Origin: Acidobacteriota bacterium
Lineage (GTDB): Bacteria > Acidobacteriota > Vicinamibacteria > Vicinamibacterales > JAFNAJ01
Assembly (NCBI GenBank): GCA_023384575.1
Contig: JAHDVP010000018.1
Location: 48,449 to 101,827, forward strand
Direction: 5' to 3'
DNA length: 53,379 nucleotides
Part shown: positions 1 through 53,379 of the stretch, piece by piece
Layout: every line of letters starts with the position of its first letter
Position numbering within the stretch: the stretch's first letter is position 1
Translations under genes and position numbers: made by a program
The notes under the pieces: model-generated
What the model saw: the letters and a program-made list of their open reading frames with translations, nothing else
Database searches by the model: none
What the model was told of the DNA's origin: nothing

Positions 1-996
1 CGGGGCGCCGCGCAGCATCGTGAGGAACTGCCACCGGAGCGTCGCGTCGGTGTCGCGGAAGGTGCGGAACGCCGCGTGGCGGCCGGGCGCCGCGAGGTCC
101 AGCTCGATGCCCCAGAGCGGGATGGCACTCGTGGGGAGCAGCGCGTAGCGCACGTCGCCGAGCACCGCGGGCTGGTCGGGGTGCACGGCGACGAAGTCGT
201 CGGAGAACCTCATGAACCGTTCGATGTCCCGCCACAGTCTGCTCGTCGGGTCGAGCGTGGGCACGGCGCGCAGGCTGAACCGCTCCACCGACTCGCCCGG
301 GTACACGCGTGTCGGGGCGACGACCCCGACGCGCACGGCGTCGACGTGGAAGCGATGATCGCTCTCGTAGATCGATCGCCATAGCACGAGGTTGCCGAGT
401 GTCGGCTTCACCTCGAGGCGGGTGACGTCGTGACCGCGGTCTGCCGCCACCCGCGCCGCAACCACTCTCGCGCGCTCGTGCTGGAGCCACCCGGTGCCGA
501 GATAGGCCAGGGCGAGCGCCAGCGCGACACGCGACGGCCAGGCCCCGCCGCGCGCGAGCGTGAGCGCGACGCCCGCCGCGAGCACGAGACTGAAGGCCGG
601 GTCGACGACGGCGATGACGCTCCACGCGGTCCGGACCTCGGAGAACGGCCAGAGCAGGTGAGTGCCGAAGCTCGTGCACGCGTCGAGCAGCCCGTTCGGC
701 AGGTAGCCGAAGAAGGCGATCGTGTAGATGGTCCGGAACCCGAGCCGGCGTCGGACGAACGGCCACGCCACGATGGCCGCGATCGCCGCGCCAATCGGCA
801 CGAACAGGAGGGCGTGCGTGAAGTGCCTGTGGAACTCGAGCGTCAGGAGGGGGTCGTCGGCCGACCGGATCAGCACGTCCGCGTCCGCCAGCAGCCCCGC
901 GAAGGCCCCGAGGGCGAGCACGGTGCGGGCCGGCGCTCGAGCAACGGCCGCTCGCGCGACGACGGCCCCGGCGAGGCCCTGAGTGACGATATCCAT
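1..996 (-). CDS. Membrane-bound metal-dependent hydrolase, DUF457/YdjM type (3' end cut)
   Basis: An open frame runs without a stop from an ATG at 996 to the left edge, so the C-terminus is missing; 332 codons are visible. An AGGAG Shine-Dalgarno lies just upstream. The N-terminal third carries the family signature: acidic residues D38 and D40, then a His cluster at H56, H58 and H61 in an HRHFTHALLF motif that is thought to bind metal. Hydrophobic stretches before and after it look membrane-spanning. Proteins of this family (YbcI/YdjM, DUF457) sit in the inner membrane and are called metal-dependent hydrolases, but their substrates are unknown. The visible protein is longer than YdjM, and its C-terminal part looks soluble. 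The gene is divergent from the serine hydrolase at 1074. Confidence 0.75.
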   Translation of the reverse strand, partial: MDIVTQGLAGAVVARAAVARAPARTVLALGAFAGLLADADVLIRSADDPLLTLEFHRHFTHALLFVPIGAAIAAIVAWPFVRRRLGFRTIYTIAFFGYLPNGLLDACTSFGTHLLWPFSEVRTAWSVIAVVDPAFSLVLAAGVALTLARGGAWPSRVALALALAYLGTGWLQHERARVVAARVAADRGHDVTRLEVKPTLGNLVLWRSIYESDHRFHVDAVRVGVVAPTRVYPGESVERFSLRAVPTLDPTSRLWRDIERFMRFSDDFVAVHPDQPAVLGDVRYALLPTSAIPLWGIELDLAAPGRHAAFRTFRDTDATLRWQFLTMLRGAP

Positions 997-1019
997 CGGA
1001 CGGCTCCTGCCGGTATTCT

Positions 1020-1037
1020 GTCAGACTTGGGTCTGAC
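1020..1037. promoter_or_regulatory. 7-bp inverted repeat in a divergent promoter region
   Basis: GTCAGAC (1020-1026), spacer TTGG, GTCTGAC (1031-1037). The arms pair perfectly. The site lies in the 77-bp gap between the start codons at 996 (minus) and 1074 (plus), where both promoters must sit. This suits an operator for a dimeric repressor, but no regulator gene is adjacent, so the role is a guess. Confidence 0.35.
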
Positions 1038-1073
1038 GGCCGTCAGCCGGCTTGCTTGGTCACGGAGGGTTCC

Positions 1074-2504
1074 ATGATCGCGTCACCGTCGTCTTCCTCG
1101 TGCCGTCGCGCCATCCCGGTGCTGGCAACGCTCATCGCCTTCGGCGTCGCGATGCCGCTGTCGGCTCGAGAGACCGACCCGATCGACGACTTCGTGCGGG
1201 CCGAGATGGACCGCCAGCAGGTTCCCGGAGTCGCGGTGGCCATCGTCCGGCGGGGCGAGGTGGTGCGGGCGAGCGGGTACGGGTTCGCCAACCTCGAGCA
1301 CCGCGTGCCGGTCGGGCCCGCGACGATCTTCCAGTCGGGCTCGGTGGGCAAGCAGTTCACCGCGGCCGTGGTCATGCTGCTCGTCGAGGACGGCCGCATC
1401 GGGCTCGACGATCCGGTGACGAAGTACCTGCCCGAGGCCCCGGCAGGGTGGCGCGACATCACCGTCCGGCACCTGCTCACGCACACATCGGGCATTCCCG
1501 ACTACACCCCGCAGGACGTGGATCGGCGACGCGACTACACGGAAGACGAGCTCGCGCGGATGGCGTTCGGCCTCACGCGCGAGTTCCCGCCGGGCACGCG
1601 GTGGAACTACAGCAACACCGGCTACGTGCTGCTCGGCGTCATCGTCCATCGGGCGTCGGGACGGTTCTATGGCGACATCCTCGCCGAACGCGTGTTCGCA
1701 CCGCTTGGCATGTCGACCGCCCGCGTGATCAGCGAGGCCGACATCGTTCCGGGCCGAGCCGCGGGGTATCGGCTGGTCGATGGCGCGCTCAGGAACCAGG
1801 AGTGGGTGGCGCCGGTACTGAACACGACCGCCGACGGCTCCCTCTACGTGTCCTTGCTCGACCTGGTCGCGTGGGACCGCGGCCTCCGGGCCAAGGCGGT
1901 GCTGCGACCGGAGAGCTGGGCACAGGTGTTCGAGCCGGTGCGGCTCGCGAGCGGGAACCCCTATCCCTATGGTTTCGGGTGGAGCATCGACACCGTCGCG
2001 GGACAGACCCGCGTGCACCACGGCGGCTCGTGGCAGGGGTTCCAGGCCTACATCGCGCGCTACCTTGGCGACGACCTGACGATCGTCGTCCTCGCGAACC
2101 TCGCGCAGGCCGACACGGCGCGGTTCGTCGACGGCATCGCGGGGCTCCTGAACCCGGCGCTGATCCGTTCCGCGCCGACGCCCATCACCGACGAGGCGCC
2201 CGAGACCCGTGGCCGTCTCGAGCAGCTGCTCGACGCCGCGGCGAAGGGCACACTCTCACCGGCCGACTTCGCCTACGTGCGCGCGGGGTTCTTCCCTGGC
2301 GCGGCGCGGCGGATGCAGGACCTGCTGGCGCCGCTCGGCCGGCCGATCCGCATCGACCTGCTCGAGCGCCTGACCCTTGGCGACGACACCGTGTCGACCT
2401 ACGAGGTGGCCTACGGCGAGCAGGTCGTCACCGTGCGGCTCGGTCTCGCGCCCGATGGTCGCGTCTCGGCGTTCCAGGTGCGGCCTCGGACGCCGGCGCG
2501 CTGA
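1074..2504 (+). CDS. Secreted beta-lactamase-family serine hydrolase
   Basis: A 476-residue protein of the class C beta-lactamase/penicillin-binding-protein-like superfamily (PF00144). The catalytic SxxK is S90-V-G-K93, the YxN-type motif is Y179-S-N181, and the KTG-equivalent box is H316-G-G318. A hydrophobic N-terminal segment of about 15-37 residues ending near an Ala-Arg suggests export. ATG 1074 was chosen because GGAGGG lies 4 nt upstream at 1064-1069; a TTG at 1056 is in frame but has no site. About 100 residues follow the fold, an extension common in this family. Substrates of this family include peptides, esters and D-amino-acid compounds, so the name does not imply antibiotic resistance. 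The gene is divergent from the hydrolase at 996 and is followed by a stop-codon hairpin. Confidence 0.88.
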   Translation: MIASPSSSSCRRAIPVLATLIAFGVAMPLSARETDPIDDFVRAEMDRQQVPGVAVAIVRRGEVVRASGYGFANLEHRVPVGPATIFQSGSVGKQFTAAVVMLLVEDGRIGLDDPVTKYLPEAPAGWRDITVRHLLTHTSGIPDYTPQDVDRRRDYTEDELARMAFGLTREFPPGTRWNYSNTGYVLLGVIVHRASGRFYGDILAERVFAPLGMSTARVISEADIVPGRAAGYRLVDGALRNQEWVAPVLNTTADGSLYVSLLDLVAWDRGLRAKAVLRPESWAQVFEPVRLASGNPYPYGFGWSIDTVAGQTRVHHGGSWQGFQAYIARYLGDDLTIVVLANLAQADTARFVDGIAGLLNPALIRSAPTPITDEAPETRGRLEQLLDAAAKGTLSPADFAYVRAGFFPGAARRMQDLLAPLGRPIRIDLLERLTLGDDTVSTYEVAYGEQVVTVRLGLAPDGRVSAFQVRPRTPAR

Positions 2505-2515
2505 GCCGGCGTCCG
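2487..2515 (+). terminator. Strong hairpin spanning the stop codon, no U tract
   Basis: CGGACGCCGGC (2487-2497) pairs perfectly with GCCGGCGTCCG (2505-2515). The 7-nt loop contains the TGA stop of the upstream hydrolase. The 11-bp GC-rich stem should be very stable, but no run of T follows, so it is at best a non-canonical terminator or a 3' mRNA stabiliser. Confidence 0.4.
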
Positions 2516-2678
2516 CGCGCGGTCGTCACCCGCGTCTCAGGCGCGCGGCGCCGGGCCGAACCCGGGCTCCGTCGCTCGAGCTGGCTGGCGCCACCCTCAT
2601 CGCGGTAGAATTCCCGCCAAGCGACCAGTCAGCACGGGAGAGTCAGCACCACCGGGCTCGAGCGAGTCCTGCGCTTCC

Positions 2679-4583
2679 ATGCCACCATCTGCACAGCGGC
2701 TCGAACGGGTCGTCGCCAGCCTCGGCGATGTCGTGATCGTCGTCGATTCGGCGACGCGGCGCATCGTCGACTGCAATCCGGCGGTCGAGCGCGTCCTCGG
2801 CTTCACGATGGACGAGCTGATCGGCCAGAGCACGGCCATTCTGCACGTCGACCGGGAGGCCTACGAGCGTTTTGGCGCGGCCGGCGAGCCAATCCTCGAG
2901 CGCGACGGCGTCTTCCGCACGGAGAGTCGGATGCGGCGCAAGGATGGCCGCGTCATCGACACGGAACACACCGTGACCACCATCGACGAGGGCCGCGGCT
3001 GGCGTGCAGGCGTGGTCAGCGTGATTCGCGACGTCACCGAGCGCCGGCGGTCGGAGGAGGCCCTCAGAGAGCGTGAGCGCCAGTACCGCGTCCTCGCCGA
3101 CAACACGCTCGACGTGATCTGGTCGATGAACATGGACCTCGAGTTCACCTACGTGAACCCGGCGGTGGCGTCGCTCACCGGGTACACGCCGGAGGAGTTC
3201 GTCGGCACGAGGCTGGCGGAGCACTGCGAGGCGGAGGCGATGGAACGGCTGCTCGCGCTGCTCCACGAGGCGCTGAAGGACGATCGGGGCGCGCGCGGTC
3301 TCGTGTTCGACGTGGACCTGCGGCACAAGAACGGGTCGCCCGTGCCCGTCGAGGTGCACGCCCGCATCGTCTACGACGAAGGGGGGGCGCCGTCGGCACT
3401 GCAGGGCACGACGCGCGACGTCAGCGAGCGGCGCACGCTCGAGAAGCAGCTGCTGCAGGCGCAGAAGATGGAGACGGTGGGACGGCTCGCCGGTGGTGTG
3501 GCCCACGACTTCAACAACATGCTCAGCATCATCCTCGGCAACGTCGAACTGGCGCTCGAGGGCCTCAGCCCTGCCGACCCGAGATACGCGCACCTGCAGG
3601 AGATCCTCACCGCCGGCCGCCGCTCGGCCGACCTGACGCGGCAGCTGCTCGCCTTCGCCCGCAAGCAGCCCATCAGGCCGAAGGTGCTCGACCTCGACGA
3701 CACGATCGACAGCGTGCTGAAGATGCTGGGGCGGATGATCAGCGAGGACATCTCGCTGGTCTGGAAGCCCGCCGGGAGCCTGTGGCCGGTGCGGATGGAT
3801 CCAGTCCAGGTCGATCAGATCCTCGTCAATCTGGTCGTGAACGCTCGCGACGCCATCGGCGGCGCCGGCACGATCACGATCGAGACGGCCCGCGCGCAGC
3901 TCGATGCCACCTTCTGCGAGCAGCACCCCGGCGCCAGACCCGGGCGCTACGTCATGCTCGCGGTGCACGACGACGGGGCGGGGATGGGCGAGGAGACGCT
4001 CGCGCGGGTCTTCGAGCCGTTCTTCACGACCAAGGCCGTCGGGCAGGGCACCGGGCTCGGCCTGCCGATGGTCTATGGGATCGTCAAGCAGAACGAGGGG
4101 TATATCGACATCGAGAGCCAACCGGGACGCGGCACGTCGGTGCGCATCTATCTGCCGCCGCTGGCCGACACCGGCGCTTCAGCCTCGGCATCTGCCGCCG
4201 TGGAGCATCCGGCTCCCGGGACGGAGACCATCCTGCTCGTCGAGGATGAAGTGGCCCTGCTCAGACTCACGGCCAGACTGCTCGAACGCCTCGGCTACAC
4301 GGTGCTGGCCGCCGCCACACCAGAGGCGGCCCTCGAGCTGGCGAAGAAGGATCCCCGCCAGATCGACCTGCTGGTGACCGACGTGATCATGCCGGGTGCG
4401 AGTGGCCGTGAGCTGTGGCAGGAGGTCGCGGCCGTGCGCCCGGGCCTGAAGTGCCTCTTCATGTCGGGCTATCCGACCGACGTCATGGCCGATCGCGGCT
4501 TGCTCGACCACATGTGCTTCCTGCAGAAGCCGTTCTCGGCTCAGGCGCTCGCCGCAAAGGTGCGCGAGGCGCTCGGCGCCTGA
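2679..4583 (+). CDS. Hybrid sensor histidine kinase, PAS-PAS-HisKA-HATPase-REC
   Basis: A 634-residue two-component hybrid kinase with no transmembrane segment, so probably a cytoplasmic sensor. PAS 1 spans about residues 8-125 and PAS 2 about 133-255, each followed by a PAC-like tail. The H box reads GGVAHDFNN with phosphoacceptor H276. The N box is N384-LVV-N388-ARDAI, and G boxes DDGAGM and GTGLGLPM follow. A receiver domain occupies about 515-634 with phosphoacceptor D568 (TDVIMPG), a Ser in FMSGYP and a Lys in LQKPF. This class usually passes phosphate from His to the attached Asp and often to a separate regulator, but no partner is adjacent. The ATG at 2679 has only a weak upstream site. 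It converges on the EAL-HDOD gene, so the two may share a c-di-GMP or motility theme, which is a guess. Confidence 0.92.
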
Positions 4584-4639
4584 GTCAGGTGCGGCAACTG
4601 AACCAGCCGTCGGCCAGTGTCTGGGCCCGGATGACGACG

Positions 4640-5968
4640 CTACTGGGTCAACTCCCGCGCCCAGCGCAGCGCCCCGGCGTAGACGGCCGGCAGGTCGCCC
4701 GCGCCGATGCCGAGCCGGGCAGCGAGCCCCTCGCACGCCGCCCACTCGGCCCGCTCGTAGGCCACGACGCAGTCGAGGACCTGCCGCCAGCGGTTCGCCT
4801 CGCCGCGCAGCGCGGCTTCCGCCCCAGCCGAGAGCGGCAGCGTCGAGACCACGTCCATCATGGGACGCTCGAGAATCGCGTCGAGCAGCGAGAGCACGCC
4901 CACCAGGAAGAGTTCGTCGGCCGCCTCGGTGTCCCACAGCGTCCGGCCGAGCGTCGCGCAACACTCGCCGCGGATGAGCGCCATCGTCACGAGCTCGCGT
5001 GAACGGCCCTCGGCCAGCCCGGCGATCGCCCAGACGCTCACCCACTTCCTGATCGCGTCGCGGCCGAGGAGCACGAGTGCCTGACGAACCGACCGGACCT
5101 CGAGCTGCAGACCGAAGGCCGCCGAGTTGACGGTCCGGAGCACGCGGTAGCAGAGCGACACGTCGTGCTTGACGAGCGACTCGAGCTCGTTCACGGTCAG
5201 CGCCGGATTGACGAGGGCCTGCAGCAGGCGCAAGTACCCGAGCCGGCGCCCCGGGATCTCGCGCGCGGCCAGCGTGACCGGCCGGCTGAAGTAGAAGCCC
5301 TGGAAGCGGCGGAAACCAGCGTCGAGGGCGCGCTGGTACGACTCGCGCGTCTCGACCTTCTCGGCAATCATCGTGGCGCCGTGTCCGCCGCACCGCTCGA
5401 GCAGCGCCGCCCGCTGCGCCGGGGTCGTCGTCAGGAGGTCGACCTTGACGAAGTCGACGAGGGGCAGCCAGGCCCCGAGCGGGGCGTCGACGAGGTGCCC
5501 GTCGAGCGCGAGCGCGTAGCCCGACTGCTGGAGCCGCCGACACGACGCGAGGACCTCGGCGTCGGCCGTCATGGCGCCATCGACTTCGACGACCACCTGG
5601 TCGACGGGCAGCAGGTCGACCGCGCCCTCGAGCAGCAGGCGGCGGCTCGCGTTGAAGAACGCCCGCTGGCCATGCGTCAGCGTGTCGAGACCGAAGGCGA
5701 GCAGTCCGTCGGTGAAGACCCGGGCACTCGCCAGGTCGGCGTCTGCCGCGCACTCGGTGGCTTCGGCAGAGGCCCGGTACAGCAATTCGTACCCGAACAC
5801 GCGACCGTCCGGGTCGAGGATGGGCTGCCTCGCGACGAACACTGAAGCGTTGGGCCTCGTCGACACCGGCAGTGGCGAGCTCGCAGACCACTCCGCCCTC
5901 ACCTCACTGCCAGGCGCGATGGTCCGGGTCGGTGCTGTGGTCGACGATGTCGACAAGGGTGCTGTCAT
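4640..5968 (-). CDS. EAL-HDOD signalling protein with degenerate EAL domain
   Basis: A 442-residue protein with an N-terminal EAL-like domain (about 35-235) and a C-terminal HDOD domain (about 240-430), as in the YuxH/CdgJ family. The EAL signature reads YELLYR, the later acidic motif reads VEVDG, the usual DDFG loop is LDGHL, and the last motif is AEKVET. These departures remove metal ligands required for c-di-GMP hydrolysis, so the domain is probably a binding or scaffold module. HDOD domains occur in signalling proteins controlling motility and stress. ATG 5968 was chosen because the upstream in-frame stretch to GTG 6103 is Arg/Pro-rich, unlike a folded domain. The gene is convergent with the hybrid kinase. 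Confidence 0.85.
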   Translation of the reverse strand: MTAPLSTSSTTAPTRTIAPGSEVRAEWSASSPLPVSTRPNASVFVARQPILDPDGRVFGYELLYRASAEATECAADADLASARVFTDGLLAFGLDTLTHGQRAFFNASRRLLLEGAVDLLPVDQVVVEVDGAMTADAEVLASCRRLQQSGYALALDGHLVDAPLGAWLPLVDFVKVDLLTTTPAQRAALLERCGGHGATMIAEKVETRESYQRALDAGFRRFQGFYFSRPVTLAAREIPGRRLGYLRLLQALVNPALTVNELESLVKHDVSLCYRVLRTVNSAAFGLQLEVRSVRQALVLLGRDAIRKWVSVWAIAGLAEGRSRELVTMALIRGECCATLGRTLWDTEAADELFLVGVLSLLDAILERPMMDVVSTLPLSAGAEAALRGEANRWRQVLDCVVAYERAEWAACEGLAARLGIGAGDLPAVYAGALRWARELTQ

Positions 5969-6331
5969 CCGGTCGATCCGCGGAGGTCTGGTTCGAGGCC
6001 GCCGGGGGAGAGACACGATCTCCGGGTCGGCTGGGCAGGTAATCGGCAGGAACCGGTGACGACTTGACCCCGATGCGACACTCGGCCTGCGCCTGCCGGC
6101 CACGGGCTACCGACCGGCACGGCGAGACTCGCCGCCTTCTCTTCGTTCGGTGAATTCACGGGAGTGCACCGACGGCAATCCCCACGCCGTTTGCCACCGT
6201 GGCGCGGCCCTGGCCGGGCTGTGCGCGCACCCTGGTCGTGGAGGCACCGCGCACGCCCTGGGCGGTGCCGTGATGCGGAGTCCCCCTCGTGGCCCGCCGT
6301 CGGGCCGGGCTTGAGGCAGGTATGATGGGCC
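5969..6331. other. Divergent intergenic region with one palindrome
   Basis: This 363-bp gap lies between the EAL-HDOD start and the metalloprotease start and should hold both promoters. It contains a 7-bp-arm palindrome, CGGCGAG-A-CTCGCCG, at 6120-6134. A GAGGCAGG ribosome-binding stretch lies at 6313-6320. I see no convincing coding potential, riboswitch fold or -35/-10 pair. If translation of the EAL-HDOD gene began at GTG 6103, its first 45 codons would lie here. Confidence 0.4.
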
Positions 6332-8821
6332 ATGCTGCAGACTCTCTCACTCGCACGGTCGTGTCGCAGGCCCGCTCGACTCGCGGCCTCGCTGCTTCTC
6401 GCTGGCTGGTTCCTCGGCATCGCCGGTGCCGACGCGCAGCCAAGGGCCTATCGCGACGTCGTGCCCGCCACGGCCACGTCGGACGAGGGCCTGTTCACCG
6501 TGCATCGGGCCGATGGCCGCCTGCTGTTCGAGGTGCCGGACGCGGTGCTCGGGCGCGACATGATCGTGATGAGCCGCATCGCGAAGGCGCAGGACGGGCT
6601 CGCCGACGGCGGCTCGATGATGGCGCCGAACATCGTCGTACGCTGGGAGCGGCGCGGCGACCGTGTCCTCCTGCGTGCGCTCTCGTACGGCAACGTCGCC
6701 GATTCCGGCACCCCTCTCGCACTGGCCGTGGCCAATTCGAACTTCGCGCCGGTGCTGGCGAGCCTGCCCATCGCGGCTCGCGGCACCGCGGGTTCGGTCG
6801 TCGACGTGACGGATCTCTACCTTGGCGACACGCCGACGTTCTCGCTCCCGCGGGCGCGTCGCACGCAGCTCGGCGTCCGCGGCCACGATCGCGACCGCAC
6901 GTGGCTCGAGTGGGCGCGCAGCTTTCCCATCAACGTCGAGGTCAGGGTCGTCCGGACGTACGTCGCCGACCAGGCGCCGTCGAACCCGCGCGGCGGGTCG
7001 GTGTCGTTCGAGGTGAATCACTCGATGGTGCTCCTGCCCGAGACGCCGATGATGCCGCGCCTTGCCGACGAGCGCGTGACCTACATCACGGTACGGCAGA
7101 CGGACTACTCGAGCGGCTTCCAGGGCGTGCGGCCGAGGACGTTCATTCGCCGCTACCGGATGGAGCCGTCGGATCCGGCCGCCTTCGCGCGCGGTGAGCT
7201 CGTCGAGCCGAAGAACCCGTGGGTGTGGTACCTCGACCCCGCGACCCCGAAGGCGTGGATCCCGTACTTCCGTGAGGGGCTGCTCGAGTGGAACGCGGCG
7301 TTCGAGCTCGCGGGCTTCAAGAACGCCATCGAGGTGCGCGAGGCGCCCACCGAGGAGGAGGACCCCGAGTTCAGCCTGCTCGACGCCCGGTACTCGGTGG
7401 TGCGCTACGTGGCGAGCCCCGTGCGATCGGCCAACTCCGGCGGCGACGTCGTCGACCCGCGGTCGGGCGAGGTGATTCGCGCGCACACGAACATGTACCA
7501 CGGGCTGATGGAGCGGCTGCGCTGGTGGCTCGTGTCGCAGGTGGGCACGGCCAACCCGAACTTCCAGACCAGTGAGCTGTCGGAGGCCGACATGGGCGAG
7601 GCCCTCCGCTACGTCGTCTCGCACGAGACGGCGCACTCGGTCGGGTTGCCGCACAATCAGATGGCGAACTTCGTCTATCCCGTCGAGTCGCTTCGCGATC
7701 CGGAGTTCGTGAAGAAGATGGGGCACTCGGCCTCGTCGGTCGGCCGCACGCGGTACAACTACGTCGCGCAGCCCGGAGACAACGTGCCGCCCGAGCGCCG
7801 CATCGGCGTGTGGGACAAGTTCGCCGTGATGTGGGGCTACCGTCCGATCCCAGGGGCTGACACGCCCGAGGCGGAGCTCGTGGCGCTCAACCAGTGGATC
7901 GTCGAGCGCGCCCACGAGCCGTGGTTCCGGTCGGCCGAGGCGCAGTTCGGCATGGACGTCGAGTGGGACCCGAAGCGGATGACCGAGGGCATCTCGGACG
8001 ATCCCGTGGCCGCCGCCGAGTACGGCATGCGGAACCTGCGGACGGCCGCCGCCAACCTGATGACGTGGCTGCTAGACGAGGGCGACGACTACTACGAGCT
8101 CGGCACGCACTACCTGCAGAACCTGACCCAGTGGAACCGGTACGCCGAGCACGCCGCGGCGGCGATCGGCGGGTCGTGGACGCACCACAAGCGCTACGGC
8201 GAAGCAGGCTGGGTCTACACGCCCATCGAGCCCGAGTACCAGCGCAAGGCCATGCGCTTCCTCGACGAGCACGTGCTCTCGACGCCGCAGTGGGCGCTCG
8301 ACCTCGACCAGTTGCGACGGCTCGAGCACGCCGGCGCCGTCGAGCGCATCCGGGCCTATCAGGAGCTCGCCGTGCAGCGGCTGCTCAACCACGCGCGCCT
8401 CGCGCGGATGATCGAGCACGAGGCCTTCCTCGGCGAGAAGACGTATCGGCCCGCCGAGATGCTCGACGACACACGAGCGATGGTGTGGCGCGAGGTGCGC
8501 GACCGCCGCCCGGCCGATACGTATCGCCGCAACCTGCAGCGGGCGTATCTCGCTCAGGCGCACCACCTGCTGCACGAGGCCGAGTCGAAGTCGTGGACCC
8601 CGCCGCCGTCGGGCAACCTGCGCGTGTCGTCGAACGACGATCCGCCGCTCAACGCCGACCTGCACATCGCGCAGTCGGACATCCGGCCGCTCGTTCGCGA
8701 GCAGCTTCGCCTGCTGCGCGTGGAGATCCGGCAGGCGCTCGACGCGGGCGTGACCGACCGGATGACCCGCATTCACTACGAGGACGCCCTAGAGCGGATC
8801 GCGCGCGCCATTGGCGGGTAA
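6332..8821 (+). CDS. Secreted zinc-dependent metalloprotease, DUF5117/DUF4953 type
   Basis: An 829-residue protein with a clear signal peptide (about residues 1-34, ending ADAQ). The zinc site is H431-E-T-A-H435 followed by H441-N, an extended HExxHxxxxxH metzincin-like motif with E432 as the general base. The N-terminal 400 residues match the pattern of the DUF5118/DUF5117 module found before this protease domain in Bacteroidota and Acidobacteriota proteins. The length fits the family (about 800-870). It is probably exported to the periplasm or beyond and degrades peptides for nutrition, but no substrate is known for most members. GAGGCAGG lies about 11 nt before the ATG. A dispersed-repeat-like sequence begins at the stop codon. 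Confidence 0.9.
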   Translation: MLQTLSLARSCRRPARLAASLLLAGWFLGIAGADAQPRAYRDVVPATATSDEGLFTVHRADGRLLFEVPDAVLGRDMIVMSRIAKAQDGLADGGSMMAPNIVVRWERRGDRVLLRALSYGNVADSGTPLALAVANSNFAPVLASLPIAARGTAGSVVDVTDLYLGDTPTFSLPRARRTQLGVRGHDRDRTWLEWARSFPINVEVRVVRTYVADQAPSNPRGGSVSFEVNHSMVLLPETPMMPRLADERVTYITVRQTDYSSGFQGVRPRTFIRRYRMEPSDPAAFARGELVEPKNPWVWYLDPATPKAWIPYFREGLLEWNAAFELAGFKNAIEVREAPTEEEDPEFSLLDARYSVVRYVASPVRSANSGGDVVDPRSGEVIRAHTNMYHGLMERLRWWLVSQVGTANPNFQTSELSEADMGEALRYVVSHETAHSVGLPHNQMANFVYPVESLRDPEFVKKMGHSASSVGRTRYNYVAQPGDNVPPERRIGVWDKFAVMWGYRPIPGADTPEAELVALNQWIVERAHEPWFRSAEAQFGMDVEWDPKRMTEGISDDPVAAAEYGMRNLRTAAANLMTWLLDEGDDYYELGTHYLQNLTQWNRYAEHAAAAIGGSWTHHKRYGEAGWVYTPIEPEYQRKAMRFLDEHVLSTPQWALDLDQLRRLEHAGAVERIRAYQELAVQRLLNHARLARMIEHEAFLGEKTYRPAEMLDDTRAMVWREVRDRRPADTYRRNLQRAYLAQAHHLLHEAESKSWTPPPSGNLRVSSNDDPPLNADLHIAQSDIRPLVREQLRLLRVEIRQALDAGVTDRMTRIHYEDALERIARAIGG

Positions 8822-8840
8822 AGGGGACACTCACCTTTTT
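8820..8840. repeat. Short REP-like element overlapping a stop codon
   Basis: The 21-bp stretch begins AAAGGGGACACTC and ends CACCTTTTT, so its ends (AAAGG and CCTTT) are inverted. It starts inside the TAA stop of the metalloprotease. Similar AAAGG...CCTTT sequences are, from memory, common as dispersed repeats in acidobacterial genomes. Only this copy was noticed here, so its repeat status is not proven from the window. Confidence 0.3.
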
Positions 8841-8974
8841 CCGTCGTCGGCCCTCCGACACCGACGCATCCCCGCGGCAGTCGGTCAGGGGAGGCGTGCC
8901 TGGCGGCCCGCCCGCCGACCGCCAGGTGGCCGGCGCCGGAACCCCGCAGCCGCCAGCCGAATCGTCGAATGGGG

Positions 8975-9559
8975 TCAGTCGGCGAAGACGCGCGCGAGGG
9001 GCAGCTCGAGGCCAGGCAGCAGGGGTGTCGTGAGCACGTGGCCGGCTTCTCGCGAGAGCTCGACCGGCCGCGAGAATCCACGTCCCGTACGCCGATAGGC
9101 GCGTACGGTGTCGACCTCCGGGTCGACCACCCAGTACTCGTCGACGCCCACACGTTCGTACAGCCGGCGCTTGATCGTCTCGTCGCGCTCGCGCGTCCCG
9201 CGCGAGGCAATCTCCACGACGAGTTCCGGGACGCCGCGGACGTGCTGCGGGGTGATGACCTCGGCCGCGCGGGCCGCCGACAGATAGAGCAGGTCGGGTT
9301 CGACGACGTCGAACTCGGAAAAGACGACGTCGTAGGGTGCGAAGAAGACGGTGCCGATCGGGTGGGTCTCGAGCCAAGCCCGAATGAGGTAGTAGAGGTT
9401 GCCCAGGAGGCGCTGGTGCCTGGTGCTCGGCGAGGGTGTCACGTAGTGCTCCCCGTCGATCAACTCGTGCCGCTGCCCATCGTCGGGGAAGAGCAGGAAG
9501 TCGTCGTAGGTGAGCTTCACGCCTGGGCTGGCCGCTTTCACGTCGTCGCTCCCCGGCAT
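8975..9559 (-). CDS. Uma2 family restriction-endonuclease-fold protein (DUF820)
   Basis: A 194-residue protein of the Uma2/DUF820 family, which adopts the PD-(D/E)XK nuclease fold. It shows the typical order: a start reading LTYDDFLLFPDDG, a RHELIDGE strand, an HQRLLGNLYYLI helix, the acidic VEPDLLYLS motif, the PELVVEI strand, and a final Lys/Arg helix before VDEYWVVDP. The active-site acids are probably the Asp of EPDLL and the Glu of LVVEI. Members are abundant in cyanobacteria and environmental bacteria, and neither substrate nor role is established; many look like mobile or selfish genes. ATG 9559 starts at MPGSDD. The gene stands alone, convergent with the metalloprotease. Confidence 0.85.
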   Translation of the reverse strand: MPGSDDVKAASPGVKLTYDDFLLFPDDGQRHELIDGEHYVTPSPSTRHQRLLGNLYYLIRAWLETHPIGTVFFAPYDVVFSEFDVVEPDLLYLSAARAAEVITPQHVRGVPELVVEIASRGTRERDETIKRRLYERVGVDEYWVVDPEVDTVRAYRRTGRGFSRPVELSREAGHVLTTPLLPGLELPLARVFAD

Positions 9560-9730
9560 GGGCTCATTGTAGCGTCGTCCTGGAGCGAAGTCCGCGCCAG
9601 AAGCCTTCAGGCCGATTCGACCGCCTTCTGAAGCGAGAGGGGCGTCGGTTCGCGCGCGCCGTGGCAGGAACCGCCACGCGTCGCCGGGGCGAGTGTTGCA
9701 GGATTGGCCACCTGACGTAGGATCGTGGCC

Positions 9731-10849
9731 ATGCGGGCGCCCACGCTCCCCGTCGTGCTCTTGTCGCTGGCCTGCGGAGTCGGTTTTCCGGCTCGAGCAC
9801 CGGCGGGTCAGCCGCAGGAGACGCTGCCGTCGGCCGCCGTCGATCGCTTCGCGCAGCTCGCGCTGGCGTGCGTCCATCGGGAGTATCCGAACAAGGTCGC
9901 GCACGTGCTCAACTCGGACGCGGACGTGCGGCCGCCTCGCGAGTTGACGCCCGCTTTCTACGGCTGCTACGACTGGCACTCGTCGGTGCACGGCCACTGG
10001 CTGCTCGCGCGGCTGGCGCGTCTTGCTCCCGACGCGTCGTTTGCCCCCGCGGCGCGGCAGGCCCTGGCGCGCAGCCTGACTGCCCCGAACATCGCGGGCG
10101 AGATCGCCTATCTCACGGGCAAGGGCCGCGTGAGCTTCGAGCGTCCGTACGGGCTGGCCTGGCTGCTGCAACTCGATGGGGAGCTGCGAGAGTGGCAAGA
10201 CGAAGACGCCCGCCGCTGGCAGCGCGTCCTCGAGCCGCTGGTAAAGGCAGCTCTGGAGCGCCTGACGGAATGGTTGCCGAAGCTCTCGGCGCCCGTGCGC
10301 GCGGGCGAGCACTCACAGACCGCGTTCGCGCTGGGTCTGGTGCTCGACTGGGCGCGAGGCGCCAGCGACCGCGACACCGCAGCGCTCGTCGTCTCGCGCA
10401 TCCGCGACTTCTACGCGCGCGATCGCGACTGCCCGCTGGCGTACGAGCCCTCCGGCGAGGACTTCCTGTCGCCGTGCATCGCCGAGGCCGACCTGATGCG
10501 GCGGGTGTTGCCCCGGCCGGAGTTCGCGACCTGGCTGCGCGCGTTCCTGCCCGGCCTGCCGGCCAACGCAGCCACGCCGTGGCTCGCGCCCGGCGCGGTG
10601 ACCGATCCGAGCGACCCGAAGCTCGGACATCTCGCGGGCCTCAACCTGAGCCGGGCATGGATGCTCGAAGGCGTTGCGGCCGGTCTGCCCCCTGACGACC
10701 CCAGGCGACCGGCCATCGAAGCCGCAGCGCGCCAGCACGGCCACGAGGGGTTGGCGAGCGTGAGCGGCGAGCACTACGAGGGTGGGCACTGGCTCGGGAC
10801 GTTCGCAGTGTACCTGGTCACGGGCCGGGGGCTCGCGGCCCCCCGGTAG
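9731..10849 (+). CDS. DUF2891 family secreted protein
   Basis: A 372-residue protein with an N-terminal signal peptide (about 1-26). The family hallmark YGCYDWHSSVHGHW lies about residues 78-91, and further conserved blocks include ERPYGLAWLL, HSQTAF, YEPSGEDFLSPC and SGEHYEGGHWL. The repeated helical layout and the Trp/His/Glu-rich pocket suggest an alpha/alpha-barrel like those of carbohydrate-active enzymes, but no activity is known for DUF2891. ATG 9731 is preferred to GTG 9725 because TAGGA at 9718-9722 is then 8 nt away. A small membrane-protein gene follows after 20 nt and may be co-transcribed. Confidence 0.85.
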   Translation: MRAPTLPVVLLSLACGVGFPARAPAGQPQETLPSAAVDRFAQLALACVHREYPNKVAHVLNSDADVRPPRELTPAFYGCYDWHSSVHGHWLLARLARLAPDASFAPAARQALARSLTAPNIAGEIAYLTGKGRVSFERPYGLAWLLQLDGELREWQDEDARRWQRVLEPLVKAALERLTEWLPKLSAPVRAGEHSQTAFALGLVLDWARGASDRDTAALVVSRIRDFYARDRDCPLAYEPSGEDFLSPCIAEADLMRRVLPRPEFATWLRAFLPGLPANAATPWLAPGAVTDPSDPKLGHLAGLNLSRAWMLEGVAAGLPPDDPRRPAIEAAARQHGHEGLASVSGEHYEGGHWLGTFAVYLVTGRGLAAPR

Positions 10850-10869
10850 CGAGCTGAGGGCGGGAGAGG

Positions 10870-11169
10870 ATGAGCGACCGCATGAGACTGGGGATGGCCA
10901 CGCTGGCCGCGGCCGTCGTGTGCGTCGCGGCGTACGTCGGCATCGCCTGGCTCGCGAGCGGCATCGAGATTCCGCCGGACGTGCCAGCGGCCCGCCTCCC
11001 GTGGGCGTCGCTGTTCCGCGTCTGGGCTGCCGTCGGGTTCGGCATCGCCAGCGTGACCGGCTTGCCTCACCTCGTCGGCAGCCTGACCGTCGCCATTCTC
11101 CTTGGTGCGGTGCTCGGGGCGGTCTTCGCGCTGACGCGGCGTTTCGTCGCCGGTCTGCTCGACGTGTGA
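10870..11169 (+). CDS. Small predicted membrane protein, function unknown
   Basis: A 99-residue protein with a good Shine-Dalgarno (GGGAGAGG just before ATG 10870). It has a long hydrophobic segment at about 8-30, a short amphipathic middle, and two further hydrophobic stretches at about 48-68 and 70-90, giving two or three membrane spans. I do not recognise the family. It starts 20 nt after the DUF2891 gene on the same strand, so the two probably form one transcript. Codon use (third-position G/C) matches the neighbours, which supports it as a real gene. Confidence 0.65.
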   Translation: MSDRMRLGMATLAAAVVCVAAYVGIAWLASGIEIPPDVPAARLPWASLFRVWAAVGFGIASVTGLPHLVGSLTVAILLGAVLGAVFALTRRFVAGLLDV

Positions 11170-11248
11170 GGCCGGGCGTCGGCTTCAGCTGACGATCACG
11201 GGCAGTGCCTTCCGAACCGGTCCATCCGGGGCCGTTCGAAGGTAAGCT

Positions 11249-12319
11249 GTGCGCGGCGTGCGTCTGGATCTCCTCCTGATCGGCTTCGGTCACGTCGGCC
11301 GGCGCTTCGTGCGCCTGCTCGACGAGCGGCGCGCGGACCTCGTCCGGGACTTCGCGCTCGACGCGCGCGTCGTCGGCATCGCGACGCGGCGACACGGCGC
11401 CGCGCTCGCCACGACGGGCCTCGACGCGGTCGGCGCGGCCGACCTCGTCGAAGGCGGGGAGTCGCTCTCCGTGCTGCACGACGCGCGGTTCGGGCCGCCG
11501 CCCTCGACGGGGCTGGAGCTCATCGACACGGCCGCAGCTGCGGGCCTCGAGCGCGGCGCTGGCGTGATGGTCGAGACGACGCCGCTCGACATCGTCGACG
11601 GGCAGCCGGCCACCGATCACATTCGGGCGGCGATGAGGTCGGGGATGCACGTCGTGAGCGCCAACAAGGGGCCCGTGGCGCTCGCGCACCGCGAGCTGGC
11701 CGCCCTCGCGACCCGCACCGGCGTTCACTACCGCTTCGAGGGCGCGGTCATGGACGGCATTCCGGTGTTCAACCTCGTGCGCGAGACGATGCCGGCCGTG
11801 CGGGTCCTGGGCTTTCGCGGCGTCGTGAACAGCACGACCAACTACATCATCTCGGCCCTCGAGGACGGTGCGGACTTCGACACGGCGCTCGCGGAGATGC
11901 AGCGGCAGGGCATCGCCGAAGCGGACCCGTCGTACGACGTCGACGGGTGGGATGCTGCGACCAAGGTCGCGGCGCTCGTCAACGTCCTCATGGATGGCGT
12001 CGTCACGCCGCGTGACGTCGCGCGCGATGGCATTCGCGCGCTCACCGGCGAGCGCGTGCGCGAGGCGATGACCCGGGAGCGCCGCGTGCGGCTCGTGGCC
12101 TCGGCGAGTCGCGCCGGCGGAGTGGTGGAGACATCCGTGCGTGTCGAGGAGTTGGCCGAGGGCGACCCGCTCGCGCAACTGCGCGGCATGTCGAACGCCC
12201 TGTTCCTCGACACCGACCTGCTGGGGCGCGTGGGCATCGTGCAGCTCGACGGCGGGCTGACGCAGACCGCCTACGCGCTCGCCTCCGACCTCATCGCGAT
12301 TCGTCGGCGGCTGGCGTGA
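11249..12319 (+). CDS. hom: Homoserine dehydrogenase, ACT-less short form
   Basis: A 356-residue NAD(P)H-dependent enzyme that reduces aspartate semialdehyde to homoserine in threonine and methionine synthesis. The Rossmann motif is G12-F-G-H-V-G17. The SANKGPVAL block contains K140. The signature block starting GVVNSTTNYI continues through EADPSYDVDG to DAATKVAALVN, with the catalytic-region Lys at K239. The protein ends after the catalytic domain with no C-terminal ACT domain, so feedback inhibition by threonine through ACT is unlikely. GTG 11249 was chosen because GAAGG at 11238-11242 is 6 nt away; a second GTG at 11258 is possible. No thrB or thrC is adjacent. Confidence 0.92.
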   Translation: MRGVRLDLLLIGFGHVGRRFVRLLDERRADLVRDFALDARVVGIATRRHGAALATTGLDAVGAADLVEGGESLSVLHDARFGPPPSTGLELIDTAAAAGLERGAGVMVETTPLDIVDGQPATDHIRAAMRSGMHVVSANKGPVALAHRELAALATRTGVHYRFEGAVMDGIPVFNLVRETMPAVRVLGFRGVVNSTTNYIISALEDGADFDTALAEMQRQGIAEADPSYDVDGWDAATKVAALVNVLMDGVVTPRDVARDGIRALTGERVREAMTRERRVRLVASASRAGGVVETSVRVEELAEGDPLAQLRGMSNALFLDTDLLGRVGIVQLDGGLTQTAYALASDLIAIRRRLA

Positions 12320-12467
12320 CCGGACGTCGGGCGCCGAGCCGAAGCCGACGGACGAGCCGACCCGTGCGAGAGCCGAGATGTCTGACACGACCGGTATGAG
12401 CCCGATCATAGGGCGCCGAGTCCGCCTCCGCTACAGTGGTCGCCATGTCCCTTTCCAGGAGGTGGCC

Positions 12468-13190
12468 GTGACCCCCACGCCCGAGACGACCGTTCGCGAG
12501 ATCGTGGCCGACGACTTCCGTGCGGCCAGTGTGTTCGAACAGTTCGGCATCGACTTCTGCTGCGGCGGCGATCGCGTCCTGCGCGACGTGTGCCGGGAAC
12601 GAGGCCTCGCCTTCGACGACGTCGCGGCGGCCCTCACGGCGGCCGCGACGACCGGCGGGGCCGAAGTCCCTCGGTTCGCCGCCTGGGATCCGCCCGCGCT
12701 CGTGTCCTACATCGTCGCCAACCATCACGGCTACGTCCGCTCGGCGATTCCCACGCTGCTCGAGCACACCCGCAAGATCGAGCACGTGCACGGCGATCGC
12801 CATCCCGAGCTGACGCAGGTGGCGACGACGTTTGCGGCCGTGGCCGACGAGATGCAGTCGCACATGTTCAAGGAGGAGCGCATCCTGTTCCCCTTCATCG
12901 TGGCGATGTCGGAGGCGGCGGCGAGCGGGCGTCCCATTCCCCCGGCGCCGTTCGGCTCGGTGGAAAACCCCATCCGGATGATGGAGCACGAGCACGAGTC
13001 GGCCGGCGGTGGCATGGCGCGCGTCAGCGAGCTGACGGGCGGCTACCAGCCCCCCGAGGATGCCTGCACGACGTATCGGGTGTGCCTCGAGGAGCTCAAG
13101 GCCTTCGAAGCCGACCTGCACCGGCACGTGCACCTCGAGAACAACATCCTCTTCCCGAAGGCGCGCGCGCTCGAAGCGCAAGGGCACTGA
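12468..13190 (+). CDS. ytfE: Iron-sulfur cluster repair di-iron protein (RIC/YtfE/ScdA)
   Basis: A 240-residue protein that repairs nitrosative and oxidative damage to Fe-S clusters. The N-terminal ScdA_N domain carries C31-C32-G-G in FGIDFCCGG. The hemerythrin-like four-helix part follows, with ligands in ANHHGYV, SHMFKEE, EHEHESAGG and HRHVHLENN. GTG 12468 was chosen because AGGAGG lies 5 nt upstream (12457-12462), the protein length then matches the family (about 220-240), and homology begins at once; an ATG at 12378 would add 30 unrelated residues. No NsrR- or Dnr-type operator was recognised. The gene stands alone between homoserine dehydrogenase and the ChaN-like gene. Confidence 0.93.
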   Translation: MTPTPETTVREIVADDFRAASVFEQFGIDFCCGGDRVLRDVCRERGLAFDDVAAALTAAATTGGAEVPRFAAWDPPALVSYIVANHHGYVRSAIPTLLEHTRKIEHVHGDRHPELTQVATTFAAVADEMQSHMFKEERILFPFIVAMSEAAASGRPIPPAPFGSVENPIRMMEHEHESAGGGMARVSELTGGYQPPEDACTTYRVCLEELKAFEADLHRHVHLENNILFPKARALEAQGH

Positions 13191-13415
13191 CGTCGGGAGA
13201 GGGGGCGGCGACGCCGACGGTCCACGCCGGCATCACGGAGCCGTTTGCGCGTGGCACCGGCTCGGGTCGCCCCTGCCGCGGGGCGGCTCGAGCGACCGTG
13301 CCGGAACCGTCGGGCCTCGGTGAGCGTAGTACCCGACCGTTGCGGCTGATGGCGTGGCCTGGCCTTCCTCGGGAGCATGCGGCAGCGTCACCATGTCGCG
13401 CCCCGGGAGGTCGCC

Positions 13416-14315
13416 ATGCCCAGGCTCCGGACGAGTGCGCTCGTCGCTTCGCCGCTCCTTCTCGCGATCGGCCTCGCCGGCCTGAGGCTTGCGCTGGAAC
13501 CCGCCGAGTCTCCGGTGCCGATGGTCGACCTCTCGCCGTCCGCCTGCGAGCGATTGGCGGCCCTCGCCCGGGCCTCCGAGGTGCCGGCGGCTCGACTCGG
13601 CGACGAACTCGCCCGCGTCGACGTGCTGCTCGTGGGCGAGGAGCACTTCTATCAGGAGACCGTGCGCTTCCTGATCGACCTGCTGGAGGCCGTCGAGGGT
13701 CGGCGCGTGTATCTGTTGCTCGAGCTGCCCGCAGGGATGCAGGCGCATGTCGAGGAATGGGTGACGCGCGGGGCGTCGTCGGCGCTCGCGGCGGCCATCG
13801 CTGACGGCGACGCGCTGCCGTACGGCGAGATCCTCTCCTGGGCCCACCGCAACCCCCACCGCCTCTCCCGCGTGGCCGCGATGGACGAAGATCGCGCGCG
13901 AATCGTCGTCAACCGCGCGCTGTTGCGCGACACCCGGAACGAGACCATGGCTCGGGCCGTTCTCGCGGCGCGCGCCGAGCGGCCCGCCGATCTGGTGGTG
14001 GCCTACGGCGGCCAGATGCACATGCTGCTCTCAGGGCGCTACCGCTACGACCGCGAGGATCGCACCCCGGCCGGAGCGCGGATTCTGCAGGCGGGCGTGC
14101 CGCGGGCGCGGATTCGCAGCGTGCTCCTCTCGGGCAGCGAACGGGCGCCGATCAATGCGGTGTGGTCGGGCCCAGGGGCGCTCGCCATGTCGGCACCGAT
14201 CGGGCAGGAGGCCTGGCCGTATTTCATCGACTACCCCGTGTTCCGCGCGACGAGCGGCCGCGACCTCTTCGACGTCTTCGTCGACCTCGGGCCCCTCACG
14301 CGCGCCGCCCGGTGA
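13416..14315 (+). CDS. ChaN/Tiki/EreA-superfamily protein, membrane-anchored or secreted
   Basis: A 299-residue protein with an N-terminal hydrophobic segment (about 8-27) that should act as a signal or anchor. Two motifs define the superfamily: G74-E-E-H77 in LLVGEEHFY, and GGQMHMLL near residue 207. These GExxH and GxxH boxes are shared by ChaN (heme-binding uptake), TraB/Tiki and erythromycin-esterase-like proteins, where they form a metal or heme site. Which activity this member has cannot be read from sequence. ATG 13416 was chosen because GGGAGG lies 5 nt upstream; an in-frame ATG at 13377 has no site. No iron-uptake genes are adjacent. Confidence 0.6.
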   Translation: MPRLRTSALVASPLLLAIGLAGLRLALEPAESPVPMVDLSPSACERLAALARASEVPAARLGDELARVDVLLVGEEHFYQETVRFLIDLLEAVEGRRVYLLLELPAGMQAHVEEWVTRGASSALAAAIADGDALPYGEILSWAHRNPHRLSRVAAMDEDRARIVVNRALLRDTRNETMARAVLAARAERPADLVVAYGGQMHMLLSGRYRYDREDRTPAGARILQAGVPRARIRSVLLSGSERAPINAVWSGPGALAMSAPIGQEAWPYFIDYPVFRATSGRDLFDVFVDLGPLTRAAR

Positions 14316-14351
14316 GTGACACGGCGGCCCCGTCGGACTCGCGGGCCGGGC

Positions 14352-14515
14352 TCAGGCGTGGCGTGCGCCATGCCGGCACCACCGCAGCTCCGCGAGCAGC
14401 ACGACCCGGGCCCAACCCTGGTGGAACACGGCGAGCGGCACGGGCACCACGTAGAGCAGCGTGGCGATGCCGAGAGCCAGCTGGGCGGTCGCCGTGACGA
14501 GCGAAGCGAGTCGAA
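14352..14515 (-). pseudogene. ctaA: C-terminal remnant of COX15/CtaA heme A synthase
   Basis: On the minus strand, directly after the CCA end of the tRNA-Arg gene, 54 codons read in one frame to a TGA at 14352-14354. The peptide contains QLALGIATLLYVVPVPLAV followed by FHQGWARVVLLAEL. This is the pattern of the last membrane helices of COX15-type heme A synthase, including the His of the HQ pair that ligates heme b. There is no start codon: upstream the frame enters the tRNA and meets a TAG there. The rest of the gene (about 280 residues) is absent, so this is a fragment left by recombination. The identification rests on pattern memory, not alignment. Confidence 0.65.
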
Positions 14516-14592
14516 TGGCGCGCCCGGCAGGACTCGAACCTGCGACCCTCGGCTTAGAAGGCCGATGCTCTATCCGTCTGAGCTACGGGCGC
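14516..14592 (-). tRNA. tRNA-Arg (anticodon TCT), CCA encoded
   Basis: The minus strand folds as a full cloverleaf of 77 nt. The acceptor stem is GCGCCCG pairing with CGGGCGC, the D stem is GCTC/GAGC, and the anticodon stem TCGGC/GCCGA encloses the loop CTTCTAA with anticodon TCT, reading AGA. The T arm is GCAGG-TTCGAGT-CCTGC. The discriminator is G, followed by an encoded CCA at 14516-14518. The rare AGA codon suits a GC-rich genome in which this tRNA is a common integration target. The 3' end abuts the ctaA remnant. Confidence 0.95.
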
Positions 14593-14809
14593 GTGCGGCC
14601 CTTCTAGTGTAGCAGCGAGTCCCGACCACGGTCCGACCTTCGGGCCCGCTGACGTACAATGAGGCGGCAGCGTCCTCGCCTCGCGAGGGCCGCTCGCGTC
14701 GTCGCCGGTGCCGCACTCGCGACCGGTGTCGCACGCACGACCGCCCGAAGCCAGCCCCCGAGGAACGGAGCGCGGCCGCCGTGCCCTCCCGCGCACCGTC
14801 GGGGCGCCC

Positions 14810-17800
14810 ATGACCACCGGACCACCCGACCACCCAGGTCAGACGGCCCCCACCACGTCAGCAATCGAAGGCGCGCTGGCCCGCATCGAGAGCGAACTGT
14901 CGGTCGTCTTCGCCAGCGCCGACCGCGTGGCGGCGGCGTGCCAGGAGATCCGGCGGGCGGCCGGGGATTGGTCCGACCCGGCGCTCGTCGCCGCCCTGAC
15001 GCGGCTGTGTCCCCTGGCCCACGGCCGCACCGGGGCGGCGAGGGAGGCCGTCTACGATCTGCTCCGCGACGCGGCGCGGGCCGCGCCCGACCCGTGGGCA
15101 CTCATCGAAGGCCTGCTGGCGTCGCGCGATGCGCCGACCTGCCTGCACACGCTCGAGGAGGCGGCTGCGCTGGCGCAGGCGGGCCGGCTGGACATCGACC
15201 GCCATCGTCTCGAGTCGATCGCCCGGCTCGCTGAAGCAGACGGCAGCCCGCTTCGGAGCGCCCGGTGCCTCGACCAGATCGCCAGGTGGCTTCGCGCTTC
15301 GACATCGCCCGCCGGCGACGGTCGCGATCCGGTCGCGTCGGCCCTGCTCGACCCCGATCGTCCAGCCGTGAGACGCCTGGCCGCGCGTCTTCTCGATCGC
15401 GGCGGCCGGCTGCCTTCACCGTCGGTCGTGCGCGAGGTGCTCACCGAATCCGATGCCGCGGACCTGGGGCCGGTGCTCACCTACACCCGGGCCGGCCATG
15501 CCGACCTCGTGTCGCTCGTGGCCCGGCCGCGGGGGCCGTCGCCGTTCTCGGCCTCCTGGCCAGCGGTCGTCGACTGCTGCGGTCGGCGGCTCGCGTACGA
15601 CCTCGTCGGCGAGCTCGGCGTGGCCCGGATGAACCTGGGGCTGAGGGCGCAACGGATCGTCGGCGTCAGCGTGGACGAATCGCTGCCGTTCCTGCTGACG
15701 CCGGCGGAGGCCCGGCTGGTTGCCTCGTGTCCCGGCTCGAGCCGTTCGTTCGAGCGCGTCGTCGCGATCGCGCACGGAGGGACGTTCGGGGGAGCGTCGA
15801 CGGGCGGGCCTCGCGACTCGGCCATCGACCGGTTTCGGGCCTACAACCTCGCGCACGCCGAGGTCCTCGGCGACATCCTCGACATCGCACCGCTCACCCC
15901 CGAGCGGGTCGAGCGCCTCCTCGGCCGGATGGATCACATCGCGGCCGAGTTCGTCGCGCTCTTCGCGGGACGCTCGGACGAGTGCCAGGGCCTGCCAGGT
16001 CTCTACTCCGGCCTGAAGGAGAGGATCCGCCGCGAGATGGCTCGAGCGATCCCCGGCCGGCCGCTGCCGATCGAGCCGACGCGCCTCGTGCAGATGTTCG
16101 AGGACCCGCCAACGCTCGCCGACGTGCAGACGCTTCACGGCCTGAAACGCTACCTGCACCAGCGCGGCCTGGCGCTCGGCTTTGGACTGCTCGAGTCGAG
16201 CAGTGGCACCAACCGGCACGTCGATCTCGCGTTTGCCTCGCCAGAACGCGTGCTCGGCGTCGTCCGGGCCATCGAATACGTCGATACGGACGCGACGGGG
16301 CCGGGCGCGGGCGAACCCGTGGCGGTGCCCTACCCGGTGGCCCTCGTCGTCGACGGCTTCGTGCGGCAGTGGCTTCACGGTGTCGAGACCCTGCCACGCG
16401 TGCGGGTCTTCTGCTACGGCAACGAGGTGCACTACTTCGTGTCGTTCAGGAACCACCCGGTCTTCATTCGGGTCGATTACTCGCCACCGCTCGGTGGCGG
16501 CATGATCGACCTCGCCTACTACGGAGTGAGCAAGTTCGAACTGGACGACCACCCGGCGATCGCGCTCGACGCCATCCAGTCGCTGCTGCGGCGCCTCGAC
16601 TTCCACGTGGAGGTGGAGAGCACCCGAATCCATGCCCGCTACGACAAGGAGCGGGCCGTCGACCTCGCCGACCTGTGCCAGAAGGCCGAGGCGCTGTTCC
16701 GCCTGGTACCCCACCTCATGGACGTCGACTGGGTCGTGGGCGGGCTCGATCTGCCCCCGGGGGCGCGCCGGGCGGTGGGCGACGCGTGGGCCGACTTCTT
16801 CGCGCGCTGGGGCGTACTGCCGTCCGCCGCCGTGCTCTCGGCCGATCGACGGCGCGTCGTGGCCGGGCGCGAACGCCGGCCGGAGGGCGTCCGCGAGCAC
16901 TACTGGTCGGGAGACGGCGACTACACCGACGTGCTGGCCGGCCGACCGCGCCGGACCTGGCTGAGCGAGATCCACGCGGCGCTCGCGGAGCGGTCGCTCG
17001 ATGTCGCGCTCGTCGCCCGCGACGAGCTTCCCGGACAGATGGCGCTCGAACGGCAAGTGCTCCGGCCGCTGCGGACCGCGCTCGAACGCGGTGCCGTGAT
17101 GGACACGGCGGCCGGCATCGAGCCGGCGCCCTCGGACCGCTTCGAGCGATCGCACGAGGTCGACCGGTTCGCGTCGCTGCTCGCGTCGAGCGACGCCGAC
17201 CTCGCGAACGCGGCGCGTCTGGCCCGTCTGGCCACGGCCCTCGAGCGCACCCTCCGGTTCAAGACCACCGGCGACGTCGACGGCTACGACGTCGAGCGGG
17301 CCGATCTCGTGCTGCGGGAGTGGACGGGCGCCATCTACGGCCTGCGGGACGCCGCGGGCATCTTCCGGCTGGCGCTCTTCACGACCGACGGGACCATCGC
17401 ACGGCGTCGCGACGCCCCGGGCGAACCGTGGCGCGACAACGCCTCGTTCGACGCCGGCGCGCTCTCGGCCGTCCTGCGGCGCAACAACTTCCTGCCGTCG
17501 TGGATCGACGTGGCTCCGACGCCCGACGACGAGGCGCGGGCGGTACGGGCGGCGTTCGCCTCGGTGAAGCCGCGCGGGCACGCCGGGTGGCTTCCGGGTG
17601 CGCGCGGCGTCTCCGGTCTCGTGGCGTCGCCGGGCCGCGCGGTCGGCGTGGCGCGGCTCGGTACCGAGGGACGGCGTCCCGTCGACCTCGAAGGTGGCGT
17701 GCTGTTTGCGCGTACGCTCGTTCCGGAAGACCACGCGTTTCTCTTCCACGCGCTCGCGGTCGTCGGCACCGGCGGCGGCATCCTGAGTCACGCCGGGCTG

Positions 17801-19990
17801 CTGGCGGTGCAGGTCGGCCGTCCCGCGTTGATCGTCGAGGCGAGCTGGCAGGGCGGGCCGGACGGGCCCCGAGCCTTGACCTACCATCGCGTCGAGTTCG
17901 ACGAAGAGCGGCGAGCCGTCGCGGGCCGTGTGGTCACCGAGCGCACGAACGTACGCGAGCGGGAGGAGTGGATTCGCGACGGCGACCTCGTCGCCGTCGA
18001 CGCCGAGACGGGCTGGCTGCGGGTCCTCGGACAGGACCAGACATCGCTTGCGCTGCATGCCGCCTTCCGCACCCTGGAACAGGCCAGGCGTCGGCTCGTG
18101 TCCGCGACCGCACGCGACGAGATCCTCGAGCAGCGCGGCCATCGCGTTCGGTCGATGCACCAGCTCGAGAAGATCCTGGCGCGGGCGGCCGAGCCGGCCC
18201 TGGTGCAGTACGCCGTCGAGGAAATCCTCGGCGGCGGCGCGGTCGACGGGGTGGACGCCGGATGCGCGGACCAGATCCGCCTGTTGCGTGTGCTGCTCGA
18301 TCACCCGACGGCGGGGGATCTCGCCCGGTCGTGCACCGAACGGCTCGCCGCGTTTGTCGAGGCCCGTTTCGTCGCGGCCCGCGAACAGGCGGTGCGGCTC
18401 GCATCGACCGCGAAGCGGCCCGACGAGGTGCTGTTGCCGCTTCTCGCCGCGTTGCGGCTCGACGAGGTGACGCGCCACGTCGCCAGGGTCCTCGGGCGCG
18501 TCGCCGACGCGCGGCGGCCCGGCGGCACCGAGGGCATCCGGGCGCTGGCCCGATCGCACCTCACCACGATGTTCATCGAGACGCGTCGAGCGCTGCGCGG
18601 GGACGCGGTGGAGGGCGGGTTTCGCCGCGAGGGCCGGCATCGCCTCCGCCAGGCGTTGCGGCTGGCGGTGTTGCTGGGCGCCGAGGCGGACGATCACCGC
18701 GAGCTCACCCGCTGGATGGAGCAGCTCTCCTCGTCCGACAGCGGGATCGTCGGCCGCCTCACCGGCCGGTTCGTCGTCTGGCCGGCCGACGGCGGGCTCG
18801 AGCTCGAGCCGGTTGCGGGCTCGAAGGCCGCGAATCTGGCCGAACTGCAGCACCTCGGCCGCGCGTCGCTCGTGCCCGCCTGGTTTGCGGTCACCGACCG
18901 CGCGTTCCGCGAGGCGCTCGCGGCGCCCGCGCCAGCCCGCCCCGGTGGGCCCTGGTCGCCGGACGAGGCCCCGCGCACCCTCGGCGAGGCGATCGACGCG
19001 GTCCTGGCCAGGGCCGAGGCCGATCCCCCGCAGAAGGCCTCGCTCATCGCGTCGCTCTGGGACGATGTGCGCCTGCCCGAGGCGCTGGTCGACGAGGTGA
19101 CGGGCGCCTACCGGCACCTGGCGACGGTCGGGGGCGAGCGGCAGACCGGGCCGCCCGGTTCGATGGGCGGGCTTGGCAGCCGCATCCTCGGCGCCGACCG
19201 GCCGACTCCCCGGCCGGCCGGTGACGGTGACGAGGCCCTCGGGCCGGCCTCGCCATACGTCGCGATTCGGTCGTCGGCGCGCGAGGAGGACACCGAGCGG
19301 GCCGTGCGCGCGGGCGAGTTCGACACGTTCCTGTTCGTCCGCGGCGCCGAAGCGGTCGTCGCGCACCTGCGACGCGCGTGGAGCGGGCTGTGGACGGCGC
19401 GGGCCATCCACGATCGGGAGGTGGCGAGACGCGCCGGCCGCGGCGAGGGCGGCGGCGTCGTCGTGCAGCGCATCGCGTGGTCGCGGGTGTCCGGGGTGCT
19501 GCAGACCACCAACGTGGCCGAGGGCCGCACGCGCGAGATGGTGATCAACGTCGGCCTCGGTCTCGGCGAAGGCATCGTCTCGGGGCTCGTCGCCGCCGAC
19601 CATGTCGTCGTGTCGAAGGACGTCGACCCGGTGACCGAGCCCCTGCAGTTCCGGTACGTCATCGCCGACAAGCGCGAGCGCGCGGTCTTCGATGCGGCGG
19701 CCGGACGGGGCACCATGCTGACGGAGGTTCTGTCGCACCAGCGGCTCCGGGCGTCGCTCGAGTACAGCGAACTGGTGGATCTCGTGCAGGTGGCGACCCA
19801 CCTCGAAGCCGCCTACGGGTACCCTCTCGACATCGAGTTCGGATTCGAGGATGCGGCGCTGCGCATCCTGCAGGTGCGCCCGGTGCCGGGGTCGTTTGCC
19901 GTGTGGGGGGAGGCGTTGCGACTCGACGCGCTCTCCCATGAGGGAGCGCGGCCAGCTGCGGCGATCGGGTCTGACGCGAGCGAGGGATGA
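14810..19990 (+). CDS. Large dikinase-like protein: unknown N-terminus, phosphohistidine domain, ATP-grasp domain
   Basis: A 1726-residue protein related to PEP synthase, PPDK and glucan water dikinase. About 880 N-terminal residues match no family I recognise and show no PEP/pyruvate TIM-barrel motifs. A swivelling phosphohistidine domain (about 930-1040) carries H994 in GGILSHAGLLAVQVGRPALI. A helical linker of about 290 residues follows, then a C-terminal ATP-grasp domain (about 1325-1710) with GSKAANL at 1337, R1487-SSAREED, VVVQRIAWSRVSGV, GLGLGEGIVSGL and a final LQVRP. The order His domain then ATP-grasp is that of glucan water dikinase, the reverse of PEP synthase. ATG 14810 was chosen because the 34 codons before it, back to GTG 14708, look non-coding. 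The stop overlaps the next start (ATGA), so the two are probably translationally coupled. Confidence 0.85.
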   Translation: MTTGPPDHPGQTAPTTSAIEGALARIESELSVVFASADRVAAACQEIRRAAGDWSDPALVAALTRLCPLAHGRTGAAREAVYDLLRDAARAAPDPWALIEGLLASRDAPTCLHTLEEAAALAQAGRLDIDRHRLESIARLAEADGSPLRSARCLDQIARWLRASTSPAGDGRDPVASALLDPDRPAVRRLAARLLDRGGRLPSPSVVREVLTESDAADLGPVLTYTRAGHADLVSLVARPRGPSPFSASWPAVVDCCGRRLAYDLVGELGVARMNLGLRAQRIVGVSVDESLPFLLTPAEARLVASCPGSSRSFERVVAIAHGGTFGGASTGGPRDSAIDRFRAYNLAHAEVLGDILDIAPLTPERVERLLGRMDHIAAEFVALFAGRSDECQGLPGLYSGLKERIRREMARAIPGRPLPIEPTRLVQMFEDPPTLADVQTLHGLKRYLHQRGLALGFGLLESSSGTNRHVDLAFASPERVLGVVRAIEYVDTDATGPGAGEPVAVPYPVALVVDGFVRQWLHGVETLPRVRVFCYGNEVHYFVSFRNHPVFIRVDYSPPLGGGMIDLAYYGVSKFELDDHPAIALDAIQSLLRRLDFHVEVESTRIHARYDKERAVDLADLCQKAEALFRLVPHLMDVDWVVGGLDLPPGARRAVGDAWADFFARWGVLPSAAVLSADRRRVVAGRERRPEGVREHYWSGDGDYTDVLAGRPRRTWLSEIHAALAERSLDVALVARDELPGQMALERQVLRPLRTALERGAVMDTAAGIEPAPSDRFERSHEVDRFASLLASSDADLANAARLARLATALERTLRFKTTGDVDGYDVERADLVLREWTGAIYGLRDAAGIFRLALFTTDGTIARRRDAPGEPWRDNASFDAGALSAVLRRNNFLPSWIDVAPTPDDEARAVRAAFASVKPRGHAGWLPGARGVSGLVASPGRAVGVARLGTEGRRPVDLEGGVLFARTLVPEDHAFLFHALAVVGTGGGILSHAGLLAVQVGRPALIVEASWQGGPDGPRALTYHRVEFDEERRAVAGRVVTERTNVREREEWIRDGDLVAVDAETGWLRVLGQDQTSLALHAAFRTLEQARRRLVSATARDEILEQRGHRVRSMHQLEKILARAAEPALVQYAVEEILGGGAVDGVDAGCADQIRLLRVLLDHPTAGDLARSCTERLAAFVEARFVAAREQAVRLASTAKRPDEVLLPLLAALRLDEVTRHVARVLGRVADARRPGGTEGIRALARSHLTTMFIETRRALRGDAVEGGFRREGRHRLRQALRLAVLLGAEADDHRELTRWMEQLSSSDSGIVGRLTGRFVVWPADGGLELEPVAGSKAANLAELQHLGRASLVPAWFAVTDRAFREALAAPAPARPGGPWSPDEAPRTLGEAIDAVLARAEADPPQKASLIASLWDDVRLPEALVDEVTGAYRHLATVGGERQTGPPGSMGGLGSRILGADRPTPRPAGDGDEALGPASPYVAIRSSAREEDTERAVRAGEFDTFLFVRGAEAVVAHLRRAWSGLWTARAIHDREVARRAGRGEGGGVVVQRIAWSRVSGVLQTTNVAEGRTREMVINVGLGLGEGIVSGLVAADHVVVSKDVDPVTEPLQFRYVIADKRERAVFDAAAGRGTMLTEVLSHQRLRASLEYSELVDLVQVATHLEAAYGYPLDIEFGFEDAALRILQVRPVPGSFAVWGEALRLDALSHEGARPAAAIGSDASEG

Positions 19991-22278
19991 CGATGATACG
20001 ACCTGCCGAGACGTTGGAATTCCATGCGGGGTCGCGGCCGGGCAAGATCGAGGTTCGTGCCACCAAGCCGTGCCTGACGGCGCGGGAGCTGCGGCTGGCC
20101 TATCTCCCGGGCGCGTCGGTGCCGTGCCGGGCCATCGCTCGCGAGCCGGCGAAGTCGTTCGAGTACACGGCGCGCGGCAACCTCGTGGGCGTCATCACCA
20201 ACGGTTCGGCCGTTCCAGGGCTCGGCGACATCGGCGCGACCGCCGCCAAGCCGATGCAGGAGGGCATGGCCGTGCTCTGCAAGCGGCTGGCCGACCTCGA
20301 CGTCTTCGATCTCGAGCTCGACACGCGCGAACCGGAGCGGTTCGTCGAGACCGTGCGCCTGCTCGAGCCGACCTTCGGCGCGATCATGCTGAAGGACCTC
20401 CGGGCGCCGGAAGGCCTGGAAATCTACGACCGCCTCTGCGCGACGCTCGGGATCCCGGTGTTCCACGAGAACCTGCAGAGCACCGCCGTGGTCGCGATGG
20501 CCGCGTTGCTGAACGCGCTGGCGCTCGCCGAGAAGCGCGTCGATTCGGTGCGGGTGGTCCTGTGCGGTGCGGGCACCGTCGGGATCGGCTGCGCGCGGCT
20601 CGCGCTGGCGCTGGGCGTGCCCCGCGACCACCTGTTCGTGTACGACGTCCACGGTCTCGTCCACGTGGCTCGCGACGATCTGTCGCCGTACCAGCGAGTC
20701 TTCGCGCGAACCGACGGGAGACCGACGCTCGCCGAGGGCGTGGCCGATGCCGACGTGTTCCTCGGCGCGTCGGGCGCCGGAGTGCTGACGCCGGAGATGG
20801 TGCAGACGATGGCGCCGTTTCCCGTGGTCTTCGCGCTGGCGACTCCCGAGCCCGAGATCACGTACGATGCCGCCTGCGGCGCGCGGCGCGACGCCATCGT
20901 GGCGACCAGCCTGGCGCACTACCCGAATGCGGTGCTCGACCTGCTCGGGTTTCCCTACATCCTCCGTGGGGCGCTCGACGTGCAGGCGACGCGCATCACC
21001 GACGGCATGCTGCTGGCTGCGGCCGGCGCGCTGGCCGACCTCGCACGCGAGGAGGTCATCGATCAGGTGAGCCGGGCCTACGGCAACGAGCGCTTCACCT
21101 TCGGCCCGACCTACCTGCTGCCCAAACCCATCGACCCGAGGATCCTCGTGCGGGGATCGGCGGCCGTGGCGCGGCGGGCCATCGACGACGGCGTCGCGCG
21201 CCGGGCACTCGATGCGGAGCGCTACGACGAAGCGCTGCAGGCGCGCATCGGCACCGGTCGCGAGACGATGCGGCGGCTGATGGTGCAGGCGCGACGCGAG
21301 TGCCCGAGGATCGTGTTCCCGGAGGGCGGTCACGAGACGATCCTGCGGGCCGCCAGCATCCTCGCCGACGAGGGCGTGGCCCGGCCGATCCTGCTCGGGG
21401 CCGAGGCGGAGATCCGGCGGGCCGCCGAGGACCTGCGTCTCGAGGCCGGCGGCATGACCGTCGTCGACCCCGCGCGGAGCGTGCGGCGCGAGGCCTACGT
21501 GGAGCAGTACTTCCGAATGCGCGACCGGCGGGGCGTGATGCGATCGACGGCCGCCGACCGCCTGCGCCACCCCGACTATTTCGGCGCCATGATGCTCCAC
21601 AGCGGCGACGCGGACATGATGATCTCGGGGGTGGCCTCGCACTACGCCGACTCGATTCGCGTCATCCTCGAGGTCATCGGCACGGCCCCGGGCGTCCGAC
21701 GCGTCTCTAGTCACTACATGGTGCTGCTGCCGAAGGACGTGTACTTCCTCACCGACTGCGCGGTCAACATCGAGCCCGACGCGGAGGCGCTCGCCGAGGC
21801 CGCCCTGCTGACGGCCGGGGCCGCGCGCGCGCTCGGCATCGAGCCGCGCGTGGCGATGCTCTCGTTCTCCAACTTCGGCAGCGTCGAGCACGCGTTCGCG
21901 CGCAAGGTGCAGCACGCCACCGAGATCGTCAAGGCCCGCGCGCCCGGCCTCGTCGTCGACGGCGAGATGCAGCTCGCCACCGCGGTGGACGAGGCGGTGC
22001 GCACGCAGTTCTTCCCGTTCGCGAAGCTGACCGGGAACGCCAACGTGCTGGTGTTCCCCGATCTGCAATCGGGCAACACCTCGATGCACGTGCTGCAGCA
22101 CCTGACCGAGGGGGTCGTCATCGGCCCGGTGCTCATGGGGACGCGCCTGCCCGTGCACCTGATCCAGTACGGCAGCTCGGTCGAGGAGGTCGTGCACCTC
22201 GCGACGACCGGCATCGTCGAGGCGGCAGGCCTCGAGGGCGACGGTCCCCGTGCGCGGTCGTCGGGGGGGCGAGGATGA
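19987..22278 (+). CDS. MaeB-like malic enzyme-phosphotransacetylase fusion with altered active site
   Basis: A 763-residue protein with the layout and length of MaeB: malic enzyme N-domain and NAD-binding domain (about 1-420; G194-A-G-T-V-G), then a PTA-like domain (about 430-750; [29 protein letters not shown]). MaeB normally decarboxylates malate to pyruvate, and its PTA domain mediates acetyl-CoA control. Here only Y39 (AYLPG) of the usual active site remains. The general-base Lys of the EGKAVL motif is M94, the metal-binding Glu-Asp is K136-D137, and the DDQHGTA motif reads E161-N-L-Q-S-T-A. Malic enzyme activity is therefore doubtful. It overlaps both neighbours by ATGA, so it is probably made in fixed ratio with the dikinase-like protein. 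Confidence 0.85.
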
Positions 22279-22958
22279 GGGAGAATAGGCGTATGGGATG
22301 GTTCTCACACCGTGCCGATCCACGCCTGCCCACGGCCGACGAGGCGCTGCCGGGCCGGACCGACCCGATGCCCGTGCCGTCCGCGCACTTCGTCACCGGC
22401 CGGCCAATCGCCCCTCCGTTCCCCGACGGTCTCGAGTGCGCGGTGTTCGGTCTCGGGTGCTTCTGGGGCGCCGAACGCCGCTTCTGGCAGACCCCGGGCG
22501 TCTTCACGACCGCCGTCGGCTACGCGGGCGGCCTCACCCCGAACCCGACGTACGAGGAGGTCTGCAGCGGGCTCACCGGCCACACCGAGGCGGTCCTCGT
22601 CGTGTTCGACCCGCGCACGGTGTCGTACGACGGGCTGCTCAAGGTGTTCTGGGAAACGCACGACCCGACGCAGGGCATGCGGCAGGGCAACGACGTCGGC
22701 ACGCAGTACCGCTCGGCGATCTATGCCACGAGCGACGCGCACCTGACGGCCGCGCGCGCGAGCCTGGCCGCCTACCAGCAGGCGTTGTCGGCGGAGGGGT
22801 TCGGGACGATCACCACCGAGATCCGCGCGGCGCCCCCGTTCTACTACGCCGAGGAGTACCACCAGCAGTACCTCGCGAAGAACCCGGGAGGGTACTGCGG
22901 CATCGGGGGCACCGGCGTCGCGTGTCCGGCCGACGTCGGCGGCCGGGTTCGTGCGTGA
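22275..22958 (+). CDS. msrA: Peptide-methionine (S)-S-oxide reductase MsrA
   Basis: A 227-residue enzyme that reduces methionine-S-sulfoxide in proteins. The nucleophile is C62 in GLGCFWGAE, followed by the family blocks [23 protein letters not shown] and EEYHQQYL. Resolving cysteines are near the end in [14 protein letters not shown], the usual C-terminal pair. ATG 22275 overlaps the upstream stop as ATGA; ATG 22293 has a better site (GGGAG, 9 nt) and is an equal candidate, which would shorten the protein by 6 residues. The N-terminus has about 55 extra residues without a clear signal peptide. The place after two metabolic genes and 9 nt before a deacylase-like gene suggests one operon, though the functional link is unclear. 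Confidence 0.94.
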
Positions 22959-22967
22959 GGTCGTTGC

Positions 22968-24575
22968 GTGGCCAGAACCGTCTTCCTCGGTCTCGCGCTG
23001 CTGGCCTCGGTCGCCACCGTGGTCGCCCTGCAGGGGGTGGCCCGCGGGTCGCGTCCGCCCGATCAGCCGTTCGACCTCCTGATTCGTGACGGCCGTCTTC
23101 TCGACGGCAGCGGCGCGCTGCCGGTGCGCGGTGACGTCGGCGTGCGCGAGGGTCGCATCGCCGCCATCGGCGACCTCGGTCGGGCGCCGGCGGTTCGGAC
23201 GATCGAGGCGGCCGGGCGGCTCGTGACGCCGGGGTTCATCGACGTGCACTCCCACGCTGGCGAAGGGCTGGTGCGCCGCGGTCTCCAGCAGGGCCAGCCG
23301 CTGCTCGCGCAGGGCATCACGACGATCGTGGCCAACCCGGACGGGGGCGGCCCCGTCGACCTCGCCCGGCAACGCGAGGCGTTCGGCGTGCTCGGCCTCG
23401 GAGTGAACGTCGGCCTGCTCGTCGGCCACGGCAGCGTCCGCGAGGCGGTGCTCGGGGCCGAGCCGCGTGCGCCGTCCGACGAGGAACTCGATCGGATGCG
23501 GGCCCTGGTCCGGAGCGGGATGGAGGAGGGGGCGTTCGGGCTGTCGTCCGGCCTCTTCTACGTGCCGGGGCAGTACGCCAGTACCGACGAGATCGTCGCC
23601 CTGATGCAGGTCGTCGCGGAGTACGGCGGCCTTCACACGAGTCACGTCCGCGACGAGGGGAACTACTCGGTCGGCCTGGTCGCGGCCGTCGACGAGATTA
23701 TCGAGATCGCCGAACGGACGGGCACCATCGGCATCGTCAGTCACATGAAGGCGCTCGGCTCCGACTCCTGGGGCCTGGCGGGTGCCGCGATCGCGCGCAT
23801 CGACCGCGCGCGCGCCAGGGGCGTGCGCGTCTTCACGGATCAGTACCCGTACTCCGCATCCTCGACCAGCCTCACGGGTGCGCTCGTGCCCGGTTGGGCC
23901 CAGGCGGGCGGCCGTGAGGCGATGCTGGCCCGCTTCGCCGCGCCCGCCACGCGGTCGAGAGTCCTCGCCGATATCCGCGACAACCTGCGGCGCCGCAACG
24001 GACCGGAGGCGATCGTCCTCGCGCAGTTCGGGCCCGACCGCCGGTTCGAGGGACAGTCGCTCGCCGACGTCGCCCGGACGCTCGACCTGCCTCCGGAGGA
24101 GGCCGTGGTCTCGCTCCTCGAGCGGGCGGGCGCCTTGATCGTCTCGTTCAACATGGCCGACCGCGACATCGAGCACATCATGCGGCAGCCGTACACGATG
24201 ACCTCGAGCGATGGCGGGCTCGTGTTTCCGACCGAGGGCAGGCCGCACCCACGCAGCTATGGCGCGTTTCCGAGGAAGATCGCCCATTACGTGTTCGAGC
24301 GGCAGGTGGTCGGCCTCGACGAGGCGATCCGCTCGATGACGGGCCTCGCCGCCCAGGTCTTCTCGCTCGCCGACCGTGGAGTGCTGCGGGAGGGCGCCTG
24401 GGCGGACATCCTGGTCTTCGACCCGGCCGACGTGCGAGACACGGCCACCTACGCCGACCCTCACCGGCTGGCGGAGGGCATGTCCTACGTGCTGGTGAAC
24501 GGCGTGCTCGTCGTCGACGAGGGCCGGTTCACGGATCGGCTGCCCGGGCAGGTGCTGCGGCGGCCGGTTCAGTGA
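22968..24575 (+). CDS. Secreted N-acyl-D-amino-acid deacylase-like amidohydrolase
   Basis: A 535-residue amidohydrolase-superfamily protein resembling D-aminoacylase, with an N-terminal signal or anchor (about 3-24). The metal-site motifs are HSHA after PGFIDV, TSHVRDEG and SHMKALG, and a late SSDGG. The small beta-sandwich parts flank the barrel (FDLLIRDGRLLDGSG at the start, GAWADILVFDP at the end). The Asn-Cys-Gly loop that gives D-aminoacylase its metal Cys reads NPDGGGP here, so substrate and metal use may differ. GTG 22968 follows TGAGG by 7 nt, 9 nt after msrA. Likely role: removal of acyl groups from D-amino acids or cleavage of related amides in the periplasm. Confidence 0.85.
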   Translation: MARTVFLGLALLASVATVVALQGVARGSRPPDQPFDLLIRDGRLLDGSGALPVRGDVGVREGRIAAIGDLGRAPAVRTIEAAGRLVTPGFIDVHSHAGEGLVRRGLQQGQPLLAQGITTIVANPDGGGPVDLARQREAFGVLGLGVNVGLLVGHGSVREAVLGAEPRAPSDEELDRMRALVRSGMEEGAFGLSSGLFYVPGQYASTDEIVALMQVVAEYGGLHTSHVRDEGNYSVGLVAAVDEIIEIAERTGTIGIVSHMKALGSDSWGLAGAAIARIDRARARGVRVFTDQYPYSASSTSLTGALVPGWAQAGGREAMLARFAAPATRSRVLADIRDNLRRRNGPEAIVLAQFGPDRRFEGQSLADVARTLDLPPEEAVVSLLERAGALIVSFNMADRDIEHIMRQPYTMTSSDGGLVFPTEGRPHPRSYGAFPRKIAHYVFERQVVGLDEAIRSMTGLAAQVFSLADRGVLREGAWADILVFDPADVRDTATYADPHRLAEGMSYVLVNGVLVVDEGRFTDRLPGQVLRRPVQ

Positions 24576-24709
24576 CCAATGGCGCGGTGCCCCGGAGCTC
24601 CGCCGACCGTCGAAGTCCGATCCGGTCGATAATTGGAGGGCGGCCGTCGCCGGGCCGCCCGTTCCTGCCCCCTGGTCAGGTTGCCCCCGCGATTCGATGG
24701 GAGGGCTCC

Positions 24710-24889
24710 ATGAACATCACCTTGACCGAGCACGACGCCGAGGTGCTGCGTGGTCTGCTCCGTGACTATCTGCCGTCCTTGCAGCGCGAGGTGGCCCGGA
24801 CCGAGCAACGGGAGCTCCGCCACCTGATGGTCGAGCGTCTCGACGTGCTCGAGCGCTTCATCGAGCAGCTGTCGCGCGAGACGGCGTGA
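24710..24889 (+). CDS. 59-residue small protein, function unknown
   Basis: A short gene with a strong ribosome-binding site (GGGAGGG, 24699-24704, 5 nt before ATG). The protein starts MNITLTEHDAEVLRGLLRDY and continues as a highly charged helix with an HLMVERLDVLERFIEQL heptad-like pattern, so it may be one long alpha-helix or a helical hairpin that dimerises. It has no signal peptide, Cys or recognisable motif. I believe similar 60-residue proteins starting ITLT.E occur in other acidobacteria, but cannot verify it. It lies 19 nt upstream of the S46 peptidase gene and may share its transcript. Confidence 0.7.
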   Translation: MNITLTEHDAEVLRGLLRDYLPSLQREVARTEQRELRHLMVERLDVLERFIEQLSRETA

Positions 24890-24908
24890 CCCGTCACGAG
24901 GAGTTCGT

Positions 24909-27134
<2,226 letters not shown>

Positions 27135-27164
27135 AGCGGCGGGGCGTTGGGCCTGCGGCCTGGA

Positions 27165-27180
27165 GCTGCCTGGCGGCAGC
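27165..27180. terminator. Short hairpin between convergent genes
   Basis: GCTGCC (27165-27170), loop TGGC, GGCAGC (27175-27180). It sits in the 56-bp gap between the convergent S46 peptidase and pantothenate kinase genes. The stem has only 6 bp and no T run, so it is weak evidence for a bidirectional terminator. Confidence 0.3.
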
Positions 27181-27190
27181 CCGACGCGCG

Positions 27191-28147
27191 TCAGATCTTC
27201 CGCAGGTAGACCTGCTCGATCCGGTGGGCCGCGCCCTTCTGGAGGATCAGGTGGGCCCGCGTCTTGGTGGGCTGGATGTTCTCGCGCAGGTTGGGCCCGT
27301 TGATGCGGTTCCAGATGCCCCGCGCGACGTCGCGCGACTCGCTCTCCGACAGCGTCGCGTACCGGTGGAAGTACGAGTGGGGATTCTGGAACGCCGTGCG
27401 CCGCAGCGTCAGGAACCGGTCGATGTACCACGACTGGATGTGCGCGGCGCGGGCGTCGACGTAGATCGAGAAATCGAAGTAGTCCGACACGAAGATCTGC
27501 GGGAGCGTGTGCTTCAGGTGCGTTGCGCTCTGCAGCACGTTGAGCCCCTCCAGGATCATGATGTCGGGCTGCCTGACGACCTTCGACTCGCCCGGGACGA
27601 TGTCGTACTTGAGGTGCGAGTAGACGGGCGCCGCCACCTCCGCCCGGCCCGACTTGACGGCGGCCACGAACTCGAGCAGGCCCTTCACGTCGTAGCTCTC
27701 GGGAAAGCCCTTGCGGTTCATCAGGCCGCGGGCCTTCAGGATCCGGTTCGGGAACAGGAAGCCGTCGGTCGTCACCAGGTCGACCTGCGGGTGATTCGGC
27801 CAGCGGGCCAGCAGTTCGCGCAGCACGCGGGCGGTCGTGCTCTTGCCCACGGCAACGCTTCCGCCGATGCCGACGATGTAGGGGACCTTGGCGGTCGTGT
27901 CGCCGAGGAACTCGGCCGACGCGCGATAGAGCCCCTGCGTCGCCCCGACATAGAGGTTCAGCAGGCGCGAGAGCGGCAGGTAGATCTTGACGACCTCGTC
28001 GAGTGAGAGGCTCTCGTTGAGGCCGCGCAGCCGGACGAGATCGCCTTCCGACAGCGTCAGCGGCGTATTCGCCCGCAACGCCGCCCATTCGTCGTGGGTG
28101 AACGAGAGAAACGGCGAGGTGACGGCCTCGGCGACGGACGACCGCAT
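27191..28147 (-). CDS. coaA: Type I pantothenate kinase CoaA
   Basis: A 318-residue kinase that phosphorylates pantothenate, the first and controlling step of coenzyme A synthesis; the E. coli enzyme has 316 residues. Walker A reads [10 protein letters not shown], followed by [27 protein letters not shown] and [10 protein letters not shown], all strongly conserved in the family. The region around GFPESYD and the YFHRY segment matches the feedback-sensitive type I form, so inhibition by CoA is expected. ATG 28147 aligns with the family start; a TTG at 28165 is also in frame. It stands alone, divergent from the patatin-barrel gene. Confidence 0.96.
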
Positions 28148-28288
28148 GCCCGGCCAATCTAACAAAGAACCGTCGGGCCCACAAATGCACCCTGTGGATC
28201 CCGCCGCGCGTCCCAGGGGCGGCCGCGGCGGCGGTGCGGCCGCGTGGCCGGGTACACTATCGTGGACGTTCGCAGGCGAGGTAGGACG

Positions 28289-30583
28289 ATGACGGCGTAC
28301 TGGCGTGTGGCGGGTTCGCCAGGGGTTGCCCTGGGCGTGTGCTTCTCAATCCTGGCGCTGGCGGGACCGGCCGTCGCGGGACCGACGCCGCCCGGTCTCG
28401 TGCTGACCGGCACGCCGGTGGACCGCGAAGCGGCCGACGCGCCGGCGCGGCCGCGCATCGGGCTGGCCCTCGGCGGGGGCGCCGCGCGGGGCATCGCCCA
28501 TATCGGCGTGCTCCGCTGGTTCGCCGAGCACCGGGTTCCCGTCGACGTGGTGGCCGGCACGAGCATGGGCGGCCTCGTCGGCGGGGCCTTCGCGACGGGT
28601 CTCGATCCCGGCGCCCTGCTCGAGCTGATGACCTCGACCGACTGGGACCTCGTGTTCCTGGCCGACTCGCCGTTCAAGGTCAAGACCTTCCGGCGGAAGG
28701 AGGATGCCCGGGCGTTCCCGAGCCAGCTGGAGTTCGGACTCAAGGGCGGGTTCAAGGTCCCGGCCGGCCTCAACGCGGCCCAGCAGGTGGAACTGCTGCT
28801 CGACCGCATCGCCGCGCCCTACTCCGGGATCGAGACGTTCGACGATCTCCCGATTCCGTTTCGCTGCGTCGCCACCGACCTGATTCTGTCGGAGGCCGTC
28901 ATCCTCGACCGCGGCTCGCTCGCCCGCGCGATGCGCGCCACCATGGCCATCCCGGGTGTCTTCACGCCCGTGCCGCTCGGCGACCGCCTCTTCGTCGACG
29001 GAGGCACCCTCAACAACATCCCGGCGGACGTCGTCCGGGGCATGGGGGCCGACGTCGTGATCGCGGTCAATGTCGGCGCGAAGGTCGAAGCGACACCCGC
29101 TCTGCAATCGATGTTCGCCATTCTCGGGCAGACGGTCGACACGATGATGACCGTGGGCATTCGCAAGGCCCTCGCAGACGCCGACCTCATCGTCGAGCCC
29201 GACCTGAAGGGCCTGACCGGCATGGACTGGCGCCGCGCAGAGGAGCTCGCGGAGCGCGGGTACGAGGCGGCCGAGGCGATGAAGGCCGCGCTGCTGCCGT
29301 ACGCCCTCGAGGAGGCGGCCTACGCCGACTACCTGGCGGACATCGCGCGGCGACGCCGCGTCGGCGTGCCCGCGCCCGATTACCTCCGCGTCGACGGCGT
29401 CGACGACGCTCGTCTGCGGCGGTCGGTCACCGCGCGCCTCGTCCGCCATCTGGGCCAGCCGGTCGACCTCGCGGAACTGTCGCAGGACCTGCTGCTCGTG
29501 ACCGGCACCGACCGGTTCGAGTATCTGACCTACCGCTTCGACAGCACCGGAGACCAGGCCGGGCTCGTCGTGTCGGCCGTGCCGAAGGCGTACGGCCCGC
29601 CGTTCCTGAACCTGGCGTTCGACCTGAGCAACACCGACTCGACCAACTTCGCGGCGACGACGCGCGCGCGCCTGACGACGATGGATACGTTCGGGCCGGG
29701 GTCGGAACTGCGCGTCGACCTCGGGCTCGGCTCCGATCAGTACTTCGACGTGGAGCTCTACAGAGTCCTCGGAGACTCGCCGCTGTTTGTCGCGCCCCGC
29801 CTGCTGTTCGACCGGCGCCAGCGCAATGCGTACGACGACAACGTGCTCATCGCCGAGTATCGCTCGAAGCGGACCGGCGCCGGACTCGATGTGGGCGTCG
29901 AGCTCGGCGCACGCGCCGAGCTGCGGGTCGGCTTCGAGGTGAGCGACCTCCGCGTCCGCCGGCGCGTGGGTTCGCCGGTGTTGCCGGAGGTCGAGGGGCG
30001 AGACCGCGTCGGGCAGGTCCGTTGGGTCTACGACGGTCAGACGAGCCCCATCGTCCCGACGCGCGGGCTGAAGATCGCCACGACGTTGCGACACTACTTC
30101 GCCGCCGCCCGCGTCGAGGCGCTGGACCGGGACTTCGTCGAGGAGCCCGACGGGCTCACACAGCTCAATGTCGAGGGCTCGTGGTTCACCCGCTTCGGGC
30201 CGAGGGGGCGCGTGTTCGTGATCGGCGCCGGCGGCACGTCGTTCGGCGACGAGCCGGTCTTCAAGCGCTTCAGCCTCGGCGGCTCGCTGCGCCTCGGTGC
30301 GTACAACATCGACGAGGTCACCGGTGCGAACTACGCGCTCGCCACGCTTGGCTACCTGCGCGAGACCGGCCGGCTCCCCGACGTCATCGGCGGCAACATC
30401 TTCGTGGGGGCGTGGGTCGAGAACGGCTCCGGATTCGATCGGGTCGCGGACGCGCAAGTGAGGACGAACCTCTCCGGGGGCCTCCTGCTCGAGACGGTGC
30501 TCGGACCGATGTTCTTCGGCGGCAGCACCGGGTTCGGCGGGGGGGGGCGCTTCTACGTCGCGCTCGGCCCGTTCTTCAAATGA
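28289..30583 (+). CDS. Patatin-like phospholipase fused to POTRA and outer-membrane barrel (PlpD-like)
   Basis: A 764-residue protein with a signal peptide (about 1-32, ending AVAG). The patatin domain (about 55-310) has the oxyanion loop GGGAARG, nucleophile S92 in GTSMGG, and the catalytic Asp D237 in DGG. A POTRA-like segment (about 365-425) is followed by a predicted 16-strand barrel of the Omp85/D15 type ending in GPFFK. This is the arrangement of type Vd autotransporters such as PlpD: the barrel sits in the outer membrane and the lipase is exposed or released. ATG 28289 was chosen because AGGTAGGA is just upstream. It overlaps the next gene by ATGA. Confidence 0.92.
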
Positions 30584-31491
30584 GCGGGCACGCGCGTGAT
30601 CCGAACCGGCTGACCGGCCCGTCGGGCGGCCCCTCGGTCGCCGGCGGCTGGCGGCCACGCCGGCCACCGATCCGGCAGGCCCCGGTCCTGCTGCTGGCGG
30701 CGGGCCTCGTGGTGTCGTGCGCGAGCGCGGGGCCGTACACCGTCTCCTGGCCGGCCGACCGGACGACGGCCGTGACGCGCGGCGACTGGATCCAGAGCTG
30801 GCCGCAGGCGGTCTCGTCGATTGCCGAAGTGATGCAGGGGCCGCTCGGCCTGCCGCCCGTGGAGTTCACGGTGCACTTCTTCCACAACCGCCGGGCCTTC
30901 GAGCAGGGGCTCGTGGACGAGGGGTATCCCCCCGCGTTCGCCCGTCGGACGGCGGCGGTGCTCGACGGCATCGGCGGGCCGGGACGGGTTCTGCTCAACG
31001 AAGCGGCAGTGGCTCGCGGTACCTGGTCGGACCGGGTGGCGCTGCTGGCCCACGAGCTCGTTCACGTGCTGCAGTACGAGCTCGGCGGTGGCCATCGGGG
31101 CACGTCCGAGCAGTGGCTGCGCGAGGGATTCGCCGAGTGGGTCGCCGAGCGCGTGCTCGACCACCTGCGGATGGCGGGCGCCGGCACGGAACTGCGCCGG
31201 GCGAAGCGCGTGGTCGCGCTCGCCGGTCCGACGCGGTTCCCGCCGCTGTCGGCCATGGTGACCTTCGACCAGTGGGTCGACCTGCGCACGACGCGCCCCG
31301 CGCTGCCGACGTACGAGTACGCGTTCGTGGCCGCCGACTTCCTCGTCGATCGTCACGGCCTGGACGCGGTGCTCGACTACTTCCGGCGGTTCGCCACGTC
31401 GAGCGATACCGACGGGAACTTCGCGACGGCCTTCGGCGAACCGAGGCGTCAGTTCGAGGAGGCGCTCGTCGCGCAGCTCACCCGCCCTTGA
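30580..31491 (+). CDS. Predicted lipoprotein zinc peptidase, HExxH...E (gluzincin-like)
   Basis: A 303-residue protein with a lipobox-like LVVSC ending at C47 after a hydrophobic run, so it is probably anchored to a membrane by lipid; the 33-residue lead before the hydrophobic run is long. The zinc motif is H158-E-L-V-H162 with the third ligand E186 in GFAEW, as in peptidase-MA-like gluzincins. It overlaps the PlpD-like gene by ATGA, which implies coupled translation and a shared envelope role, possibly maturation of the secreted lipase; that role is inferred. Its last 14 nt overlap the convergent acetyltransferase gene. Confidence 0.8.
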   Translation: MSGHARDPNRLTGPSGGPSVAGGWRPRRPPIRQAPVLLLAAGLVVSCASAGPYTVSWPADRTTAVTRGDWIQSWPQAVSSIAEVMQGPLGLPPVEFTVHFFHNRRAFEQGLVDEGYPPAFARRTAAVLDGIGGPGRVLLNEAAVARGTWSDRVALLAHELVHVLQYELGGGHRGTSEQWLREGFAEWVAERVLDHLRMAGAGTELRRAKRVVALAGPTRFPPLSAMVTFDQWVDLRTTRPALPTYEYAFVAADFLVDRHGLDAVLDYFRRFATSSDTDGNFATAFGEPRRQFEEALVAQLTRP

Positions 31492-32047
31492 CCGCGGGTT
31501 CCGCAGTCCCGCCGCGGGGAAGTGCCGCATCGACCGCGCCGGTGTCCACTGCCGACCTGTCGAGCCGGTAGCACACCACCTTCACGCCCTCGTGGTCGAA
31601 CGCCCGATCGTAGGTCATTGCGAGGCGCGCCATGACCGCGAGCGATCGCCTGTTGGCGGGGCGGGTGATGGCGACGACCCGCTCGAGGTCGAGTCGCGTG
31701 AAGCCGTCCGCCACCGCCGCCCGGGCCGCCTCGGTGGCCAACCCCAGGCCCCACCGGTCACGGGCGAGCCACCACCCCACTTCGATGTCGTCGTGGTGAC
31801 GGAGCGGCTGCAGGCCGCAGAAGCCGACGAAGGCTCCGGAGGCCGTGCCGTAAAGCTTCCAGAAGCAGAAGCCACGCGACGCGTGAAGTGCGCGCTGGCG
31901 TGCGACGAACGCCTGCGTCCGCGCGTCGCTCCAGGCCTCGCCGCCCGTGATGTCGCACATCACGACGGGGTCGGTGACGAGTGGGGTCAGGTACCGCCAG
32001 TCGCCGGGCTCCCAGGGGAGCAGCGAGAGCCTGAGCGTGGAAATCAT
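31478..32047 (-). CDS. GNAT N-acetyltransferase, RimJ/RimL type
   Basis: A 189-residue acyl-CoA-dependent transferase. The start TLRLSLLPW...DW resembles the TxRLxLR opening of RimJ/RimL-type enzymes. Motif A is RDRWGLGLATEA, the pyrophosphate-binding RxxGxG/A loop, followed by ANRRSLAVMARLAM, which normally reads N..S..v..K.GF. The late block matches motif B. The acceptor may be a protein N-terminus or a small molecule; nothing nearby decides. The C-terminus has about 15 residues beyond the fold. It lies 25 nt downstream of the putative selenoprotein frame on the same strand, so the two may be co-transcribed. Confidence 0.88.
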   Translation of the reverse strand: MISTLRLSLLPWEPGDWRYLTPLVTDPVVMCDITGGEAWSDARTQAFVARQRALHASRGFCFWKLYGTASGAFVGFCGLQPLRHHDDIEVGWWLARDRWGLGLATEAARAAVADGFTRLDLERVVAITRPANRRSLAVMARLAMTYDRAFDHEGVKVVCYRLDRSAVDTGAVDAALPRGGTAEPAVKGG

Positions 32048-32072
32048 GCAGGAGCGGGCAGGGGACGTCCGC

Positions 32073-32219
32073 CTACGGCTTTCCGGCCGGGTCTTCGCGT
32101 CGATCCTCGACGCGGCAGGAGTCGCCGAGTCAGGTGGGCACGCCGAGGCGGGGCAGCACCCAGCGCATCAGGGCGTAATAACCAGCGAACACGAGCACGA
32201 CACCGAGACCCTCTGGCAT
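32073..32219 (-). CDS. Candidate small membrane selenoprotein (in-frame TGA at 32130-32132)
   Basis: From ATG 32219 a frame encodes 29 residues: a short start, a single hydrophobic helix (GVVLVFAGYYALMRWVL), then PRLGVPT, and a TGA. The same frame continues through L-G-D-S-C-R-V and 11 more residues to a TAG at 32073-32075. If TGA is read as selenocysteine (U30), the protein has 48 residues with a U30-x4-C35 pair beyond the membrane helix. A SECIS-like hairpin starts 15 nt after the TGA. Read-through leaves 25 nt to the next gene instead of 82. I recall small membrane proteins ending LGVPT-C-x4-C, which would be the cysteine form, but this is unverified. Without selenocysteine machinery it would be a 29-residue peptide ending at 32130. 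Confidence 0.5.
32096..32114 (-). promoter_or_regulatory. SECIS-like hairpin just after an in-frame TGA
   Basis: On the minus strand CGCGTCGA, loop GGA, TCGACGCG forms a perfect 8-bp stem with a 3-nt loop. It begins 15 nt after the TGA, so the loop is 23 nt from it. Bacterial SECIS elements lie directly downstream of the UGA and carry a G at the start of the apical loop about 16-37 nt away. This hairpin fits both rules. No T run follows, so an intrinsic terminator is less likely. Confidence 0.5.
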
Positions 32220-32463
32220 CCTGTCCAGCTTACCTCGTTCACGCGGTGGCTGCCACTGCGCTCGCCGTCGCGGGCCCGGGACCCGCGTCGTCTGGTCACG
32301 TTCCCGGGCCCACCGGCCACCCGGGAGGCGCGGGCGCCCTGCCGCAGCCCGTGAGGGTGCGGTCACGCGGACGTCATCGAGCCGGGCTAGAATGGCGCAT
32401 GTCGCCCGCCCGGTTCCCGAGGGCCACCCCGCGTCCGCCTTCCGATGGCCGAGGAGGCCTTGA

Positions 32464-33888
32464 ATGACCCACGCCGGACCGCCGCGCCCCAAGGTCTACG
32501 TCGTCGACACCAGCATCCTCGTCTCGGCCCCCGACGCCCTCCAGAACCTGACGGTCGGCAACACCGTGGTCGTGCCGTTCCCTGTGCTCCAGGAGCTCGA
32601 CCGGCGCCGGACCGACACGAACGGCATCGGCTACACCGCGCGCAGCACCATCCGGTTCCTCGATCACCTGCAGGGGCAGGCCTCGCTCGACGAACTGCGG
32701 CTGGGCATCCCGCTCAACGGCGGCCTGCTGCGGTTCCACGGGGGCGACCTCGACGTCTCGCGCGCGTGGCCCGGATTCAACTCGACCTACGCCGACGATG
32801 CCATCCTCCTGCTCGCGGCCGCGTACCAGCAGACGCATCCCGACGATCACGTCGTGCTCGTGACGCGCGATGCGGCGATGCGCTGCAAGGCGCGCGCGCG
32901 GGGGATCGAGGCCGAAGACTACTGGAGCGACCGGCCGGTGCCGTCGCCCGAGAAGTTCTACTCGGGGCGCATCCGCATCGAGCTGCCGCCGGAGGAGGCG
33001 CACCTGCTCTCGGCGCTCCATCACGAGCAGCGCCTGCCGATCGAGACGGTGGCGCCGTTTGTCGACGCCGCCGGTCTCTACCCGAACCAGTGCTGCGAGC
33101 TGCACGTGCGGGGTAACGGCAAGAGCGCCTGGGGGATCCTCAAGGCGGCCGACGGCGTGCGGTACCTGCGTCGCGTGAACACCAAGGTCGGCGAACGCTT
33201 CGGCCCGTGCAATGCCGAGCAGTGCTGCGCGCGCGAACTCATCCTCGACGACCAGACGCTCGTCGTGAGCCTCGTCGGCATCGCGGGGACCGGCAAGACC
33301 CTGATCGCCCTGCTCGCGGCCTACGAGCTGTATCGCGCCGGCCGCGTGTCGAAGATCGAGGTCTACCGGTTGAACGCGGAAGCGGGCAAGCAGCTCGGCT
33401 TCCTGCCGGGTGACGTCGGCGACAAGATGGCGCCCTGGGCCAAGCCGATCATCGACAATCTCGATTTCATCACCCGGCGCCTGCACGGGACGTCGCGATG
33501 GACCAACCAGCTGGCCGACCATCACGCCGACCGGCGCGAGGGCGGCCTCTCGGCGGGCGTCGAGGAGATGCTGGCGTCGAAGGCCCTCGAGATCGCCCCG
33601 ATCAACTACCTGCGCGGCCGCTCGATCCACGATGCGGTGGTGATCGTCGACGACGGGCAGAACCTCACGCAGGAGGACATGAAGCTCGTGCTCACGCGGG
33701 CGGGTGAGGGGACGCGCGTCATCCTGACGGGGGACCCGGACCAGATCGACCGCGCCGAGATCGACGCCCTGTCGAACGGGCTCGTGCAGGTGGTGGAGCG
33801 CTTCAAGGGTGAGTCCTGCTTCGCGCACCTCGCGATGGGCGAGGTCGTCCGGTCGAAGGTGGCCGAACTCGCGGCCAAGCTGCTGTGA
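32464..33888 (+). CDS. PIN-PhoH family ATPase/nuclease with altered Walker B
   Basis: A 474-residue protein with an N-terminal PIN nuclease domain (about 10-145; D15 in VVDTSILV, then YADDAILLLAA and VLVTRDAAMR) and a C-terminal PhoH NTPase (about 245-474). Walker A is GIAGTGKT with K278. Walker B normally reads VDEAQN in PhoH proteins, but here reads V-D396-D397-G-Q-N, so the usual catalytic Glu is Asp and the Ala is Gly. The following TRAGEGTRVILTGDPDQID block is intact. PIN-PhoH proteins are linked to RNA unwinding and cleavage, in toxin-antitoxin-like or RNA-turnover roles. GAGGAGG precedes the ATG. The stop overlaps the aceK start (TGATG). Confidence 0.92.
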   Translation: MTHAGPPRPKVYVVDTSILVSAPDALQNLTVGNTVVVPFPVLQELDRRRTDTNGIGYTARSTIRFLDHLQGQASLDELRLGIPLNGGLLRFHGGDLDVSRAWPGFNSTYADDAILLLAAAYQQTHPDDHVVLVTRDAAMRCKARARGIEAEDYWSDRPVPSPEKFYSGRIRIELPPEEAHLLSALHHEQRLPIETVAPFVDAAGLYPNQCCELHVRGNGKSAWGILKAADGVRYLRRVNTKVGERFGPCNAEQCCARELILDDQTLVVSLVGIAGTGKTLIALLAAYELYRAGRVSKIEVYRLNAEAGKQLGFLPGDVGDKMAPWAKPIIDNLDFITRRLHGTSRWTNQLADHHADRREGGLSAGVEEMLASKALEIAPINYLRGRSIHDAVVIVDDGQNLTQEDMKLVLTRAGEGTRVILTGDPDQIDRAEIDALSNGLVQVVERFKGESCFAHLAMGEVVRSKVAELAAKLL

Positions 33889-35615
33889 TGTCCGTCGCCG
33901 ATGCGGCCGTCGCGGCCGCGCAGATCGTGTGTGAGGCCTTCGAGGTCTCGCGGCAGCGCCACTCCGAGTGGTCGCTGCGCGCCGGACGGCGTTTCGAGAC
34001 GCGCGACTGGGCGGGCCTCCACGAGGACGCCGTCGCGCGGCTCGACGCCTACCCGGCGTGCGTGGCCGATGCGCTCCGTGCGCTCGAGGCGCGCCTGGGG
34101 ACGGGGGCGGGCGACGCCGACCTATGGCACGTGGTCCGCTCGGGCGTCGTGGCCTGGCTCGAACCTCGCGCCGACGCCAGCCTCGGCGCGACCTTCTACA
34201 ACTCGGTCGTCCGGCGCGCGCTGGCGTCGGTGCGAGCCGATCCCCACACCGAGATCCTGACCGCCATTGCCGGACACGACGCCAGAGCAGCGGAGCCCAT
34301 CGCAGAGACGTGGCCGGTCTCGGCCCGGCTGACCGACACGGTTCGCCACTGGCTCGAGGCGTTGGGCTGGCGGGCCCGGTGGGACGACCTCGCAGCCGAC
34401 GCGCACGCCGCCGCCGAGGCGATCGACGAGGCCTGGCGCGCGGCCGGTCACCCGCCACTCACCGCCATCGAGGCCCTGCCCCAGGTCTTCTACCGCGGCA
34501 CGCGCGCGTTCGTCGTCGGCCGTCTTCTCGGTGGGTCGGTTGCCGCGCCGATCACGATCGCGATCCGGCACGACGCCGCCGGCGTGGCCGTCGACGCCGT
34601 CCTGCTCTCCGAGGACGCGGTCAGCATCGTCTTCAGCTTCACGCGCGCGTACTTCCACGTCGACGACAGCCGCCCGGATGCGCTCGTCGGCTTCCTGCAC
34701 CGCATCATGCCGCGCAAGCCCCTGAGCGAGCTGTACACGGCGCTCGGGTTCTTCAAGCACGGCAAGACCTTGTTGTACCGCGACCTCGTCCGGCACATCG
34801 GCGGCTCGTCGGAGGCCTTCGTGATGGCGCCGGGCGCGAAGGGCATGGTGATGGCCGCCTTCGTGCTGCCGAGCCTCGACGTCGTCTTCAAGGTAATCCG
34901 CGACGAGTTCGCGCCGCCCAAGACGACGACGCGTCGCGACGTGATGGAGCGTTACGCGCTCGTCTTCAAGCACGACCGCGCGGGCCGTCTGGTCGACGCG
35001 CAGGAGTTCGAGCACCTCTCGTTCCCGCGCGACCGGCTCGCGCCCGGGCTCCACGACGAGCTGCACGCCTCGTGCGGGTCGATGCTGCGGGACGCCGGCC
35101 GCGACATCGAGATCAGGCACCTCTACACCGAGCGCCGGCTCGTGCCCCTCGACCTGTACCTGTCGGAGGCGAGTCCCCGCCTCGCCGAGGACGCGATCGT
35201 CGACTACGGCCTGGCGATCAAGGACCTCGCCGCGGCGAACATCTTTCCCGGCGACCTGCTGCTCAAGAACTTCGGCGTCACGCGTCACAAGCGCGTGGTC
35301 TTCTACGACTACGACGAGCTGTGTCCGCTCGACGCGTGCCGATTCAGACGGCTGCCACCGGCGCGGCACGACGAAGACGAGCTCAGCGCCGAGCCGTGGT
35401 TCCACGTCGGCGAGAACGACGTCTTCCCCGAGGAGTTCCTTCCGTTCCTCGCCATCCCGGCCGAGCTGAAGCCGCTGTTCCTCTCGGTCCACGGCGACCT
35501 GCTCGACCCGGCGTTCTGGCAGGCCATGCAGGCCCGGCACGCCGCGGGCGACACCATCGACATCCTGCCGTACCGCGAGAGCCACCGGCTGCGTCGAACC
35601 GCCGTCAGGCCCTGA
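33888..35615 (+). CDS. aceK: Isocitrate dehydrogenase kinase/phosphatase AceK
   Basis: A 575-residue bifunctional enzyme (E. coli AceK has 578) that phosphorylates and dephosphorylates isocitrate dehydrogenase to split carbon flow between the TCA cycle and the glyoxylate bypass. Conserved blocks are the MPRKPLSELYTALGFFKHGK segment, the nucleotide loop APGAKGMVMAAF, the Lys of VFKVIRDEF, and the catalytic region LLKNFGVTRHKRVVFYDYDE. ATG 33888 overlaps the phoH-like stop by 1 nt, which implies coupling. No aceA, aceB or icd is in the window. The last 11 nt overlap the convergent fabH-like gene. Confidence 0.96.
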   Translation: MSVADAAVAAAQIVCEAFEVSRQRHSEWSLRAGRRFETRDWAGLHEDAVARLDAYPACVADALRALEARLGTGAGDADLWHVVRSGVVAWLEPRADASLGATFYNSVVRRALASVRADPHTEILTAIAGHDARAAEPIAETWPVSARLTDTVRHWLEALGWRARWDDLAADAHAAAEAIDEAWRAAGHPPLTAIEALPQVFYRGTRAFVVGRLLGGSVAAPITIAIRHDAAGVAVDAVLLSEDAVSIVFSFTRAYFHVDDSRPDALVGFLHRIMPRKPLSELYTALGFFKHGKTLLYRDLVRHIGGSSEAFVMAPGAKGMVMAAFVLPSLDVVFKVIRDEFAPPKTTTRRDVMERYALVFKHDRAGRLVDAQEFEHLSFPRDRLAPGLHDELHASCGSMLRDAGRDIEIRHLYTERRLVPLDLYLSEASPRLAEDAIVDYGLAIKDLAAANIFPGDLLLKNFGVTRHKRVVFYDYDELCPLDACRFRRLPPARHDEDELSAEPWFHVGENDVFPEEFLPFLAIPAELKPLFLSVHGDLLDPAFWQAMQARHAAGDTIDILPYRESHRLRRTAVRP

Positions 35616-36666
35616 CGAGCGCCGCGCCCCAGGTCATCCCGGCCCCGAAGGCCACCATCAGCACGAGATCGCCCGCGCCGATGCGGCCGTCGCGGACGCA
35701 CTCGTCCCAGAGCAACGGGATCGTCGCCGCGGTCGTGTTGCCGTACCGCTGCACGTTGTGGTGCACCTTGTCGTCGGAGAGGCCCAGCGCCTTCTGGACG
35801 TACTCGTTGATCCGCAGGTTGGCCTGGTGCATCAGGACGAGGGCGACGTCGTCGAGCGTATGACCGTGGCGGTCGAGCAGCCGACGGGCCACCTCGATCA
35901 TCTTCGACGTGGCCAGCTTGAAGACGTGACGCCCGTCCATCACGGGCACGTACTCGGCCCGGGCGACCTGGCCGGCGTCGACGTACGGTCGGTGCCGGAA
36001 CCCGACGCCCGGCACGCACAACCGGCGCGCCTCGGCCCCGTCGGCGCCGAGCTCGATGCCGACCACGCCGCGCGACGTGTCGTCGCCGGCGCGCAGGACG
36101 ACCGCGGCCGCGGCATCGCCGAAGAGCACGGTGCGGTCACGCGTCGCCGTGTTCACCTCCCACTCGCCCTCGGCGAGCGGTGCGTCGATCTCGCCGCCGA
36201 GCCTCGCCCAGCTTCCGGAGCCCCAGGGCATGAATCCCGAGTGCACCTCGGCCCCGACGAGCAGCACGGTCCTCGCCCGGCCCGTCGTGATCTGCGCGTC
36301 GGCCAGGTCGAGGCCATACAGGAAGCCGGAACACTGCTGTCTCAGGTCGAAGCAGGGCACGGGGCGCAACCCGAGGCGGTGCTGCAGCAGCCCGCCGCAT
36401 CCGGGGAAGTAGTGGTCGGGTGTCATGGTGGCGAACACCACGAGGTCGACCTCCTCGGGCGTGGTCTTCGCGGCGTCGAGCGCGCGACGCGCGGCGGCCA
36501 CGGCGAGGTCGGTCGTCGACGTGCCCGGGTCGACGAAGTATCGGGTCTCGACGCCCGTCCGCTCGCGAATCCAGGTGTCGCTCGTCTCCATGATCCGGGC
36601 GAGCATGTCGTTGGTGACGCAACGAGGCGCGATGTCGGCGCCGCTGCCGATGACGACTGAACGCAT
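35605..36666 (-). CDS. fabH: Beta-ketoacyl-ACP synthase III (FabH-like)
   Basis: A 353-residue thiolase-fold enzyme that condenses an acyl-CoA starter with malonyl-ACP. The triad is C112 (QQCSGF), H280 (MHQAN) and N310 (GNTTAATIP). The length exceeds typical FabH (about 320), owing to an insert around residues 150-175 (GSGSWARLGGEIDAPL), so it may be a FabH paralogue with a different acyl starter or a role in secondary metabolism. ATG 36666 fits the family start; ATG 36678 is also in frame. No other fatty-acid genes are adjacent. A REP-like inverted repeat lies just upstream. Confidence 0.9.
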   Translation of the reverse strand: MRSVVIGSGADIAPRCVTNDMLARIMETSDTWIRERTGVETRYFVDPGTSTTDLAVAAARRALDAAKTTPEEVDLVVFATMTPDHYFPGCGGLLQHRLGLRPVPCFDLRQQCSGFLYGLDLADAQITTGRARTVLLVGAEVHSGFMPWGSGSWARLGGEIDAPLAEGEWEVNTATRDRTVLFGDAAAAVVLRAGDDTSRGVVGIELGADGAEARRLCVPGVGFRHRPYVDAGQVARAEYVPVMDGRHVFKLATSKMIEVARRLLDRHGHTLDDVALVLMHQANLRINEYVQKALGLSDDKVHHNVQRYGNTTAATIPLLWDECVRDGRIGAGDLVLMVAFGAGMTWGAALVRA

Positions 36667-36688
36667 GGTGCCCGGCATTGTACCCCGT

Positions 36689-36731
36689 GGGGTCAGGTCT
36701 TGAACTGTGGCGTTTTTCACGACCTGACCCC
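36689..36731. repeat. REP-like palindromic element, 11-bp perfect arms
   Basis: GGGGTCAGGTC (36689-36699) and GACCTGACCCC (36721-36731) pair perfectly around a 21-nt loop with an AT-rich core. It sits between the divergent fabH-like and M28 peptidase starts. Elements with a TGACCCC terminus are, from memory, common REP-type repeats moved by RAYT transposases in acidobacteria. The shorter string GGGGTCAG also occurs at 8971 and TTGACCCCG at 6064. The transposase is not in the window. Confidence 0.6.
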
Positions 36732-36748
36732 GCGATACACTCTCCTGC

Positions 36749-37789
36749 ATGTCAGGCCGGCGCGTGAGGCGCGTCGTGGGGACCGGGCTCGCAGCCACCG
36801 GAGTCGTCTGGCTGGGCCTCGGCCTCGCGATCGGCGGAGGCGGCCAGGCTTCGGCGGGGCAGTCGCGAACCGATGCGGGCATCGCGCCGCGCGTGACCGT
36901 CGACGCCGACCGCCTGATGGACGTGGTTCGTGAACTGGCCTCGGCCGAGTACCAGGGCCGCCGGACCGGCTCGGCAGGCCATGCCCGCGCCCGCGCGTTC
37001 ATCGAGCGCCGCTTTCGCGCCGCCGGTCTGCGGCCCGTCGGAGGCCGCTTCGCCCGGCCATTCAGCCTGTCAGCACCGGGTTCACGGGCAGAGGCCACCG
37101 GCGGGGCGTCACTGCTGGATGCCAACGCGCTCGAGGGGGTCAATGTCGTGGGCCTCTGCCCGGCGGGGACGCCGGAGGCGCCGTACCTTCTCGTCGGCGC
37201 ACACTACGATCACCTCGGCACTCGAGACGGCGTGGTTTACTCCGGCGCCGACGACAACGCGTCGGGCATCGCGGTGCTGCTCGCCCTCGCCGAAACCTGC
37301 GGCCACGTCACGCGCCGGCACACGTTGCTGATCGTCGGGTTCGACGCCGAGGAACTGGGACTCGCCGGCGCGCGGGCGCTCGTGGCCGAACCGGTGGTTC
37401 CACTCGACGAGCTGAGACTGATGGTCAATCTCGACATGGTCGGACGGAGCGAGCGAGCGGAGCTCTTCGCGGCCGGTCTCTCGCACGCGCCCCGCCTTGC
37501 GCCCATCCTCGAGCGCGTACGGGCGCGCGCGCCGCTCACGCTCCGTTTCGGGCACGACACGCCAGGGCCGCCGGGCTACGACTGGACGCACCTGTCGGAC
37601 CACGGCCCCTTCCACGACGCGGGCGTGCCCTTCGTCTACTTCGGCGTCGAGGATCACCGCGACAACCACCAGCCCACCGACACCGCCGACCGCATCGATG
37701 CCGCCTTCCTGCGCGATGCGGCCGTCACCGTCCTCGACGCGATTGACGAACTGGACCGCGAGCTGGCTCCGGGGGTCCGCTCGAAGTGA
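36749..37789 (+). CDS. Secreted M28 family zinc aminopeptidase
   Basis: A 346-residue exported peptidase with a signal peptide (about 1-37). The two-zinc site follows the M28 order: HYDHLG (His, Asp), GADDNASG (bridging Asp), FDAEELGLAGA (catalytic Glu-Glu), VNLDMVGR (Asp) and DNHQPTDT (His). No PA domain is inserted, so it is a compact form. It should remove N-terminal amino acids from peptides in the periplasm. It is transcribed away from fabH across the palindromic element; TACACT a few nt upstream of the ATG could be a -10. Confidence 0.93.
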   Translation: MSGRRVRRVVGTGLAATGVVWLGLGLAIGGGGQASAGQSRTDAGIAPRVTVDADRLMDVVRELASAEYQGRRTGSAGHARARAFIERRFRAAGLRPVGGRFARPFSLSAPGSRAEATGGASLLDANALEGVNVVGLCPAGTPEAPYLLVGAHYDHLGTRDGVVYSGADDNASGIAVLLALAETCGHVTRRHTLLIVGFDAEELGLAGARALVAEPVVPLDELRLMVNLDMVGRSERAELFAAGLSHAPRLAPILERVRARAPLTLRFGHDTPGPPGYDWTHLSDHGPFHDAGVPFVYFGVEDHRDNHQPTDTADRIDAAFLRDAAVTVLDAIDELDRELAPGVRSK

Positions 37790-37808
37790 GGCCGTCGGCG
37801 GCACACGC

Positions 37809-37836
37809 TTGACGCGGGCCGAAGTCCGCCTATGAT
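37809..37836 (+). promoter_or_regulatory. Sigma-70-type promoter
   Basis: TTGACG (37809-37814), a 16-nt spacer, then TATGAT (37831-37836): ten of twelve positions match the sigma-70 consensus. It points to the lipoprotein gene at 37943, with a leader of about 100 nt. Confidence 0.6.
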
Positions 37837-37942
37837 GGGGCGTTCGCCCAGCCGTCCCGGCCTGCCACCGGTCGCGATGGAAGGCCCGCCTGCACCGACG
37901 CGATCCACGCGGCGTGGAAGTCACCGAGGAGGCGTCGCTCAG

Positions 37943-38320
37943 ATGAGGAGCTCCGAAGCGCTCGGTCTGCTCAGCCGCCGACACGCCACGGTCGGGTGGC
38001 TCGTGCTCGTGTTGGTGGGGTTGTCGGCCTGCCGGACGCCGATCGACCCCATCGTCGTGCGGCCCGATCGCGTGGTGGTCACGAACACCGCGACCGACTC
38101 CTGGCGCGGCGTCGAGGTGTGGGTCAACGACCACTACCGGGTGACGGTCGCGACACTGGCTCCCGGGGGCGTGTTCGAGGCCCCCCTTTCGAGCTTCGTG
38201 GCGGGCTTCGGTCAGCGCTTCGACGTCTCGCGGCAACCGGTCAGGGGCGTCGAGGTCACGGCGCGCACGGCAGACGGGGCCGCAGTCACGCTCGTCTGGG
38301 GCCAGGGCCGGCGCCGCTGA
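37943..38320 (+). CDS. Small predicted lipoprotein, DUF unknown
   Basis: A 125-residue protein with a hydrophobic segment (about 17-29) and a lipobox GLSAC, so it should be lipid-anchored in the envelope. The mature part is mostly beta: VVVTNTATDSWRGVEVWVNDHYRV resembles a small Ig-like or FixG/NEW-type sandwich, but I do not recognise the family. GAGGAGG lies 10 nt before ATG 37943, and the start at 37832 lacks a site and falls in the -10 box. A strong promoter lies about 105 nt upstream. The neighbour downstream is convergent. Confidence 0.75.
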   Translation: MRSSEALGLLSRRHATVGWLVLVLVGLSACRTPIDPIVVRPDRVVVTNTATDSWRGVEVWVNDHYRVTVATLAPGGVFEAPLSSFVAGFGQRFDVSRQPVRGVEVTARTADGAAVTLVWGQGRRR

Positions 38321-38359
38321 CCCGGACCGTCCGGTCCTCCACCGTTCGGGTCGCCTTCC

Positions 38360-38620
38360 TCACCCTTCACGTGTGGCCTGTGGCGCCTGTGACGCGCGCT
38401 GCTGCCGCAGCAGGATAGCGGCGAGCGCCGCGAGGCCACCTGCGACCACGAGCGCGCGGAGGACGCGGACGAGGGCGATGACCCAGGCGATGCCGATGCC
38501 GAGCGCCGGCCACTGCACCCACCATTGTCCTGGCGACGTCATCGCGTTGATGACGACGAGCAGCAGGAGCACCAGCGGTCCCACGAACAGGAACTTGACG
38601 GCGGCGAGGGTCTTGATCAC
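38360..38620 (-). CDS. Small two-helix membrane protein
   Basis: An 86-residue protein starting with GTG 38620, preceded by a strong GAGGAGG site. Two hydrophobic spans (about 8-25 and 37-68, the second interrupted) separated by SPGQWWVQWP resemble the 2TM-domain proteins found beside histidine kinases and efflux genes, but function is unknown. The C-terminal tail RQQRASQAPQ is basic and soluble. It stands alone, convergent with the lipoprotein gene and divergent from the receptor gene. Confidence 0.7.
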   Translation of the reverse strand: MIKTLAAVKFLFVGPLVLLLLVVINAMTSPGQWWVQWPALGIGIAWVIALVRVLRALVVAGGLAALAAILLRQQRASQAPQATREG

Positions 38621-38781
38621 GTCGGCCTCCTCGAGGGAGTGAGACGGACCCGGCGCGGCGAGGTTCGGCGCGCCCGTGCCGGGCGTCGATGTCGTGAGGG
38701 TGACCTCGTCGCCGTCCCCGCGCCAGTGACACCTGTCATCCAGGCGGATGGGTACTCAACTTTTGCCAAGTCTTCGCTGAG

Positions 38782-38794
38782 AGGTGTTACCACT
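38782..38794 (-). promoter_or_regulatory. Putative GntR operator, site 1 (receptor gene)
   Basis: The plus strand reads AGGTGTTACCACT, the minus strand AGTGGTAACACCT. The core GGT-N3-ACC is the form bound by FCD-type GntR regulators. It matches the gntR-promoter site (46786-46798) at 11 of 13 positions and overlaps a -10-like TGTTAC, as the gntR site does. Confidence 0.5.
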
Positions 38795-38985
38795 AGGGCT
38801 AGAGGTGCGCCCGTTTCCGGCGATTGCCGGCGCCATTCATCGGGGGTTTCGAGGGGCGTCAATCGGGGCAAGGCTTCGGCGATTCTTGGCTGAATCTGCT
38901 GGCGAATTGCATTTGTCCAGTTGTGATACAAATAGTTCTTGACAACCGGCGGGTATTGGTTTCTTCTGTGTATCGGCATGGCCCT

Positions 38986-39002
38986 AAGTGGGATTACCAC
39001 TT
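38986..39002 (+). promoter_or_regulatory. Putative GntR operator, site 2 (receptor gene)
   Basis: AAGTGG (38986-38991), spacer GATTA, CCACTT (38997-39002): perfect 6-bp arms. The 13-mer from 38987 (AGTGGGATTACCA) matches the gntR-promoter site at 11 of 13 positions. It lies about 110 nt upstream of the receptor start and 190-200 bp downstream of site 1, so the two could act together by looping or roadblock. Confidence 0.5.
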
Positions 39003-39112
39003 GGCCGTGTTGACCCGCTGTCGGTTCCGCGCGCTGTCGTCCCGGTCGGCGGACACGTCGCGCACCCGGTGCGCACCTTGGGGAAACCGGAGTTGTCTCG
39101 GGAGGGGTAGTC

Positions 39113-42100
39113 ATGCAGAGCTTCGCGATGAGGCTCGCGCTCGTCGGCGTCCTGGTGGGGCTGGCTCACGCGGCCAGTGCTCAGGACTATCGCGCGCGGG
39201 TGCAGGGCACGATCTACGACGAGAGCCAGGGCGCGATGCCCGGGGCGACCGTCACGTTGACCAACGACGCGACCGGCGTCTCGGCCGTGCGGTACACCGA
39301 GATGGATGGCCGCTACCTCTTCGACTTCGTCGATCCGGGCACCTACACCATCACCGCCGAACTCGATGGCTTCAAGAAGGCCGAGCAGCTCAACGTGCAG
39401 GTGCGCCAGCGCGGCGACCTCACCGTGAACCTCACGCTCGCCATCGGCGGCCTCGAGGAGACGATTACGGTCGAGGCGCCGCCCGTGGCCGTGCAGTTCA
39501 ACACCAGCAGCTCCGAGTTGACGATGGAGCGGCAGCTGGTCGACCAGGCGCCGATTGGCGGGCGCAACCCCTACAACCTCGCCAACCTCGACCCGACGGT
39601 CGTCGTCTCGCCGGCCACCAACGAGAACCGGCCCTACCACCACGCGTACGCGAACGACTACGACGCCGGCGGCGGCACGCGCCGCGCCAACGACGTCCTG
39701 CTCGACGGCGTGCCGCTCGGCGCCAGCTTCAAGACGTCGTACACGCCGGCGGTGGACGCCGTCGAGGAGATCACCGTCTCGAAGAACAGCGTCGACGCCG
39801 AGAACGGCAACAGCCTCGGCGGCATCATCAGCCTGAACATGAAGTCGGGCACGAACCAGTTCCGCGGGTCGGGCTACGGCTACTTCCGCGATCCGAGCAT
39901 GAACGCCCGCACCGACTCGACGCTCGTGCTGCGGCCCGGCGTCGACCCCCTCCGGGGCAGCACGCTCCGCATGTACGGCGGCACGGTGGGTGGGCCCATC
40001 AAGCGCAACAAGATCTTCTCCTTCACCTCGTTCGAGCAGTGGGACGACAGCCGGCCGCTGTCGATCGTCCGCACGGTGCCGACGGAGGCCGAGCGCGCCG
40101 GCAACTTCAGCCAGTCGGCGCTGCCAAACGGCGTCGTCCGCACGATCTACAATCCGTTCACCTCGACCATCGACCCGGCCACCGGCCGCGTCGTGCGCAC
40201 GCCGTTTGCCGGCAACGTGATCCCGGGCACCATGTTCGACCCCGTCGCGGTGAAGATGCTCCAGAACATCCCGCTGCCGAACCTGCCCGGCAACGTCGAC
40301 AACTGGCAGGGCAGCGTCGACGAGAAGGTCGACTACTGGAACCTGTCGCAGCGCGTCGACATCAACGTGAACGACAACTTCAAGGTCTTCGCGCGCTACG
40401 GGCAGTTCAAGGCGAGCCTGTACCAGGACAACCCGCTCGGCAGCGGCGCCGGCTTCTTCCCGCTGTCGGGCAGCAACCGCAACGGGCTGTCGATCGCGGG
40501 CGACGCCGTGTGGATCGTGTCGAACAGGACCACGCTGAACGTTCGCGGCAGCTACTACAACATGGTCGACGAGTTCTACAACCCGTCGCTCCTCCTCGGT
40601 GAGCAGGGCCTCTCCGACCTGTGGCCGAGCCAGTGGTACCGCTCGCTCTACAACAGCGGCTACGTCTACTATCCCGCGCTCGACGTCACCTCCGGCACCG
40701 GCACGAGCACGGCCAACCGTCTCGGCCGTCAGGGGCGCGAGTGGTACCAGCACCCGGACGCGTGGAACGTGTCGGCCCGGCTGAACCGCTACCAGGGCAA
40801 CCACAACATGAAGTGGGGCGGCGAGGTTCGGGCCTACTACGGTGAGGCCGCGCGCTTCGAGCCGATCAACCTCGTGTTCAACTCGGCCCTCACGGCCAAC
40901 AGCTCCGACAGCCCCCAGGTCGCGACCTCAGGCAACCAGTGGGCGACGTTCCTGCTCGGCGCGCTCGACAACCAGACGTCCGCGCGGCTCGTGCCGCTCC
41001 AGACCACGAACCTGATGGGCTACTCGGCCTACTTCCAGGACGACTGGAAGGTCAACGACCGGCTGACGCTGAACCTCGGTCTCCGCTGGGAGTACGAGCC
41101 GGGCGCCACGGATCCCGACGACCGCCTGTCGAAGGGCCTCGACCTCAGCTCGCCGATTCCCGAGATGCAGGCGACGCCGCCCAACATGCCGGCGCAGGCC
41201 GCGCAGCTCATGGCCAGCAAGGGCTACGGCTGGATCTACAACGGCGCCTGGCAGTTCGTCAGCTCCGACGACCGCAACGTGTGGAACACCTCGTGGAAGA
41301 ACTTCATGCCGCGCGTGGGCGTCAACTACCGGCTCGGCGACGACGCGGTCGTCCGCTTCGCCTACGCACGGTTCATGATGCCGATCAGCAACGTGCGCGA
41401 CACGCTGGGCGATTTCGTCAACCAGTACACCGGGTACGCGCAGACGACCACCACGCTGGGCCTGGCCAACGGCCGGCCGCAGCAGACGCTGGCCGACCCG
41501 TTCCCGACCAACAATCCGGTCATCGAGGGCTACGGTCAGAGCTACGGCCGGTACACGGGCCTCGGCGGCGCCGTCAGCTTCGACCAGTACGAGCTGCGGC
41601 CGCAGATCAACGACCGGTTCAACGTCTCGTACCAGAAGCAGATCTGGTACGGGATGATCTTCGACGCGAGCTACTTCTTCAACTACGGGACCCGCGTGCC
41701 CTACACGGTCAACCTGAACATGCGCGACCCGGCGTTCACCTACGAGTACGGCGCGCTGCTCAACACGCAGGTGCCGAACCCGTTCCGGAACTACCTCACG
41801 CCAGAGACGTTCCCCGGCGCGCTGCGCAACAACGCGAACATCGCGCTCGGCAACCTGCTCGTGCCCTACCCGCAGTACGGGGCGATCAACCAGACCAACA
41901 CGAGCGGCGGCCGGACGATGAAGACGCAGAGCTTCGACATCCGCGTGCAGCGGCCGTTCACGAAGGGCGTGAGCTTCCTCGCCGCCTACGCCTTCCAGCG
42001 CGATCGCGTCCAGAACTGGCTGAGCGACATCGACCAGTACGAGGTGATGACGACCGGCGGCAAGAGCGGCTGGGAGTGGCAGCCGGCCAACCCGTCGCTG

Positions 42101-42613
42101 CCCGAGCATCGCATCACGGCCGCCTTCACGTGGCAGCTGCCCGTCGGTCGCGACCGCGCGTTCCTGTCCGACATGCCGGCGGCGCTCGATTACGTCCTCG
42201 GCGGGTGGCAGTACACGACCACGGCCCGCATCTACTCGGGCCGGCCGCTGCTCTTCACCAACGCCTACGCCGTCAGCGGCAGCCCGAAGCTCGACAACCC
42301 GACCCGCGACCAGTGGTTCGACACGAGCAAGTTCGCCGCGCAGCCGGCCTTCACGCCGCGCACCAACCCCGTCTACTTCGATGGCCTCAACGGGCCGGGC
42401 GCCTGGTTCCTCGACATGACGATGACCAAGATGTTCCAGCTCACGCCGCGCTACCGGCTCGAGGCGCGGCTCGAGGCCTACAACGCCTTCAACCACCTGG
42501 TCTGGGATCAGCCCGACGTCGTGTTCGGCAGCGCGAACTTCGGCAGGGTCACCCGGAAGCGGACCGACAACTCGGGCCGCGAGATCCAGATCGGCGTGCG
42601 CTTCGTCTTCTGA
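39113..42613 (+). CDS. Oar-like TonB-dependent receptor with carboxypeptidase-regulatory N-domain
   Basis: A 1166-residue outer-membrane transporter. A signal peptide (1-23, ending ASAQ) is followed by a carboxypeptidase-regulatory-like fold (about 27-112; GTIYDESQGAMPGATVTL), a TonB plug (about 125-235) and a large beta-barrel ending in IGVRFVF with the usual terminal aromatic. This Oar-like class replaces SusC/SusD pairs in Acidobacteriota, and no susD-like gene follows here. It should import oligosaccharides released by the secreted enzymes encoded downstream. GGGAGGGG precedes ATG 39113. Two GntR-type sites lie in its leader, so expression is probably induced by the sugar acid that the local regulator senses. 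Confidence 0.92.
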   Translation: MQSFAMRLALVGVLVGLAHAASAQDYRARVQGTIYDESQGAMPGATVTLTNDATGVSAVRYTEMDGRYLFDFVDPGTYTITAELDGFKKAEQLNVQVRQRGDLTVNLTLAIGGLEETITVEAPPVAVQFNTSSSELTMERQLVDQAPIGGRNPYNLANLDPTVVVSPATNENRPYHHAYANDYDAGGGTRRANDVLLDGVPLGASFKTSYTPAVDAVEEITVSKNSVDAENGNSLGGIISLNMKSGTNQFRGSGYGYFRDPSMNARTDSTLVLRPGVDPLRGSTLRMYGGTVGGPIKRNKIFSFTSFEQWDDSRPLSIVRTVPTEAERAGNFSQSALPNGVVRTIYNPFTSTIDPATGRVVRTPFAGNVIPGTMFDPVAVKMLQNIPLPNLPGNVDNWQGSVDEKVDYWNLSQRVDINVNDNFKVFARYGQFKASLYQDNPLGSGAGFFPLSGSNRNGLSIAGDAVWIVSNRTTLNVRGSYYNMVDEFYNPSLLLGEQGLSDLWPSQWYRSLYNSGYVYYPALDVTSGTGTSTANRLGRQGREWYQHPDAWNVSARLNRYQGNHNMKWGGEVRAYYGEAARFEPINLVFNSALTANSSDSPQVATSGNQWATFLLGALDNQTSARLVPLQTTNLMGYSAYFQDDWKVNDRLTLNLGLRWEYEPGATDPDDRLSKGLDLSSPIPEMQATPPNMPAQAAQLMASKGYGWIYNGAWQFVSSDDRNVWNTSWKNFMPRVGVNYRLGDDAVVRFAYARFMMPISNVRDTLGDFVNQYTGYAQTTTTLGLANGRPQQTLADPFPTNNPVIEGYGQSYGRYTGLGGAVSFDQYELRPQINDRFNVSYQKQIWYGMIFDASYFFNYGTRVPYTVNLNMRDPAFTYEYGALLNTQVPNPFRNYLTPETFPGALRNNANIALGNLLVPYPQYGAINQTNTSGGRTMKTQSFDIRVQRPFTKGVSFLAAYAFQRDRVQNWLSDIDQYEVMTTGGKSGWEWQPANPSLPEHRITAAFTWQLPVGRDRAFLSDMPAALDYVLGGWQYTTTARIYSGRPLLFTNAYAVSGSPKLDNPTRDQWFDTSKFAAQPAFTPRTNPVYFDGLNGPGAWFLDMTMTKMFQLTPRYRLEARLEAYNAFNHLVWDQPDVVFGSANFGRVTRKRTDNSGREIQIGVRFVF

Positions 42614-42628
42614 CACGGCCCCTCCTCC

Positions 42629-42657
42629 GAGGCCGGGCGCTCACCCCGCCCGGCCTC
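42629..42657 (+). terminator. Strong intergenic hairpin after the receptor gene
   Basis: GAGGCCGGGCG (42629-42639), 7-nt loop, CGCCCGGCCTC (42647-42657): a perfect 11-bp stem starting 15 nt after the receptor stop. No T run follows, so it may act as an attenuating or mRNA-protecting hairpin that lowers expression of the downstream enzyme relative to the receptor. Confidence 0.45.
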
Positions 42658-42735
42658 ACCGTGTCGTCCGGCGCGTCCCGGCTCCTCCGAGGCGCGCCGT
42701 CGTTTCGTACGGCCTTCTTGCCGACAACCACTTCG

Positions 42736-45700
42736 ATGGCCGAGACGCTCTTCCTTCGACCCAGCCCGCTCGTGACGGTCCGGCCGTGCGCGGCGCTGGC
42801 CGCCCTGCTGCTGACGATCGCGGTGCCCGACGCCGGCGGGCAGCCCGTGGCGCCGGTCGGACCGCTGCCAGCCGTCGCGGCCGGTGCGGCGGGAGCGCCG
42901 CTCGTCTACACCCCCGACGCCCACGGGAACCGCATCCCCGACTTCTCGCACGCCGGCTATCGCGGCGGCGGCCGGACCCTTCCCGACGTTCCGGCGCGGC
43001 TCGTCGTGGGGCCTGGTGGCGGGCGCGACGGGGCGCGCATTCAGGCGGCGCTCGATGCCGTGGCCCGGCTGCCGGTCGACGCGAACGGATTCCGCGGCGC
43101 GGTCCTCCTCGAGCCCGGCACCTACGAAGTGGACGGCTCGCTCGCGATCGCCGAGAGCGGCGTGGTGCTTCGCGGCGCAGGACCCACGGAAGGCGGCACG
43201 ACGATCGTCGCCACGGGCACCTCGCGCCGGTCGCTCATCATCGTCGCCGGTTCTGGTGAACGGCAGGAGATCGACGGCGCGCGGGCGCCGATCGCCGACG
43301 ACTACGTGCCCGTCGGCGCGACCAGCGTGACTCTGGCCGCCGACGTCGGCCTTGCGGTCGGCGACAGGGTGCTCGTACGGCGAGGGTCGACGCTCGAGTG
43401 GATCGACCTGCTCGGCATGAACACCTTTGGCGGGTGGCGGCCCGAGAACCGGCTGCACTGGCAGCCGGGCTCGCGCGACGTCGTGTGGGACCGCGTCATC
43501 ACGGCCGTCGACGGCCGGCGCGTCACCCTCGATGCCCCAATCACCACCGCCATCGATCGCGCATACGGCGGCGGGTCCGTCGTTGGGTACGACTTCCCCG
43601 GCCGCATCAGCGACGTCGGCGTCGAGAACCTCGGGCTCGTCTCGGCCCACGACCCGGCACGACCGAAAGACGAGGACCACGCGTGGATCGGCATCTCGCT
43701 CGACAAGGTGGAGAACGCGTGGGTGCGCCGGGTGTCGGCCCGCCACTTCGTGAGCTACGTCGTCAACGTCGAAGCCGACAGCCGGGCAGTGACGGTCGAC
43801 GAGGTCGAGGCCTTCGAGCCGGTGTCTGAGATCGGAGGCTATCGCCGCCGCGTCTTCTACACGGCCGGTCAGCTCACGCTGTTCCGCCGGTGCCGCAGTG
43901 AATTCGGGCGGCACGACTTCGCGGTCGGGTTCGCGGCCGCCGGGCCCAACGTGTTCCTCGAGTGCCGCTCGCGCGAGGCCCTCGGCGAGAGCGGCCCGCT
44001 CGAGAGCTGGGCGTCGGGCGTCCTTTACGACAACGTCGTCGTGAGGGGCCATGCGCTCAGGCTGGGCGATCGGGGCGTGGCCGGGCAGGGCACGGGCTGG
44101 GCCGCCGCGAACTCCGTGTTGTGGAACTGCGAGGCGACCGACATCGACGTGCACAACCCTCCGGGCGCGTTCAACCGCGCGTACGGGTGCAAGGGCATCG
44201 CGTCGGGTGATGGCTTCGTGCACGACCCGCGCGCCGTGCCGTACCGCGACTTCTACCGGGGCCTCGCGGTCGAGCCTCGGAGCCTCTATCTCGCGCAGCT
44301 CGCCGAGCGCCTCGGACCGGAGGCGCTGTCGGCGCTCGACGCTCCCGGGCCGTCACTCGACCGCGCCGGCGCGCGGATGCTGACCGCCGACGACCTCGCG
44401 GCCTTCGACCGCCGCGAGGCGGAGCGCCGCGCGCAGCCGTCGGCGGGGCCGCTGCGGCGCGAGGGGGCGAGCTTCACGATCGATGGCACGCGGGCGTGGT
44501 CGACCCGCCGGTCGTACTCCTGGTTCCAGGCCCAGATGCCCCGGCACCTCGCGCAGCCGTTCGGGCCGGCCATCACGCGGTTCGCGCCGGGGCGCACCGG
44601 CGCGGGCCTGACCGACGATCTCGAGGAGATGGCAGCGGGCCTCGCGCCGGGGACCGCGTTCTACCAGCACTACGGCCTGTGGTACGACCGTCGTCGGGTC
44701 GACCACAACTACGACGGCTCGGCCGACCGGCGCACGGGCGATGTCTGGGCGCCCTTCATGGAGCTGCCCTGGGCGCGAAGCGGGCAGGGCCGCGCGTGGG
44801 ACGGGCTCAGCAGGTACGATCTGACGCGCTTCAACCCGTGGTACTTCGAGCGCCTCGCCGCATTCGCCGGCATCGCCGACCGCCGCGGGCTGATCCTCTA
44901 CCACCATTTCTACTTTCAGCACTGGCTCCTCGAGAGCCGCTCGCACTACGTCGACTTCCCCTGGCGCCCCGTCAACGCCCTGCAGGACACCGGCTTGCCC
45001 GACGAGGTACCCGCCGCCAACGCGTTCTACGACATCGACCATCCGTTGCGGCGCGACCTGCATCGCCTCTACATCCGCCGTGCGCTCGACGCGCTGGAGG
45101 GCCACACCAACGTCGTGCACGGCATCGATCGGGAGTACACCGGGTCGCTGGCGTTCGTACGGTTCTGGCTCGACACGCTCGCCGAGTGGCAGCGAGAGCA
45201 CGGGCGTGCGCTCTTCATCGCCCTGGAGATTCCGAAAGACCAGATGGACGCCATCCTCGACGATCCGGTGCGCGGGCCGATGGTGAGCGCCATCGACTTC
45301 CATGCCTGGGTGTATCGCCCCGACGGACGGCTCTTCGCCGCGCGCGGCGAGCTCAATCGCGCACCACGCGAGCAGCGGCCAGATATCGCGACACCCGACG
45401 AGCTCGAGGTGCTGAAGGCGCGTCTCGGCCGGTCGGCCCTCGACCAGCGTGACTTCCTGAACAGCCCCGACTACCAGAAGCTGTTCGACACGCTGTGGGC
45501 GAGCTCGACGCCGATGAAGTACCGCGCCTGGCGCGAGTACCGCGACCGGTATCCCGACCTCGTGATCCTGCGCACCGACGACGCCTATCCCGACCTGACG
45601 CGCGGCGTGGAGCAGGTCGTGCCACGCGGCGTGCGCCAGGCCCTGCGGCCCACCGGCGCCGTCCTCTCGCCGCGCGAGACCGCGTGGGCCGTCGCCAGTC

Positions 45701-46557
45701 GCGGTGCGGCCTATCTCGTGTACGCGACGACCAGTCAGGTGGTCGAGCTCGACCTCACCGGCGACGCCGCGAGCTATGACGTCACGTGGATTGACGGGAT
45801 GACGGGGACGAGCCACGCGACGGTCGCGCGCGTCCCGGGCGGCGGCATCGTGTCGCTCGTGCCCCCCGTCGCCTCGTCCGACCGGCCCTGGGCGGCGTGG
45901 TTGGCCCCTGCATCCAATGCACCCCCACCCGCGAACGGCGTCCTGGCGGCGGGCGTTCCGCCGGTCGTGTGGCACGTCGACAACCTCCAACGCATCGGGG
46001 GGCATGCCGTGACCGTCGTGGGCCGCCCGCGCGTGGTCGAGACCGAGGTCGGCCCAGCCGTCGAGTTCAACGGTGAGTCGGACGGGCTGCTGCTCGACGT
46101 GAACCCGATCGCCGGCATGGCGAGCTTCACCGTCGAAGTGCTGTTCGCTCCGGCCGCCGACGGCCCTGAAGAGCAGCGGTTCCTCCACGTCGAGGAGTCG
46201 GGGACCGGCAACCGCGCGCTCATCGAGACGCGTCGCCTGCCCGGCGGGACCTGGTGCCTCGACACGTTCCTGAGGTACGGCGACGCGGGGCTGACGCTGA
46301 TCGATCGCGCGCTCGTGCACCCGGCTGGCACGTGGCACGTGGCCGCCCTGACCTACGACGGGACGACCATGCGCCACTTCGTCGACGGCGTGCTCCAGGG
46401 AGAGGGCCGGGTCGACTTCCGCCCCTTGAAGAACGGGCGCACGTCGATTGGCGTGCGCCAGAATCGCGTGTCGTGGTTCAAGGGCCGCATCCGGGAAGTG
46501 CGCGTCACCCCGACGGCGCTCGACGCCGCGCACTTGCAGCGCCCGCCCGGCAGGTGA
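42736..46557 (+). CDS. Secreted beta-helix / DUF6298-like / LamG polysaccharide-active protein
   Basis: A 1273-residue exported protein (signal about 1-36). Residues about 65-480 read as a right-handed beta-helix, with a pectate-lyase-superfamily opening (ARIQAALDAVARLP, LLEPGTYEVDG). A middle part (about 575-1040) matches what I remember of DUF6298 in Bacteroides polysaccharide loci: RHLAQPFGPAITRFAPGR, TDDLEEM, WDGLSRYDLTRFNPWYFERL and DREYTG. A LamG/concanavalin-like domain closes it (about 1090-1265; VEFNGESDGLLLD, WHVAALTYDG, HFVDG). The likely role is binding and cleavage of pectic or xylan side chains; activity is unproven. ATG 42736 lacks a good ribosome-binding site; GTG 42661 is an alternative. 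Confidence 0.8.
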   Translation: MAETLFLRPSPLVTVRPCAALAALLLTIAVPDAGGQPVAPVGPLPAVAAGAAGAPLVYTPDAHGNRIPDFSHAGYRGGGRTLPDVPARLVVGPGGGRDGARIQAALDAVARLPVDANGFRGAVLLEPGTYEVDGSLAIAESGVVLRGAGPTEGGTTIVATGTSRRSLIIVAGSGERQEIDGARAPIADDYVPVGATSVTLAADVGLAVGDRVLVRRGSTLEWIDLLGMNTFGGWRPENRLHWQPGSRDVVWDRVITAVDGRRVTLDAPITTAIDRAYGGGSVVGYDFPGRISDVGVENLGLVSAHDPARPKDEDHAWIGISLDKVENAWVRRVSARHFVSYVVNVEADSRAVTVDEVEAFEPVSEIGGYRRRVFYTAGQLTLFRRCRSEFGRHDFAVGFAAAGPNVFLECRSREALGESGPLESWASGVLYDNVVVRGHALRLGDRGVAGQGTGWAAANSVLWNCEATDIDVHNPPGAFNRAYGCKGIASGDGFVHDPRAVPYRDFYRGLAVEPRSLYLAQLAERLGPEALSALDAPGPSLDRAGARMLTADDLAAFDRREAERRAQPSAGPLRREGASFTIDGTRAWSTRRSYSWFQAQMPRHLAQPFGPAITRFAPGRTGAGLTDDLEEMAAGLAPGTAFYQHYGLWYDRRRVDHNYDGSADRRTGDVWAPFMELPWARSGQGRAWDGLSRYDLTRFNPWYFERLAAFAGIADRRGLILYHHFYFQHWLLESRSHYVDFPWRPVNALQDTGLPDEVPAANAFYDIDHPLRRDLHRLYIRRALDALEGHTNVVHGIDREYTGSLAFVRFWLDTLAEWQREHGRALFIALEIPKDQMDAILDDPVRGPMVSAIDFHAWVYRPDGRLFAARGELNRAPREQRPDIATPDELEVLKARLGRSALDQRDFLNSPDYQKLFDTLWASSTPMKYRAWREYRDRYPDLVILRTDDAYPDLTRGVEQVVPRGVRQALRPTGAVLSPRETAWAVASRGAAYLVYATTSQVVELDLTGDAASYDVTWIDGMTGTSHATVARVPGGGIVSLVPPVASSDRPWAAWLAPASNAPPPANGVLAAGVPPVVWHVDNLQRIGGHAVTVVGRPRVVETEVGPAVEFNGESDGLLLDVNPIAGMASFTVEVLFAPAADGPEEQRFLHVEESGTGNRALIETRRLPGGTWCLDTFLRYGDAGLTLIDRALVHPAGTWHVAALTYDGTTMRHFVDGVLQGEGRVDFRPLKNGRTSIGVRQNRVSWFKGRIREVRVTPTALDAAHLQRPPGR

Positions 46558-46767
46558 CACGTGGTTATGCCACTTGTGTTCACACCAGGGCCATGTGGTT
46601 CGCGCAGCCGGCCTCCGGCTCGTTGACGCCCCAGTCGACGGCTCGCTGCCCTCCATCTCGAGGACTTCCCGGTATGGTGTTCATAAATATCGCATCTGTG
46701 AGGCGTTGTGAGCCAAACGCCGCACAGTCGATCCAAGTGGGCCAGTCGCCGACTCCAGACACAGCTG

Positions 46768-46796
46768 TTGACTGATCCGACCATGAGTGGTATTAC
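46768..46796 (+). promoter_or_regulatory. Sigma-70-type promoter of the gntR operon
   Basis: TTGACT (46768-46773), a 17-nt spacer, TATTAC (46791-46796). The -10 lies inside the operator at 46786-46798, so bound GntR would block RNA polymerase and repress its own operon. Confidence 0.6.
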
Positions 46797-46798
46797 CT
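46786..46798 (+). promoter_or_regulatory. Putative GntR operator, site 3 (gntR promoter)
   Basis: AGTGGTATTACCT, core GGT-N3-ACC (GGTATTACC nearly palindromic), overlapping the -10 of the gntR promoter. It is the reference for the three other sites. A further perfect repeat, CTCATAG-TAC-CTATGAG, follows at 46797-46813. Confidence 0.6.
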
Positions 46799-46813
46799 CA
46801 TAGTACCTATGAG
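46797..46813. promoter_or_regulatory. Second inverted repeat at the gntR promoter
   Basis: CTCATAG (46797-46803), TAC, CTATGAG (46807-46813) pair perfectly. It abuts the GGT-N3-ACC site near the expected transcription start, so it may be a second operator or a fold in the 5' leader. It covers the ATG at 46809, which is one reason not to use that ATG as the start. Confidence 0.4.
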
Positions 46814-46841
46814 CAACCTCATCGTCGAAGGAGAACGGGCG

Positions 46842-47657
46842 GTGGAGCGCGAGGCCGAGGACAGCACCGAGCAGGTGGTGTCGCACGTGCGCACGCTCAT
46901 CGAGGGCGGCCAGCTCCGGCCGGGCGACCGCCTGCCGGCGGAGCGAGAGCTGGCGACGCAGATTGGCGTGAGCCGGCCCACGGTGCGCGCGGGCCTTCGC
47001 GCGCTGGCGGCCATGGGCGTGGTGCAGTCCAGGCACGGGTCGGGCACGTACATCCAGGACGGGCCGCCGACGCTCGGCAGTCAGCCGCTCAGCTTCCTCG
47101 CCGCGCTGCACGGCTTCACGCGCGAAGACATGTACGAGGCGCGCCGCATCCTCGAGGTCGGCGCGGCCGGCCTGGCGGCCGAACGCGCGACGCCGGAGGC
47201 GATTGCGACGCTCGCCGAGGAGGTGGCGAGCCTGTTCGCGTCGATGCACGATCCGCAGGTCTTCCTCGTTCACGACATCAACTTCCACCGGGCGGTCGCG
47301 CTCGCGTCGGGCAACCCGATTGTCGCCTCGCTCGTGCAGATGGTGTCGACGCTCTACTACGAGCGGCGCCGCGTGACGGCCGACCACGCCTCCGACCGCG
47401 ACCTGCGCGACGCGGCCGAGATGCACCGGCGCGTCTACCAGGCGATCCGCGCGCGCGATCCCGACGGGGCGCGTCTCGCGATGAACGAGCACCTGACGCT
47501 CGCCAGCGCGTACCAGGCCCAGGAGCCGGAGGGCGACTCGCTGCCTCCGCCCACTCGGCCGGCGTGGGGGGCACCCCCCGCCCGTCGCGGGACGCCGCCC
47601 GTGCGCCGGCGCCGGAAGGCGCCCGTTCCACCCTCATCGTCCCCGTCATCGGAGTGA
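46842..47657 (+). CDS. GntR family regulator, FCD (FadR) subfamily
   Basis: A 271-residue transcription factor. The winged helix (about 8-75) has PGDRLPAERELATQIGVSRPTVRAGLRAL and a wing GSGTYI. The FCD effector domain (about 95-235) keeps the metal-binding set: Asp and His in DINFHRAVALASGNP and later His in EMHRRVYQAI and NEHL. Such regulators sense carboxylic sugar derivatives (UxuR, ExuR and KdgR-like cases). GTG 46842 was chosen because GAAGGAG lies 8 nt upstream, while ATG 46809 has none and sits in an operator. The last 45 residues are Pro/Arg-rich and probably disordered. It is followed after 11 nt by the isomerase gene and probably represses its own operon, the receptor and the GH43/kinase pair. 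Confidence 0.9.
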   Translation: MEREAEDSTEQVVSHVRTLIEGGQLRPGDRLPAERELATQIGVSRPTVRAGLRALAAMGVVQSRHGSGTYIQDGPPTLGSQPLSFLAALHGFTREDMYEARRILEVGAAGLAAERATPEAIATLAEEVASLFASMHDPQVFLVHDINFHRAVALASGNPIVASLVQMVSTLYYERRRVTADHASDRDLRDAAEMHRRVYQAIRARDPDGARLAMNEHLTLASAYQAQEPEGDSLPPPTRPAWGAPPARRGTPPVRRRRKAPVPPSSSPSSE

Positions 47658-47668
47658 GAGACGCCATC

Positions 47669-48499
47669 ATGAGTCCAACCGCCATCGCGACCGACACCTG
47701 CATCGTCCGGAACACCGCCGCACGGAAGGGCCGGACCCGGACCGTGTCGCCCGACACGACCGCCGCCCGCCAGTTGCACTACGGCCGCATCATCCTCGAT
47801 GCCGCCGACGCCGCACTTCGGGTCGAGCCTGGCGGGTTCGAGACGGGCCTCGTGTGCCTCAAGGGCAGCGCCACGGTCCGGGTCGCCGGCACCGACTACG
47901 CGTGCCGGCCGTACGACGCGCTCTACGTTCCCCGCGAGGAGCCGTTCGAGGTGGTCCCCGGGCCCGAGGGCTGCGATTTCGCCGAGATGGCGGCGGCGGT
48001 CGAGACGCGGTACCCCGTACAGTTCGTGGCCTACGCGGACGTGCAGAAGGATCCCGGCCTGCACTTCAAAGCCGGGGGCACGGCGTCCCAGCGCGAACTG
48101 AACATCCTCATCGGCAAGAACGTGCAGGCCGGACGGATCATGGCTGGCGTCACGTTCAGCGCCGAGGGCAACTGGACCTCGTGGCCGCCGCACGAGCACG
48201 CGGCGATGCTCGAAGAGGCCTACCTCTACATCGACATGCCCGCGCCGTCCTTCGGCGTGCAGCTCGTCTACACGAACGCGAACGAGCCGGAGCTCGCCAC
48301 GATCGTCCGGGAGGGCGACCTCGTGCTGATGCCGCAGGGCTACCACCCCAACGTGGCGGCGCCCGGCGGACAGATCAACTTCCTGTGGATGATGGCGGCG
48401 CACCGCGAACTGGAGGACCGGCAGTTCGGCGTCGTGAACGTCCACCCGCACTACGCGACAGCCTCGTCGGGACTCGACGCCGGCCGGGCGCAGAAGTAG
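47669..48499 (+). CDS. IolB/KduI-type sugar-acid isomerase
   Basis: A 276-residue double-cupin protein. The block GNWTSWPPHEHAAMLEEAYLY is the metal-binding signature of IolB (5-deoxy-glucuronate isomerase), where KduI has a TMPxHTH version; a VQLVYTN strand and PQGYHP metal loop follow. Because kduD comes next and no other iol gene is present, it most likely does the KduI job here, converting 5-keto-4-deoxyuronate to 2,5-diketo-3-deoxygluconate, as seen for IolB-family members in pectin loci; this is inference. The start is 11 nt after the gntR stop, with GGAG about 14 nt upstream. The stop carries the AGGAG site used by kduD. Confidence 0.85.
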   Translation: MSPTAIATDTCIVRNTAARKGRTRTVSPDTTAARQLHYGRIILDAADAALRVEPGGFETGLVCLKGSATVRVAGTDYACRPYDALYVPREEPFEVVPGPEGCDFAEMAAAVETRYPVQFVAYADVQKDPGLHFKAGGTASQRELNILIGKNVQAGRIMAGVTFSAEGNWTSWPPHEHAAMLEEAYLYIDMPAPSFGVQLVYTNANEPELATIVREGDLVLMPQGYHPNVAAPGGQINFLWMMAAHRELEDRQFGVVNVHPHYATASSGLDAGRAQK

Positions 48500-48514
48500 G
48501 AGCGGGTGGCCACC

Positions 48515-49282
48515 ATGGATCGCTTCTCGCTCACGGGGAAGGTGGCGCTCGTCACCGGCGCCTCGCGCGGGCTGGGCGCCGGGATGGCGACCGGGCTCGC
48601 CGAGGCCGGCGCGGATGTCGTGCTGCACGATCACCCGTCGTGCGCCGCGGGGCTGGCGGAGACGGCCGGGGGCGTCGCCGAACGGACCGGCGTGCGCACG
48701 AGGGCGATGACCGCCGATCTCGCCGATCGTGCCGAGGCCGACCGTCTGGTCGCCGACACCATCGCGCAGATGGGCCGGCTCGACATCCTCGTGAACAACG
48801 CCGGGATCATCCGCCGGGCGCCCGCCGCCGAGTTTCCAGACGACTACTGGGACGATGTGATGGCGGTGAACCTCACGGCGGTGTTCGTGCTGTGCCGCGC
48901 GGCCGGCCGGCACATGCTCGAGCGGGGCAGCGGCAAGATCATCAACGTCGCCTCGCTGCTCGCCTTCCAGGGGGGCATCACCGTGCCGTCGTACGCGGCG
49001 GCCAAGGGCGGCGTGGCGCAGGTGACCAAGGCGCTCGCCAACGAGTGGGCGGGCCGCGGCATCAACGTCAACGCGATTGCGCCGGGGTACATGCGCACCG
49101 AGAACACGAAGCCGCTCTTCGACGACGAGACGCGGAACCGGCAGATCTCGGAACGCATTCCGGCGGGCCGGTGGGGCGAGCCGACCGACCTCGCCGGCGT
49201 GGCCGTCTTCCTCGCGTCGGCGGCATCCGATTACGTCAACGGCCACGTGCTCGTGGTCGACGGCGGCTGGCTCGCGCGCTGA
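48515..49282 (+). CDS. kduD: 2-dehydro-3-deoxy-D-gluconate 5-dehydrogenase KduD
   Basis: A 255-residue short-chain dehydrogenase (E. coli KduD: 253). The cofactor loop is TGASRGLGAG, the NNAGIIRR block is typical of KduD, and the catalytic set runs through a Ser in INVASLLAF and YAAAK. The rest follows KduD closely (VNAIAPGYMRTENT, IPAGRWGEP, SAASDYVNGHVLVVDGGWL). It reduces 2,5-diketo-3-deoxygluconate to 2-keto-3-deoxygluconate in pectin and other uronate breakdown. ATG 48515 follows AGGAG by 12 nt; GTG 48506 is only 3 nt away. The kdgK and eda steps are not in the window. Confidence 0.9.
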   Translation: MDRFSLTGKVALVTGASRGLGAGMATGLAEAGADVVLHDHPSCAAGLAETAGGVAERTGVRTRAMTADLADRAEADRLVADTIAQMGRLDILVNNAGIIRRAPAAEFPDDYWDDVMAVNLTAVFVLCRAAGRHMLERGSGKIINVASLLAFQGGITVPSYAAAKGGVAQVTKALANEWAGRGINVNAIAPGYMRTENTKPLFDDETRNRQISERIPAGRWGEPTDLAGVAVFLASAASDYVNGHVLVVDGGWLAR

Positions 49283-49315
49283 TCGCGAGATCCCGAGGCC
49301 TCCGCTTTCACGTCG

Positions 49316-49365
49316 CGCCGGGGCTTCAGCCCCGGCGGAGGTCGGCAGGGGCTGAAGCCCCTGCC
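49316..49365. repeat. Twin palindromic hairpins with GGGGCT...AGCCCC cores
   Basis: Hairpin A (49316-49337): CGCCGGGGCT, TC, AGCCCCGGCG. Hairpin B (49344-49365): GGCAGGGGCT, GA, AGCCCCTGCC. Both have perfect 10-bp arms with 2-nt centres and lie between the convergent kduD and GH43 genes. A degenerate copy of A lies at 52667-52693 (24 of 27 bases match). They could end transcription from both sides, or be a REP family. Confidence 0.7.
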
Positions 49366-49394
49366 GCTACGACTCCAGGCTGACGGCGGGGTCC

Positions 49395-50990
49395 TCACGG
49401 CAGCGCGCGATACCTGAAGTTGCGAAACCGCACCTCCCCTTCGCCGGCCGCGTAGAGGGCCGGCCTCAGGCTCAGGAAGTCGTACGCCACGTTGTGGTGG
49501 TAGCCGGAGACCTCCATCTGGGTGTGGAACTTCTCCCATCGATGGCCGTCCGTGCTGTACCAGATGGTCAGGATGTGCCGGTCGTTGCGGACGCGGAAGC
49601 GCACCGCTCGCCCGAGGTGTGCCGGCTTGCCCCCGACACGCTCGGTGCCGTAGCGGTGCATGATGAAGTCCTTCGCGGAGTAGCCGAGGCCGGCGTACAG
49701 CCGGCTGCTGTAGAAGAGCAACACCCCCGCGGTCGCCGTCGGGTCGATGTCGACGTCGACCTCGAACTCGTACGCGTGATCTCCGGTCACGAACCAGAGC
49801 GGCGAGCTGTCGGCCGGTGTCCGGCCCCGCGACTCGAGCACGAGCGCTCCGTCCTCGTAGCGGTACCGCTCGCGGTCGGTGTCGGTGCCCTTGTAGAAGC
49901 TCCACTGGATGCCCATCTTGTTCGTCGAGAAATCGTCCGAGTACGCGAACCCGTGCGGGACGGCATCGGTCCCCGGCTTGGGCTGGGGCATCGCCGGGTC
50001 GATGCCCGTCGCGCGGAACCAGCCGTCGTCGGTCCACTCGATGGGTTCGAGCAGCGCCTGGCGTCCCAGGTTGTAGAAGCCGTTCTCGTAGCCGTGGTAC
50101 ACCATGTACCACTTGCCGTCCGGCCCCTCGACCAGCGTCGCGTGCCCCTTCGACCACCACCGCTCGGCGGCCGTTTCGGTCCGGATGATCGGGTTGTGGG
50201 GCGAGTTCTCCCAAGGCCCGTGAATCGAGCGCGAGCGTGCCGAGACGACCATGTGGCCCGTCGGCGGCCCGGCGGTGCCGCCCTGCGCGAGCACCATGTG
50301 GTAGTACTCGCCGCGCTTCAGGATCTTCGGACCCTCCTGTGCGAAGCCCTCCACGTCCCAAGCCTCCGGGTACTGCCACCCGTCGTAGACCTTCACCATC
50401 TCGCCGGTCACCGACAGGCCGTCGTCGGCGAGCGGCACGCGGAAGCCGCCGCTCATGAAGAGATAACGCCTGCTGTCCTCGCCCACCGCGTGGCCGGGAT
50501 CGATGCGCCCGATCTCCAGGTCGATGGGGTCGCTCCACGGCCCGCGGATGTCGTCGGCCCACACCACGAAGTTGTGCCGTTCGCCGTTCTGGATGCCGGG
50601 GAAGTAGATGTAGTAGCGTCCGTCGTGCTTGATGAGGTCCGGGGCCCAGACCGACCCGACGTTCTTGAAGAGCGCCGGCCCGACCGGCCGCCAGTTGACG
50701 AGGTCGCGCGAGCGCCAGACGACGAGTCCGGGATATGCGTCGAACGACGAGAAGGTCATGTAGTAGTCGCTGCCGTCCTTGAGGATGCTCGGGTCAGGGT
50801 GGTCGCCCGCCAGGACGGGGTTGAGGAACCTGCCGTCGCCGAGGTCGGCCTTGCGCTGGTTCTCGATGCCGCGGGGCCATCGCGGTTCGTCGGGCGGCGC
50901 GTAGCCCGGCAGCGCCTGGGCGCCAGCAAACACCGGGGTGAGGGTCAGCAGCGCGATCGTCAGTAGTCCGCGAAGAGGAGGGGTCGTCAT
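49395..50990 (-). CDS. Secreted GH43 glycoside hydrolase
   Basis: A 531-residue exported enzyme (signal about 1-25, ending AGAQ). The five-bladed propeller has the GH43 catalytic trio: base D66 in GDHPDPSIL, pKa modulator D118 in SVWAPDL, and acid E219 in QEGPKI. A C-terminal beta-sandwich (about 345-530) opens with FAYSDDFSTNKMGIQWSFY and resembles the concanavalin-like domain fused to beta-xylosidases. With the XYLB-type kinase next door, it probably releases xylose or arabinose from xylan or arabinan side chains. The signal peptide fixes the start at ATG 50990, only 15 bp from the divergent kinase start. Confidence 0.92.
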   Translation of the reverse strand: MTTPPLRGLLTIALLTLTPVFAGAQALPGYAPPDEPRWPRGIENQRKADLGDGRFLNPVLAGDHPDPSILKDGSDYYMTFSSFDAYPGLVVWRSRDLVNWRPVGPALFKNVGSVWAPDLIKHDGRYYIYFPGIQNGERHNFVVWADDIRGPWSDPIDLEIGRIDPGHAVGEDSRRYLFMSGGFRVPLADDGLSVTGEMVKVYDGWQYPEAWDVEGFAQEGPKILKRGEYYHMVLAQGGTAGPPTGHMVVSARSRSIHGPWENSPHNPIIRTETAAERWWSKGHATLVEGPDGKWYMVYHGYENGFYNLGRQALLEPIEWTDDGWFRATGIDPAMPQPKPGTDAVPHGFAYSDDFSTNKMGIQWSFYKGTDTDRERYRYEDGALVLESRGRTPADSSPLWFVTGDHAYEFEVDVDIDPTATAGVLLFYSSRLYAGLGYSAKDFIMHRYGTERVGGKPAHLGRAVRFRVRNDRHILTIWYSTDGHRWEKFHTQMEVSGYHHNVAYDFLSLRPALYAAGEGEVRFRNFRYRALP

Positions 50991-50995
50991 GAGAG

Positions 50996-51008
50996 AGGTT
51001 TTACCATG
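50996..51008 (-). promoter_or_regulatory. Putative GntR operator, site 4 (GH43/kinase divergent starts)
   Basis: The plus strand reads AGGTTTTACCATG, core GGT-N3-ACC. It matches 10 of 13 positions of site 1 in the same orientation. It lies between, and touches, the start codons of the divergent GH43 and xylulokinase genes, and partly overlaps the kinase ribosome-binding site (GAGAGAGG), so binding could block translation-start regions or nearby promoters of both genes. Confidence 0.4.
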
Positions 51009-52649
51009 GCCATCTATGTGGGACTCGACTCGAGCACGCAGAGTCTGACGGCGACGGCGATCGAGGTCGACGCCGGCCGCCGCGAGATCCTCTTCGAACG
51101 GACGATCGGGTTCGATGAGACGCTGCCCGCGTACGGCACGCAGCACGGGGTGCTGCCGGCCGAGGATCCCCTGGTGGCCGTCGTCCCTCCACTCATGTGG
51201 GCCGATGCGCTCGACCGCATGATGGCGTGGATGGCCTCGAGCGGCCTCGACCTCTCGCGCGTGCGAGCCCTGTCGGGCTCAGCGCAGCAGCACGGGAGCG
51301 TCTACTTGGCCCGCGGCGCGGGCGAGCGGCTGGCGGGGCTGACGCCACGGGTGCCGCTCGTCGAGCAGCTTCGCGACGCCCTTTCGCGCGAGGTGTCGCC
51401 GATCTGGATGGACTCGAGCACGTCGGCCGAGTGTGACGCCATTGCCTCGGCGGTCGGCGGACACGCGCGGCTCGCGCGTCTGACCGGGTCGCGCGCGTTC
51501 GAACGCTTCACGGGTCCGCAGATCAGGAAGTTCGCGAGCGTGGCTCCCGAGGCCTACGCCCGCACCGAGCGCATCCATCTCGTCAGCTCGTTTCTCGCGT
51601 CGCTGCTCGCCGGGCGCCACGCGCCACTCGAGCCCGGTGACGGTTCGGGCATGAACCTGATGGACATCACCACCGGTCGCTGGCATGCCGAGATCGTGGC
51701 GGCCACGGCCCACGACCTCGGGGCGAAGCTGCCCGATCTCGTGGCCTCGTCCAGCGTGGTCGGCACGCTCGAGCCGTACTGGGTGGAGCGGTACGGCTGG
51801 CCGCGGGCACGTATCATCGCGTGGTCGGGCGACAACCCGAACAGTCTCGTCGGGGTCGGGCTCGTGCGCGAGGGGCGCCTGGCGATTTCGCTCGGGACGA
51901 GCGACACGGTGTTCGGGTACATGGCCGGCCCGCGCGTCGACCCGTCGGGCACCGGCCACGTCTTCGGCGCGCCGACTGGCGAGTTCATGGGGCTCACCTG
52001 CTTCAAGAACGGGTCGCTGGCCAGGGAACGCGTACGCGACGACTTCGGCCTCGACTGGGCAGGCTTCTCGCGGATGCTGCGCGAGACCCCTGCGGGCAAC
52101 GGCGGGCGCCTGCTGCTGCCGTGGTTCGTGCCCGAGATCACGCCCCCGGTGTTCGCGGCCGGTCCGCGCCGCTACGGGCTCGGCGTCGACGATGCGGCCG
52201 GTCACGTCCGCGGCGTGGTCGAGGCGCAGATGCTGGCGATGGCGAGGCACTCTCGCTGGATGGGTGTCGATGTCGACGTGGTGCACGCGACGGGCGGGGC
52301 CGCGGTGAACCGCGACCTGCTGCAGGTGATGGCCGACGTCTTCGATGCCGACGTCTACCAGTTCGACGTCGGCAACTCGGCGGCGCTCGGCGCGGCGCTC
52401 CGCGCGTACCACGGCGATCGTCTGGCTGAGGGCGTCGAAGTGTCGTGGGACGAGGTCGTCGCCGGATTCGCGGAGCCCGTGCCGGCGAGCCGGGTCAGCC
52501 CTTCGCCGGAACGCGTGCGGGTGTACGCGGCGCAGCGTGAGGTCTACGCGGCGTGCGAGGCGCACGCCCTCGGCCGCGGCCCCGATCCGCACGGGCTGGT
52601 CCAGGCGTTCCGCGCGCGTTTCGGTTCTGATGCAGGCGCCCGGGGCTGA
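51006..52649 (+). CDS. xylB: Xylulokinase, XYLB-type FGGY kinase
   Basis: A 547-residue FGGY sugar kinase that phosphorylates D-xylulose. Motifs run in order: GLDSSTQSL (phosphate 1), SAQQHGSV, IWMDSST, AFERFTGPQIRK, DGSGMNL, SGDNPNSLVG, SLGTSDT (phosphate 2) and a final ATGGAAVNRDLLQVMADVFDA-like adenosine block. These segments match the animal XYLB type more closely than E. coli XylB, as I remember the human protein, notably AFERFTG, GDNP and LTCFKNGSLARE. The start is fixed by YVGLDSS and a GAGAGAGG site. It is divergent from GH43; together they suggest xylose release and entry into the pentose phosphate pathway. Confidence 0.92.
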   Translation: MAIYVGLDSSTQSLTATAIEVDAGRREILFERTIGFDETLPAYGTQHGVLPAEDPLVAVVPPLMWADALDRMMAWMASSGLDLSRVRALSGSAQQHGSVYLARGAGERLAGLTPRVPLVEQLRDALSREVSPIWMDSSTSAECDAIASAVGGHARLARLTGSRAFERFTGPQIRKFASVAPEAYARTERIHLVSSFLASLLAGRHAPLEPGDGSGMNLMDITTGRWHAEIVAATAHDLGAKLPDLVASSSVVGTLEPYWVERYGWPRARIIAWSGDNPNSLVGVGLVREGRLAISLGTSDTVFGYMAGPRVDPSGTGHVFGAPTGEFMGLTCFKNGSLARERVRDDFGLDWAGFSRMLRETPAGNGGRLLLPWFVPEITPPVFAAGPRRYGLGVDDAAGHVRGVVEAQMLAMARHSRWMGVDVDVVHATGGAAVNRDLLQVMADVFDADVYQFDVGNSAALGAALRAYHGDRLAEGVEVSWDEVVAGFAEPVPASRVSPSPERVRVYAAQREVYAACEAHALGRGPDPHGLVQAFRARFGSDAGARG

Positions 52650-52666
52650 ACGCCGTACCCCGGGAG

Positions 52667-52693
52667 CGCCGGGGCTTCACCCTCGGTGGAGGT
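52667..52693. repeat. Degenerate copy of the 49316 palindrome repeat
   Basis: It begins CGCCGGGGCTTCA and ends GGTGGAGGT, matching 49316-49342 at 24 of 27 bases. The changes break the right arm, so it no longer folds perfectly. It lies in the 61-bp gap between the convergent xylulokinase and esterase genes, the same kind of position as the intact copy. Confidence 0.55.
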
Positions 52694-52710
52694 AACGGCT
52701 CCATGCGGCG

Positions 52711-53379
52711 TCACGGCGTCCGATCGAGCCACCCGCGCGACCGCATCCACGCCTGCCAGCGGTCCGGCCACGCCGACGTCGTCCCGAGATCGTCGCGGAC
52801 GCCGAACCCGTGCGGGCCCTTCTCGTACACGTGCATCTCGGCCGGCACCCCTGCGCGCCGCAACGCCTCGAAGAACATCAGGCTGTTCTCGACCGGCACG
52901 CTCGTGTCGTCGGTGGTGTGCACGAGGAACACGGGCGGTGTGGCGGCGGTCACCCGGGTCTCGAGCGAGAGCTGTTCGACGAGATCGGCCGGCGGGTCGT
53001 CGCCGAGCAGGTTGCGTCGTGAGCCCTCGTGCGCGAAGGGCCCGCGGAAGGTGATGACCGGGTAGAGCAGCGCGACGAAGTCGGGCCGCGCGCTCACGGC
53101 GTCGAGGTCGTGTCCCGTGCGTCCCTCCGGCGCGTCGAACAGGGTCGCGGCCGAAGCCGCGAGGTGCCCGCCGGCCGACGCGCCCGCGACACCGATCCGA
53201 TCGGGCCGCACGCGGAACTCCGCCGCGCGCGACCTCACGAGGCGCACCGCGCGCAGCACGTCCTGGAGCGGCGCCGGGTGCCCGTACTCGACGAGGCGGT
53301 ACTTCAGCACGAACGCCGAGACGCCCATCGCGTTGAGGCGCTGCGTCAAGCCCGCCCCCTCGTTGGCCATCGCGAGGCG
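52711..53379 (-). CDS. Alpha/beta-hydrolase carbohydrate esterase (5' end cut)
   Basis: A 222-codon open frame runs to the right edge, so the N-terminus, including the oxyanion HGGG-type motif, is missing. It belongs to the BD-FAE/acetyl-xylan-esterase-like group: the LNAMGVSAFVLKYRL opening, nucleophile Ser in GASAGGH, Asp in TTDDTSVP and His in GPHGFG. Members of this group remove acetyl or feruloyl groups from hemicellulose, which fits the xylan/pectin theme of the neighbouring genes. The first visible Met is not the start. The gene is convergent with xylulokinase. Confidence 0.85.
   Translation of the reverse strand, partial: RLAMANEGAGLTQRLNAMGVSAFVLKYRLVEYGHPAPLQDVLRAVRLVRSRAAEFRVRPDRIGVAGASAGGHLAASAATLFDAPEGRTGHDLDAVSARPDFVALLYPVITFRGPFAHEGSRRNLLGDDPPADLVEQLSLETRVTAATPPVFLVHTTDDTSVPVENSLMFFEALRRAGVPAEMHVYEKGPHGFGVRDDLGTTSAWPDRWQAWMRSRGWLDRTP

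Follow-up and report, generated by a model that had tools for sequence, protein, structure and literature searches.

Eukaryotic SELENOK and SELENOS are small single-pass selenoproteins that carry the selenocysteine (Sec) residue on the polar side of the membrane and contain no catalytic domain. In bacteria, bSECIS-dependent selenoproteins such as FdhA and SelD combine an in-frame UGA with a stem-loop just downstream and with the selABCD genes. The bSECIS model quoted in PMC13188914 places a stem-loop after the UGA, with a G at the first or second position of a small apical loop 16-37 nt away. GOS_B (NF041374), DG, DF, CC/Se motif and KCU-star are selenoproteins that were found computationally and are likewise short or domain-less.

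The window, the whole stretch of 53,379 nucleotides that was analyzed, contains a frame that resembles each of these systems in part. It shares with FdhA and SelD the in-frame UGA, the adjacent stem-loop, the spacing of the loop G and the selABCD genes, but it encodes only 48 residues with one helix, no thioredoxin-like or enzyme domain and almost no Cys homologues. By description, it is similar to SELENOK and SELENOS in having one membrane helix, a polar-side Sec and no catalytic domain, but it is far smaller, its bacterial SECIS lies within the CDS and its Sec directly follows the helix. Moreover, 39 members of its family match none of the NCBIfam models for GOS_B, DG, DF, CC/Se motif and KCU-star, and no sequence relation was found between the family and any listed selenoprotein family.

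Sequence comparison makes it highly probable that the window TGA is read as Sec and that the frame is a real gene for a tiny single-pass membrane selenoprotein of an undescribed family. A preliminary description had already presented the locus as a candidate new selenoprotein, and a conserved TGA, an open frame, a co-varying hairpin and Sec machinery in the hosts support that proposal. No Pfam or NCBIfam (June 2026) model fits the family at a relevant E-value, and Table 1 of 119 prokaryotic selenoprotein families (PMC13188914, 2026) holds no matching entry; most families that this review takes from Haft and Tolstoy 2025 have NCBIfam models, which were scanned. A literature search on the motif, on acidobacterial, membrane or Sec-only selenoproteins and on DUF302 together with a selenoprotein found no description. 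The family therefore appears to be undescribed in Pfam, NCBIfam and the 119-family table, although absence there does not prove that nobody has seen it.

The window gene and its relatives

The 48-residue read-through product, MPEGLGVVLVFAGYYALMRWVLPRLGVPT-U-LGDSCRVEDRREDPAGKP, is encoded on the minus strand from ATG 32219 through TGA 32132-32130 to TAG 32075-32073. The features of the locus are as follows.

32073..32219, minus strand: read-through CDS with the TGA taken as Sec, ending at TAG 32075-32073; start and frame are common to relatives
32154..32207, minus strand: single predicted membrane helix, approximately residues 5-22, from the sequence; the hydrophobic stretch is kept in relatives
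32130..32132, minus strand: TGA, very probably Sec, residue 30; TGA in 79 aligned loci and Cys (TGT) in one, with 88 TGA genomes in the phylum sample
32096..32114, minus strand: bSECIS-type hairpin with an 8-bp stem, CGCGTCGA/TCGACGCG, and loop GGA 32106-32104; indicated by covariation, RNAalifold and shuffles, and missing in the Cys form
32115..32117, minus strand: Cys35 at U+5, which may act as resolving partner; 64/80 loci have Cys at +5 and 4/80 at +6
31478..32047, minus strand: downstream GNAT acetyltransferase (PF13302), 25 nt past the TAG

The ATG, the helix, the LGVPT stretch, the TGA and the tail to the TAG lie exactly where the preliminary description had put them, as does the 8-bp stem with its GGA loop, which starts 15 nt past the TGA (32114-32096). 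Read-through was also said to narrow the gap to the next gene, and the distance to the GNAT start (ATG 32047) is indeed 82 nt when counted from the TGA and 25 nt when counted from the TAG. The GNAT gene is not conserved as a neighbour, given that no GNAT cluster occurs among the conserved neighbours of the family. A 120-aa frame from TTG 32492 was rejected as the conserved gene because the start in most relatives falls 28-29 codons ahead of the TGA. The only tRNA that ARAGORN detects in the window is a tRNA-Arg (TCT) at 14516-14592.

A single-protein search of 60 related genomes found relatives with TGA as an internal stop, and a genome collection added 32 loci labelled as Acidobacteria, Deltaproteobacteria, Planctomycetota, Rokubacteria, Verrucomicrobia and others. 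A profile that does not require a stop was then run over 396 Acidobacteriota genomes and recovered 88 strong TGA members and one strong member without a stop, which carries Cys at the site. Roughly one in five of the sampled Acidobacteriota genomes contains the family, as does one in three of the selA-bearing ones. The aligned set consists of 80 loci, 79 with TGA and one with Cys (TGT). They share the motif L-P-[RK]-x-G-[VI]-x-T-U before and at the site and M-x-x-x-C-x-[VA]-E-[SD]-R-R in the tail, which is short and polar; the loci were collected by a regular expression in which some of these columns were set in advance, among them U or C at the site. No plasmid relative and no solved structure were found for the family.

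U30 and C35 had been proposed to form a redox pair. Most members agree with this arrangement, as counted above, but 12/80 contain no Cys within the first 8 residues after the site, and a U/C redox pair is thus not the general mechanism of the family. The family also lacks the CxxU or UxxC spacing that marks thiol-redox selenoproteins; U-x4-C is the common form, the protein consists of one short helix and no match to a Trx domain was obtained. In one sub-group (L019, L020, L022, L023, L026 and L128), U-[AS]-V-P-x-[PA] replaces U-x4-C without a second Cys, and the hairpin tends to lie ~4 nt nearer to the TGA. Two family gene copies, both with TGA and with DUF302 genes nearby, are located ~2 kb apart in L046 (L046:1120 and L046:3088).

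Surveys are likely to miss the family because it is short, displays a normal-looking stop and nearly lacks the Cys homologues that homology-based selenoprotein searches rely on. The deep-Sep paper likewise states that families nearly without Cys homologues may be missed. The family thus indicates a blind spot of selenoproteome surveys.

Gene neighbourhood and possible role

What could be the biological function of such a small protein? Neighbour genes, clustered using codon-position scoring, provide the main hints. DUF302 (PF03625; TT1751, PDB 1j3m), a partner gene and not a homologue of the family, is the commonest immediate neighbour; it occurs at 26/79 loci, no more than 500 nt away and on the same strand, and often lies directly against the start codon. 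DUF302 genes are reported to lie inside the sox clusters of sulfur oxidisers (PMC5037610). DUF302 is single-copy in 6/6 genomes searched and lies at the family locus in four of them (G019, G042, G411 and G033). In the genome of the window itself, the sole DUF302 gene is on another contig, and the window gene is solitary and adjoins the GNAT gene. At L053, DUF302 appears to be contained in a much longer frame that ends 99 nt before the TGA. Other neighbours of the sulfur or redox type encode rhodanese, MBL-rhodanese, CoA-disulfide-reductase-rhodanese (also near the Cys form), OsmC, thioredoxin and YgaP-like transmembrane proteins, and further neighbours include ArsP, ArsR, universal stress protein and RND efflux parts. 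These recurrent neighbours suggest a role in the handling of reactive-sulfur or thiol-redox stress.

The predicted helix would anchor the protein and position the Sec just beyond the membrane. The segment from the helix end up to the Sec carries a net positive charge (mean +1.7) and the N terminus is near neutral, which, by the positive-inside rule, suggests that the Sec is on the cytoplasmic side. There, the selenol, often paired with the Cys at +5, would reduce or carry sulfane-sulfur or thiol oxidants at the membrane, with the DUF302 protein, rhodanese, OsmC or thioredoxin-type proteins as potential partners. We put forward this combination of a helix anchor, a cytoplasmic Sec and a sulfane-sulfur or thiol-oxidant role with DUF302 and the other partners as a tentative proposal. 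More doubtful is the broader notion of a previously unseen membrane system, made up of DUF302 proteins and an almost Sec-only single-helix family common in Acidobacteriota and scattered over other phyla, that would deal with reactive sulfur species and in which selenium could hardly be replaced. The family nonetheless gives a foothold on DUF302, which is a widespread family of unknown function.

The selenoprotein might, alternatively, handle metal(loid)s or toxic compounds in cooperation with efflux systems, given that RND pump, HlyD, OEP, ArsR, ArsP permease and P-type ATPase genes are found near some members. We regard this role as unlikely, since the most frequent immediate partner is DUF302 and the rhodanese, MBL-rhodanese, CoA-disulfide-reductase-rhodanese, OsmC and YgaP-like transmembrane genes indicate sulfur. 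In addition, ArsR proteins can also sense persulfides. The selenoprotein could also serve a larger membrane complex, either as a small subunit or in its assembly, with the Sec as a ligand and not as a redox catalyst. This would suit its tiny size, its one helix, the near-invariant LP..G..TU motif and the lack of a second Cys in some members, but no constant large partner gene adjoins the family, and we consider this role rather improbable.

Coding sequence and hairpin beyond the TGA

Decoding of the TGA as Sec, which we favour, is borne out by the sequence that follows it. Homologues that end naturally at the LGVPT position had been named as an outcome that would speak against read-through; instead, strong relatives run on in frame with conserved residues. 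Within 15 codons past the TGA, stops are found in 0/79 members in frame, compared with 29 and 35 in the other two frames. Codons ahead of the TGA have a pN/pS ratio of 0.24, and the five that separate the TGA from the stem have a ratio of 0.21. The tails extend over 17-41 codons and use TAA, TAG and TGA as the final stop in similar numbers. Because TGA also terminates many family members (30/79), genome-wide reassignment of TGA was rejected. The TGA could be an ordinary stop that closes a membrane peptide of 29 residues after LGVPT and leaves a fortuitous hairpin in the 3' UTR, as UGA usually is a stop and about a third of the members also end in TGA, but this is scarcely credible in view of the stop-free frame, the purifying selection past the TGA, the TGT form that reads straight on and the correlation of TGA with selA.

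The SECIS-like hairpin of the preliminary description fits the published bSECIS model and co-varies. In the window, the loop GGA is located 23 nt past the UGA, and the loop G is nearly invariant in the family. For the window alone, synonymous-codon shuffles of the same peptide reach an 8-bp stem at an allowed position in 4% of cases. Across the family, a stem of at least 7 bp with the loop exactly at nt 24-26 is formed by 34/79 TGA members, compared with an expectation of 0.5 and at most 3 in any of 1000 shuffles, in which synonymous codons were shuffled with local usage. The codon choice is similarly constrained: the Ser of the ESR motif is encoded by the locally rare TCT in 23/23 cases (1.7 expected), and the Arg that follows this Ser is encoded by CGA or CGG in 37/38. 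Compensatory double-sided changes occur at 8/8 pairs among 50 sequences. The hairpin cells are paired in 86% of cases, compared with 23-42% when the partners are slid, and the score falls at a one-base slide. RNAalifold, unaided, returned the same helix minus the outermost pair; the folding energy by itself is modestly below that of synonymous shuffles (mean z -0.7). The hairpin is kept with other peptides at slightly shifted positions in several members, including L064, L066, L068, L069 and the L019 group, and is weak or shifted in L117, L062, L063, L065 and L141. Such a bSECIS hairpin would recruit SelB and tRNA-Sec, and the UGA would therefore be read as Sec.

Since the conserved VESRR/VEDRR codons and the hairpin overlap, constraints on RNA and on protein are mixed in this region, and the hairpin might in principle be a terminator or regulatory RNA with the tail conserved as a by-product; this is extremely improbable because the window stem is not followed by a T-run, the stem is retained with the differing peptides listed above, the codons from the TGA to the stem show the low pN/pS of 0.21 and the Cys form has no hairpin, yet retains protein similarity up to Cys+5.

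Selenocysteine machinery and the Cys form

The occurrence of the TGA form correlates with that of the Sec machinery. selA was detected in 83/88 TGA genomes, compared with 169/308 others (Fisher p ~1e-13, a value that is only indicative because the genomes are related), and in 14/14 tested genomes reached via the named collection. Among the five TGA genomes without a selA match, 4/5 have a tRNA-Sec over the cut-off, and three of these also contain selB. In G396 (97% complete; TGA member G396:C184:6872-7006), neither selA nor selB was found and the sole tRNA match falls below the cut-off; this genome represents an exception, an assembly gap or a recent loss of the Sec trait.

A Sec/Cys pair exists at the UGA site. 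The Cys form (L092/L118) contains TGT at this site and no hairpin, and neither selA, selB nor tRNA-Sec was found in its genome (G230, 99% complete). It is thus a natural case of Sec-to-Cys replacement with SECIS loss. The preliminary description had mentioned a Cys form, LGVPT-C-x4-C; one with the C-x4-C spacing does exist, but it reads GIGTC-x4-C and stands alone against 88 TGA members.

The genome of the window (G000, 100% complete) contains all four of selA, selB, selC and selD; the absence of selB/selC had been considered a way in which the proposal might fail. It encodes one tRNA-Sec, which scores 61.8 bits (Rfam cut-off 47) and is identified by ARAGORN as tRNA-SeC with the anticodon UCA. 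The selA match reaches 529 bits. selB is split over two contigs, with the N-terminal part at a contig end (314 bits over the cut-off) and a C-terminal match on another contig. Two selD genes are present (L149, G000:C14, and L150, G000:C50), and one copy has a single in-frame TGA, translated as SACAG-U-AGK, which corresponds to a U-x-x-K Sec site and is followed by a strong hairpin. Given the sel machinery and this Sec-type selD, the organism very probably decodes UGA as Sec in other genes too, as far as its gene content indicates. The second selD lies in a 773-residue frame and is apparently fused to an oxidoreductase-like domain.
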